From a virus: a DNA stretch of 50,021 nt. Both the position numbers and the translations under genes were made by a program. Of this stretch, positions 1 to 50,021 are shown piece by piece. How positions within the stretch are numbered: position 1 is the stretch's first letter; every line of letters starts with the position of its first letter. The DNA lies in IMG/VR virus record IMGVR_UViG_3300020202_000016, positions 1 through 50,021 of that record. The stretch is one strand, 5' to 3'. The notes under the pieces were generated by a model, which was not told where the DNA came from, did not search any database, and saw only the letters and a list, made by a program, of their open reading frames with translations.

Positions 1-127
1 AACGGCCACGAGCCGCCGACCATGTAAAATTTTTAAGATCGAACTCACCGAATGCCATAGCAGTCCAATACACGCCAGGAGAGCTCCATACATCAGTCCC
101 GTTGTGGCGCTTCGATATTTGCTCAAC
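1..127. repeat. Terminal 127-bp direct repeat (circular closure), left copy
   Basis: Bases 1-127 are identical to bases 49895-50021. The repeat lies inside a protein gene that becomes a full-length open frame only when one copy is removed. This shows the contig is a closed circle of 49,894 bp rather than a linear molecule with functional terminal repeats. The length 127 equals a common maximum k-mer of short-read assemblers, which is inference about its origin. Confidence 0.95.
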
Positions 128-415
128 GGCCTCGTGAAACGCCGCCTCAGCCGTCACCGGAGAGCGGCACAAATCCCGAAACTCTGGCAGCGTTGGCGGG
201 AACTTTCCGCAAGCAGCTAAACCAGCGCGGATTTCGTTGACGGTTAGACCTTTGAGGCCGTCAGCCCAGATGTGCTTAACCCGCAATGGGGAAACGTTCG
301 TGCCATCCCATTGCGCAACGAATTTCGAACCATAACGCGCAGTCAATTCGTCGAAAAGCCACTCGATATGCGACTTTTCAGACCCAACTCGAGTTTGCGT
401 CGATTGTGTTTGCAT
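1..415 (-). CDS. P: Replication protein P-like helicase loader, N-terminal part (continues across the circular join)
   Basis: Reading starts at ATG 415, overlaps the 3' end of the O-like gene by 38 bases, runs off base 1 and continues at 49894 down to the TAA at 49725 once the contig is circularised. The joined protein is 194 residues. It has the layout of lambda-P-family proteins: an N-terminal stretch with WLFDELTARYG, a middle LTVNEIRAGLAACG and LPEFRDLCR, and VYWTAMAFGEFDL before a charged tail. P-family proteins bring the host DnaB helicase to the O-bound origin. The position directly after the O-like gene supports this. Family assignment is from pattern recognition, not a search. Confidence 0.82.
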   Translation of the reverse strand, partial: MQTQSTQTRVGSEKSHIEWLFDELTARYGSKFVAQWDGTNVSPLRVKHIWADGLKGLTVNEIRAGLAACGKFPPTLPEFRDLCRSPVTAEAAFHEAVEQISKRHNGTDVWSSPGVYWTAMAFGEFDLKNFTWSAARGR

Positions 416-1121
416 CACGATTCCCCCCCGTCAACTCGTTCAAAAACTCAGTTCGCTTGCGGTCTCGATCCGACGAAGAATTCGAGACCGATACCATCGG
501 AACATCCTCCCAACCACGCGCATTCAGCCACGTTGCCGGGTGCGGGATGTACTTCTCCTGCTGCCAGTCAGCCGAAGTCTTGGCCCGCTCAATGGCAGCA
601 AGGATTTGCCGCAAGAGCTGCTCGTTCGGCCTGATTTTGGCAAAAGCCTTCTCTGCGTTCCCCTTCGATTTTTTTCGAGGGTAGGCTCGCCAGAAATTTT
701 CGAACCAGTGATGGTTAACTGATGGTTCAATTGATGGTTCATTGATGGTTATGGGTGCACCTCCTGCACCACTGTGGTGCGCCACGTGCACGGGTGGGGG
801 TGCATCTTCTGCACCACTGTGGTGCGGTAGATGCACTAGTGCATCTACCGCACTGGTGCGCCACGTGCACGGGTTTGTGATCTGATAAACAGTGCTTCTT
901 CCAGCTCGAATTTCATCTTTTATTAAAAAACCGGCCGCCTCAAGTTCACTAATTGCCTGAAATATAGATCGCCGGCTAAGAGAGCACTTTTCTTCCAACG
1001 TTTTTACCGACGGATAGCATTGGCCTTGATCGTTAGCGTTATCGCAGAGCGCGAGCAATACCAACTTGCGCACAGATGCAAGTTTAGTATCCCACGCTGC
1101 TGTCATTAATTTAACGCTCAC
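378..1121 (-). CDS. O: Phage replication initiator, O-like, with helix-turn-helix N-terminus
   Basis: A 247-residue protein. The N-terminal ~75 residues are a winged-helix/HTH domain (LLALCDNANDQGQCYPSVKT, then SLSRRSIFQAISELEAAGF) as in many phage replication initiators. The linker of residues ~85-135 is encoded by the repeat-rich DNA described as the origin. The C-terminal part has the FENFWRAYPRKKSKGNAEKA and YIPHPATWLNARGWED motifs usual in these proteins. By analogy with lambda O it binds iterons inside its own gene and recruits the P-like loader encoded directly downstream. It belongs to the leftward early transcript behind ninB. Confidence 0.8.
   Translation of the reverse strand: MSVKLMTAAWDTKLASVRKLVLLALCDNANDQGQCYPSVKTLEEKCSLSRRSIFQAISELEAAGFLIKDEIRAGRSTVYQITNPCTWRTSAVDALVHLPHHSGAEDAPPPVHVAHHSGAGGAPITINEPSIEPSVNHHWFENFWRAYPRKKSKGNAEKAFAKIRPNEQLLRQILAAIERAKTSADWQQEKYIPHPATWLNARGWEDVPMVSVSNSSSDRDRKRTEFLNELTGGNRDANTIDANSSWV
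709..873. other. ori: Putative replication origin: iterons and palindromes inside the O-like gene
   Basis: Four direct copies of TGATGGTT lie at 709-716, 720-727, 732-739 and 743-750, spaced 11-12 bases and so on one face of the helix. Next come two copies of the inverted repeat GCACCACTGTGGTGC (766-780 and 811-825), a perfect 32-bp palindrome at 822-853 centred on ACTAGT, and two copies of GGTGCGCCACGTGCACGGG (776-794, 855-873). Lambda carries its origin iterons in the same place, in the linker of the O gene. The array encodes a low-complexity linker, consistent with DNA-level selection. Origin function is inference. Confidence 0.65.
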
Positions 1122-1387
1122 TCATCTACTCCGATATCTTTCTGGATAATCTTTCAAATCGCTTAACAAGCTAATCCGAATGCCCTCTAACGATTTTCCA
1201 CGCCACACTTCCTGGCGTAAACGCCCACAGAATAATTATTGGGAACAAACATAAGCAAACAATAGGATAAAAGAGCCCTCCCACAGCAAGCCGCAGAAAG
1301 TACATGAAAACATAAGCAACCCAATCCACATCAATGCTCCCTATAAAACTCTTCCTGTTAATTTAGCCAAAAATCAGGAAAATCTAC
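1122..1387 (-). other. Intergenic stretch with a possible broken small membrane ORF
   Basis: This stretch lies between the DUF1364 gene and the O-like gene. The only candidate is ATG 1331 with GGGAG just upstream. It encodes a 31-residue hydrophobic peptide beginning MWIGLLMFSCTFCGLLWEG and ends at TAA 1236. A +1 or -1 change would extend it, so it may be a decayed membrane gene. No RNA gene or convincing promoter is seen. Confidence 0.25.
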
Positions 1388-1693
1388 TTATTTCACACCG
1401 ATTAATTTCTGCTGCCACAATAGAAGTAATGTTCTATCGCGCGCATAATCCATATACTCGATCTTCTCGTCTCGGCTCAATCGAGTACCCTGATCGATCT
1501 CGCGATGACATGCGGAACACCCGAACGCACCGAAGCAGTCGTGCGCCTTAATCCCCATTCCTTTACCATGAATTGCTTGGTTAGAATGACACCAAACGGT
1601 CGTTTCCGGGTTGCGATTGCATACACCAGAAATGCGTAGCTGACATTCCAGACCTTTGGCAGATTGAGTGAGTTTTTTATTACGGAAATTCAT
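1388..1693 (-). CDS. DUF1364 zinc-binding phage protein (putative nuclease)
   Basis: A 101-residue protein with the conserved DUF1364 layout: CQLRISGVCNRNPETTVWCH near residues 18-37, then HGKGMGIKAHD and FGCSACHREID. The paired cysteines and histidines form a likely zinc site as in HNH-like folds. The family is common in the nin-type regions of lambdoid phages; its biochemical role is not firmly known. It overlaps its upstream neighbour by four bases (ATGA), showing translational coupling in the leftward early operon. Confidence 0.8.
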   Translation of the reverse strand: MNFRNKKLTQSAKGLECQLRISGVCNRNPETTVWCHSNQAIHGKGMGIKAHDCFGAFGCSACHREIDQGTRLSRDEKIEYMDYARDRTLLLLWQQKLIGVK

Positions 1694-1890
1694 TGGTAGT
1701 AACTTTTTAGTTCACGATAAATAGCATTGAGCTTGTCCACATCAGGCCGCTTAGATTCTGCTACCTTTATTGCCCTCAAAGCGCATTCCTTAAATTGTTT
1801 AACAGTTTGGATATACGTGCAATTGGCGACAGAAATCGGCACTCGATGAGCCAACTCTAAAACTAATTTTTGAAGCTGCTCAACCCTCAA
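1690..1890 (-). CDS. Hypothetical protein in nin-like region
   Basis: A 66-residue, mostly helical protein (MRVEQLQKLVLELAHR at the start, LNAIYRELKSYYQ at the end). No family is recognised. It overlaps ninB by 11 bases upstream and DUF1364 by 4 bases downstream, so it is translated as part of that operon. It is probably a small accessory replication or recombination protein, but nothing in the sequence fixes the role. Confidence 0.7.
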   Translation of the reverse strand: MRVEQLQKLVLELAHRVPISVANCTYIQTVKQFKECALRAIKVAESKRPDVDKLNAIYRELKSYYQ

Positions 1891-2245
1891 AATTCACCCC
1901 TCTATCGGCTCCAAATGCGTAAATTAATTCAGTCAAATCAGATAACAATTTCTTACTCATTCGACTGGTTCGTTGCCCACAAATGACTGCTTCTCCGTCA
2001 ATTCCTGGTATGATTTTTGCTTTTACTAAACTTGCGGTAAATACGTCTTTCCACTCTTCCGATGAGAGCTTATTTCCATACCAATCGACTTGCTGCGAGA
2101 CTTGCTCTAATAATTTCCAGAGCAATGCGTTTTGTTTGAGGCTACGGGTTGGTTCTTTGATTTGGACTACGTAACCCAAGGGGGTAAAACGAATAGCGGT
2201 GATTGCATTCGTTCGGACTTGATCGTTTTCGATGACATAGATCAT
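1880..2245 (-). CDS. ninB: NinB-family recombination protein
   Basis: A 121-residue protein with NinB signatures: the N-terminal half carries the Arg-Ser-Leu-Lys-Gln-Asn-Ala-Leu-Trp-Lys motif, followed by SQQVDWYGNKLSSEEWKDVFTASL and the C-terminal GQRTSRMSKKLLSDLTELIYAFGADRGV. NinB (lambda Orf) is a recombination mediator that binds ssDNA and SSB and can replace RecFOR. Length is close to the usual ~140 residues. It overlaps neighbours on both sides in the leftward early operon ahead of the replication genes. Confidence 0.85.
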   Translation of the reverse strand: MIYVIENDQVRTNAITAIRFTPLGYVVQIKEPTRSLKQNALLWKLLEQVSQQVDWYGNKLSSEEWKDVFTASLVKAKIIPGIDGEAVICGQRTSRMSKKLLSDLTELIYAFGADRGVNFEG

Positions 2246-2475
2246 TTCTCCAATCCTGCATAGACGAAATCAGCATAAATTGATTCGCGTTCGCAATTTT
2301 TGTTGTAGATACCGATTAGCACATGTGATCGATCTTTACGGATTCCGTGCGGGGTAAAGCAAAATGAACCGTCCTGCGCATCGTATACAGATAGGGTTCC
2401 GTACTTTTGTAGCGCGCGTAGCAGCGTACCGGCCGCCTTAGACGCGGATTTTGCAGTTGTGCGCAGGCGTATCAT
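2242..2475 (-). CDS. Hypothetical protein upstream of ninB
   Basis: A 77-residue protein starting MIRLRTTAKSASKAAGTLLR, basic at the N-terminus and more neutral and aromatic later (DGSFCFTPHGIRKDRSHVLI). No family is recognised. Its stop overlaps the ninB start by four bases, and it follows the Cro-like gene by 32 bases, so it is an early-operon gene. Confidence 0.65.
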   Translation of the reverse strand: MIRLRTTAKSASKAAGTLLRALQKYGTLSVYDAQDGSFCFTPHGIRKDRSHVLIGIYNKNCERESIYADFVYAGLEK

Positions 2476-2507
2476 TTTTCCAATCCGTAAGCTATCTGTA
2501 AGTGACT

Positions 2508-2702
2508 CTATGGTTTAATGCGGTTTTTCAGGCACGTATAGAGCCGCAAAACTTTCAAAAATCCGGGATCGGCGGTTTCTCTATATGCGATTTTTCGCAA
2601 TGTACCGAGCCGGACTCCAGATTTTTTTGCAATGCAATCCCACTCACTCCTTGGAATAGCAATAAGCCCGTCGATGACGGTATCCAATATGTTAGTTTTC
2701 AT
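2508..2702 (-). CDS. Cro-like small DNA-binding regulator
   Basis: The preferred start is ATG 2702, giving 64 residues (MKTNILDTVIDGLIAIPRSE). WDCIAKKSGVRLGTLRKIAY reads as a helix-turn-helix, followed by VLRLYTCL. It is the first gene of the leftward early operon and diverges from the CI-like gene, which is the place of Cro (or a CII-type regulator) in lambdoid phages. It is divergent in sequence, so the exact role is inferred from position. A longer start at 2738 would run over the operator and is less likely. Confidence 0.6.
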   Translation of the reverse strand: MKTNILDTVIDGLIAIPRSEWDCIAKKSGVRLGTLRKIAYRETADPGFLKVLRLYTCLKNRIKP

Positions 2703-2709
2703 CGACAGA

Positions 2710-2742
2710 ATTCTCTTCTCATTTATTAGATATGTCAACTCA
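2710..2742 (-). promoter_or_regulatory. Leftward early promoter (PR-like) with operator word
   Basis: On the minus strand TTGACA (plus 2733-2738) lies 17 bases from GAGAAT (plus 2710-2715). It overlaps the 13-base word AGATATGTCAACT (2728-2740), whose exact inverse occurs at the rightward early promoter (3736-3748). The -10 box is weak and only 8 bases from ATG 2702, so the start site is uncertain. Confidence 0.45.
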
Positions 2743-2776
2743 CAAATTAGATGTATTTTGCGACATCATGCTAAGT

Positions 2777-3247
2777 ATGAGCGTTAAAGATATACTTGCT
2801 GCGAATCTAAAAAAGCTGATGGATTCAGACGCCCGGTTGCGCACATGCGACGCGGTGGGTCAACGTTCCGGCGTGAGTCGCAGTACTATTAATAGAGTAA
2901 CCCGGGGTTCTGGTGGTGTTTCGGTCGATCACGCCGAAGAGATCGCACAAGCATTTAAGTTAGAATTATGGCAACTACTATCACCAAATCTTGATCCGCA
3001 AGCACCCCCCGTGCTGAGCACGGGAGATCAAAATGTAATGCGACTTGCGCGCATTATCGCGAGTTTGGACGAATCGCAACAAGCGCAGGTAATTGGATTT
3101 GTTTCGGGGGTTAAGGTAAACCAGGGGTTGCGCCCAAATATAGCTATAGATGATAATTCGACGATTCAGCAATCATTGATAAGTGATCGGAGCGAGCGTG
3201 GGGGAGCTGGTTTACTTTGCGAGGCAAAGGCCCGTAAAGCGGGATGA
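2777..3247 (+). CDS. CI-like XRE-family repressor without a peptidase domain
   Basis: About 156 residues from ATG 2777 (upstream in-frame ATGs at 2732 and 2768 are possible). It begins SVKDILAANLKKLMDSDARL and holds an XRE-type helix-turn-helix: CDAVGQRSGVSRSTINRVTR followed by VSVDHAEEIAQAFKLELWQL. The rest (LARIIASLDESQQAQVIGFV) is helical, with no S24/LexA-type Ser-Lys dyad visible. Induction may therefore not use RecA-stimulated self-cleavage. The gene diverges from the Cro-like gene and occupies the cI position between the two early promoters. Confidence 0.72.
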   Translation: MSVKDILAANLKKLMDSDARLRTCDAVGQRSGVSRSTINRVTRGSGGVSVDHAEEIAQAFKLELWQLLSPNLDPQAPPVLSTGDQNVMRLARIIASLDESQQAQVIGFVSGVKVNQGLRPNIAIDDNSTIQQSLISDRSERGGAGLLCEAKARKAG

Positions 3248-3446
3248 AAGCATAAGAAAGCTACTACAAGAACTGTTAAATTCTAACGAAGAACTTACAG
3301 AATTGATTTTCCGTGCCAACGGTCGCACGGGCATCGCAGGAACTTATACTGAAAAACCGCAGCTTGCAGTGCAGCATGCTATCGAAATGGCAAGCGATAT
3401 ACAGCACTGGGCGACGGAAACACACCGCCAAATCGTCACAAACTAA
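3198..3446 (+). CDS. Hypothetical protein behind the CI-like repressor
   Basis: The chosen start is GTG 3198 because GGAG lies five bases upstream; the frame is open from GTG 3183. It encodes 82 residues with a helical, charged N-terminal half (ESIRKLLQELLNSNEELTEL). It overlaps the repressor gene by 50 bases and so is probably co-transcribed from the lysogenic promoter, like the rex genes of lambda. No family is recognised. Its stop overlaps the convergent small XRE gene by four bases. Confidence 0.5.
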   Translation: MGELVYFARQRPVKRDESIRKLLQELLNSNEELTELIFRANGRTGIAGTYTEKPQLAVQHAIEMASDIQHWATETHRQIVTN

Positions 3447-3652
3447 CGCAGCAGCTCGCACGGACTTACTTTCAACGCATCTGCGAGTGCGAATAGCGTA
3501 CTCAACTTAATGTCCGTCTCTAGACGCAATATCCGCCCTACCGTGCGCTGGTCTACCAAGCCGTGCGATGCGCGCGCGACATGTGATTGCGTATAACCAC
3601 GATCCATCATTAGCTGCCGCAAATTTTTTGAAACTACATCTGTTCCCCTCAT
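3443..3652 (-). CDS. Second small XRE-family regulator
   Basis: A 69-residue, almost pure helix-turn-helix protein: SKNLRQLMMDRGYTQSHVAR, then VDQRTVGRILRLETDIKLST and FALADALKVSPCEL. It faces away from the rightward early promoter and converges on the CI/rex-like pair. A TATAAT box on its strand (plus 3713-3718) overlaps the operator region. It can be read as a second switch repressor controlling the rightward early promoter; that role is inference. Confidence 0.72.
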   Translation of the reverse strand: MRGTDVVSKNLRQLMMDRGYTQSHVARASHGLVDQRTVGRILRLETDIKLSTLFALADALKVSPCELLR

Positions 3653-3712
3653 TCCCCCATCTTGCCCGGCAGTGCTGGGAATGTGTGCCTAGTTTGATAG
3701 GTGTATTTCCTC

Positions 3713-3766
3713 ATTATAGAAATATCTCAAATATTAGTTGACATATCTCAAATATTAGATTATATT
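3713..3766 (+). promoter_or_regulatory. Rightward early promoter (PL-like) with tandem operators and an opposing promoter
   Basis: On the plus strand TTGACA (3738-3743) is followed after exactly 17 bases by TATATT (3761-3766). The 16-mer ATATCTCAAATATTAG occurs twice (3722-3737 and 3743-3758), 21 bases apart and flanking the -35 box. That is what tandem repressor operators look like. On the minus strand TATAAT (3713-3718) serves the small XRE gene. AGTTGACATATCT (3736-3748) is the inverse of the word at the leftward early promoter. Confidence 0.75.
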
Positions 3767-3772
3767 TCATAT

Positions 3773-3908
3773 ATGGTCACTCATGACCTACATATACCCC
3801 GGCGCGCTGCGGTGAGAGCCACGGCACGAGACACCCGCAAGGGCCAGTGCGCTGTAGACAGGAATCAGAGATAAGTGTCACGGGGTCGGGCTAACAGGGA
3901 GGAACATC
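3773..3908 (+). promoter_or_regulatory. Structured leader of the rightward early transcript
   Basis: About 135 transcribed bases precede the first small gene. They hold a CCC-GCAA-GGG hairpin (GNRA loop) near 3834-3843 inside a longer pairing between GCGCGCTG (near 3801) and CAGTGCGC (near 3846). In lambdoid phages this is where nut or put-type antitermination RNA lies. No boxA/boxB consensus could be fixed, so the function is a guess. Confidence 0.35.
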
Positions 3909-4073
3909 ATGTTTAAGCCTGAAATGAAGTACTGGGACTGGTACAACGCGATTGTAATATTCAGGCAACTTAAAGAGCTTGGAATCCTGCACGAAAAAGA
4001 ACTACAGGACTTTCGCAGGCGCGCTGAGAGAGATTTTATTTTTCGAGCTAAGACTGAACAGTCGAAGCGTTAA
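3909..4073 (+). CDS. Small basic early protein, first gene of the rightward operon
   Basis: A 54-residue ORF, MFKPEMKYWDWYNAIVIFRQ to the arginine-rich RRRAERDFIFRAKTEQSKR, preceded by AGGGAGG. The position right behind the early promoter and the basic C-terminus would fit an N-like antiterminator. Such proteins usually carry the arginine-rich motif at the N-terminus, so this remains a possibility only. Confidence 0.6.
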   Translation: MFKPEMKYWDWYNAIVIFRQLKELGILHEKELQDFRRRAERDFIFRAKTEQSKR

Positions 4074-4082
4074 GGGGGGGGC

Positions 4083-4262
4083 ATGTCAGAGACGGCAAAT
4101 GTGTTTTCGAAAGAAAACCAAACGGTTAAAGAAGCAATTCAGAGCAAGGTCGAATACCTGCATCAAGAAATTGAAAACTTAACTAAGAAATCCACTTATT
4201 TAGATAAAGAAATACTAGAAATGAAGCTGAGTGAATTTAAGCATTTTTGTTTCAGCTTTTGA
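4083..4262 (+). CDS. Small coiled-coil early protein
   Basis: A 59-residue ORF, MSETANVFSKENQTVKEAIQ, continuing with a heptad-like helix (VEYLHQEIENLTKK, LDKEILEMKLSEF). It follows the previous small gene by nine bases with a G-rich ribosome-binding stretch (GGGGGGG) just upstream. No family is recognised. Confidence 0.6.
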   Translation: MSETANVFSKENQTVKEAIQSKVEYLHQEIENLTKKSTYLDKEILEMKLSEFKHFCFSF

Positions 4263-4465
4263 TTTCGCAAACACAAAGCGGGAGATGTGGAAGTAGACAC
4301 ATGACTATCGTCAATAGCGCACTGAATGATAGGGCCCGAAACCGCTCGTAGACGTACGTGAGACCGAAAGAGACGACATAACGCGAACAATGTCAGCGTC
4401 GGTAAGGAAGCTGGAGTTACGAACAGCCCCGCCCTGTGTTTGTGAGTTTTTACGAAAGGATTGAC
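4263..4465 (+). other. Gene-free early stretch
   Basis: Some 200 bases without a convincing ORF on either strand. It contains GC-rich short inverted motifs (GGGCCC near 4330, GTACGT near 4353) and a TAGACACATGACTATCGTC run that may fold. It could be an untranslated regulatory leader for the next gene; nothing definite is seen. Confidence 0.3.
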
Positions 4466-4756
4466 ATGCTTGCAGTTAAATACCAGCACACCGAGTATCA
4501 AACAGACCCGGAAGAATCTCTGGTTGAAGCGCTTATTCGCGAAGAAAAAAACGTGCGTCTTGAGGTTGTCAATGATCCTTTGTGTTTTATTGGAACGCAC
4601 ATAGACGCGCCGCCGTTTTTAGCAAAAATATTCGAAAACTTCGTACATCTGCGACAAGACCCTATCAATTTTGGAAATTGGGTCTACGGATTAATAAACT
4701 CAGAAATAGGAAAAGTAGCGAAGCATTACGAAACTAACAGGGAGAGATTTGTATGA
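4466..4756 (+). CDS. Hypothetical early protein
   Basis: Start ATG 4466 is chosen because GAAAGGA lies just upstream; a GTG at 4436 is possible. It has 96 residues, MLAVKYQHTEYQTDPEESLV to NSEIGKVAKHYETNRERFV. It is acidic and mixed alpha/beta with no recognised family. It overlaps the next gene by four bases (ATGA), so it is part of the rightward early operon. Confidence 0.65.
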   Translation: MLAVKYQHTEYQTDPEESLVEALIREEKNVRLEVVNDPLCFIGTHIDAPPFLAKIFENFVHLRQDPINFGNWVYGLINSEIGKVAKHYETNRERFV

Positions 4757-4905
4757 AGATCGCAGCTTATGTACTCGCTTTATGTGTTTTATATGGAATC
4801 CTTGGAAACGAGGATTACGCAGATGAACAAACCACGCAACTCGCAGTCGCCGACTACGTAAAAAACTATCAAAACAATGATATTTGGTTGGCAAAAAATG
4901 ATTGA
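4753..4905 (+). CDS. Small exported or membrane-anchored protein
   Basis: A 50-residue ORF with a hydrophobic N-terminal segment (KIAAYVLALCVLYGILG) that reads as a signal or anchor, then an acidic soluble tail (EDYADEQTTQLAV). It overlaps its neighbours on both sides. No family is recognised; periplasmic placement is inferred. Confidence 0.6.
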   Translation: MKIAAYVLALCVLYGILGNEDYADEQTTQLAVADYVKNYQNNDIWLAKND

Positions 4906-5086
4906 CGATGGCCCGGATTATCGTCAACAAGAATGGCTAGAAGAATTGGAATTTGAAGAGGCGCACCGCTCACCGGGTGTATTAAATGAGGAGATAGAAA
5001 ATGGGTCTGATCGCAATGGAAACAAAAAGCAATTTCAAACAAGTACCGCAAGGGGTACATTTAGCCCGATGCTATCGGGTGATTGA
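4898..5086 (+). CDS. Hypothetical acidic early protein
   Basis: 62 residues from ATG 4898 (MIDDGPDYRQQEWLEELEFE). The 3' 86 bases overlap the DUF669 gene, which is unusual, so the real protein might end earlier in an ancestral form. The strongly acidic N-terminal helix looks genuinely coded. No family is recognised. Confidence 0.45.
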   Translation: MIDDGPDYRQQEWLEELEFEEAHRSPGVLNEEIENGSDRNGNKKQFQTSTARGTFSPMLSGD

Positions 5087-5627
5087 TCTTGGTACGCAAA
5101 TCGAAAATTACAAAGACGAAAAAAAAGCAGCGCGCAAAATTATGATCTCATGGGAGCTCTTTGGTGAAGCGGAAGATGGCTCACCACTAACGACCGATGA
5201 CGGTCTTCCATTAAGCGTAAGTAAACGCTATACGCTATCACTAAATGATAAAGCAATTCTTCGTGCAGATTTGCAATCATGGCGCGGAAAAAACTTCACG
5301 CCAGATGAGCTAAAAGGCTTTAACGTTATAAATGTAATTGATGCGTATTGTATGGTGAATGTCATACATAAAGAAAGCGGTGAAAAAACCTATGTGAACG
5401 TAGTCGGAATTACGCCGCTTCCAACTGCTTTGCGAAATAACAAGCCAATACCAGTAAACGCAAATCAAATTTTTGATGTTGATAATCCGGATATGGATGT
5501 GTTCGCCTTGTTCCACGAGCACTTACAAAAAACTATCGAAGGATGTGCTGAATGGCAATCCACAAGCATATCACCATCTCCTTTGACTTGCGAAGATGCG
5601 TATAGCAATATTGATAATCCATTCTAA
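5001..5627 (+). CDS. DUF669 family protein (putative ssDNA-binding protein)
   Basis: A 208-residue protein with the DUF669 pattern: NFKQVPQGVHLARCYRVIDL near residues 11-30, KIMISWELFGE, and a C-terminal part ending in the low-complexity, acidic-hydrophobic YSNIDNPF. DUF669 proteins occur in phage recombination and replication modules and are thought to act as single-strand DNA-binding proteins. A strong ribosome site (GAGGAG) precedes ATG 5001. It is followed after two bases by the Gp157 gene, its common partner. Confidence 0.82.
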   Translation: MGLIAMETKSNFKQVPQGVHLARCYRVIDLGTQIENYKDEKKAARKIMISWELFGEAEDGSPLTTDDGLPLSVSKRYTLSLNDKAILRADLQSWRGKNFTPDELKGFNVINVIDAYCMVNVIHKESGEKTYVNVVGITPLPTALRNNKPIPVNANQIFDVDNPDMDVFALFHEHLQKTIEGCAEWQSTSISPSPLTCEDAYSNIDNPF

Positions 5628-5629
5628 CT

Positions 5630-6124
5630 ATGAACCTATTCGAAATCGCCGAAGAATACCGCTACGCCGCTAGCAAACTTGTTGATCTTGAGATTGATGA
5701 ACAAACGGTTACGGATACGCTCGAAAGTGTGTCTGGCGATCTGGTTGAAAAAGGCAAGAACATCGCATTTGTAATTCGCAATTTGGAATCGGCTTCTGAC
5801 CAAATTACCGATGCTATCGCGGCAATGAAGAAACGCAGCGATAGCATGAGAAAGCGAGCAGACCGTATGCGTGAATTCTTACTTGCTGGAATGTCACACG
5901 CAGGTATCAAAGAAATCACCTGTCCATTTTTTACTATCCGATCACGCCAAAACCCTGAGTCTGTCGATGTTTACGAAGAAGCACTTATCCCACGTGAGTT
6001 TTATACCGACCCAAAGCCTCCTGAGCCAACTGTCGATAAAAATCTTATCAAGAAAGCTATCAAGGATGGTTATGAGGTTCCAGGAGTTAAGTTGGTTAAG
6101 AAAGCAAGACTGGAGATCAAATAA
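5630..6124 (+). CDS. Siphovirus Gp157 family protein
   Basis: A 164-residue protein with the family pattern: an N-terminal helix LFEIAEEYRYAASKLVDLEI, a long coiled-coil middle (KGKNIAFVIRNLESASDQIT, MRKRADRMREFLLAGM), and the C-terminal FFTIRSRQNPESVDV with IPREFY. Members are found beside recombination genes; a related streptococcal phage protein confers resistance to phage in its host. The role here is not proven. It overlaps the next ORF by one base (TAATG). Confidence 0.85.
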   Translation: MNLFEIAEEYRYAASKLVDLEIDEQTVTDTLESVSGDLVEKGKNIAFVIRNLESASDQITDAIAAMKKRSDSMRKRADRMREFLLAGMSHAGIKEITCPFFTIRSRQNPESVDVYEEALIPREFYTDPKPPEPTVDKNLIKKAIKDGYEVPGVKLVKKARLEIK

Positions 6125-6387
6125 TGGAACCAATGAAAGAATTTTATCCGGTCGAACTCAAATCTAAACCCAACGACGGCGGAAGCGCATTCCCGTACAA
6201 GTTAATAGACCCACAACAACCGGGTGCAGAATATTACTCAAGCGGAATGTCGCTGCGTGCTTACCTTGCAGCGAAAGCTATGCAAGGAATCTTATCCAAA
6301 AATTCTGGGTTGGAGGAAATGGATATTGTCGTAGCTATGGAATCGATTAAATACGCCGACGCACTCATAGCGGCACTTGAATCATGA
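6124..6387 (+). CDS. Widespread phage protein with MSLRAYLAAKAMQ motif
   Basis: An 87-residue protein with GGSAFP near residues 19-24 and GMSLRAYLAAKAMQGIL in the middle. This pattern is seen in a very common small early phage family of unknown function. The C-terminus is helical (YADALIAALES). It is translationally coupled to Gp157 upstream and to the next gene (ATGA overlap). Confidence 0.75.
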   Translation: MEPMKEFYPVELKSKPNDGGSAFPYKLIDPQQPGAEYYSSGMSLRAYLAAKAMQGILSKNSGLEEMDIVVAMESIKYADALIAALES

Positions 6388-6680
6388 ATCATTCTCCTGG
6401 GCCATGGACGCTTACCAAAAGGAGTCCTCCTATATTCAACAGTTTCGAAATTGTTGACGCAAATAACTTCGGACTTATCAAAGAATGCCTTGATAATTTT
6501 TACACTGATTTAGATGATGGTGACTGGAAACTAATCGCAGCAGCCCCAGAACTTCTTTCCTCGCTCAAAACACTGCTAGAAACCCTCAAAGAAAACTGTG
6601 TAGTAGGAGCAAACGTATTGGATGCAATTGGTAATGCAAATTTAGTGATACGAAAGGCTGAGCATGGTTGCAATGAATGA
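6384..6680 (+). CDS. Small phage protein with PGPW / IAAAPELL motifs
   Basis: A 98-residue protein beginning HSPGPWTLTKRS and holding WKLIAAAPELLSSLKTLLET. These two motifs define a very common uncharacterised phage family. It overlaps the next small gene, which starts inside it at 6664. Confidence 0.75.
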   Translation: MNHSPGPWTLTKRSPPIFNSFEIVDANNFGLIKECLDNFYTDLDDGDWKLIAAAPELLSSLKTLLETLKENCVVGANVLDAIGNANLVIRKAEHGCNE

Positions 6681-6816
6681 TTCCCGGGTTCTTTCTTACG
6701 AAGAAAAACCTACTCTCGATGAAATTGCTAAATTTCTTCATACGTGTGGCGCGCCTGAATTTGCTTGGGTTGTTGAAGAAGCCATTCAGATGTTGGCCGA
6801 TAAAAAAGCAGCTTGA
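6664..6816 (+). CDS. Small hypothetical early protein
   Basis: 50 residues from ATG 6664 (MVAMNDSRVLSYEEKPTLDE) with a helical C-terminal half (WVVEEAIQMLADKKAA). It overlaps the preceding gene by 17 bases and ends 11 bases before the next start. No family is recognised. Confidence 0.6.
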   Translation: MVAMNDSRVLSYEEKPTLDEIAKFLHTCGAPEFAWVVEEAIQMLADKKAA

Positions 6817-6827
6817 TCGGAGATCGT

Positions 6828-7094
6828 ATGCCATTTACTGAAGAAGACTATACACCTTGGTTTGGTGTTAAAAAACTTCCTGAACGTATCGGAATTTACA
6901 AAGTTAAATATCTAACATTAAGCGGGAAAGGCCCTTATCTTGGGCTTTCACGATATATCGGAGGATGGGGTTTAATTGAAAACTCCAGCGTGTGCGGTTC
7001 ATTTACTCACCGCTTCGAAGGAAAAGTTATAGGATGGCGCGGCATAACCGAGTCAGCTTACTACAATGAACTCAAAAGGCAAATCCATGAATGA
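6828..7094 (+). CDS. Hypothetical early protein
   Basis: 88 residues from ATG 6828, chosen over an in-frame TTG at 6813 because CGGAGA precedes it. It is rich in Tyr, Gly and Trp (YTPWFGVKKLPERIGIYKVK, GWGLIENSSVCG, GWRGITESAYY), with a beta-like pattern similar to small phage proteins that begin with WF/YTPWF motifs. Function unknown. Confidence 0.65.
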   Translation: MPFTEEDYTPWFGVKKLPERIGIYKVKYLTLSGKGPYLGLSRYIGGWGLIENSSVCGSFTHRFEGKVIGWRGITESAYYNELKRQIHE

Positions 7095-7503
7095 GCAAAC
7101 ACTCGATTCAGTGACAGATAACCAAAGAGAAGGCATCGATGTGTTTAAGGAATACATCGAATCTATATGGCCTATCGCCACGCTCACCAATCGTATAAAA
7201 AACGAATGGAAACCATTATTTATGGATGGAGATAGTCAAAAAATGATTTTTAGTAAGGATGAGATTTGTAGGGTGCCATATTATGTTATTACCTTTCTTA
7301 GCGGACATTACCACACGAAATATATTTATATGATAAAGAAAGCGGCTGAAATGTGCGGTCTTGACGAATGGCATTGGCCCCTCAGAAAACAGCGAGATTG
7401 TCCAGAATATAATGAGCGCCCAAAACCGCAATCAAACTGGCTTTTCCCTGACTGGGAAATGTTTTTTATTGATGAACGGTTGGTACCGTGGGGGCTAAGA
7501 TGA
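7087..7503 (+). CDS. Hypothetical early protein
   Basis: 138 residues from ATG 7087 (in-frame ATG 7066 also possible). It contains several Trp and Tyr residues (YHTKYIYMIKKAAEMCGLDE, WHWPLRK, NWLFPDWEMFF). No family is recognised. It overlaps the genes on both sides by four to eight bases. Confidence 0.6.
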   Translation: MNEQTLDSVTDNQREGIDVFKEYIESIWPIATLTNRIKNEWKPLFMDGDSQKMIFSKDEICRVPYYVITFLSGHYHTKYIYMIKKAAEMCGLDEWHWPLRKQRDCPEYNERPKPQSNWLFPDWEMFFIDERLVPWGLR

Positions 7504-7613
7504 ATGAGCTTACTGAATGGTTTCCGATGGATATAGACCCCGTGCGCGCGCGTAAAAATGCGAGCCGAAGCGGATGGAAAGCGCGCTGCTATCGACGCAG
7601 CTATGCGGGGTGA
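7500..7613 (+). CDS. Very small hypothetical protein
   Basis: 37 residues, MNELTEWFPMDIDPVRARKN then a basic tail. The start overlaps the previous stop (ATGA). The ELTEWFP...DPVR opening resembles the first residues of a common phage family (WFPxxVxPVRxG), so this may be a truncated or frameshifted member. Confidence 0.45.
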   Translation: MNELTEWFPMDIDPVRARKNASRSGWKARCYRRSYAG

Positions 7614-7616
7614 GGA

Positions 7617-8120
7617 ATGATTGAGCGTTTCATAACATTCACCGACGAAATGGCACGGGCGATTCTAGATGGGCAGAAAACGCAGACGCGGCGAATCATT
7701 AACAGTCAGCCAGACAAATCATTGATAGGCGCAGCCTGTCTTGTGACCGAAGTCAATCATAGCTCCTGGTGCTGGATAAACGGGTACGACGGCAGTGTTG
7801 CTGAAGAGATAGGCGGCTCTGGTATTTGTCCATACGGGCGCATCGGAGATCGGTTAATAGTAGAACCAAACAATGCCAAATGCATCACGCTCGAAATAAC
7901 CGATGTGCGTGTTGAGCGGCTGCAGGATATTAGCGAAAAGGATGCTCGCGCAGAGGGAATTGACGGTCACAGTCAAGCGCTCATCGGAACCTGTCGCGGA
8001 AATTTCTTAAGACTTTGGGAATCAATCTATGACGCTGGCATCTGCAATGCTAATCCATGGGTATGGGTAATTTCTTTTAAGAGAGCGGAGGAAAGAAGTA
8101 AGCAAATAAACATCAAGTAG
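7617..8120 (+). CDS. ASCH-like phage protein (often annotated morphogenesis protein)
   Basis: A 167-residue protein with the family pattern: MARAILDGQKTQTRRIINSQ near residues 11-30, IGDRLIVEP, VRVERLQDISEKDARAEGI in the middle, and NPWVWVISFKR at the end. The fold is related to ASCH RNA-binding-like domains. In phages these proteins sit among early accessory genes; a morphogenesis role is traditional naming only. Confidence 0.75.
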   Translation: MIERFITFTDEMARAILDGQKTQTRRIINSQPDKSLIGAACLVTEVNHSSWCWINGYDGSVAEEIGGSGICPYGRIGDRLIVEPNNAKCITLEITDVRVERLQDISEKDARAEGIDGHSQALIGTCRGNFLRLWESIYDAGICNANPWVWVISFKRAEERSKQINIK

Positions 8121-8289
8121 CGGTATCGGATTTTGCGGTCTGCTTACCATTGCATTAATCGTATTAAAACTGTGTAACGTCATCACATGGTCTTGGTGGT
8201 GGATAACCGCGCCGATATGGTTGCCACTGCTTGTTTTCGGAATTGCTATCTTGGTGTTTTTTAGTATTTTTTATTGGATTGACAAATGA
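8110..8289 (+). pseudogene. Small transmembrane protein frame lacking a normal start codon
   Basis: The frame open from 8110 to the TGA at 8289 encodes SGIGFCGLLTIALIVLKLCN then ITWSWWWITAPIWLPLL and VFFSIFYWIDK. This is a two-helix phage membrane family with a characteristic WSWWW motif. There is no ATG, GTG or TTG at the N-terminus: a TAA at 8107 immediately precedes the frame, and only rare codons (ATC 8125, ATT 8155) could start it. Either a rare start is used or the start was lost. Its stop overlaps the next ATG at 8286. Confidence 0.5.
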
Positions 8290-9056
8290 AGATTGAGATT
8301 AAAAACTTTTGGAATGCTCAAGTATTATTTAGCTTTGAATGCGAAGGCAATACGATTGCAATTACGCTAAAAGCGGCCGTCAACGCAAAAACAAACCTGA
8401 GCGATGCAGACCTGCGCGGTGCAGTCCTGAGCGGTGCAGTCCTGCGCGGTGCAGTCCTGCGCGGTGCAGTCCTGAGCGGTGCAGTCCTGAGCGGTGCAGT
8501 CCTGCGCGGTGCAGACCTGAGCGGTGCAAACCTGAGCGATGCAGACCTGAGCGATGCAGACCTGAGCGGTGCAGTCCTGAGCGGTGCAGTCCTGAGCGGT
8601 GCAGTCCTGAGCGGTGCAAACCTGCGCCGTGCAGTCCTGAGCGGCGCAGACCTGAGCGATGCAGTCCTGCGCGGTGCAGTCCTGAGCGCTGCAGTCCTGA
8701 GCGGCGCAGACCTGAGCGGTGCAGTCCTGAGCGGTGCAAACCTGCGCGGTGTGCCTTGTATTGAAAACATTCACCAAACAATTTTCGCGGCAGCCTCCCA
8801 GCCGTGCGCACTTAACATGGCTCAATGGCATACATGCGAAACCACACATTGCCGCGCCGGATGGGTCGTTGCGAAAGCAGGTGAAGCTGGCGCAGCAATG
8901 GAATACTGTATTGGTACAGCAGCGGCCGCAGCATTAATCTATTTAAAAAGTGATCCTCACTTGGAGAAATTTCCTAATTTCTACGCTAGTGATGAAGAAG
9001 CATTGGCTGATATGGAACGATTGGCTCGGTTGGAAGCGGCGAGGGTAACGATATGA
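8286..9056 (+). CDS. Pentapeptide-repeat protein with phage C-terminal domain
   Basis: A 256-residue protein. Residues ~35-155 are consecutive pentapeptides of the A(V/D/N)L(S/R)G type, predicted to fold as a right-handed quadrilateral beta-helix. The C-terminal ~100 residues (FAAASQPCALNMAQWHTC, TTHCRAGWVVAKAGEAG, NFYASDEEALADMERLA) form a domain seen at the end of many phage pentapeptide proteins. Some pentapeptide proteins mimic DNA and inhibit gyrase; no such role is shown here. The repeat DNA is nearly uniform, which opens long false frames on both strands. Confidence 0.85.
   Translation: MKIEIKNFWNAQVLFSFECEGNTIAITLKAAVNAKTNLSDADLRGAVLSGAVLRGAVLRGAVLSGAVLSGAVLRGADLSGANLSDADLSDADLSGAVLSGAVLSGAVLSGANLRRAVLSGADLSDAVLRGAVLSAAVLSGADLSGAVLSGANLRGVPCIENIHQTIFAAASQPCALNMAQWHTCETTHCRAGWVVAKAGEAGAAMEYCIGTAAAAALIYLKSDPHLEKFPNFYASDEEALADMERLARLEAARVTI
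8399..8753 (+). repeat. 15-nt tandem repeat array encoding pentapeptides
   Basis: About 23 tandem units of CTG(A/C)GCGGTGCAG(T/A)(C/A)(C/T)-type sequence encode the beta-helix. Units are far more alike than protein selection requires. The array is therefore young or kept homogeneous by slippage or recombination, and its copy number may vary between phage individuals. Confidence 0.8.
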
Positions 9057-9259
9057 AATCAACTTGCCTTACCACGTCGTCGCTTGAAACTATCCGCGCT
9101 ACGTTAACGCTTGAGATGTTAGACACGACGCCAGCTAACACTCCATGCATGAAGGTACAGCGTGTGCACGCAAAGGCGGTCGATAAAGCCCCGCGTAGAT
9201 CATTAACCGCGCGCAGACCGTTCATAAATCTGAATTCAGCGTCGTACGAAGAGGATTGA
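9053..9259 (+). CDS. Hypothetical early protein
   Basis: 68 residues, MKSTCLTTSSLETIRATLTL then a basic middle (VQRVHAKAVDKAPRRSLTAR). It overlaps the pentapeptide gene by four bases. No family is recognised. Confidence 0.55.
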   Translation: MKSTCLTTSSLETIRATLTLEMLDTTPANTPCMKVQRVHAKAVDKAPRRSLTARRPFINLNSASYEED

Positions 9260-9261
9260 AC

Positions 9262-9453
9262 ATGACTAATAATTTATTACAGCAGATTCTTGATTCACCT
9301 ATCGGATCGATTCTGTTGATGCGGGATCAACCCACCATACGTCAAGCAATTTCAGACGTATGCGACTCGATGGCGCGGTTGAAAAAAACCGAAGCAATTG
9401 ATGAACAAGCATCTTACTGCACATTAGGAAGTGAGAATCATGAAAGCATTTAG
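9262..9453 (+). CDS. Hypothetical early protein
   Basis: 63 residues from ATG 9262 (an in-frame TTG lies at 9256), MTNNLLQQILDSPIGSILLM with a helical remainder. GAGGA lies about eight bases upstream. No family is recognised. Confidence 0.55.
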   Translation: MTNNLLQQILDSPIGSILLMRDQPTIRQAISDVCDSMARLKKTEAIDEQASYCTLGSENHESI

Positions 9454-9685
9454 ACCAAACTTAGATCGCTCCGGCGCAGTGCACCAGATGCGCCAAGATC
9501 GCTTAGCAGAACATCAAGTTCTACCGCTGCGCAAATATGCAGCAGAGCGTGCAGAGAAGGTTCGCGTGCGCGTTGCACTTCTTGGCGACGTGTTAGAGGA
9601 GTCTGTCGATAGGCTGGATAAGGTGGACAGCAAAGAAAGTTCGTTTTCGATGAGCCATGAAGACATTGTAAAAAACCTGGTATGA
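9440..9685 (+). CDS. Hypothetical early protein
   Basis: 81 residues from ATG 9440 (in-frame GTG at 9431), MKAFRPNLDRSGAVHQMRQD. It is basic and helical, with a C-terminal acidic stretch (LEESVDRLDKVDSK). It overlaps neighbours by 14 and 4 bases. No family is recognised. Confidence 0.6.
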   Translation: MKAFRPNLDRSGAVHQMRQDRLAEHQVLPLRKYAAERAEKVRVRVALLGDVLEESVDRLDKVDSKESSFSMSHEDIVKNLV

Positions 9686-10005
9686 AACTAGAGAATCCAT
9701 TTGATTGCGACGAAGGTCGGAAGGCTATACACGGCTTCGTAAGCGGCGCGCATTTTACTGTGCATCGGAGCACTGCAATTTGCACGATGCAGTTTATGGA
9801 CGGGACTGTTTTTATGTCGTTCCTGCATTTCACGGATGATCGAATCAGCAACGAAGATCGGAAGCTGATGGCTTATAACAAGGCCATCGACCGAGTAGTT
9901 AAAAGATACGGTGCTGTTGGCGCTCTTGGGCACGATAGCTTTTATTGCAACCTGAGCAAAGAACTTGGAAGGATAGTCAGTCACGCATCGAATGGGAGAT
10001 CGTGA
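9682..10005 (+). CDS. Hypothetical early protein
   Basis: 107 residues. The first half looks like a beta-sheet (ISO-like ICTMQFMDGTVFMSFLHFTD) and the second is helical and basic (DRKLMAYNKAIDRVVKRYGA). No family is recognised. It is coupled on both sides by start/stop overlaps. Confidence 0.6.
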   Translation: MKLENPFDCDEGRKAIHGFVSGAHFTVHRSTAICTMQFMDGTVFMSFLHFTDDRISNEDRKLMAYNKAIDRVVKRYGAVGALGHDSFYCNLSKELGRIVSHASNGRS

Positions 10006-10103
10006 TGTGGTCCTTAATATTTTTGCTGATTATTTTATTGCTGCTAGGCGGTGTCGGCATAACATACGCCGGGCTTCTTTGGGTCAACTTTCAAAATGAA
10101 TGA
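10005..10103 (+). CDS. Tiny single-pass membrane protein
   Basis: 32 residues, almost all one hydrophobic helix (MWSLIFLLIILLLLGGVGIT, then YAGLLWVNFQNE). The start overlaps the previous stop (TGATG) after a GGGAGA ribosome site. Function unknown. Confidence 0.6.
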   Translation: MWSLIFLLIILLLLGGVGITYAGLLWVNFQNE

Positions 10104-10395
10104 TGCTAGTATGAAACCCTATCTAACTGACGCAGAAATTGCCGATATTTGCAAGCCTCTAACCCAGCCAGCCGCGCAATGTAAATATTTAAGATCGCTG
10201 AATTTACTAGTAAAAGTAAAGCCAGGCGGCGGCCCGCTAATAGGCCGCTCACATTTTGAAAAAGTAATGGGTGGTGCGACCACCTCACAAAATGAAGAGA
10301 GCATGTCAAAAGAAGACGAACCGGATCGATCCGCAATGATTATAAAATTTAGACAAAAGAAAGTAGCCCATGCCACCGAACGGCCGGAAGCGTAA
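10096..10395 (+). CDS. DUF4224 family protein (integrase-associated)
   Basis: A 99-residue protein whose N-terminal half, YLTDAEIADICKPLTQPAAQ then YLRSLNLLVKVKPGGGPL, matches the DUF4224 pattern. These small putative DNA-binding proteins sit directly before phage integrases and may act as directionality factors. It overlaps the integrase start by 26 bases. Confidence 0.78.
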   Translation: MNDASMKPYLTDAEIADICKPLTQPAAQCKYLRSLNLLVKVKPGGGPLIGRSHFEKVMGGATTSQNEESMSKEDEPDRSAMIIKFRQKKVAHATERPEA

Positions 10396-11431
10396 AACTA
10401 ACGACCTGAACTTACCGAGCCGTGTTTATTTTAAGCATGGTCAGTTTTGGTACGTGCATCGTGACAGGCGCTGGGAACCTCTCGGTGCCGATGTAAAAGA
10501 AGCCATCCGGAAAGGCAAGCTTTATAACGACCCAGACAACGTATATGGCACGATGGCATATTACCTTGATGCTTTTATCGTGCACTGCGAAAAGCGCATC
10601 GGTGCAAAATCAAACGCACTCGCACCGCGCACATACGAAGACTATAAACGCAACATCGAGCCGCTGAAAATTTACTTCGGAAAAATGACACCGGCAGCAG
10701 TGAAGCCCAACCACGTTGGAAGTTATTTGGATCTCGGCGTTGAGCTTGATCGACCTATACGCGCAAACCGTGAGAAGGCCTGCCTATCAGCGTGCTTTAC
10801 GTGGATGATTCGGACCGGTGATGCCGGCATAACAACTAATCCGTGCATCGGTGTGCGGCGCAACCCTGAAACTAAGCGGGATCGCTACGTTACCAATGCA
10901 GAATTTCATGCAGTACGACAAGTTGCACCGCTGTCAGTGCGTTCGATGATGGACTTGATCTATCGCACGTTGCAAAGACCAGAAGATATTATTGGATGGT
11001 CGCGCGCTAACATCCAAACCAAGATCGAAAACGGCACGGCGCGCAAAGTTTTGCGGAATGATCAGGGCAAAACTGGAAAAATAGTCGACATCGCAATTAC
11101 CCCCGAAATTGACAGCATTCTGCACGCCCTATTCGGCGCTGCCGGGCCGGTGGTAGGCATGACACTTATCCATCGCAAGAACGGGCGCCAGTACACCTAC
11201 AGCGGCCTCTGTACGATGCTCAAGCGAGCAATTAAAAAAGCTGGCGTACCGATGTTTGGTTTTTACGATTTGAAGGGTAAGGGCGCAACTGATATGTGGC
11301 AAAGCGGTCAGCCGATCGAACTGATCCAATTGCTATGCGGCCACGAATCATCCAAGACAACGGAGGTATATATCAAGCAACGTTGGGTTGCCACAGCAAC
11401 ACCAAATCAGGTAGCATTCGTGTCTAATTAA
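10370..11431 (+). CDS. int: Tyrosine-family phage integrase
   Basis: A 353-residue tyrosine recombinase. The N-terminal part has an arm-binding pattern (SRVYFKHGQFWYVHRDRRWE), the middle a SAM-like core-binding domain (RTYEDYKRNIEPLKIYFGKM), and the C-terminal half the catalytic domain: the first Arg in LIYRTLQRPEDIIGW, the YDLKGKGATDMW box in place of HxxR, His325 in LCGHES and the nucleophile Tyr334 in TEVYIKQR. The DLKGKGATDM variant is usual in this integrase subfamily. The attP core lies about 120 bases downstream. Confidence 0.92.
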   Translation: MPPNGRKRKTNDLNLPSRVYFKHGQFWYVHRDRRWEPLGADVKEAIRKGKLYNDPDNVYGTMAYYLDAFIVHCEKRIGAKSNALAPRTYEDYKRNIEPLKIYFGKMTPAAVKPNHVGSYLDLGVELDRPIRANREKACLSACFTWMIRTGDAGITTNPCIGVRRNPETKRDRYVTNAEFHAVRQVAPLSVRSMMDLIYRTLQRPEDIIGWSRANIQTKIENGTARKVLRNDQGKTGKIVDIAITPEIDSILHALFGAAGPVVGMTLIHRKNGRQYTYSGLCTMLKRAIKKAGVPMFGFYDLKGKGATDMWQSGQPIELIQLLCGHESSKTTEVYIKQRWVATATPNQVAFVSN

Positions 11432-11483
11432 GTGGCTCGAACCCGCATACAATCTATGTTCAGTTTTCGATTTGATAGCCGCG

Positions 11484-11672
11484 TTGTTAGACAATCGACA
11501 ATACAAATTGCTAGGTATTATGCGGCTCTCAGCATAGTTTAGGCATGAGACTGTTAATCCGCAGGTCCCTGGTTCGAGTCCAGGTTGGGGAGCCAATAAA
11601 ATCAATAACATAGGCCGTATTTAGCGGCTTCTATCCTGAACGTATTAGACATATTGTTAGACACTGTCTAAC
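11484..11672 (+). other. attP: attP region: tRNA-Asn 3' core and putative integrase arm sites
   Basis: Bases 11549-11595 match the 3' part of a bacterial tRNA-Asn: GACTGTTAATCC (anticodon GTT), the T arm CCTGG-TTCGAGT-CCAGG, and GGGGAGCCA. The 5' half of a tRNA is absent, as expected for a phage core that restores the host gene after integration. TTGTTAGACA occurs on both sides (11484-11493 and 11654-11663), the latter in the inverted repeat GTTAGACA-C-TGTCTAAC (11656-11672). These are good arm-site candidates. Confidence 0.78.
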
Positions 11673-11710
11673 AAACTACTTGAAATGAACTGCCCGGAAT
11701 TGCCGGATAG

Positions 11711-11783
11711 TTCCAACACGCATGCACATTACGCCGGAGTTTTGGGAAGCTCGTTAGCTTGTAGTGTGCAGTCGTGTTGGTGA
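11711..11783 (+). ncRNA. Unassigned long hairpin between attP and the RtcB operon
   Basis: CCAACACG (11713-11720) pairs perfectly with CGTGTTGG (11773-11780). Inside, TGCACATTAC pairs with GTAGTGTGCA with one wobble, and AAGCT/AGCTT (11747-11760) forms an apical hairpin. An A-rich/T-rich stretch (AAAAAAGGACGCTTTTTTT, 11787-11805) follows and could act as a weak terminator. It may be a small RNA or a DNA site for integration factors; no known family was recognised. Confidence 0.35.
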
Positions 11784-11805
11784 ACGAAAAAAGGACGCTT
11801 TTTTT

Positions 11806-11948
11806 GGAGTGGCATTTCTCTCTATTGAATCGCAAGTTTGATTCTTGCCACTAACACATCCGCGCTGGCGATGTAAAAGACCAGCACCAACACAAAGCGG
11901 GCAGCGTGGAAGGAAAAGCGCTTACCTAGGAATAGTTTCACAAAGTGC
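11806..11948 (+). other. Gene-poor stretch with a T-arm-like hairpin
   Basis: GCAAG-TTTGATT-CTTGC (11832-11848) looks like a tRNA T arm but has T instead of C at loop position 3, and no D arm or anticodon arm accompanies it. It is also covered by the alternative pairing AGTGGC/GCCACT (11808-11813 with 11847-11852). It could be a relic of a tRNA-like RNA. No protein gene is supported here. Confidence 0.25.
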
Positions 11949-12086
11949 TTGATAATTTCCGATTTCGGCGCGTTGCTTACACTCGTAGAACACGAGAGCG
12001 TTACGGACAATTGGCAAAACCGAGCGGTGTGGGCCTATCTTGAGCAAATGCCGGCAGACTGGCCGATTGTTTTGTACTGGCACTAA
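11949..12086 (+). pseudogene. Fragment of an unrecognised protein gene
   Basis: A plus-strand frame ending at TAA 12084-12086 has convincing protein character (NWQNRAVWAYLEQMPADWPI then VLYWH) but no ATG. Only TTG 11949 could start it, and no ribosome site is visible. The frame is open back to about 11877. It is probably the 3' remnant of a gene cut off when the accessory block was acquired. Confidence 0.3.
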
Positions 12087-12094
12087 GGAAAAGA

Positions 12095-12412
12095 ATGAAG
12101 AAAGTATCTGAATTAGATTTCTTGGTAGCCGAGCACTTGACCACGCTAGATCAAATGATCGAACGCTTAAAATTCGCGCGCAAGAAAATCGGGCACGGCG
12201 ATGTTGCGGTATGTGTTGCAGTTCCAGGTTCCAATGGATTCACAACGCCTTACATTCGCGTCACTCTCCCCACAGTGCTTCTAGCTGAAGGCAGCACAAG
12301 AGGTACAGAAGCATTGGTGATTGGAGCTTTTCCAGCGCCGCGAAATCCTCCGATACCAACAACGTTCCCATTTAAAGTTATAGAGAAAGGCAACGACAGT
12401 GAAAGTAATTAA
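12095..12412 (+). CDS. Hypothetical protein heading the rtcB operon
   Basis: 105 residues. A helical start (LDFLVAEHLTTLDQMIERLK) is followed by DVAVCVAVPGSNGFTTPYIR and a proline-rich end. GGAAAAG precedes the ATG. It overlaps rtcB by 14 bases, so the two are translationally coupled. No family is recognised; a role linked to RNA ligation is inference from position only. Confidence 0.65.
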   Translation: MKKVSELDFLVAEHLTTLDQMIERLKFARKKIGHGDVAVCVAVPGSNGFTTPYIRVTLPTVLLAEGSTRGTEALVIGAFPAPRNPPIPTTFPFKVIEKGNDSESN

Positions 12413-13586
12413 TGAAGACGGCTCTCGTCCGATTAAAATTTGGACGGACTATGTAGAAGATTCTGCTTTAGTCCAGTTAAAAAACTTGGCGCGGCTACCA
12501 TTTATTGCCGGCAATGGCGTTGCCTGTATGCCGGATGTTCATGCCGGAATAGGTTCGACTGTCGGCACCGTCATCGCGACAAACAAAGCAATTATTCCGG
12601 CCGCTGTTGGGGTTGATATTGGTTGCGGCATGAATGCGATAAGGCTGTCACTCAAGGCTTCTGATCTGCCGGAATCGCTTATAGAAATCCGCCATCAGAT
12701 CGAACGAGACATTCCTCTTGGTGCCGGCGGTGCAAACAAAGAGCGCTGCTATCAGCAGGGAATCATTGAGAGCGGCCACTTAAGGGCCGTGTCTACAGGT
12801 ATGGGCATCATCAATGATTCTTTGATACATAAAGCAGCAGTTCAGTTAGGTTCGCTGGGTTCAGGTAATCACTTTATAGAAATTTGTCTCGATGAAAATC
12901 AAGACGTTTGGATCATGCTTCACTCTGGTTCGCGTGGAGTGGGAAATAGAATCGGGACACACTTTATCGAAAAAGCCAAACGCGACATGGAAAGGTTTTT
13001 TATCAACCTTCCAGATAAAGACCTGGCCTATCTACCCGAAGACACCGAAACGTTTAACGATTACGTTAGCGCCGTTAGCTGGGCCCAAGACTACGCTTTA
13101 GAAAATAGAAAGCGAATGATGGAAAAAGTTATTGCTGCGCTTTCTGTGCATATCCCGATTGGATTTTCAATCACACAAGAAGCGATCAATTGCCACCATA
13201 ACTATATCGCCCTAGAAAACCATTTTGGTCAAAACTTATGGGTTACACGCAAGGGCGCTATACGAGCACGCGAAGGTGATCTAGGAATTATTCCCGGGTC
13301 AATGGGGCAGCGCAGCTATATTGTGCGCGGCAAAGGCAATCCAGAATCCTACTGCTCATGCTCACACGGCGCCGGACGTAAGATGAGCCGCACGCAAGCG
13401 CGAAAAACCTTCACGATTGCTGACTTACAATCGCAAACTGAAGGTGTTGAATGCCGCAAAGACAACTCCGTATTAGATGAAATTCCAGGCGCTTATAAAT
13501 CAATTGATGAGGTGATGGCAAACCAAACTGATCTTGTCGATGTCGTGCATATATTGAAGCAAGTCTTGTGCGTCAAAGGTTCTTAA
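12399..13586 (+). CDS. rtcB: RNA-splicing ligase RtcB
   Basis: A 395-residue RtcB. The enzyme joins RNA 3'-phosphate or 2',3'-cyclic phosphate ends to 5'-OH ends using GTP and Mn2+. Metal- and guanylate-site motifs are in order: PDVHAG (45-50), VDIGCGM with Cys76, GSLGSGNHFIE (His158), HSGSRG (His175), IIPGSMG and SCSHGAGRKMS, whose His333 corresponds to the guanylated histidine. All key residues are present, so it should be active. The start is GTG 12399. No RtcA cyclase, archease or RtcR regulator is seen nearby. Confidence 0.93.
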   Translation: MKVINEDGSRPIKIWTDYVEDSALVQLKNLARLPFIAGNGVACMPDVHAGIGSTVGTVIATNKAIIPAAVGVDIGCGMNAIRLSLKASDLPESLIEIRHQIERDIPLGAGGANKERCYQQGIIESGHLRAVSTGMGIINDSLIHKAAVQLGSLGSGNHFIEICLDENQDVWIMLHSGSRGVGNRIGTHFIEKAKRDMERFFINLPDKDLAYLPEDTETFNDYVSAVSWAQDYALENRKRMMEKVIAALSVHIPIGFSITQEAINCHHNYIALENHFGQNLWVTRKGAIRAREGDLGIIPGSMGQRSYIVRGKGNPESYCSCSHGAGRKMSRTQARKTFTIADLQSQTEGVECRKDNSVLDEIPGAYKSIDEVMANQTDLVDVVHILKQVLCVKGS

Positions 13587-13598
13587 ATAGACTCGGTC

Positions 13599-14129
13599 AT
13601 GAAAAAAATACTAACCGCCCTGCTCTTATTGCCGTGCCTCGCGCTTGGCGCACCGCAACCATTGCCAACCGGCGCGACATACGAGGTTGCATTCTCTCCG
13701 CGCGGACAGTCGCTGCAGATCGTCCTGAGTGGCATCAACGGCGCGCGCGAGTCGATCCTAGTTGCGGCGTACCCGTTCACGAGCAAGCCGATCGCCACCG
13801 CACTGCTCGACGCTCACAAGCGCGGGGTACGCGTGCAAATCGTCGCGGACAAGAAGAGCAACAGCGGCAAATACAGCGCGGTTACGTTCCTCGCAAACCA
13901 GGGTGTACCGGTGCGACTCAACGACCGCTATGCGATACATCATCATAAGTTCATGGTCATCGATGGCACAACGTTGGAGACCGGATCGTTTAACTATTCT
14001 GCCGGCGCGGTTAACAAGAATGCTGAGAATGTGATCGTGTTGCGCAACGCGGCACCGGTGGCGCAGGCCTATGCGCGCGAGTGGCAGCGGTTGTGGGATG
14101 AAGCCTACGAACTTAAACCCGCTTACTAG
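13599..14129 (+). CDS. Secreted phospholipase D-family nuclease (Nuc-like)
   Basis: A 176-residue protein with a signal peptide (MKKILTALLLLPCLALGAPQ, likely cut after ALGA) and one HKD motif, HHKFMVIDGTTLETGSFNYS (H-x-K-x4-D-x6-GSxN). Single-HKD proteins of this length resemble the plasmid pKM101 Nuc endonuclease, which dimerises to make one active site. It is expected in the periplasm. It follows rtcB by 12 bases, so the two form one transcript. Base composition is visibly more GC-rich than its neighbours, suggesting separate origin. Confidence 0.87.
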   Translation: MKKILTALLLLPCLALGAPQPLPTGATYEVAFSPRGQSLQIVLSGINGARESILVAAYPFTSKPIATALLDAHKRGVRVQIVADKKSNSGKYSAVTFLANQGVPVRLNDRYAIHHHKFMVIDGTTLETGSFNYSAGAVNKNAENVIVLRNAAPVAQAYAREWQRLWDEAYELKPAY

Positions 14130-14230
14130 CAAGTCGCGCTGCATATGTTATGATGCGCGCACTGAATTACAATACAGGATAACCATCAATAGTGAGGTTC
14201 CCTCGATATTTCGTCCACCATCAGGTGATG

Positions 14231-21204: not shown

Positions 21205-21546
21205 ATGACGCAACGGGGAACAGGGGCAAGAGCAAAGCTGCGTGCTCATTTTCTTGCGAATGTCGGCAGAGTAATGAATTCTGATGAACTTTTCGAAGCA
21301 TCAGGCAGAACTAGTGAATGGGGCCGCCGTGTTCGTGAGCTGCGAAATGAGGAAGGTTATCAAATACTGACTCATAATGATAGAAGCGGCCTTAAGCCAG
21401 GCGAATATCTTCTGGAAACCACCAAACCGCAGCCAGCTTTTTCCAGGTCAATAAGCAAAGAAACAAGAGCGTACGTTCTTGACCGGAACGGCTTTACTTG
21501 TCAGATGTGCGGGGCAGTAGCGGGGGAACCTCACCCTTATGAATGA
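21205..21546 (+). pseudogene. HNH restriction endonuclease, truncated by IS
   Basis: 114 codons encode the N-terminal part of a type II HNH nuclease: VMNSDELFEASGRTSEWGRR and a first zinc knuckle FTCQMCGAVAGEPHPY. The frame then enters IS sequence, and the HNH catalytic residues and second Cys pair are lost. It follows the methyltransferase by two bases, the normal order of an R-M pair. The nuclease must be inactive. Confidence 0.8.
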
Positions 21547-22393
21547 GGGGTGCTATTCGGTGCGCCAACTCTGTCACGCGATGGAAGTTCATCCAAGCGG
21601 ATATTACGCTTGGCGAATTCAGCCCGATTCGGCGCGTGCGCTGGAAGATCGACGCCTGGTAGGCAGAATCAAGCAATCATGGCTCGAAAGCGGAACGGTC
21701 TATGGCTATCGTAAAGTGCACGACGATTTATTAGAACTAGGTGAACGCTGCGGAAAGAACCGAGTGTATCGTTTGATGCGCACTCATGCGATGCGTGCAC
21801 AAATAGGTTACCGGCGCCGTCCTCATGCACAGACAGGAGCGGCATCCGTAATTGCAGAGAATCGTCTACAACGACAGTTTAACGTCGCTGAACCTAACCG
21901 CGTGTGGGTTACCGACATTACTTATATTCATACGCAAGAAGGTTGGCTGTTTCTGGCCGTAGTGCTCGACTTGTTCTCGCGTCAAGTGATCGGTTGGTCG
22001 ATGCAAGCGCGCATGGATCGCGAGCTGGTACTCAATGCGTTACTAATGGCCGTCTGGCGTCGACAGCCTCAGCAATCTGTGATCGTGCATTCGGATCAAG
22101 GCAGCCAGTTTAGCAGTCACGATTGGCAGAACTTCCTGAAAGCGCATAACTTGCAACCCAGCATGAGTCGGCGCGGCAATTGCCATGATAATGCGGTTGC
22201 CGAAAGCTTCTTCCAATTACTCAAACGCGAACGGATTCGCCGTAAAATTTACCGCACTCGAGAAGAGGCGCGCTGCGATATATTCGATTACATCGAAATG
22301 TTTTATAACTCAAAACGTCGTCACAGCCATAGTCGTCGGCTCTCTCCGGTAAACTATGAGAAGCAGTACTTCGAGAGGCTTGCGCGTGTCTAG
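21539..22393 (+). CDS. IS3-family (IS51-like) transposase OrfB
   Basis: 284 residues: VRQLCHAMEVHPSGYYAWRI, HTH_21-like YGYRKVHDDLLELGERCGKN, then the rve core with VWVTDITYIHT (Asp), VIVHSDQGSQFSS (Asp) and NAVAESFFQLLKRE (Glu). Catalytic residues are complete, but the partner orfA is missing upstream and the 5' end is fused to the HNH gene. The right inverted repeat lies seven bases behind the stop. Supply of OrfA in trans would be needed for movement. Confidence 0.88.
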   Translation: MNEGCYSVRQLCHAMEVHPSGYYAWRIQPDSARALEDRRLVGRIKQSWLESGTVYGYRKVHDDLLELGERCGKNRVYRLMRTHAMRAQIGYRRRPHAQTGAASVIAENRLQRQFNVAEPNRVWVTDITYIHTQEGWLFLAVVLDLFSRQVIGWSMQARMDRELVLNALLMAVWRRQPQQSVIVHSDQGSQFSSHDWQNFLKAHNLQPSMSRRGNCHDNAVAESFFQLLKRERIRRKIYRTREEARCDIFDYIEMFYNSKRRHSHSRRLSPVNYEKQYFERLARV

Positions 22394-22437
22394 GAAATCG
22401 GGGTCAATTCAATGTATAGCATATTTGTGGTGGGAAT

Positions 22438-23511
22438 GTGAATTCTGATATTCAGAAATTAAGAGCGCTGGCGGTTATTCTTGTAATATTTGGACATATG
22501 CAAGGAAGTTTATTCCATAGCCCAAACATCCTCACAGAGTTTCTCTCGCACTTTTGGCTGGGTGGTGGCGTTGATCTATTCTTCTGTATTTCTGGTTTTG
22601 TTATAAGTAAAAAAATAGTATCTATCATTGATAATCACAAAAACAATCAGAATGAACAGTGGCAAATAATAAAAGAATTCTGGATAAAAAGGGCCTTTCG
22701 TTTATTGCCATCAGCTTGGTTCTGGATGTTATTTCCACTAGTCGGCAGTCTCTTCTTCAATCAGTCCGGTGTCTTTGGACTGGAGGCAGCAAACCTTAAA
22801 AGTGTTGCGGCGATCATTTTATATGTTGCGAACTTTGCGCAGGCGTTCGGGCCTGGGCTTGGTGCAAACGGGTCATATTGGAGCTTAGCACTGGAAGAGC
22901 AATTTTACTTTGCATTCCCGTTTTTTCTGCTATTCGTCTCAAAACGCGTGCGCTGGTTGATCCTACTGTTAGCCATCATTGCACTAACAAGCCACTGGCC
23001 TTCGTATAGCGTTTGGAGGTTGGATTCAATCATTTTCGGCGTATTACTATATTTCTTCTCAAGATCGGTTGGATCTAAATTGTTCGAACCGCGCGTCATG
23101 GAGACGCGCTGGGTTTCGTTTTCGATAGTCGGAATACTTGTATTGAGCCTAACTTTAATAAATCAAGCTATCCCAGGAGCTCAATATAAATACACAATTG
23201 TTGGCTTCTTTACCGCGATTCTTGTATTTATGGCCTCTTTCGATAAAAACTACATTCTTCCGTCGAAAAGACTAAACGCGGCTTTACGGTACATCGGCAA
23301 TCGTAGTTATGCGATTTACCTGGTGCATATGCCAGCATACCTACTAACAAACGAAATTTGGAATAAAAAAGAAGTAGGCTCATTAACAATCGCAATAACC
23401 GGACTCTCTCTTATTTTTGCTTTTTCTGAATTAAGCTATAGATTTATAGAATCGCCGATGAGAAATTTTAAGGGGCGCAGAGAACCGAACGCTCTGCTTG
23501 TGGATCGATAG
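22438..23511 (+). CDS. Acyltransferase 3 family membrane protein (O-acetyltransferase-like)
   Basis: A 357-residue polytopic membrane protein starting at GTG 22438: DIQKLRALAVILVIFGHM with the conserved His, WLGGGVDLFFCISGFVIS, IKRAFRLLPS-type KRAFRLLPSAW, GSYWSLALEEQFYFAFP and RYIGNRSYAIYLVHMP near the end. This family acylates lipopolysaccharide and other surface sugars. In temperate phages it causes serotype conversion and blocks superinfection. Length is usual. Its own promoter seems to have been split by the IS insertion just upstream. Confidence 0.88.
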   Translation: MNSDIQKLRALAVILVIFGHMQGSLFHSPNILTEFLSHFWLGGGVDLFFCISGFVISKKIVSIIDNHKNNQNEQWQIIKEFWIKRAFRLLPSAWFWMLFPLVGSLFFNQSGVFGLEAANLKSVAAIILYVANFAQAFGPGLGANGSYWSLALEEQFYFAFPFFLLFVSKRVRWLILLLAIIALTSHWPSYSVWRLDSIIFGVLLYFFSRSVGSKLFEPRVMETRWVSFSIVGILVLSLTLINQAIPGAQYKYTIVGFFTAILVFMASFDKNYILPSKRLNAALRYIGNRSYAIYLVHMPAYLLTNEIWNKKEVGSLTIAITGLSLIFAFSELSYRFIESPMRNFKGRREPNALLVDR

Positions 23512-23872
23512 AAGAAGCGCCAAACCAATCCACAGCCTCATACCAAGCGGTTGCTCTCCACCACCACATTCCATCCTCTTTGAGACGCTTGTATAGCTCT
23601 TCATCGGCTTGTTGTTTATACGCATCCGCTAATAAACCTAACCGTATCATCTGATAGAGAGCGTCATGAACCAATGATGCTCGAATAGAACTTTTTGTGT
23701 CGAATGTTGGGCCACTTGCGCCGTCCCATGCGTAGCCTTCTTTAATAATTAGATGACCCAGCGTGGTTAGAATAATATAATCATGGCACACTGGGTATTC
23801 TGGTTTAATATCAATATCGGTTAGGTGATCCTCTGCTAGCTGGTATCGATACCCTTCCCTGTATTTGACCAT
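23468..23872 (-). CDS. DUF1353 protein in the lysis region
   Basis: A 134-residue protein with the DUF1353 pattern: FTIPKGF-like central LGHLIIKEGYAWDGASGPTF, then SIRASLVHDALYQMIRLGLL and YKQQADEELYKRLKEDGM. DUF1353 proteins sit next to phage lysis genes; biochemical role unknown. Its 3' end overlaps the convergent acyltransferase by 44 bases, and its start touches the endolysin stop. It is the last gene of the late operon. Confidence 0.85.
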   Translation of the reverse strand: MVKYREGYRYQLAEDHLTDIDIKPEYPVCHDYIILTTLGHLIIKEGYAWDGASGPTFDTKSSIRASLVHDALYQMIRLGLLADAYKQQADEELYKRLKEDGMWWWRATAWYEAVDWFGASSIDPQAERSVLCAP

Positions 23873-24252
23873 TAGAATACCCTCTTTTTAGAAGGGGGTT
23901 CGGTAGTTTGCACGTGCACCCATCGTGGGGTTCTTTCTGGACTTTCCATCCACAAACCAAGTTCTTCTAATAAATCTTGATTGAGTAAACAAAAAGCAGT
24001 TAAAACGCGATCACGATCATCTATATCAGCCGCACGCGCCGTGAGATGCCGAGAGGTTTTGGATGCGCCTTTTGTTCTTTTGTTGACCGCGACCGGCCTC
24101 CAGCCGGAAGTTAATTGTCTGTCTTGGCCAAAAACACTCAAAAGCTTATTGACTGTTTCCACCGTATGCTTACCGTTTTTTTGAATTTCTTCCGTAAATT
24201 CTGGACGGAATTTCTTTTCGTATCCCCTCCAATATTCTTCTAGCGTTACCAT
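23872..24252 (-). CDS. M15-family peptidase endolysin
   Basis: 126 residues. The core has SVFGQDRQLTSGWRPVAVNK, the zinc motif SRHLTARAADID (H...D) and the third ligand in WVHVQT. This is the layout of phage L-alanyl-D-glutamate / D,D-type M15 peptidases that cleave peptidoglycan stem peptides during lysis. No signal peptide, so it needs the holin. It overlaps the holin-like gene by seven bases. Confidence 0.85.
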   Translation of the reverse strand: MVTLEEYWRGYEKKFRPEFTEEIQKNGKHTVETVNKLLSVFGQDRQLTSGWRPVAVNKRTKGASKTSRHLTARAADIDDRDRVLTAFCLLNQDLLEELGLWMESPERTPRWVHVQTTEPPSKKRVF

Positions 24253-24464
24253 TTAATGTGATCCCGCATCCAGTAAATGGCCCCCGCGACAATGGCAGCA
24301 GTGGCTGGAATAGCTTTCGCCATAGAAAGCTGACCTTTTCTTTGTTCCATAATCGAAATTAACTGAGTGAGCTTTGGGTTTATTTCTTCGTGCCATTTAA
24401 GATGGTAGTTGAGTTTTTCGTCAATGCGAATTAAAAGCTCGTGAATATCATCTAAATTTTTCAT
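24246..24464 (-). CDS. Holin-like protein (coiled coil plus C-terminal membrane helix)
   Basis: 72 residues from ATG 24464. A charged helical N-terminal part (LDDIHELLIRIDEKLNYHLK, PKLTQLISIMEQRKG) is followed by one hydrophobic helix (AIPATAAIVAGAIYWM) and a short basic end. The layout resembles XhlA-type holin components. It sits just before the endolysin, which supports the call. A start at 24470 is also possible. Confidence 0.7.
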   Translation of the reverse strand: MKNLDDIHELLIRIDEKLNYHLKWHEEINPKLTQLISIMEQRKGQLSMAKAIPATAAIVAGAIYWMRDHIKW

Positions 24465-25951
24465 GCGCATACGCTACCGGAAATTCCGGATTGGAATATA
24501 GTTGGCGTGCCATTATCCCCGTACCAAGTAGTTGTCCCGCCAGTGCCCTCGCCGTTTTCTAGCCAGGTTAAGGTATGCCTTCCAATTCCAGGAAAACCTT
24601 TCCACGCCCCACCAATTTGTGCTGGAACGTTTGCAATAAAAAATGCTTTGCCGTTACTAATAAATCCAGATGCTAATGCATTGGTAACATCCAGACCAAC
24701 ACCAGCCGATACGTTAGATGCGCCGACACTATTTGCTGCGTGGTGATTGACTATTGCATAAACCTCGTCCTCAGATAGACCAATTACTATATCCAATTGG
24801 TTTGCTGAGCTATTATTTGCCTGCCTAAGTGCGTTCGTGTTATATGTCCAGGAATCTGTCGATTCGACTACACGCATTGGCCTGTCGACTCGATTATAAT
24901 TATTCCAAACATGACGTTTAGCAAATGCATCATTAATTTGCGCACTACCATCCGACCTCATCGTCCCGACAAACAAACCAAGTCTAGCTCCAGGCCCATT
25001 GGTGATTGCAACCTTATTAACGTATCTGCCTTCAAATAATTCAATCTCAGTGGTTCCAGCGCCAGTTCCCCTCGAAGTATCCGAGCTCCAAGCCGGGCCG
25101 CGAGTTGCCCTTAATGTTCCAGAATCATTCCAGGCAAATACGTCATAGTTAGAATTATTAGCAACAGATGCGGGTGACTTTGTAATATCGGTAGTGGCCT
25201 GAGAAAGCTCGGTAAATACATAATTTACCCAAACAGTTCCGTTATAAATAGAGATTTGATTCCCTTTATATGGCGTGAAATAAACCGTTGTTGCACCCGA
25301 GACATCGCCTGTTGTAACGGCTGCTCCGCTGGTTAAGGTTAATCGCCCATTACAAATCGGTGGAGAGCCAACGGCAGAAACCGAAGAAACATTGACAAGC
25401 TGGAATTGCGTGCCATCATATTCAACTTCGGCCATCGAGTTTTGTGTTAAGTCGCCAGCACCTAATGCAAAATTCCCTCGCTTAGTAATATTTCTCGCGC
25501 CGAGACCTGAAACATCTAGAGTGGTCGCGGCAGTATTCGTATTGGCAACAATAAAACTAAATCGCTGGCCAGCAATATAAAAGGTAAGCGCTGGAGTGGT
25601 CGTTGCGGTAATGGTGTTAGTTCCGCTAACCGTATTTAAAAACGTCAAACTACCGTTCTGAGCTTGCGTAATCGATGCGTAGGTGATCGCAACTACATTA
25701 TCCTGACTATAAATAAGCTGATTACTCGAATCCCTAACTTCGATGTAGTAATAACCATCCCAAAAAATAGAGGCTGAACCTGTTCCATCAAGTACAACAG
25801 GATTAGCATTCGGCACGCCGCCCGTGGCAGTTGTGTAAGTTTCTTTTGGAACGACCGTCCCCGCCGCATAAGTGTAGATTTTTCCGCCAGACAAAAATCC
25901 ACCAGTATTATTAAAATACTGCTGCTGACCGTTTGGTATTAAAATTGCCAT
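24461..25951 (-). CDS. Tail fibre / spike protein
   Basis: 496 residues. The N-terminal ~90 residues (NGQQQYFNNTGGFLSGGKIY, NPVVLDGTGSASIFWDGYYY) are the virion-binding module shared by many podophage tail fibres. The rest is Ser/Thr/Gly-rich and beta-like, with no enzymatic motif seen, so receptor binding rather than polysaccharide cleavage is inferred. It overlaps the holin-like gene slightly. Confidence 0.85.
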   Translation of the reverse strand: MAILIPNGQQQYFNNTGGFLSGGKIYTYAAGTVVPKETYTTATGGVPNANPVVLDGTGSASIFWDGYYYIEVRDSSNQLIYSQDNVVAITYASITQAQNGSLTFLNTVSGTNTITATTTPALTFYIAGQRFSFIVANTNTAATTLDVSGLGARNITKRGNFALGAGDLTQNSMAEVEYDGTQFQLVNVSSVSAVGSPPICNGRLTLTSGAAVTTGDVSGATTVYFTPYKGNQISIYNGTVWVNYVFTELSQATTDITKSPASVANNSNYDVFAWNDSGTLRATRGPAWSSDTSRGTGAGTTEIELFEGRYVNKVAITNGPGARLGLFVGTMRSDGSAQINDAFAKRHVWNNYNRVDRPMRVVESTDSWTYNTNALRQANNSSANQLDIVIGLSEDEVYAIVNHHAANSVGASNVSAGVGLDVTNALASGFISNGKAFFIANVPAQIGGAWKGFPGIGRHTLTWLENGEGTGGTTTWYGDNGTPTIFQSGISGSVCA

Positions 25952-25965
25952 TGCTACCCCTCAAA

Positions 25966-25991
25966 TAAAAAAAAGCGCCCTAAGGCGCTTT
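25966..25991 (-). terminator. Intrinsic terminator between late genes
   Basis: On the minus strand AAAGCGCC-TTAG-GGCGCTTT is followed by a T run (plus A run 25966-25974). It would stop late transcripts unless antiterminated. Confidence 0.85.
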
Positions 25992-26010
25992 CGTGCTATT
26001 GATTAAACTA

Positions 26011-26340
26011 CTAAACTATTTCGATACCAGACATTGTCAGAGTAAGACCATTACCAAGAGCCTGAACAAAACCACCCGCCTCGATCACTGAATTAATTAT
26101 TTCCGGGCAGTTATAGGTTTCGCCCACCGCGATTGGTTGCGCGCTAATAAAAGTATTTGTTACGCCAGCCGTGCCGCTCAATGGAACCAGATACAAAGTG
26201 GCGGAAATTGGAGCTGCCGTAGTGTTGGTAAGCTGCGCCGATTTAATGACTGCCTTCGTTAATGTTGGAGCGGTGTAATAAGTCGTGGCCGATCCGGTTA
26301 ATTGCGATCCGGATATCATTCGCTTTGCGGTTGTTGTCAT
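26011..26340 (-). CDS. Small structural-type hypothetical protein
   Basis: 109 residues, Thr/Ala/Ile-rich and beta-like (LTKAVIKSAQLTNTTAAPIS, AQPIAVGETYNCPEIINSVI). Composition and position among tail genes suggest a virion or fibre-associated protein. It is flanked by terminators on both sides. Confidence 0.65.
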   Translation of the reverse strand: MTTTAKRMISGSQLTGSATTYYTAPTLTKAVIKSAQLTNTTAAPISATLYLVPLSGTAGVTNTFISAQPIAVGETYNCPEIINSVIEAGGFVQALGNGLTLTMSGIEIV

Positions 26341-26352
26341 TTCGTTTGCCCA

Positions 26353-26376
26353 TAAAAAAAGCGCCCTAAGGCGCTT
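26353..26376 (-). terminator. Intrinsic terminator between late genes
   Basis: Minus-strand AAGCGCC-TTAG-GGCGCTT followed by T7; nearly identical to the terminator at 25966-25991. Confidence 0.82.
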
Positions 26377-26395
26377 AAGAATTTGTTTTTTAAAA

Positions 26396-27256
26396 CTACC
26401 AACTAATAATAATTACGATACCGTCCCCGCCACGCCCACCGGCTCCGCCCGTGGTTCCAGCACCGCCACCACCGCCGCCGCTTCCTACTCCTCCGGCCCC
26501 ACCAGCGCCCCCAACCACTACCCCGCCGCTACCGCCACCGCTTCCGCCTGTCGCACAAAGCGGCGCGAAAGATGTGTTGCCTAAATTTCCGGCACCACCT
26601 GGGTCGGCTCCGGCGCTAACGTTTTGTAGATAATTGGTTATGCCGGTGACTTGTCCACCCGCAGTAGTGACATCGAGCACACTGACTCCCGCACCGCTTG
26701 CACCACCGCAGGTGATCCCGGTAGCCAGCGCAGCAGAATCGGCACCCACGCCGCTTACTCCACCAGCGGGGCCGTCCGAACCGGCATAGCCAACAAACAG
26801 GCCCATGTTCAAAAATCGAGTTGCTGTAGTTGGCGCGGCAACAATTCCAGACGCCGCGCCACCCGCTGCACCAGTTCCAGTTCCACCCGCATTCCCACCT
26901 GGCCCATAAATCAAACTCGGGGACGACGCAGATGGATAAAACGACACGACGCTATCCACACCAGCAATAGTTGCGAGGCCGCCTGAACCTACAAACACGT
27001 ACAAAATATCGGGCAGCAGATAGGCTGGCACCAACAACGTTCCGATTCCAGCGCCACCCCCACCGCCGCCGCCACCGCCCTGAACCCCTGACGCGCGGGT
27101 AAAGCCATTTCCACCGCCCCCACCGGCTCCAATCGCTTGGATGTACACCATGCTCGCGCCGCGCGGTTTGGCCCAAACCTGAGGAACGGCAGAGGCAGAA
27201 TTAAAAGTTTTAACGTTCGAACTATACGGAGACGGGATATGGCTAAAGTCAAGCAT
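26396..27256 (-). CDS. Glycine-rich virion protein (tail-tip/adhesin-like)
   Basis: 286 residues. A folded N-terminal part (FNSASAVPQVWAKPRGASMV) is followed by long Gly/Ala-rich stretches and the ending GRGGDGIVIIISW. Such glycine-rich sheets with a hydrophobic terminal strand occur in phage tail and host-recognition proteins. It overlaps its upstream neighbour by one base. Confidence 0.72.
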   Translation of the reverse strand: MLDFSHIPSPYSSNVKTFNSASAVPQVWAKPRGASMVYIQAIGAGGGGGNGFTRASGVQGGGGGGGGGAGIGTLLVPAYLLPDILYVFVGSGGLATIAGVDSVVSFYPSASSPSLIYGPGGNAGGTGTGAAGGAASGIVAAPTTATRFLNMGLFVGYAGSDGPAGGVSGVGADSAALATGITCGGASGAGVSVLDVTTAGGQVTGITNYLQNVSAGADPGGAGNLGNTSFAPLCATGGSGGGSGGVVVGGAGGAGGVGSGGGGGGAGTTGGAGGRGGDGIVIIISW

Positions 27257-27669
27257 TAATACTTCCCGCCAGAAACCGAAACGTAATAGCCAGCCGCGAC
27301 CGCTGTTCCTAGAGTCACGTTTATTTTGTAACCAGGTGGCAGTGCGAAGTTAAGCGGCAGCTCAACACCGATTAATGCGCTGGTTTCAGACAGCGTTGTC
27401 GCTGGTAATGTCACCTCCGCAAAAAGAATATTGTTTGCCGGTGTAGCATTAGTACTGCCGTTGTTGATAAATATCCGCGCTACGGTCTGGATATTGGTAC
27501 CCGCACCCCTGAAATTAATTCGCCCAACGTAACCACCGTTGCTTGCGTCAGATGTAAACACAGTGGTTACAGTACCTGTCCCGTCCTTTGCTGTGTTAGC
27601 GGCTGATACGACTGCTGCGCCCCACTGAAAGTCGCCAAGCCTGGAATAAATTGGATGTATGTTTGCCAT
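27256..27669 (-). CDS. Hypothetical virion protein
   Basis: 137 residues, beta-rich (VTTVFTSDASNGGYVGRINF, LPATTLSETSALIGVELPLN). No family is recognised. Tightly placed between tail genes, so probably structural. Confidence 0.65.
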   Translation of the reverse strand: MANIHPIYSRLGDFQWGAAVVSAANTAKDGTGTVTTVFTSDASNGGYVGRINFRGAGTNIQTVARIFINNGSTNATPANNILFAEVTLPATTLSETSALIGVELPLNFALPPGYKINVTLGTAVAAGYYVSVSGGKY

Positions 27670-27671
27670 GA

Positions 27672-28019
27672 TTAAGGGAGTGCTAAATTGTTTTTAAGAG
27701 CCAGAATCTGGCCGATGCTTGATATGCTCTTGATCGTTTCGGCTAATAAAGCTGTGCTATCAGGGGCTGTTGCAACGGCTACTGCTAGATCGTCGATTTT
27801 TTTTCTCATCTCCGCGCTTTGAGAAGCCTGATCGCTCGCGAACGAACTCTCGATAGTGCCTTCTGAAATCAATTCGATAACCTGGGTCAGGGTGATCGAC
27901 TCGACCCCGCCTACGCGATTAAGCAATTGCTGAAAATACCTAACCCAGTCTCTTGCAATTTTTCCCGTGCGCTCGTCGAGAAAATCGACGCGCGGCTCAG
28001 GGAGGTTGACCATGCTCAT
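27672..28019 (-). CDS. Hypothetical virion-associated protein
   Basis: 115 residues. DERTGKIARDWVRYFQQLLN near the N-terminus is a motif repeatedly seen in small proteins beside podophage tail genes, followed by a helical, coiled-coil-like C-terminus. It overlaps the gp10-like gene by four bases. Confidence 0.7.
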   Translation of the reverse strand: MSMVNLPEPRVDFLDERTGKIARDWVRYFQQLLNRVGGVESITLTQVIELISEGTIESSFASDQASQSAEMRKKIDDLAVAVATAPDSTALLAETIKSISSIGQILALKNNLALP

Positions 28020-29461
28020 GAACTTCCGAGCCTTATCTTTGCATGCGCACCAGTGATCGCGCGCTTCACGGGGTCGGTAATCGTTATCCTCAATACCCGA
28101 TCACGCGAGCGCCCCATTCGAGTGATGAATGCGCGATTGCGATACTTGCCAACCCGACCTATCGATATTTGATGTTTGTTCCCAAACACATGGCCGCCAT
28201 CATCCGACCAATCTAACAATATTTGCGGATCGCTTCCTTGTCCGGTTTGCAACCCGACGCCACCTTCGGCTTGAATCGTTAAGCGATCCCAATACATCCA
28301 ATATTCATCTGGGTTTGAAATGTGAGGAGTGGTACGAATAGCGGGCAATGGATCGCCGTTATCGCTGTAATAATCTAGATCGAGCGCATATAAATTACCG
28401 TTTTCAAAATCACCGACAATGTGCTCACCGCCAAAATACATGTGGCAATTCGAACGATGACGGTTGAGCGTTGCGTCGCTCGGATTACGCCACGCGCGCT
28501 CATGCCAAACATTTTGCCCGAGCGCCGCCGATACGCCTGCGTCATAAACCCAAGTTTTATTCGCAGTTGGAAAAGTTAAAACGTAGAACGAATGGCCTTC
28601 GTCTTGATACGAATATGCGATAGCATCATCGATGCGCGAATAATTTTGAATGGCAAACTCAAGAGCTTCAGTCGAAGCGCGGACAGGGGTATAGCCATTG
28701 GCCTTCCACACAAGCCCAGGCCCCTGTTTGTCTTGCCCTACCCACATAATTGAATTGTCAATTTTGCAAACAGAATAAGGCGCAGCACAGCCCACTTCAA
28801 TCGCAGTATCTGTACGAACAAACGGAAAATCACCGCCGCCACTATCAACGAATAACGCAGTTGAAACCGTACTAAATATCCATATCTCTCGATGGTCTAC
28901 AAAATGGGTTACGATGTTTCCAGGCTCACCATCCGAGCTTGCAAAATCAAGCGCATCGAACGTCACAGTTCCAAGACCTGAAATATAAAATTGCTGCGTA
29001 TCTGGTCTTACGAAAATGTAGTAATTGTCTAAGTAGTGAACTTGCTTTGAGCCATAAAATGCAGCATCGACAATCTGCGCAAACGAGTTATCCGATAAGT
29101 TGATGCTATAGCCATTTGGCCCGTCAACAATAACCGCACTAGCACCATTGGTTTCAATTGAAACCGGCCCATTTGTAGATAGCAAGCTGCCAACGAACGT
29201 GGCGGCAAAATTATTGTCCAGCATAAATACGCTGCTACCCTGCACCGCTACAGCGCTAGTGCTAGTGAGCTTAAGCATCCCACGAACGCCACCGATACCC
29301 GTCAAAGTTGACAGTAATCGAGTGCCGGGCGTACCATATAACGCCTTAATGCTTTTACCTTCTCCGCTTTCATCAATGACCGGGTACAGGTTGATGCAGT
29401 TTTGGCAATCTAAGTTTGGCGACCGAACGGTGTAAGCTGCGCCAACAAACGGGATATTCAA
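28016..29461 (-). CDS. Packaged-DNA stabilisation protein, P22 gp10-like
   Basis: The likely start is TTG 29461, with AGGA upstream and the terminator lying outside. This gives 481 residues: NIPFVGAAYTVRSPNLDCQN, LYPV, ALYGTPGTRLLSTLTGIGGV. The beta-propeller-like body is punctuated by Trp/Phe (HVFGNKHQISIGRVGKYRNR near the end). The family plugs the portal channel and forms the tail hub in P22. A longer frame up to 29527 would read through the terminator and is unlikely. Confidence 0.75.
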   Translation of the reverse strand: MNIPFVGAAYTVRSPNLDCQNCINLYPVIDESGEGKSIKALYGTPGTRLLSTLTGIGGVRGMLKLTSTSAVAVQGSSVFMLDNNFAATFVGSLLSTNGPVSIETNGASAVIVDGPNGYSINLSDNSFAQIVDAAFYGSKQVHYLDNYYIFVRPDTQQFYISGLGTVTFDALDFASSDGEPGNIVTHFVDHREIWIFSTVSTALFVDSGGGDFPFVRTDTAIEVGCAAPYSVCKIDNSIMWVGQDKQGPGLVWKANGYTPVRASTEALEFAIQNYSRIDDAIAYSYQDEGHSFYVLTFPTANKTWVYDAGVSAALGQNVWHERAWRNPSDATLNRHRSNCHMYFGGEHIVGDFENGNLYALDLDYYSDNGDPLPAIRTTPHISNPDEYWMYWDRLTIQAEGGVGLQTGQGSDPQILLDWSDDGGHVFGNKHQISIGRVGKYRNRAFITRMGRSRDRVLRITITDPVKRAITGAHAKIRLGSS

Positions 29462-29470
29462 TAGTTTTCC

Positions 29471-29501
29471 TAAAAAACAAAAAAGCCGCTCTTGGCGGCT
29501 T
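29471..29501 (-). terminator. Intrinsic terminator upstream of the gp10-like gene
   Basis: Minus-strand AAGCCGC-CAAGA-GCGGCTT then T6. It lies between the plus-strand membrane gene and the gp10-like gene. Confidence 0.8.
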
Positions 29502-29510
29502 GGAGGAAAG

Positions 29511-29738
29511 ATGAGAAAAACGAACAACTTTTTAACTAATATAGAAACAGGTCAAACGACCACAAAACAAACCTTTGCGTACCTCGGAATAATTTTTGCG
29601 TTTTCATTTTTATTTGTTGCCATGAGCCGCCTCTTAAATATCGAGCCGACATTCGTAAACTTTTTATGGGTCAAGGGTGGGGTTGTACTAACCGCCGCAG
29701 TTCTTTACGGAACTTGGAAAGTAATTACTGGGAAATAG
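29511..29738 (+). CDS. Plus-strand small membrane protein inside the late operon (moron-like)
   Basis: 75 residues with two hydrophobic helices (TFAYLGIIFAFSFLFVAMSR, VNFLWVKGGVVLTAAVLYGT) and a good GGAGGAAAG ribosome site. It is the only plus-strand gene between 23.5 and 46.5 kb. It may be expressed in the lysogen and alter the envelope or exclude other phages, which is inference. Its stop overlaps the convergent ejection gene by 14 bases. Confidence 0.68.
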   Translation: MRKTNNFLTNIETGQTTTKQTFAYLGIIFAFSFLFVAMSRLLNIEPTFVNFLWVKGGVVLTAAVLYGTWKVITGK

Positions 29739-31701
29739 CGACCGGGGCAGCACGGGAAAGCGCTGGAGCAGTTCTATCCAAAATATTTTTAAGCAAGGCA
29801 TTCCCTTCCGGTGTATTCATAATTCTTATGAACTCTTTTTGATCCAGAAGTGCATTCCCCATTTTTTCCATGATTTGTTTATTCGCACTTCCGTAAGGAA
29901 GTTCGAGCACACGCCCAAGCATATTAACAGCAGGAGAAGAGCCACCTATCTTTTTCCCGAGCGTGTTAAGCAATATGCTGTTGGTACCTAATTTCTGGAC
30001 AGTATCAGAGCCAACAGATTTACCAGCATTCATTGCGAGCTGGGAAGCATTCAAATCGGCAGAAATATTACGAAGTAACGTTAATTGCTCCGGAGAAAGC
30101 TTCTTGGTCAAATCAGGGGTTTCGTTTTTCAAAATATTGTTTAGCTTCGCAGCAGACAACACCGCATTTCCACCCTTATCTACCGTACCAGTTTGAATAC
30201 GCTTTAACAAGTCATCCAACAATTCCATCTGCTCAATTGGCTTGCTCTGCTTCGAATATTCCTGCAAATACTCTTTCCATGTCGGTACAGGGCCTTTATT
30301 ACTTTGCGAAGTGATCGTACCAACACTCGAACCAACAGGCCCAACCTCACGCGATGAACTCTGTTTTACTAAGCGACTCGCCTTATCGATTGCATCATCG
30401 ATCACTTCTTTTGCGTTGATAAGCTGCCCGGAGGCATATCGTAAATTACCTGCTTCACCCTGTAGTTTTCCGCTCAAAGAATCGTTGATATCTTTTCTAA
30501 TCGCATACAAAGCCTTCGCATCGATTGCGCCATTCGAAGAAAAATTAGCAATTCGGTTACGCACTTCGGATAAGGCTTGTTGAGAAATTTTTCCCGCGTT
30601 ATCTGGCTTGCTTAACAATTTATCAATCGATTTAAGCACAGGCTCAGAAGAAACACCTCCGGCACGCGACAGCACATCTTCCCGCATCGATCCGGTAGAT
30701 TCATCGCGCGCCTTTTTGGCTAAATCTAATTTTCCAGTGTTACCGGCATAGTCTTCAATCGCCGAGGTTCTTGCCGCATTTTGAGAGGCTTGCTTTGCAA
30801 CTAAATCGGAATTGTATTTTGGATTTATGGTTTGCATGCTGCGACTTACCCCAGCCAATCCGGTGTCTCCAGAAGCCATCACTGTAGTAGGGGTGGACCC
30901 TGGAATTATTTCAGGAATCTCTCTGGCAAGAGAATTGGGATTATCGGCCAATTCTTGAAAAGATTTTTTCAGAATATTATCTTGCCCGCGATTGAAAAAC
31001 GGCCGAACCAAACTATTACCTAACCTGGCCGTGCCGCCAATTAATGCGCCCCCAAACGGAATCGCACCACCAACAACCGCGCCCGTCCCAGCGCTTTCCG
31101 GATCGACTAAAGCATTGGAAGCAAAGCCGGTTCCGGCGCCGCCTGCGATCCGTGTAAGTAAGTTTTTAAACCCAGGCGTATTGCCCGCTCTAAATCCACC
31201 GGAACCCAAAGCATTTGCAAACGCTACCGCACGTGGCGACTGGGATATAGCCCTAACGCCATTTCCAAGCGCACCGCCTACGCCAGATGTACCAGCAACC
31301 TCAGCACCAGTTTTAAAACCACTGTAAGCCAAACTGTTTTTATCGGCCCCGAGCTGAGCTAAAGCCCTGTCCATGTCTTCACGGCGCTTGTTATTGGACT
31401 CTAACGCGCCCTTACCTCGAAGCAGATCATAAGTTATATCCAGCGGAGCAAGAAGCGTAGCGCCAATGCTACCAGCGCCACGCACAAAACCAGCAACCGA
31501 ATTGGCGATATCTTGTGGTAATTCGCTATTAGATTTTGCATAAGCTGCGCTGACTTTATCATCTAGCGCTTTTTTAGATGCCGCCTTTGTTGAGCCAGAA
31601 CTTTCCGAGTTCAACTTCTGCAAAATAGCCGGGTCTTCGATATATTTTTTGCCGCCGTTTAGCTCAGATAAAAGTGCTGGGTCGGTAATGTAGTCAGCCA
31701 T
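29725..31701 (-). CDS. Large DNA ejection (internal virion) protein
   Basis: 658 residues. The N-terminus has repeated short acidic motifs (ITDPALLSELNGGKKYIEDP, AILQKLN), then glycine-rich hydrophobic segments (GAGSIGATLLAPLDITYDLL, GAVVGGAIPFGGALIGGTAR) and a long helical C-terminal half. This is the composition of podophage ejection proteins such as P22 gp16. It lies in the three-gene ejection block and overlaps its neighbour by one base. Confidence 0.75.
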   Translation of the reverse strand: MADYITDPALLSELNGGKKYIEDPAILQKLNSESSGSTKAASKKALDDKVSAAYAKSNSELPQDIANSVAGFVRGAGSIGATLLAPLDITYDLLRGKGALESNNKRREDMDRALAQLGADKNSLAYSGFKTGAEVAGTSGVGGALGNGVRAISQSPRAVAFANALGSGGFRAGNTPGFKNLLTRIAGGAGTGFASNALVDPESAGTGAVVGGAIPFGGALIGGTARLGNSLVRPFFNRGQDNILKKSFQELADNPNSLAREIPEIIPGSTPTTVMASGDTGLAGVSRSMQTINPKYNSDLVAKQASQNAARTSAIEDYAGNTGKLDLAKKARDESTGSMREDVLSRAGGVSSEPVLKSIDKLLSKPDNAGKISQQALSEVRNRIANFSSNGAIDAKALYAIRKDINDSLSGKLQGEAGNLRYASGQLINAKEVIDDAIDKASRLVKQSSSREVGPVGSSVGTITSQSNKGPVPTWKEYLQEYSKQSKPIEQMELLDDLLKRIQTGTVDKGGNAVLSAAKLNNILKNETPDLTKKLSPEQLTLLRNISADLNASQLAMNAGKSVGSDTVQKLGTNSILLNTLGKKIGGSSPAVNMLGRVLELPYGSANKQIMEKMGNALLDQKEFIRIMNTPEGNALLKNILDRTAPALSRAAPVAISQ

Positions 31702-32963
31702 TATTGAACCTTGTACCAGCCGTTACCATCATTTTCGTATGTAACGCCGCCAATTTGTTTTTGATTAGGCTTGGTCGCAGTTTCATTTTGGGGCGCAGAA
31801 AAAGCCGCTCTCCCCGCATTGTTTTTAAATCCCTGTATTGCCAATTTTCTGTTTGCGGATTTTTGAGCAAGCACGTCTTTACTATCGCCGGGCTGTGGGA
31901 AATATTGTTTCTTCCCGTTATCAAATTCAGTAGCGCCAATCGCAGCCCCAGATTCTTGACGAAGCACGGCATTAAGAAAGTCACGCTGCGCTTGCTCGGC
32001 CTTTTGAGCATCTTTCGAAAGTAACGCATTAGCCCCCGCTTCCAAAGCACCTCCGACAACCCACACATCCCCAGCAGCCTGTTTAGAATTTACCGCCGCA
32101 GGAGAGTATTTACCGTCTAAGTCGCTAATTATTTTATCGGCCTGTTCTGCCCTTGCGCCGTAGGTGGCCGACTTACCTTGAAACTCTGTTGGAGCCTTTT
32201 CTTTCGCGCCCAACGGTATGCCGCTCGCATCAAGCACAGGACGCGCAACCCCCTGGCGATCAACCATCAAGCCACGCTCAGAATCATAATGGCCCTTGCT
32301 ATTCGCATCTCTTGCGCGCGCATCCGTCATATTCTGCCCACGCATCGCGACAGCATTATTCGCCAAGGTATTTGCGTCGGCTTTGAGATAACCCATCTGC
32401 TCTTTCGGAGCCATTACACCGCGTAATTTTGATTCGAAGTACGCACGCCGTCCTTTTTGGTCTGACTCTGGCGGCATCGCTGCAACGCCTTCCATAATAC
32501 TGCCTGGGTCGGCACCCGGAAACTTCATCAAGTCTTGCGCAAAAACCGAAACGGCTTTATCGCTAATAACAGGAAGGGCCAATATGCCAGTCATTTTTTG
32601 CACGCCATAATCGGCTCGCGCCTTGGCTGTTTCGAAGTCTATTTTTCCGGTTTCAGCTTTTGTTTTTCCTAGCGCAACCTCTTCCTTGTCAACATCAGCG
32701 AACTGCTTTTGCAATGCGGGGAGCTTCGACCCCATCCCACCCTGCGCAACCCCGGTGTAAAGTTTGTTGCGATCTATCTTTCCGTCATCATCTAACGACT
32801 CTTGATAGATGCGATTCAATGCATTTGTTTGTTCGCTCTCAAGCATCTTCTCTCTGTTTTGATTGTGAAGTTGCTGAACTTGCAAAGCATTTCCATACAT
32901 CGTCAGCGGATTTTCGACTTGTGCGGGTCGCAGTTGTAAAGCAATACTTGGATCAATAGGCAT
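31701..32963 (-). CDS. DNA ejection / internal virion protein
   Basis: 420 residues, mostly helical (LTMYGNALQVQQLHNQNREK, RDFLNAVLRQESGAAIGATE) with the C-terminal module IGGVTYENDGNGWYKVQ. The pattern NPLTMYGNALQ...Q near the start and RQESGAAI later is common to injection proteins of BPP-1-like podophages. Confidence 0.75.
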   Translation of the reverse strand: MPIDPSIALQLRPAQVENPLTMYGNALQVQQLHNQNREKMLESEQTNALNRIYQESLDDDGKIDRNKLYTGVAQGGMGSKLPALQKQFADVDKEEVALGKTKAETGKIDFETAKARADYGVQKMTGILALPVISDKAVSVFAQDLMKFPGADPGSIMEGVAAMPPESDQKGRRAYFESKLRGVMAPKEQMGYLKADANTLANNAVAMRGQNMTDARARDANSKGHYDSERGLMVDRQGVARPVLDASGIPLGAKEKAPTEFQGKSATYGARAEQADKIISDLDGKYSPAAVNSKQAAGDVWVVGGALEAGANALLSKDAQKAEQAQRDFLNAVLRQESGAAIGATEFDNGKKQYFPQPGDSKDVLAQKSANRKLAIQGFKNNAGRAAFSAPQNETATKPNQKQIGGVTYENDGNGWYKVQ

Positions 32964-32972
32964 CGTTATCTT

Positions 32973-34142
32973 TCAAAAATCAAAGTTGCCAGCGGACTGC
33001 CAACCACCAGGATTCCCGGTATTTGCATAGGATGGGACATATGAAATCAAGGAACTTTGCGGTTGCCTGAAAGAATTCAACAAACTATTGGCCTGATAAC
33101 TATTAACGCCCTGCGCAAGACCACTTCCTAACGCATTCGACGCGCCGATATATCCAGACGCGCGCGCATTCCCCATTCCCGTTTGATTGTCGGCTATTTG
33201 ATTTGCGGTGTTTTGACCTACTCCAGCAAGTAAACTATTTGCGGTTTGGCCTATGCCTGCTATCGTCGCATTTCTATTGAACGAAGTGGTTTGGTCGTTG
33301 TTATATCGGTTGTAAGCGTTACCGTACTCATTCGATGCAGTATCTTGATTGAATCGATCCAACGCTTTTAACATTGCTCCGGAATATAAACCGCCTTTCG
33401 CATTTACAGCCCGACTAATTGCCTTTTCACCCTCAGATTTTCTGAATTCATAACCAGGATCGGCTTGGAAATCGGCCATCGAGAATTTTCGATCCAATGA
33501 TCCATAATCAGCATCGTTAGACGCACCGGAGGGTGAACCCTGAGATCGCGATAATGCATTGGCGTATTCTCGATCAACGGCTTGATTAAGTGCAGACTGA
33601 TTGCTACTGCCCTGCTGATACGGATCAACCCAATCAAGCTGTCCCCACTGTGCCGCCGCTTGTTTGTACTGCTCGGGCGTAAGCGTAAGCCCTGCTGGAT
33701 TAGTTACACTGGAATGTTCGCCCCCGCCTGCACCGGTCGGAATGAAAAAATCACCTGCTATTTTAATATTTCCACCATCTAAAACAGTCGCTCGCGCGCC
33801 CCCGGGAACCAAAAACTCACGCGGCGCTTGGGAGGTATATTGCGATGCGAGCCTGTTATAAATTTGATCGCGCGATTCTGCAGGGGTCGCCGTCCCTCCT
33901 GAGCCACCCAAACCGCCAGGGGCGCCGCCATACCCCATCCGATATCTTAATCTTCTGATTGCCTCATCGCCGATTTGCCGTCTTTCAGCATTATCATCGC
34001 GAGTCTGGTTGTACATCTTGAGTTCGGTTTCGTTCGCCTTCTCCCCAGATGCAACCTGCTCGTTAGCAGCTTTGTCCGCAGTTTGACTGTTGCTATATGC
34101 CGAATAAGCAGCAATACCTGCTCCCACCCATGCTACAGACAT
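32973..34142 (-). CDS. DNA ejection protein with N-terminal membrane-type segment
   Basis: 389 residues. SVAWVGAGIAAYSAYSNSQT opens the protein, then a long charged helix (MYNQTRDDNAERRQIGDEAI), a glycine-rich region and a Gln/Asn-rich end. It matches the layout of podophage DNA-transfer proteins (P22 gp7/gp20 role). The motif GYEFRKSEGEKAISR is typical. Confidence 0.75.
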   Translation of the reverse strand: MSVAWVGAGIAAYSAYSNSQTADKAANEQVASGEKANETELKMYNQTRDDNAERRQIGDEAIRRLRYRMGYGGAPGGLGGSGGTATPAESRDQIYNRLASQYTSQAPREFLVPGGARATVLDGGNIKIAGDFFIPTGAGGGEHSSVTNPAGLTLTPEQYKQAAAQWGQLDWVDPYQQGSSNQSALNQAVDREYANALSRSQGSPSGASNDADYGSLDRKFSMADFQADPGYEFRKSEGEKAISRAVNAKGGLYSGAMLKALDRFNQDTASNEYGNAYNRYNNDQTTSFNRNATIAGIGQTANSLLAGVGQNTANQIADNQTGMGNARASGYIGASNALGSGLAQGVNSYQANSLLNSFRQPQSSLISYVPSYANTGNPGGWQSAGNFDF

Positions 34143-34642
34143 AACACCTCCGGCTTAAGTTCTATTTGGATATTCATTGCTTCATAATTCTCACAAGACA
34201 AAGTTTCTTCAAGCTTTTCTACATCGGTTTCGTTCGTTAGAAACACGTTGATGAAAATCGTATCTTCATGCGCAAAGCCAACCTTCTGAATACCGGCCGG
34301 AGAAACCACCGTATATCCAGCAGTCAAGCGCGCCGATCCGGTTTCGGTAAGTACAGAAATATCGCCCTTTGCGACGATGTTCATGCACTCTTGTTTGTGG
34401 ATTTTGCCCACCAAAATAGTGCCTTTTGGGATGTACAATTTGCGCAGGTACATCCCACCAGCAAATACATGCTCACACTGCATTTCGGTACGATCTTCGG
34501 GCGCCATTTTTAGCAAATCATCTTTAAGCTGCAATATTTTTGCGCGGATAATCAGCGGGTCTTCCCCTGTATAGTTAAGCGATACACTGCCTGTTTTTTC
34601 ATCAAAAACAACCAACGAATCTTTCTGAACTGTAATGTTCAC
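34133..34642 (-). CDS. Cupin-like virion-associated protein
   Basis: 169 residues. The second half (LRKLYIPKGTILVGKIHKQE, NIVAKGDISVLTETGSARLT) has a double-stranded beta-helix pattern. Proteins of this kind sit between the tail accessory factor and the ejection genes in related phages; function unknown. Confidence 0.65.
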   Translation of the reverse strand: MNITVQKDSLVVFDEKTGSVSLNYTGEDPLIIRAKILQLKDDLLKMAPEDRTEMQCEHVFAGGMYLRKLYIPKGTILVGKIHKQECMNIVAKGDISVLTETGSARLTAGYTVVSPAGIQKVGFAHEDTIFINVFLTNETDVEKLEETLSCENYEAMNIQIELKPEVLCL

Positions 34643-35340
34643 GGTAAAAATCCATTAAAAATATTTCCCGCCGCGTTTTGACCAGAAACAAATTCGCTCC
34701 GCATCACCGGAATATTTGAGTTAAGTGTTTTGATTCGCTCTACCGCAGATTCAGCCAAACTGATCTGCATTTGATTCGCCTCACCCAGGCCCTCAGCGCC
34801 CATACGCACCATCAGCGCATATAGAATCGCTTCTTCATATCCAGGCGCTAACGTAACGCTCGTTGTTGTGTCAGAAAATTGCGCGAGCTGTTTTGGCGAC
34901 TGAATAAACAATGTCATGTTCGCTTGTGGCAGCGGCCAAATATTGATCGTTCCACTCGGCAATGTTGGGTTGTAATTCAGATAGCACGGGTAGCCCGCAT
35001 AAAACGATTTTTGCGCGATGTTAGCAAAACCACTATCGTTGATAATTTCTATCCCATAATCGATACCCGACACACGCAAGAACGATTTAGTAATTTGAGT
35101 TGGTCTTGTGGTATTGAATGTCGCGCCAGAGCCAATAAGATAGGTTCCCAAATTCGCGGTAAGCGCAAACGATTCTTGGAACATTTGAAACACATACAAC
35201 CTGTCCGTACTCCACGAATCGAGCAAACGATTCAACGAGCCTAACGCAGACTGCATATCAGATGCCGCTATAGATTCGCCGGGCGAGATATTCCCCACCC
35301 CTTGAAGTGCAGTGGTAATCATGGCCGCAGCAGTTGGCAT
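34639..35340 (-). CDS. Tail accessory factor, P22 gp4-like
   Basis: 233 residues: SDMQSALGSLNRLLDSWSTD near residues 28-47, IWPLPQANMTLFIQSPKQLA and APGYEEAILYALMVRMGAEG. This is the pattern of the P22 gp4 tail accessory factor that binds beneath the portal and closes the filled head. Confidence 0.8.
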   Translation of the reverse strand: MPTAAAMITTALQGVGNISPGESIAASDMQSALGSLNRLLDSWSTDRLYVFQMFQESFALTANLGTYLIGSGATFNTTRPTQITKSFLRVSGIDYGIEIINDSGFANIAQKSFYAGYPCYLNYNPTLPSGTINIWPLPQANMTLFIQSPKQLAQFSDTTTSVTLAPGYEEAILYALMVRMGAEGLGEANQMQISLAESAVERIKTLNSNIPVMRSEFVSGQNAAGNIFNGFLP

Positions 35341-35594
35341 TATTTAACTTTCGCAGGCCGACCGCGTTTAGGTTTTTCTACCAGAGTCTCATCCGGTGAA
35401 CCTTCATCGGACACGGACTCTTCTTCAGCGGAATTCGCTTCATCTGCTTCAACGGCTTCAGGTAGCTCAACCCGAGCTTCATCCGAAACAAGCGCAGGAC
35501 TATCGAACCACGTGCCCCCTAACGCATCTTCTTCTTGCCGATTCTTTAGTAAAACCGCGCCACTTTCGCTATACAACCATCTTGGATATGTCAT
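35340..35594 (-). CDS. Small acidic hypothetical late protein
   Basis: 84 residues. The first part (YPRWLYSESGAVLLKNRQEE) is followed by a Glu/Asp-rich stretch and a basic AT-hook-like end (KPKRGRPAKVK). It overlaps the gp4-like gene by one base. Unknown function. Confidence 0.7.
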   Translation of the reverse strand: MTYPRWLYSESGAVLLKNRQEEDALGGTWFDSPALVSDEARVELPEAVEADEANSAEEESVSDEGSPDETLVEKPKRGRPAKVK

Positions 35595-35602
35595 AAGACC
35601 TC

Positions 35603-35636
35603 AAAAAAAATCCCCGCTGGGCGAACCATGCGGGGA
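35603..35636 (-). terminator. Intrinsic terminator after the coat gene
   Basis: Minus-strand TCCCCGC...GCGGGGA stem followed by T8. Confidence 0.8.
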
Positions 35637-35686
35637 GATTTAGACGAAAAAAAAGACGCTCGCGCGCCCATCGTCAATTACAAATA

Positions 35687-36937
35687 TTACCCCTGAACAA
35701 TGACCGCATTTTCTGGTCTTTGCGCAGTAAAGCCAGCCAAGATATCGAAGCGGCAAATACGACGGTTATTGAGAACGTCATAATCGCGAATGAAGCGAAG
35801 AGCAATACCATCGCTTGCAGCGCGAGAGGCCATATCCACACCATTTGGTATTTCCATATCCACAGTTGCCAGAGTAAAGGCTGATTTGTGGTATGCAACG
35901 TTTTGCGGATTCGCAGTCGAAGCAGTTCCAAGCAAGGTGATCGCCGCATTGTCAGCAGGCAACGCAGTTACGTTTTGGTATGCACCACCCGCGATAATTG
36001 CAGGAGAAATCACAGCAGTTAAATTACCCGAACCATCCGAAGCAGCAACAGCGGTGACAACAAACTGACGTAGATAACCTAAGTCCTGCTTGTTATCCGG
36101 GTTGACGGCATTTACACCGGCGATCGTGAAGCGATCACCAATTGCTAACCGATTCGCTACCGCAGCAGTCCAACCATCGGTAATCAATGAAGTAGTTGCC
36201 GCGTAAGGGTTATCAGTTGCGCCGACATTCGTTGTGCCTTGATTCGAACCATTAACCAATGGCGTACCACCCCAAACACCGTTGGTGTGCGTGACTATAT
36301 TTTGCGAACGGATAAAATCGAAACCAAATGCCGAGCCCATCATGCCGGTTCGATATTGTTTAGAAATCGAATCGTTAGGATTAAACATGGTGGACATCGA
36401 AGCAACCGACTTAGCATTCGACTGTGGGTTCAGCAACATATAACGCTCATCTGGCGGCGCTGCATTGTCATCCAAAACCGCGCCAGCATTCGTCATTAAT
36501 GTAGCAATACCTGCTTGCGTGGTTGGGAATGAATTGGGCGTTCCGGTAGAGTTACCGACCGAGTTAACCAAAGCCGCAACACGCATGTCCAATTCAGTTG
36601 CCAACCGTTTAGCAGCGGGCTCTAAATAACGCGACGCAAATTTGTCGATAGACAAAGTTAAATCAACATCACTAAACGACCAGTCGATACCGAAAGGTAG
36701 ACCGATTGTTAATGGAGTAGTGGTTTCATTGATGTCCTGTAGAGACGCAGTGTTACCGCTCCGAATCGTGTATTGAACCGGGCGACGAATGGTAATCGTC
36801 GAACCGACCTTAGCGCCAGTTTTAGCGAATGTATCGTCATATTGACGGTCAATGGTGCCAGCTAAACCTAACTTGTTATGCAGAATCGCCAACGTAGTGT
36901 TGGTGATGATGCTACTGGTAATAATGTTATTGCTCAT
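35687..36937 (-). CDS. Major capsid protein, P22 coat family
   Basis: 416 residues with the P22-coat pattern: NTTLAILHNKLGLAGTIDRQ, DTFAKTGAKVGSTITIRRPV, LPFGIDWSFSDVDLTLSIDK and ALRFIRDYDVLNNRRICRFD at the end, where the fold closes. This is the HK97-fold shell protein with an extra insertion domain in P22 relatives. It follows the scaffold gene after one terminator. Confidence 0.9.
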   Translation of the reverse strand: MSNNIITSSIITNTTLAILHNKLGLAGTIDRQYDDTFAKTGAKVGSTITIRRPVQYTIRSGNTASLQDINETTTPLTIGLPFGIDWSFSDVDLTLSIDKFASRYLEPAAKRLATELDMRVAALVNSVGNSTGTPNSFPTTQAGIATLMTNAGAVLDDNAAPPDERYMLLNPQSNAKSVASMSTMFNPNDSISKQYRTGMMGSAFGFDFIRSQNIVTHTNGVWGGTPLVNGSNQGTTNVGATDNPYAATTSLITDGWTAAVANRLAIGDRFTIAGVNAVNPDNKQDLGYLRQFVVTAVAASDGSGNLTAVISPAIIAGGAYQNVTALPADNAAITLLGTASTANPQNVAYHKSAFTLATVDMEIPNGVDMASRAASDGIALRFIRDYDVLNNRRICRFDILAGFTAQRPENAVIVQG

Positions 36938-36955
36938 TTTTGCTTCCTATAGGCG

Positions 36956-36977
36956 AAAAAAAAACCCCTTGCGGGGT
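36956..36977 (-). terminator. Intrinsic terminator between scaffold and coat genes
   Basis: Minus-strand ACCCC-GCAA-GGGGT followed by T8. The plus A run is at 36956-36964. It overlaps the scaffold stop. Confidence 0.82.
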
Positions 36978-37813
36978 CATTTAGAGTTGCGCTTTTCGGC
37001 CTGTTTGGCGTTGTAGACTTTGATCCACTCTTCAGGGTTGGCCTGAAGCTTTGGATCATATAAATCTGAACTTGGGGCAGAACCCCTTGCACCAACCGGC
37101 GTAATAGGCGCGGGAGTTTGAGATACTTTTTTTGCTACAGGAGCTGAAAGCTTGACTTCCAACTTCCCTAATTCGACTGCCTGACGTGCGGGAGAAGAAA
37201 TAGACTCGATACGCTCTGCGTCACTTTTGTTAGTTAGAAGATGCGCCGCAAGCTTGACACGCAACGGACTATCCAACATGGCCTCAATGGCCGCATCAGA
37301 TAATTTCAGTCGCACAAGCTTGTCGAAATTAACATTCGGAACATCTTCCAAATCTTCCTTAAACTCATTAACGCGGGCACTAAAGCTCCTTTTTGCTTTT
37401 TCAGCGTCAAGATCATTAATGGCCCTGACTTGCTCATCAATTTTCCAGTTCGCCAAGGCTTCGGCGTAGGCTTCTGCATCATTGTCGAACTGTGATAATT
37501 GCGGCTTGCCCGCTAATGGCTGCTTCGGACGTAATTGCGCTAACTCTTGTTCATGAGCTTCGCGCCGTTCTCTTTCCTTGTCTCGCTGTCTTGCAATTTT
37601 TGCTGTTCGCTTTTCGAGAATTTCATCAAGCTCTGCTTGAGTGAATGTTTTCTCTGCCTGAGTTTTTTCTTCCTTCTGAGCCTCAGTGTCTTCAGAAGGA
37701 GGCGTAGTTTCTTTCTGAGCGGTTGACTGGTCTACTTCCAAATCAACTTCATTTGCTACCACTTCGTTTTCAACAGGCGTAACAACGCCTCCAGAGGTTT
37801 CCTGGATTTCCAT
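36977..37813 (-). CDS. Scaffolding protein
   Basis: 278 residues, very acidic N-terminal third, then a strongly charged coiled coil (FTQAELDEILEKRTAKIARQ, RDKERERREAHEQELAQL). The C-terminal end is VYNAKQAEKRNSK. Composition, length and position between portal and coat identify the scaffold that directs procapsid assembly. Confidence 0.85.
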   Translation of the reverse strand: MEIQETSGGVVTPVENEVVANEVDLEVDQSTAQKETTPPSEDTEAQKEEKTQAEKTFTQAELDEILEKRTAKIARQRDKERERREAHEQELAQLRPKQPLAGKPQLSQFDNDAEAYAEALANWKIDEQVRAINDLDAEKAKRSFSARVNEFKEDLEDVPNVNFDKLVRLKLSDAAIEAMLDSPLRVKLAAHLLTNKSDAERIESISSPARQAVELGKLEVKLSAPVAKKVSQTPAPITPVGARGSAPSSDLYDPKLQANPEEWIKVYNAKQAEKRNSK

Positions 37814-37876
37814 TTACATTTCCTTCTAAGGGATTGCCTTTCGGCAGGCTCGGTGAAAACGCACCGATACGTTTTG

Positions 37877-38269
37877 TTAATCTAGAATGTCGCCGAATAT
37901 AAAAATGTCGGCGGTGCACGCACCAGTTGATCCGGTGGTTAAACTTAAGTAAGGAATTGCGGTCGCAGCATCGGCAATCGCTAACGAGAAGTCAGTGATC
38001 GTCACGAGCTTTCCCGAACCCGATAGGTTGATCCACGATTGAGAAGATGGGACAAAAGCATCACCCGATTTTGTTGCGCCACTATAAATTCCACCCACAC
38101 ACGCAACCGAGACCGCCCCCGTTTTTCGAATCGCAATCACACGATTCATAATGTAGTTCGTGAAAATTTGATTCTTGACAAACTGTTGGTCAGAAGTGCT
38201 TTGCATATTCGCAGAGCGCAACACAAACAACAGCGGATTAACTCCCGCGCTCGTTCTAACGATAGTCAT
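37877..38269 (-). CDS. Hypothetical virion protein
   Basis: 130 residues from ATG 38269 ([20 protein letters not shown]), chosen because it overlaps the upstream stop by four bases; a longer start at 38293 exists. Mostly beta ([20 protein letters not shown]). No family is recognised; perhaps a head decoration protein. Confidence 0.65.
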
Positions 38270-39234
38270 TTGTATAGTCCAAAAAATTGGCAATCAGCCG
38301 AGCCAATGGTTTTAGTCTCTGCAGTAGAAGAGTTACAGGCCACAATTCCCGTCGAAAACGCCATCCCATAAACGCCATAGTCGATGCTGAAATTTTGAGC
38401 AGCAGCAACATAAATATTAGAAAGCGGTACAGTGCCATTGGCGGGAAGAGAAGCAGAATTATGAAGCTGAATAAATTGTCCTGGCCCAGAGTTATAACCA
38501 GATATCCCGTAAAGCGTTCCTGCCGATGCTTTGATTACACTATTGGTTGCATACGCCGCTTGAGTAGAATTGGTTGGCGCGCCAGTATTCGCAACCGGGG
38601 CCAAGTTATATAAGGCATTCGTCGCAGGTGTAACAGATAACGAACCCGCACTAGTCGTTGCTCCCAATGCAGCAGGCAATTTCGCCGACATCGCTGCTAA
38701 TGTTGCTTCAGTCGCCGCCCCCGTTGGCAGCGCGGAAGAAGAAACTACCACAGCACCAGTATTGACAGCCGTGACCTTCGCATTTAATGCAGACAACGTT
38801 GCTTCAGTCGAAGCGCCTGAAGGTAAGGCCGAAGAAGAGACAACGACGGCCCCGGTATCGACAACTGTCACCTTCGCATTGAGTGCCGATAAAGTCGCCT
38901 CGGTCGAAGCGCCAGTAGGTAACGCTGAAGAAGACACAACAACAGCGCCAGTGTTAACCGCTGTCACCTTTGTATTGAGCGCTGAAAGGGTTGCCTCCGT
39001 CGAAGCCCCCGTCGGAAGCGCGGAGGATGCAACCACAACCGCGCCGGTATTGACAGCGGTAATCTTGCCATCAATCGATGACAACGACGCATTACCAGTA
39101 ACTTGCAGCGCAGCAGTTGCAGCCCCAACTGGCAATACAATCGTTGCTGAAACAGGTAAAGGATTTGCATCTGAGACCTGTGTAGTTGATGTTCCATTTC
39201 CAGCTTGATCGACTGTAATACTGTAATTGGCCAT
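38266..39234 (-). CDS. Repeat-containing virion protein (head-fibre-like)
   Basis: 322 residues. Residues ~60-190 hold about four copies of a 32-residue repeat ([20 protein letters not shown], then [12 protein letters not shown]). The C-terminal ~110 residues are a non-repetitive beta domain. Repeat shafts with a globular tip are seen in phage head fibres. The gene follows the portal gene by two bases. Confidence 0.7.
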
Positions 39235-39236
39235 AA

Positions 39237-41414
39237 TTATTCAGACATAAAAGAAGCAGATTGCGGAATTTGTTCAGGCGAAAAAAAACCGCCTTCTGGC
39301 GGTTGATCTGGCTGCATCATTTGTTGCGGAGGTTGCTCCATCATTTGCGGAGGAGGTTGCTCCATCGGAACTTGTTGAATCATCGGCGGTACCATTGGAC
39401 GTTGTTCTGGTGGTGGAGGATTACGCAACACCTCTTCCAGAGTTTGCACAACAACCGCTTGTATTTCCTGTGGCCCAAAAGTTGGAGCTAACGCTTTCAT
39501 ACGCTCGGTTTTAGCTTTATATTCATCCACCTTCACTTTGCGGAAATCGATCTCTTTACTTTGCTCATACTCAGCGATCTTGCTTTCTGCTTGATCCATT
39601 TGACTGCTAGCGTTTTGTAACGCTTGCTCAAGCTGTTGCATTTTCTGTTGAATTTGCGGCGGTATTTTTTCATCGCCACCACTTGCAATCTGAGGCGGCA
39701 GTAACGCTTTCAGACGCTTAGCAATTTCTTCGCTAAACGGCATGTCCAGTGATTTAAAGTACAAGTCCCCAATGACTTTCATCAAGTCTGGATTGCCCTG
39801 CAAGATTTGCGTCATCGCATCGGCAGCTTCCATACGCTTAGTGTTATAGCTTGGGCCAACGGTTACGGCTACATCATAAACACCAACACCAAGGTTATAG
39901 ATTTTCTTAACCGAACCATCTTCATCCACCGTCTCGGCAACCGCTTGAGGTTGATCCGGATCGATGTGAGCGAAATCTTCCGTGCCATCCTCTCCAATGA
40001 TTCTAATCACGCGCTGAGTATCGTATACCTGAGGAATCATCTGGATTAAAACGCGGCCTAGATGTTCCAATGTGCGACCCATGTTATCGGAGTAATGGAA
40101 AGTACTCGTATCGCCTTCTTTTTGTCTTGCAAGAATGGCGCGCCCCGATTTCTCATTCGACTCTTGGCCTAACGATGCTTTGTACATTCCCATCGCAGAT
40201 TGAATATCCTGCTCGGCGATATTCATATCTTGCTGTAAGCCAGCAGGTATTCCTGCGAAGGGTTGGCGCTGAGGCGAACCCACGACTGTTCCACCAAGCG
40301 CTATGGGCTTGTATCGCAGTACACTATAGTTTTTAATGTTCGCATCTTCCCACTCCGCGAATTCTTCTATCTGCCCGGCGGCTGCAATATATGGGGCCTT
40401 GGGAGCCAGCGTAACCATTTCTGTAAATGCGCTGCGTGTGTAATTGTATTGACGCTGCGGGTCTTTTGCCGATCTAATAATTCCTGAAAGCTGACGTCTG
40501 CCACTGACAAACCCTTCATTGCCTATAACCGGAAATATCGGAATATAACGCGCCGGGAAAGTCCCCTTTTCTAGCACTTGCTTACCGTTAAGTTTGGCCC
40601 ACATACACTGATTGAGTGTAACTTTTCTGCTCTTAATGATCTCAGGCATTTCTTCGTTTTGTGCACGCCGGTTGTAATCTTCCCTCAAGATACTTGAGCC
40701 ATCTGCCAACGCAAGGAGTTCTTGTTCTTGCTCTTCCAAGTAATAGTAATCGGCTACAACAACTTTTTTGTCACCGAACCACTCTTGCTCTCGGTCGGTT
40801 TCAAAATCTATTTTTTCAGCATTAGGGAAGGCCGCTTCAAAATCCTCCTGAAGCATTGCCTCAGTAATGATCCCCCATTTGTAGTCCGATCCATCGGGTT
40901 GAGTAGAGATCTCATCAACCGTAACCGAATCATTATCCAGCACACGATCAATACAAATTTCCTGCTCGAACGAATCTTGACTAATGTAATCGGTCTTGAC
41001 GCGGAAATAGCCCAGTCCGCAACGAACCGCTAATTCAGCCGCCCAATCGTAAGCAATCGCCGCTCTAGATCGTTGCTCGATATGTCTTAGCAACCCTTGA
41101 TATTTCTCTGCGACCTCATAATCCGCTTCATTGTTCACCCCACGAGCTTTAAGTGATGGGCGATTCTGACGTATATCGTTTACTACCTGACGCACATACT
41201 GATTGATCTTATCGACAACTAAACAAGGTCTCGGGCCATTAGGATCATTTTCACGCGACTGTTTAATCGCTTCTGGCCATTGCTCGAACAAGATACTAAA
41301 CTTAAGATCGTCGAGCTGCGCCTGTCTTTCTTCGTAGTTGAAATCGCGGGCGCGCTTGTATCTTTTTTTTGCTGTCTCTAATAATTTTTGATCACCCTGT
41401 TTCTTCTTGGCCAT
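39237..41414 (-). CDS. Portal protein, P22-like
   Basis: 725 residues with the P22-portal layout: [52 protein letters not shown], and a core with NVAEQ-type [21 protein letters not shown] long C-terminal coiled coil ([20 protein letters not shown]) and a Pro/Gln/Met-rich tail resemble the P22 portal barrel. It forms the dodecameric DNA channel and docks the terminase. Confidence 0.92.
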
Positions 41415-41614
41415 TAAATACGCTCGGTCTTATATAGATGATCTATCTCACGCACACGATTGATATCCACAACCTCGTGACCGTCTAGCATCTCTACAAT
41501 AACGTGATGCATCGGAATAGAGTATTGCTCATCACGATAGCTAAACAAACGCATGTCATCAACAATAGAAGATGATAAGGCATAGCCCTGATCGTAGATT
41601 TCCTGATTAGTCAT
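41414..41614 (-). CDS. Small hypothetical protein before the portal gene
   Basis: 66 residues, MTNQEIYDQGYALSSSIVDD then a beta-like HHVIVEMLDGHEVVDINRVR. It overlaps the portal gene start by one base (TAATG), so it is co-translated. Unknown function. Confidence 0.68.
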   Translation of the reverse strand: MTNQEIYDQGYALSSSIVDDMRLFSYRDEQYSIPMHHVIVEMLDGHEVVDINRVREIDHLYKTERI

Positions 41615-41630
41615 GGGTTCCTATAGACGT

Positions 41631-41654
41631 AAAAAAAGCCGCTGGTGGCGGCTT
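41631..41654 (-). terminator. Intrinsic terminator behind the terminase region
   Basis: Minus-strand AAGCCGC-CACCA-GCGGCTT followed by T7. The surrounding word (TAGACGTAAAAAAAGCCGCT) recurs at 46017-46036. Confidence 0.85.
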
Positions 41655-41688
41655 GTGTAAGCTTAAAGTAGATGCGAATCATCCCAAA

Positions 41689-41826
41689 CTAACGGCACTC
41701 TTTCAGAAATGCTGCCTTTGCTATGGGTCGATACGCACCTATTGCATCCATGCGGCGTTTGGCTCGATTACCTACGCCGTAGTCATCTTCTACCACAACG
41801 AAGACAGCTTGATTTTTCCCAAACAT
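41689..41826 (-). CDS. Tiny late protein between terminase and portal genes
   Basis: 45 residues from ATG 41826: MFGKNQAVFVVVEDDYGVGN then RAKRRMDAIGAYRPIAKAAF. It has a convincing protein pattern in a 290-base gap, with a stop just before the terminator. Unknown function. Confidence 0.55.
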   Translation of the reverse strand: MFGKNQAVFVVVEDDYGVGNRAKRRMDAIGAYRPIAKAAFLKECR

Positions 41827-41902
41827 GTGGCCCTCAGAAGTCACCGATCTTTATCGGAGGACTTTACACTTTAATGTAACCACCCACCAAGTGCTGATTA
41901 TA

Positions 41903-43420
41903 TTAACCACCCATCCATCCCGCAACACCGCGATTCTGTCCGAGCGGTCTAGCCCTTTTAACTACCGTCAAGAATGGCTCAGCAAAAGTTAACCCAAGCG
42001 CATCGGCCATATCTGGCGATCTAAAACCGCGCTTCTTCATATCCTCTTTGCGCTCCATCTTGAGCGCAGAATTACTATCGTATGCGAATCTGATCTGCGT
42101 TAAATCAGCTTGTAATTCGTCACTATCCGGAATAGACGCAGGCTGTGCAATTAACCATTCTTTTACCTCACCCCACATCTCAGCGCGCTTGTTCGTGTAT
42201 TTGGTCGCATTTAATGGGGACGATGCACTATTAACCGATACCACCTTACATGATGACGTATCGACCACTTCTAGCAATCGATCATAAACACCAGCGCCCA
42301 ATCCGCCGACATCAATTGCACACTGATTCGCACCTACCTCTTCAATTGCCAGCTTCACAATACCGACAACTTCCATCGTATCTTTTTTGCTGTAGCTTCT
42401 AATCCAGTGAACCTTTCGACCCTCACGGAAACAGATCGATGTTCTATCATCACCAAATCTTGCAGGGTCAACGCCAATTAATTTAGGCCCATATGCTTCC
42501 GCATCCGTCTTTCTTGCCGTCATAACAAGCTCAGCTTTTATATACGGATCAAGCCCTGAAACCTGAAACGCCTCAGCCGCTGTTGCTGGATATTCTTGCT
42601 TAAATAATGTTTCATCCCTCAGCTCAGCGATCTTGGCTCTGCGCCAAACCATTTGCTCAAGATCAAGACCATAAACCGCGCAATATTCTTGCTCTTCGTC
42701 CGTCAGCTTAAATCCTTCTGGCAAAACTTTACGATATTCTGGCTGCCAATACCACGGCACGAATATCGCAATGTAATCAGACTGCCCAGCTTCAGCCGCT
42801 TGCCATTGTTGGTGAAAGAAATTACCCACACCATTCGCGGTGGACTCTAAGAACGCTTCCGTTCCATCAACATCTGGGATCGCTTGCAATATTCCAGCAG
42901 CATGCTGTTGCGCATTCGGCCAAAAGCCAACCTCCGAGCCGTGGAAGAACTGAACTGTTGAGCTTCGCCCTACCGCTTTATTTCCGGCCGTCCCAACCTT
43001 GTAACCAGAATCGAGCCGATTGAAATAAAGCTCTTTCGCATTTGCAGCGCTTGTGCTCGGCTTAACGGGCGCGGGACAGTTCTCATGATAGCGATTAGCG
43101 ATCTCAAATAAATTATTTGTCGCCTCTTCTTCGTGCGTGAGAATAAATGCGCGCACGCCTTTTGTGTGGGACACGCGCCAATAGAACCTACCCTCAACAT
43201 ACGTCGAACATCCTTGCTGACGCCCTTTTAAAATTAGCGCCCTCACCCTTCCGGTTCTTGCTCTCTGCTCTTCTACACGCTCATGTATATATTGTTGCGC
43301 AACGTTAAGCTCGAAAGGTAAAACCTTTCCAGATTTAGCTCTTATTTTTAAACACTTTGACGCGTAGTGCTGAAAATCATCCTTTAACTTTTGACGTATT
43401 TCTTTTTCAGCAGGACTCAT
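41903..43420 (-). CDS. terL: Terminase large subunit
   Basis: 505 residues. ATPase: Walker A-like KGRQQGCST (65-73), Walker B-like FFHGSEVGFW (158-167) and coupling motif LESTANG (191-197). Nuclease (RNase H fold): GVDPARFGDD with D318, CAIDVGG with D370 and DMADALG with D473. The enzyme translocates DNA into the procapsid and cuts it; the P22-like set suggests headful packaging, in keeping with a circular map. It overlaps the small subunit by four bases. Confidence 0.93.
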   Translation of the reverse strand: MSPAEKEIRQKLKDDFQHYASKCLKIRAKSGKVLPFELNVAQQYIHERVEEQRARTGRVRALILKGRQQGCSTYVEGRFYWRVSHTKGVRAFILTHEEEATNNLFEIANRYHENCPAPVKPSTSAANAKELYFNRLDSGYKVGTAGNKAVGRSSTVQFFHGSEVGFWPNAQQHAAGILQAIPDVDGTEAFLESTANGVGNFFHQQWQAAEAGQSDYIAIFVPWYWQPEYRKVLPEGFKLTDEEQEYCAVYGLDLEQMVWRRAKIAELRDETLFKQEYPATAAEAFQVSGLDPYIKAELVMTARKTDAEAYGPKLIGVDPARFGDDRTSICFREGRKVHWIRSYSKKDTMEVVGIVKLAIEEVGANQCAIDVGGLGAGVYDRLLEVVDTSSCKVVSVNSASSPLNATKYTNKRAEMWGEVKEWLIAQPASIPDSDELQADLTQIRFAYDSNSALKMERKEDMKKRGFRSPDMADALGLTFAEPFLTVVKRARPLGQNRGVAGWMGG

Positions 43421-44010
43421 GCAAGATCGTCAATCGCGGTTTCGTGCGCACCAAATCTTGCAGTAGTATCAATTCCAAACGCCTCACGCTCAAGCCCAAC
43501 CAAAGTTTTCAACGACTCAGTCAGACTCTTCATTGTTCCGGAACGACTGTTTAGCGAAATAGCTTTGTTAAGTAATTCATTTCGCTTATCGAAAGCTTTG
43601 TCATCTGAATCATGCAGCAATTCAGCTAATTGATGGTACAGCTCAACATTTTCTGTTTGATACTCAAGCTCGCACAATAAAGACATGACCAATTTACGCG
43701 AACGTGTAATGTCCGATCTTTGTTCACGCCGAACCAAAGCTTGCAATTCAGCATTAGCCTCAACGATTTGTTTTTCGGCGATTTTGGTTAGTGCGCTAAC
43801 TTCGTCACTAACCGCATCCGCACTAACCTTCGCATCGGCCTTCGCTTGAATACGTAACGATAGATCACGATCCCATTCATCACGCTTTGCACGCTTAATA
43901 ATTCCAGCGTCAGATACACCAAACTCAGCACCGATGGCTTTTAAAGATTTAATCCCACACCGATATTCAAGCTCTACCGCCTTCCAATCAATTTGTTTTT
44001 TTTCAGTCAT
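43417..44010 (-). CDS. terS: Terminase small subunit
   Basis: 197 residues. The N-terminal helix-turn-helix (DWKAVELEYRCGIKSLKAIG then AEFGVSDAGIIKRAKRDEW) binds the pac site. The middle is a coiled coil for oligomerisation, and the C-terminal part would contact the large subunit. Placement just before terL is standard. Confidence 0.88.
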   Translation of the reverse strand: MTEKKQIDWKAVELEYRCGIKSLKAIGAEFGVSDAGIIKRAKRDEWDRDLSLRIQAKADAKVSADAVSDEVSALTKIAEKQIVEANAELQALVRREQRSDITRSRKLVMSLLCELEYQTENVELYHQLAELLHDSDDKAFDKRNELLNKAISLNSRSGTMKSLTESLKTLVGLEREAFGIDTTARFGAHETAIDDLA

Positions 44011-44050
44011 GTTTTATAGTTGGGAAGATACGCATACCTTCCCTTTATCA

Positions 44051-45415
44051 TTAACTAATACGATACACAGACCAAGCCGCCGAACCTGTTTTTCGAAGCC
44101 TTAATTGACCTGACGAATTCAAACTTCCAGCCGCGCTGTAAGCATGAAAATCCATACTGCCGACTAGCGTCAAACCCGTATTAGTCGTAACAGAAGCATC
44201 TTCAGCATCAACAGTCGATATATTAATAACCGAAATATCAAATGCATCGCCTGCCGCAAAATCTGGTAATGCAGTATCCAAATCAGCCGCAGTCGGTAAT
44301 TGCTGCGCAGACGTTGCGCCACCACCTTGATTAATCGTAATAATCCCAGCCAACACCTCAGCAACTGTAAGCGTTGCCGACGTTGTTTTGGCAGTAGGTG
44401 CGCCTTGTTGTACAGATGTGACGCCACGATTCAGGATAACGCCAGGCCGGCCGACCGTACCGCCCGAAGAAGTTCCGCCCGCACCAACAGTTAAAGTGAT
44501 CGTGCCACCAGGGCCACCGTTGCCAGTACCTGCGCTTGCAGCACCCCCCGCACCTGCGGTGATCACTAAATCACCACCTGCCCCGCCCGCATCTGAACCG
44601 CTCGATGCGGTTGCGCCACCTGCCGCCGCGATGACCGAGGTTGTACCTCCTGCGCCGCCTGCTGCTGCGCCGGTTCCGGCTTTTGCACCGCCCGCGCCAG
44701 AAGTTAAACTCGCTGCACCGCCTGCACCGCCTGCCGTAGTAGTTGCGCCTGCTGCACCAGCGCCGCCCGTAACAGACGATGCGCCACCCGCTGCACCGGT
44801 GCCCGTACCAGCACCACCCGCAACACTGCCTACACCGCCCACGCCGGAGGTCGCACCGCCTGCACCGCCGACAACAGTCGCCGCACCACCTGCACCAGTT
44901 GCCCCGCCTAAGCCGCCAGTTACACTGGCCACACCACCTGCCGCGGAACCTTGACCGGCTCCGCCCGCAACGCTTCCAATACCACCGGTTGCATTGCCTG
45001 CTGTTCCTGCACCGCCAGCTAGAGATGCGACGCCCCCGTTTCCGGAAGTTGCACCGCCCGCTGCTGCGGCGAGCTTTACCGCACCGCCGACCCCAGTTGC
45101 ACCAGGTGTGCCACCGGTTGCGGTAATTGCGCCGCCAGCGTTGCTCGATGTGCTGGAAGTTCCGCCAACAATTTCAATTGCACCACCCTGAGCCGCCGCT
45201 AGGCCAGTTATACCGAGCGAAGAATCCGATCCGGTAATCGCACCCAGGGCAATCGTATTAAGATCTCCAGCCGACCCGAGAATAACAGCCGCACCCGCAG
45301 TTGCAGTCCCGGCAGTAACATCCGCAAGAGCCTGGATGCTACTCGAAGCAAGCTGATCTTCTTCGTTGACCGTTAATTGATGACCGTCCAACGTTTGTAT
45401 TTGTACATTTGACAT
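44051..45415 (-). CDS. Collagen-like Gly/Ala-rich virion protein
   Basis: 454 residues. A short globular N-terminus (VQIQTLDGHQLTVNEEDQLA) is followed from about residue 80 to 330 by repeats of the GGA/GGVGSVAGGAG type. A C-terminal beta domain (ADLDTALPDFAAGDAFDISV) completes it. It looks like a fibrous surface or head-decoration protein with a trimerising tip. Long open frames on the other strand here are by-products of the repeat. Confidence 0.75.
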   Translation of the reverse strand: MSNVQIQTLDGHQLTVNEEDQLASSSIQALADVTAGTATAGAAVILGSAGDLNTIALGAITGSDSSLGITGLAAAQGGAIEIVGGTSSTSSNAGGAITATGGTPGATGVGGAVKLAAAAGGATSGNGGVASLAGGAGTAGNATGGIGSVAGGAGQGSAAGGVASVTGGLGGATGAGGAATVVGGAGGATSGVGGVGSVAGGAGTGTGAAGGASSVTGGAGAAGATTTAGGAGGAASLTSGAGGAKAGTGAAAGGAGGTTSVIAAAGGATASSGSDAGGAGGDLVITAGAGGAASAGTGNGGPGGTITLTVGAGGTSSGGTVGRPGVILNRGVTSVQQGAPTAKTTSATLTVAEVLAGIITINQGGGATSAQQLPTAADLDTALPDFAAGDAFDISVINISTVDAEDASVTTNTGLTLVGSMDFHAYSAAGSLNSSGQLRLRKTGSAAWSVYRIS

Positions 45416-45427
45416 GATTTTTCTCGA

Positions 45428-45991
45428 TTAATATAGATAGACAATCGGGCCTTTGTCGGCCGTGAAAGACGTTGGAACGGTGAGCGCAGGCAACGTACCG
45501 AAAGTTCCGGTAGCAGATGCGGCCAAATTTAAATAGGTACTTGCAGCGATCTTCCGGGTTTTTGTAGTCGTACCGTTACATTGCAACAGTACGAAATATT
45601 TGCCCGCAGGAGCGGCATAAACGGAGGTTAGATCGATCTCTTGGAATGCATCCGTACCAGAAGCCGTGACGCCTGCGAGTGCAGTATTGGCGACCAGCAC
45701 ACCAGAAGAATTGTACAAACCGAGAATTAATTCATCGGTGCCAGCAGTGGTACCATTTAATACCGCGATGCCGGTTACAGATTTACTGTAGTCCAGCATT
45801 AATTCAGAAACGTAGATCGTCCCTGCCACATGTACGCCATCGGTACCCAACGAACCGTAGGCAACCGAGCCAATGGGGATATTCGAATACTTAGCCAGCG
45901 TCGATAGCGCAATACCGCCCGCGCCAACAGTTAAAGCGCCCGTCGAATCATCAACGGTTGGGCCAATCCCAGAAATAGTTAATGCAGTCAT
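45428..45991 (-). CDS. Hypothetical virion protein
   Basis: 187 residues from ATG 45991, preferred over 46015 because TTGGAG lies upstream of it. Beta-rich (TLAKYSNIPIGSVAYGSLGT, ELILGLYNSSGVLVANTALA). No family is recognised. It is paired with the collagen-like gene behind one terminator and may be its partner. Confidence 0.65.
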   Translation of the reverse strand: MTALTISGIGPTVDDSTGALTVGAGGIALSTLAKYSNIPIGSVAYGSLGTDGVHVAGTIYVSELMLDYSKSVTGIAVLNGTTAGTDELILGLYNSSGVLVANTALAGVTASGTDAFQEIDLTSVYAAPAGKYFVLLQCNGTTTKTRKIAASTYLNLAASATGTFGTLPALTVPTSFTADKGPIVYLY

Positions 45992-46022
45992 TTTTGAAAC
46001 TCCAATAAAAAACAATAGACGT

Positions 46023-46046
46023 AAAAAAAGCCGCTCTTGGCGGCTT
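46023..46046 (-). terminator. Intrinsic terminator near the start of the late operon
   Basis: Minus-strand AAGCCGC-CAAGA-GCGGCTT followed by T7; same family as those at 29471 and 41631. Confidence 0.85.
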
Positions 46047-46064
46047 GTGAATTTGCTGCTTAAA

Positions 46065-46286
46065 TCAAAACTTCTCGATCTCTTTCAAAATCCCTCGCAG
46101 CAGTTGATCTGCCTTAGTTTTGCTTTCGACAGACAGCGCTTTGAAAGCAAGCGCTTTGATAGCATCCAAACAATCCATGACGCGATCCCTATTACAGAGC
46201 CTAGGGATTTCCGAGATTACATCCACATCAGTCGATCTGGAAGCGTGACCGAAAGATATCTTCCCAACTAACGTTTCGCGATGCAT
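46065..46286 (-). CDS. Small hypothetical late protein
   Basis: 73 residues, MHRETLVGKISFGHASRSTD then a helical C-terminus (VMDCLDAIKALAFKALSVES). The start codon overlaps the stop of the preceding tiny gene (TAATG). Unknown function. Confidence 0.6.
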   Translation of the reverse strand: MHRETLVGKISFGHASRSTDVDVISEIPRLCNRDRVMDCLDAIKALAFKALSVESKTKADQLLRGILKEIEKF

Positions 46287-46360
46287 TAAATAGTTTCACG
46301 TGAAAAACAAGGTTTCCTGCCTTTACCGGGTTTCGGCGCTGGCTTTACTGGTTTTTTCAT
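46286..46360 (-). CDS. Tiny basic protein, first gene of the late operon
   Basis: 24 residues: MKKPVKPAPKPGKGRKPCFS then RETI. The Lys/Pro/Gly-rich make-up is like other very small phage proteins, and the stop/start overlap with the next gene supports real translation. Confidence 0.5.
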   Translation of the reverse strand: MKKPVKPAPKPGKGRKPCFSRETI

Positions 46361-46389
46361 TCCCAATTTATTCCCCCAAGGTTGGTAAT

Positions 46390-46407
46390 CACTATCACCG
46401 GATAGTG
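46390..46407. other. Inverted repeat in the late leader
   Basis: CACTATC-ACCG-GATAGTG, a perfect 7-bp stem with four-base loop. It lies between the divergent late genes and the plus-strand cassette promoter. It may be an operator or a leader hairpin. Confidence 0.4.
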
Positions 46408-46456
46408 CATAAATATCACATCATTGAAAATAGTTGCAAAATATAACAAATACCTG

Positions 46457-46485
46457 TTGACATGTCTACGTAGACGTTATACTAT
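46457..46485 (+). promoter_or_regulatory. Promoter with palindromic operator for the plus-strand cassette
   Basis: TTGACA (46457-46462) and TACTAT (46480-46485) are 17 bases apart, with TATACT also available. The perfect 12-bp palindrome GTCTACGTAGAC (46464-46475) fills the spacer, an ideal place for a repressor. The ribbon-helix-helix protein of the same cassette is the obvious candidate, by inference. Confidence 0.75.
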
Positions 46486-46535
46486 GCATACATCGACACA
46501 GCAATTGTGCTGGTCGAGATACCAGGGAGATAGAT

Positions 46536-46682
46536 ATGAGCCGCGAGCAAATTGCAATTTTCATTACACTCAACGGCAAAACCTACTCTGCGTCATTTGA
46601 AACAGAAGCTGAACGTCAAAAAAAATTACAAGCAGAAGAAAAAGCCTTCGACGAATATGTTGCTGCTTTATCGATTAACTGA
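46536..46682 (+). CDS. Small hypothetical protein, cassette gene 1
   Basis: 48 residues: MSREQIAIFITLNGKTYSAS then a charged helix (EAERQKKLQAEEKAFDEYVA). GGGAGA lies upstream. No family is recognised. Confidence 0.6.
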   Translation: MSREQIAIFITLNGKTYSASFETEAERQKKLQAEEKAFDEYVAALSIN

Positions 46683-46692
46683 GGAGAGAGTT

Positions 46693-46809
46693 ATGCTTAA
46701 AAAAGGCGCACACGTTATGACCGATTTTGGTCTTGCAACCCTAACAGGCGAAAAAGAAACCACACTTCGCCCACAAAATCGCAAAAATTCGTGCGGGCAA
46801 TTGAACTAA
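46693..46809 (+). CDS. Tiny hypothetical protein, cassette gene 2
   Basis: 38 residues: MLKKGAHVMTDFGLATLTGE then KETTLRPQNRKNSC. GAGGAGAG precedes the ATG. Unknown function. Confidence 0.5.
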   Translation: MLKKGAHVMTDFGLATLTGEKETTLRPQNRKNSCGQLN

Positions 46810-46884
46810 TAATCGACTACCGCATTCAACAAGCGCTGATTCTATACAGAATTTACCAACCACCAACCCACAGCGGCAACTAAC

Positions 46885-47055
46885 ATGGATAAATCAAAGA
46901 ACAACTTAATAAGTTATGATGATCTTGTTAACAAAACAAGGTTGTTTATGGAAAAAACTATAAAAAAACTTCAATTCTCAAAATTTATGAAGAAAACAAT
47001 CAAACGCCACGCTATCAGACGAAAATCCATTACAACGGAGAATCCCAATGACTAA
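46885..47055 (+). CDS. Small basic hypothetical protein, cassette gene 3
   Basis: 56 residues: MDKSKNNLISYDDLVNKTRL then a very basic region (KFMKKTIKRHAIRRK). Its stop overlaps the start of the next gene by eight bases. Possibly nucleic-acid binding by charge only. Confidence 0.5.
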   Translation: MDKSKNNLISYDDLVNKTRLFMEKTIKKLQFSKFMKKTIKRHAIRRKSITTENPND

Positions 47056-47335
47056 GTCACCCTTTCACCTCTTTCCACTTGAAGAGGCCGAAAAATTCTC
47101 ACTCTATATTCATCAACAGGTCAAAGACATGGAAACGCGCAGAAAGACTACCTCCACCCAACGCAACAAACGCGCTCACGCAGCTTTAAAAGAGGCTGGC
47201 GGCGCTCGCATCGAAATACTAGTAGATGCTGTAACACTCAAGCTTGTGGATCAACTCGCGTCCACATCCAACACGTCGCGTAAAGAGGCGATTATCTGGT
47301 GCATTCGGAATGCGTGCGAGAAGAATAGCAAATGA
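47048..47335 (+). CDS. Ribbon-helix-helix type regulator candidate, cassette gene 4
   Basis: 95 residues. The C-terminal half reads as ribbon (ARIEILVDA), helix (VTLKLVDQLAST), turn, helix (SRKEAIIWCIRNACE), the MetJ/Arc fold. The basic N-terminal half (DMETRRKTTSTQRNKRAHAA) may add contacts. CGGAG lies before the ATG. It could repress the cassette promoter through the palindrome at 46464-46475. Confidence 0.65.
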   Translation: MTKSPFHLFPLEEAEKFSLYIHQQVKDMETRRKTTSTQRNKRAHAALKEAGGARIEILVDAVTLKLVDQLASTSNTSRKEAIIWCIRNACEKNSK

Positions 47336-47577
47336 ACAACTGGCCAAAATTCAATGTTGGAATAGATTTACCAAAATTCAAAATTGGAACAAAATTCAAC
47401 ATGCCATATGAGACCGTTCCGGCAGCCGAGGTCATCGAAATCTACAGTACATATAACAACGCCGGAGAACTGACTGGAATCCGCTATGCCGCGCAATTTG
47501 TCCGCCGCGGACACAAAATGATTGATTTTCGCGTGAAAGAAATAACGGTCGAACACGGCTTAATTACGCAGGAATAA
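47332..47577 (+). CDS. Hypothetical protein, cassette gene 5
   Basis: 81 residues: MNNWPKFNVGIDLPKFKIGT then a small beta domain (EVIEIYSTYNNAGELTGIRY, MIDFRVKEITVEHGLI). The opening contains a repeated PKF(N/K)(V/I)G motif. It overlaps the preceding gene by four bases. Unknown function. Confidence 0.6.
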   Translation: MNNWPKFNVGIDLPKFKIGTKFNMPYETVPAAEVIEIYSTYNNAGELTGIRYAAQFVRRGHKMIDFRVKEITVEHGLITQE

Positions 47578-47615
47578 AAACCCCTCACGCTACACCAGGG
47601 AGGCGGACGCGAGGG
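47574..47615 (-). terminator. Leader terminator tR'-like
   Basis: On the minus strand CCCTCGCG (plus 47608-47615) pairs with CGTGAGGG (plus 47582-47589) around a 19-base loop, followed by GTTTTTATT. It lies about 70-110 bases behind the late promoter and ahead of all late genes, so it should block late expression until Q acts. Confidence 0.8.
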
Positions 47616-47690
47616 CTAAACTTGGAAATTTAGGGCGAGCTCTATCAACAGTAGAAAGCGGCACAGCCGGTAACGCTCAAATTAGCGTCA

Positions 47691-47718
47691 ATCATAATGT
47701 ATGTTTTCACTTTGTCAA
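47691..47718 (-). promoter_or_regulatory. Late promoter pR'-like
   Basis: Minus-strand TTGACA (plus 47713-47718), 16-base spacer, TATGAT (plus 47691-47696). The -35 box lies within the last codons of the Q-like gene. The early transcript can form an ACGCT/AGCGT hairpin (plus 47671-47689). Arrangement Q gene, promoter, short leader, terminator equals that of lambda and phage 82. Confidence 0.82.
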
Positions 47719-48231
47719 GTCCAATTTCACAGATAATTTTGCGATTGCCCTCCCGCCCGCACTGACAATTCTTTCCTCAAGATTCGAAATCATATCCAAA
47801 ATAAAATTACGCAAACCAGCATCGCAAATCAAACTCCTGCGCGCAGTCCCATTGCAGGCATTGCATGGCGCATCACCAAGTACTGGCGAGTTCGCAAGCT
47901 TCGCAACTCCGTGCCCACTACAAACCGGGCAGATATCAAATAGCCAAAATTCAAATGATAGGTTTGCAACCTTCAACATATCCTCGGCCGACAACTCCCA
48001 GCGACGCGCCAGCGCCTTTTTCTCCACAACCTCTCGCCAACGGTCTAGCGTAGGTGCATAGGTCGCCCTTTCGTTTGCATACTTCAAACGAAATAACTTG
48101 CCGCCAAATTCAGAATCAGACCACGCAATAGCCGTTAGCCTATCCGTATCATCTGTGTATTCCCGATGTCGTAAATTGGAGCTATGAGTAGCGCACGCAT
48201 AACTTTCAGCGATAGTCCTTCGATTAGTCAT
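47707..48231 (-). CDS. Q: Q-like late antitermination protein
   Basis: 174 residues with a zinc-finger-type element CPVCSGHGVAKL...CNACNGTARRS (residues ~103-130) like the Cys-rich motif of phage-82-type Q proteins. The last part is helical (LRNFILDMISNLEERIVSAG). It is the last gene of the leftward early operon and directly precedes the late promoter. Together with terminator-rich late genes this supports Q function: loading on polymerase at the promoter and reading through the terminators. Confidence 0.75.
   Translation of the reverse strand: MTNRRTIAESYACATHSSNLRHREYTDDTDRLTAIAWSDSEFGGKLFRLKYANERATYAPTLDRWREVVEKKALARRWELSAEDMLKVANLSFEFWLFDICPVCSGHGVAKLANSPVLGDAPCNACNGTARRSLICDAGLRNFILDMISNLEERIVSAGGRAIAKLSVKLDLTK

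Positions 48232-50021: not shown

Follow-up and report, generated by a model that had tools for sequence, protein, structure and literature searches.

The window, the whole stretch of 50,021 bases analyzed here, is a complete circular phage contig from IMG/VR. A perfect terminal direct repeat of 127 bp (1-127 and 49895-50021) is probably the overlap of the circular assembly, and the record was treated as a circular molecule of 49,894 bases (~49.9 kb). A P-like gene spans this repeat and lies directly downstream of an O-like gene, and a profile search placed NinB-like and YbcO-like genes upstream of the O-like gene. Judged by their profile matches, the O-like, P-like, NinB-like, and YbcO-like genes together constitute a lambdoid replication module, for which the main entries are as follows.

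378 to 1121, minus strand: O-like replication initiator gene, 247 aa, matching HTH_36 (5.8e-14) and the profiles phrog_270 and phrog_391.
2 to 418, minus strand: start part of the P-like helicase-loader gene, which continues over the contig junction to 49725; 195 codons, matching phrog_109.
1880 to 2245, minus strand: NinB-like recombination gene (PF05772, 6e-42), in the same operon direction and in a lambdoid context.

The O-like protein matches phrog_270 (replication initiation protein) at 2.3e-40 and phrog_391 (O-like) at 3.6e-21. It is composed of a winged-helix N-terminal domain (residues ~1-82), a linker encoded by repeats (~83-136), and a C-terminal FWxxYPxK domain (~138-205). The HTH_36 match covers residues 19-66, and the AlphaFold model of the N-terminal domain has pLDDT values of 84-97 over residues 1-80. 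Comparison of this model with PDB structures yielded generic winged-helix matches with no sharp family, among them a chain titled 'Structure of initiator' (4pt7; Z 8.5). Likewise, a PDB sequence search with the initiator returned weak winged-helix matches only, the best being TubR at 0.069, and lambda O had no match in such a search. In a Pfam profile search, the window initiator lacks a match to PF04492 (Phage_rep_O), for which lambda O scores 5.7e-36. Based on these profiles, the window initiator would work like lambda O, yet it falls outside the Phage_rep_O domain family. It is also a domain mosaic, as the FWxxYPxK type of C-terminal domain is usually paired with a different clade of N-terminal domain. 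The joined P-like protein gives a weak, partial match to phrog_109 (P-like helicase loader; 2.3e-11, residues 3-138) and has no Pfam match.

The part of the O-like gene that codes for the linker, between the HTH_36 and C-terminal domains, carries a repeat array (709-870) that is the densest inverted-repeat stretch of the window. The original prediction had described this array as four phased copies of TGATGGTT, 15-bp inverted repeats, a 32-bp perfect palindrome, and two 19-bp direct repeats. All of these features are present, with TGATGGTT starting at 709, 720, 732, and 743 and with 755-769 and 800-814 among the 15-bp inverted repeats. However, the G+C-rich repeats all reduce to one unit in six copies, which is a 15-bp dyad of the form GTGC-N7-GCAC on the coding strand. 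These dyads, here called iterons, span 755-870 with start-to-start spacings of 17-17-22-23-22 bp, or roughly two helical turns. The parsed array is given below, with the iterons numbered in the direction of the gene.

856 to 870, minus strand: iteron 1, GTGCACGTGGCGCAC, a GTGC-N7-GCAC dyad.
839 to 853, minus strand: iteron 2, GTGCGGTAGATGCAC on the coding strand, 17 bp from iteron 1.
822 to 836, minus strand: iteron 3, GTGCATCTACCGCAC on the coding strand, 17 bp from iteron 2 and its exact reverse complement.
800 to 814, minus strand: iteron 4, GTGCAGAAGATGCAC, 22 bp from iteron 3.
777 to 791, minus strand: iteron 5, GTGCACGTGGCGCAC, identical to iteron 1 and 23 bp from iteron 4.
755 to 769, minus strand: iteron 6, GTGCAGGAGGTGCAC, 22 bp from iteron 5 and nearest to the AACC module.
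822 to 853, no strand assigned: 32-bp perfect palindrome, consisting of iteron 3, TA, and iteron 2.
776 to 794, no strand assigned: 19-bp direct repeat GGTGCGCCACGTGCACGGG, copy 1, consisting of iteron 5 plus flanks.
855 to 873, no strand assigned: 19-bp direct repeat GGTGCGCCACGTGCACGGG, copy 2, consisting of iteron 1 plus flanks.
709 to 750, minus strand: four AACCATCA repeats (743-750, 732-739, 720-727, and 709-716), with spacings of 11, 12, and 11 bp.

The repeat AACCATCA is the coding-strand form of TGATGGTT, which has only two further copies elsewhere in the 50 kb. Its four copies form a module separate from the iterons, located on the side that the AT-rich unwinding tract occupies in lambda, and the TGCA core of iteron 6 starts 18 bp before the first AACC. 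The gene thus reads in the order of DNA-binding domain, iterons, AACC module, and C-terminal domain. Chains of at least three GTGC-N7-GCAC dyads occur nowhere in the record except in this array.

Other repeats were encountered in the record. At 14854-14890, there is an inverted repeat in which two perfectly matching 16-bp arms enclose a 5-nt loop; these arms are as long as those of the palindrome in the array, and the repeat is possibly a transcription terminator. Within the open reading frame at 8286-9056, a 15-bp sequence is repeated in tandem ~24 times (8396-8751). The array encodes A(V/D/N)L(S/R)G units, and the product of the frame is apparently a pentapeptide-repeat protein. Some proteins of this kind mimic DNA. 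Finally, a 96-bp tandem repeat is present in 3.4 copies at 38731-39057.

The array was evaluated against 2 x 1000 synonymous-codon randomizations of the initiator gene that keep the protein sequence. The loop-free palindrome has arms of 16 bp (null maximum 9), the longest exact repeat is 21 (null maximum 18), and there are six GTGC-N7-GCAC dyads (null maximum 4), four AACCATCA copies (null maximum 2), and 11 inverted repeats (null maximum 6). No randomization in either set equals any of the observed repeat measures. Because the synonymous shuffles never reach the array, and because AACCATCA falls in three different codon frames, unlike a protein repeat, the constraint acts on the DNA. The shuffles also led us to reject an explanation at the protein level. 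It is true that a repetitive linker of P-V-H-x-x-H-H-S-G-A units, in a poorly predicted and probably flexible region, is encoded by the iterons, and one could suppose that the repeats are a by-product of this low-complexity coding and have no role as DNA. We give this idea almost no credence, since shuffling preserves the protein and destroys the repeats, and since no iteron spacing (17, 22, 23, or 22) is divisible by 3. Furthermore, in related genes (see below), the copies of an AACC run usually lie in two or three codon frames, with all three frames used in 41 of the 69 run-bearing genes.

To define these relatives, the 191-bp array alone was used as a blastn query (E <= 1). Matches were obtained in 11 phage records. 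Ten of these matches fall within genes annotated or positioned as O initiator or primosomal genes, among them those of Pseudomonas phages MD8, TC7, and LPPA33, Escherichia phages 2H10, PhiR40_1, and PhiR55_1, Bordetella phage PHB09, and Morganella phage IME1369_02. The remaining match is short and falls within a capsid gene. When the N-terminal domain served as the query, another 160 loci were obtained from viral contigs and from genomes of bacteria, and the resulting comparison set holds 149 distinct genes plus that of the window (150 in total). With the whole initiator protein as query, nothing was found in viral or genome contigs, and nine aligned C-terminal domains proved too diverse for use as a search query.

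The geometry of the array recurs among these genes. TGCA-N5-TGCA cores average 3.3 per gene in the 150 genes, compared to 0.84 in synonymous shuffles, and their spacings are mostly 17 and 21-24 bp. The spacing string 17-17-22-23-22 is identical in the IMG/VR phage loci L354 and L368, a de novo dyad search revealed the same string in L341 and L345 (also from IMG/VR phages), and 11 Pseudomonas-type genes have a string that is one base off. The distance from the start of the last core to AACC is 18 bp in 49 genes. Runs of at least four AACC at 10-12 bp are found in 44 genes, although only 2.2 are expected from shuffles (maximum 5). Within the loci of the relatives, the O genes include 43 with AACC runs (of four) and 71 with iteron chains (of three), whereas ~709,000 bases of flanking DNA, counted over both strands, contain no AACC runs and no iteron chains. 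The relatives share ancestry, so these counts are not independent trials, but the synonymous null and the flanking control are unaffected by this. The same plan is present in phages of Pseudomonas, Burkholderiales, and other Proteobacteria.

The closest comparison is with the MD8-type O genes (Pseudomonas phages MD8, TC7, LPPA33, and related prophages), which share the HTH_36 N-terminal domain and the four AACC copies at 11-12 bp. Their TGCA-N5-TGCA cores are spaced at 17-17-21-23-22, compared to 17-17-22-23-22 in the window, and their array DNA is ~71-72% identical to that of the window over about half its length. The C-terminal domain of MD8 resembles that of lambda O and differs from that of the window. 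The CCCATAACC junction of the window recurs in L341, L354, and L368, and a prophage in Collimonas (L421) has CCCAGAACC. Unlike the window, however, L354, L368, L341, L345, and L421 lack a long loop-free palindrome and carry other C-terminal domains, which in L354 and L368 are of the phrog_678/6451 type. O-like genes found via the C-terminal domain of the window, many of which have a lambda-type or other N-terminal domain, contain other repeats or no AACC runs, barring isolated cases. Since AACC runs are, with these exceptions, absent from the loci found in this way, and the module occurs with several C-terminal domains among HTH_36 genes, the iterons and the AACC module travel with the N-terminal domain.

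No other loop-free palindrome above 18 bp exists among the 150 related genes. A conserved functional cruciform formed by the 32-bp palindrome was therefore rejected, because the palindrome is not conserved among these genes. It is the sole feature peculiar to the window phage and is probably incidental. In the linker region of the L477 O gene (which starts at 1501), two neighboring iterons of opposite sense form 16-bp complementary arms with a loop of 9. These arms arise by the same route as the window palindrome, given that adjacent iterons are in opposite sense in both.

The palindrome also bears on whether the array might be a regulatory element rather than an origin, acting either as a set of RNA hairpins in the O message or as an operator for O autorepression. 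The transcript of 752-874 does fold strongly (-64.9 kcal/mol, z -4.7), and initiators often autoregulate. Against such a role, the long palindrome is a peculiarity of the window phage (the next loop-free one is 18 bp), whereas what is conserved is the iteron spacing and the AACC module. In addition, no terminator-like T run follows the array, and a position inside the gene fits a lambda origin and not an upstream operator. We judge a purely regulatory array to be very unlikely.

A de novo half-site for each gene was compared with each column of the N-terminal domain in the 56 genes that remained after a 90% identity filter. Residue 54, which lies within the predicted recognition helix (residues 50-63), covaries most with the dyad sequence. 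When this residue is R or K, position 2 of the half-site is G in 10 of 10 genes, compared to 0 of 46 genes with other residues. This rule rests on approximately three independent changes, as counted on a tree built without that column (sign test p 0.25), and over the entire recognition helix the excess covariation shows no significant concentration (Mann-Whitney p 0.15). Among loci fetched afterwards, the rule holds in 20 of 22 genes, a redundant set, and in four of the five non-redundant genes; L502 is a genuine exception. These data are suggestive of dyad binding by the winged helix. In the clade of the window, AACC(A/G)TCA is constant across eight classes of iteron half-site. Because AACC runs persist across these classes, the protein surface that would bind the dyads probably does not read the AACC module as well.

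These observations alter the assignment of the binding sites. The original prediction treated the TGATGGTT copies as initiator-binding iterons, and this is probably wrong, because the lambda iteron is an inverted repeat, the dyads change with the recognition helix, and AACC(A/G)TCA is constant. As judged from these patterns, the initiator sites are most likely the six dyads rather than TGATGGTT. A variant of the earlier assignment is that both modules are initiator sites, with the dyads recognized via the N-terminal domain and the AACCATCA duplex via a second surface, so that AACC would not be the opening site. The 11-12 bp phase would set the AACCATCA copies on one face of the helix, and the fixed 18-bp distance from the last iteron in 49 genes suggests a single rigid complex. 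Yet the sameness of AACC(A/G)TCA across the eight half-site classes makes it unlikely that one domain reads both, and the AACC block occupies the place of the unwinding tract of lambda. Use of both modules as initiator sites is thus a possibility that we regard as doubtful.

Origins inside O genes are textbook knowledge for lambda and have been noted for Stx phages, P22, and L (PMC7466680, PMC8022706). The lambda iteron is a 19-bp imperfect inverted repeat bound by an O dimer (PMC7466680). The O dimers bend the DNA, an adjacent tract opens in supercoiled DNA, and O-P-DnaB loading follows (PMC7466680, PMC5043065). As in the window with its candidate opening block, lambda and the Stx phages P27/933W have dyad-symmetric iterons upstream (in the gene direction) of the opening tract, followed by a P-like loader gene, and P27/933W also have six iterons (PMC7466680). 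The original prediction noted a departure from the lambda plan; the real departures are three others. First, lambda O belongs to Phage_rep_O (PF04492) whereas the window initiator has HTH_36. Second, lambda has four annotated 18-bp iterons at 20, 24, and 23 bp, whereas the window has six at 17-17-22-23-22 with another iteron sequence. Third, lambda has a plain A-rich tract in place of the phased module of four AACCATCA copies. In contrast, the long palindrome and the duplicated block, which had been cited as the differences, are by-products of how the iterons are arranged.

The putative origins in gene 18 of phage L and gene 18 of P22 likewise consist of repeats inside the initiator gene that differ between phages, with six 11-bp TGTCCAACGGA repeats in L and four repeats of ~20 bp in P22 (PMC8022706). 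Iteron plasmids (RK2, P1, and F) resemble the layout proposed for the window in having phased initiator sites beside an opening region. Their iterons lie outside the rep gene, and the window departs from this origin type in that its iterons are dyads inside the initiator gene. Most plasmid iterons are direct repeats to which monomers bind (PMC5043065). From these comparisons, the array is almost certainly an in-gene origin of the lambda type, whose initiator has a DNA-binding domain unlike that of lambda and in which a phased repeat module takes the place of the AT tract.

Base composition was also assessed. On the circle, cumulative GC skew has its minimum at 2,118 (95% 1,620-3,014) and its maximum nearly opposite at 23,147. 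No block shuffle attains the observed skew amplitude, and the sign of the skew changes by arm on both coding strands according to a crude ORF map. Because the minimum is 1.3 kb from the array, in an area where the transcription direction also switches, the GC-skew check that had been proposed supports an origin in the region without pinpointing the array. The maximum near 23,100 is a candidate replication terminus. The offset of the minimum could also mean that the array is an origin by descent that is now dormant, and that the phage replicates mainly from another site. We find this highly improbable, given that none of the six iterons or four AACC copies is degraded, that they are constrained at the synonymous level, and that the record holds no other iteron chain. 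The AACC block, situated where lambda has its opening tract, is ~64% A+T with 7% G on one strand, and the most AT-rich 40-mer nearby is not this block but 891-930 (70%).

The proposal of an origin-like array in the O-like gene is therefore upheld by the O-like and P-like neighbors, the constraint on the DNA, the recurrence of the array in O genes from further phages, and the skew minimum ~1.3 kb away. We conclude with considerable confidence, from sequence comparisons, that the array is the theta-type origin of the window phage, located where its own initiator gene codes for the linker, with dyads that would be bound and a AACCATCA block that would open. In the proposed mechanism, dimers of the O-like protein would bind the six dyads (755-870) via the N-terminal winged-helix domain, as the covariation of the recognition helix supports. 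Dimers positioned at ~17 or 22 bp would form an O-some-like complex and bend the DNA, and the strain would be released in the adjacent block of four AACCATCA copies (709-750), which we propose as the unwinding or single-strand loading element. By analogy with the lambda paradigm, the C-terminal domain and the P-like loader would then bring host DnaB onto the opened strand.

The AACCATCA block may act through low stability, through single-strand contacts with O, P, or DnaB, or as a second duplex site. It has been kept constant across phages that differ in iteron sequence and C-terminal domain. One tentative idea is that AACC(A/G)TCA x4 is a dedicated, sequence-specific element for strand opening or helicase loading, read in single-stranded form by the phage initiator or loader or by a conserved host factor, and that it replaces the generic AT-rich tract of lambda.

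The window shows the full set of class features, namely an HTH_36 N-terminal domain, dyads at 17/22 bp, 18 bp to AACC, and three to four AACC(A/G)TCA copies at 10-12 bp. The open-access papers searched, which exclude most of the subscription literature, yielded no account of the six-iteron geometry, of the 18-bp junction, or of the AACC module. The six-site layout followed by four phased AACCATCA repeats, present in many related phages, seems to be undescribed as a class. The array of the window is thus best seen as a lambda-type origin common to many public but unstudied phages.

These findings indicate that lambda-type in-gene origins occur with an unrelated family of initiator DNA-binding domains, and that phages from several groups of Proteobacteria have a rigid origin geometry in common. 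With the binding sites located inside the initiator gene itself, protein and site evolve within the same DNA segment, and hundreds of natural protein-site pairs can be used to study initiator specificity, beginning with residue 54. The constant AACC module offers a concrete handle on how such origins open, and the geometry of the array can be used to find origins in metagenomic phages.
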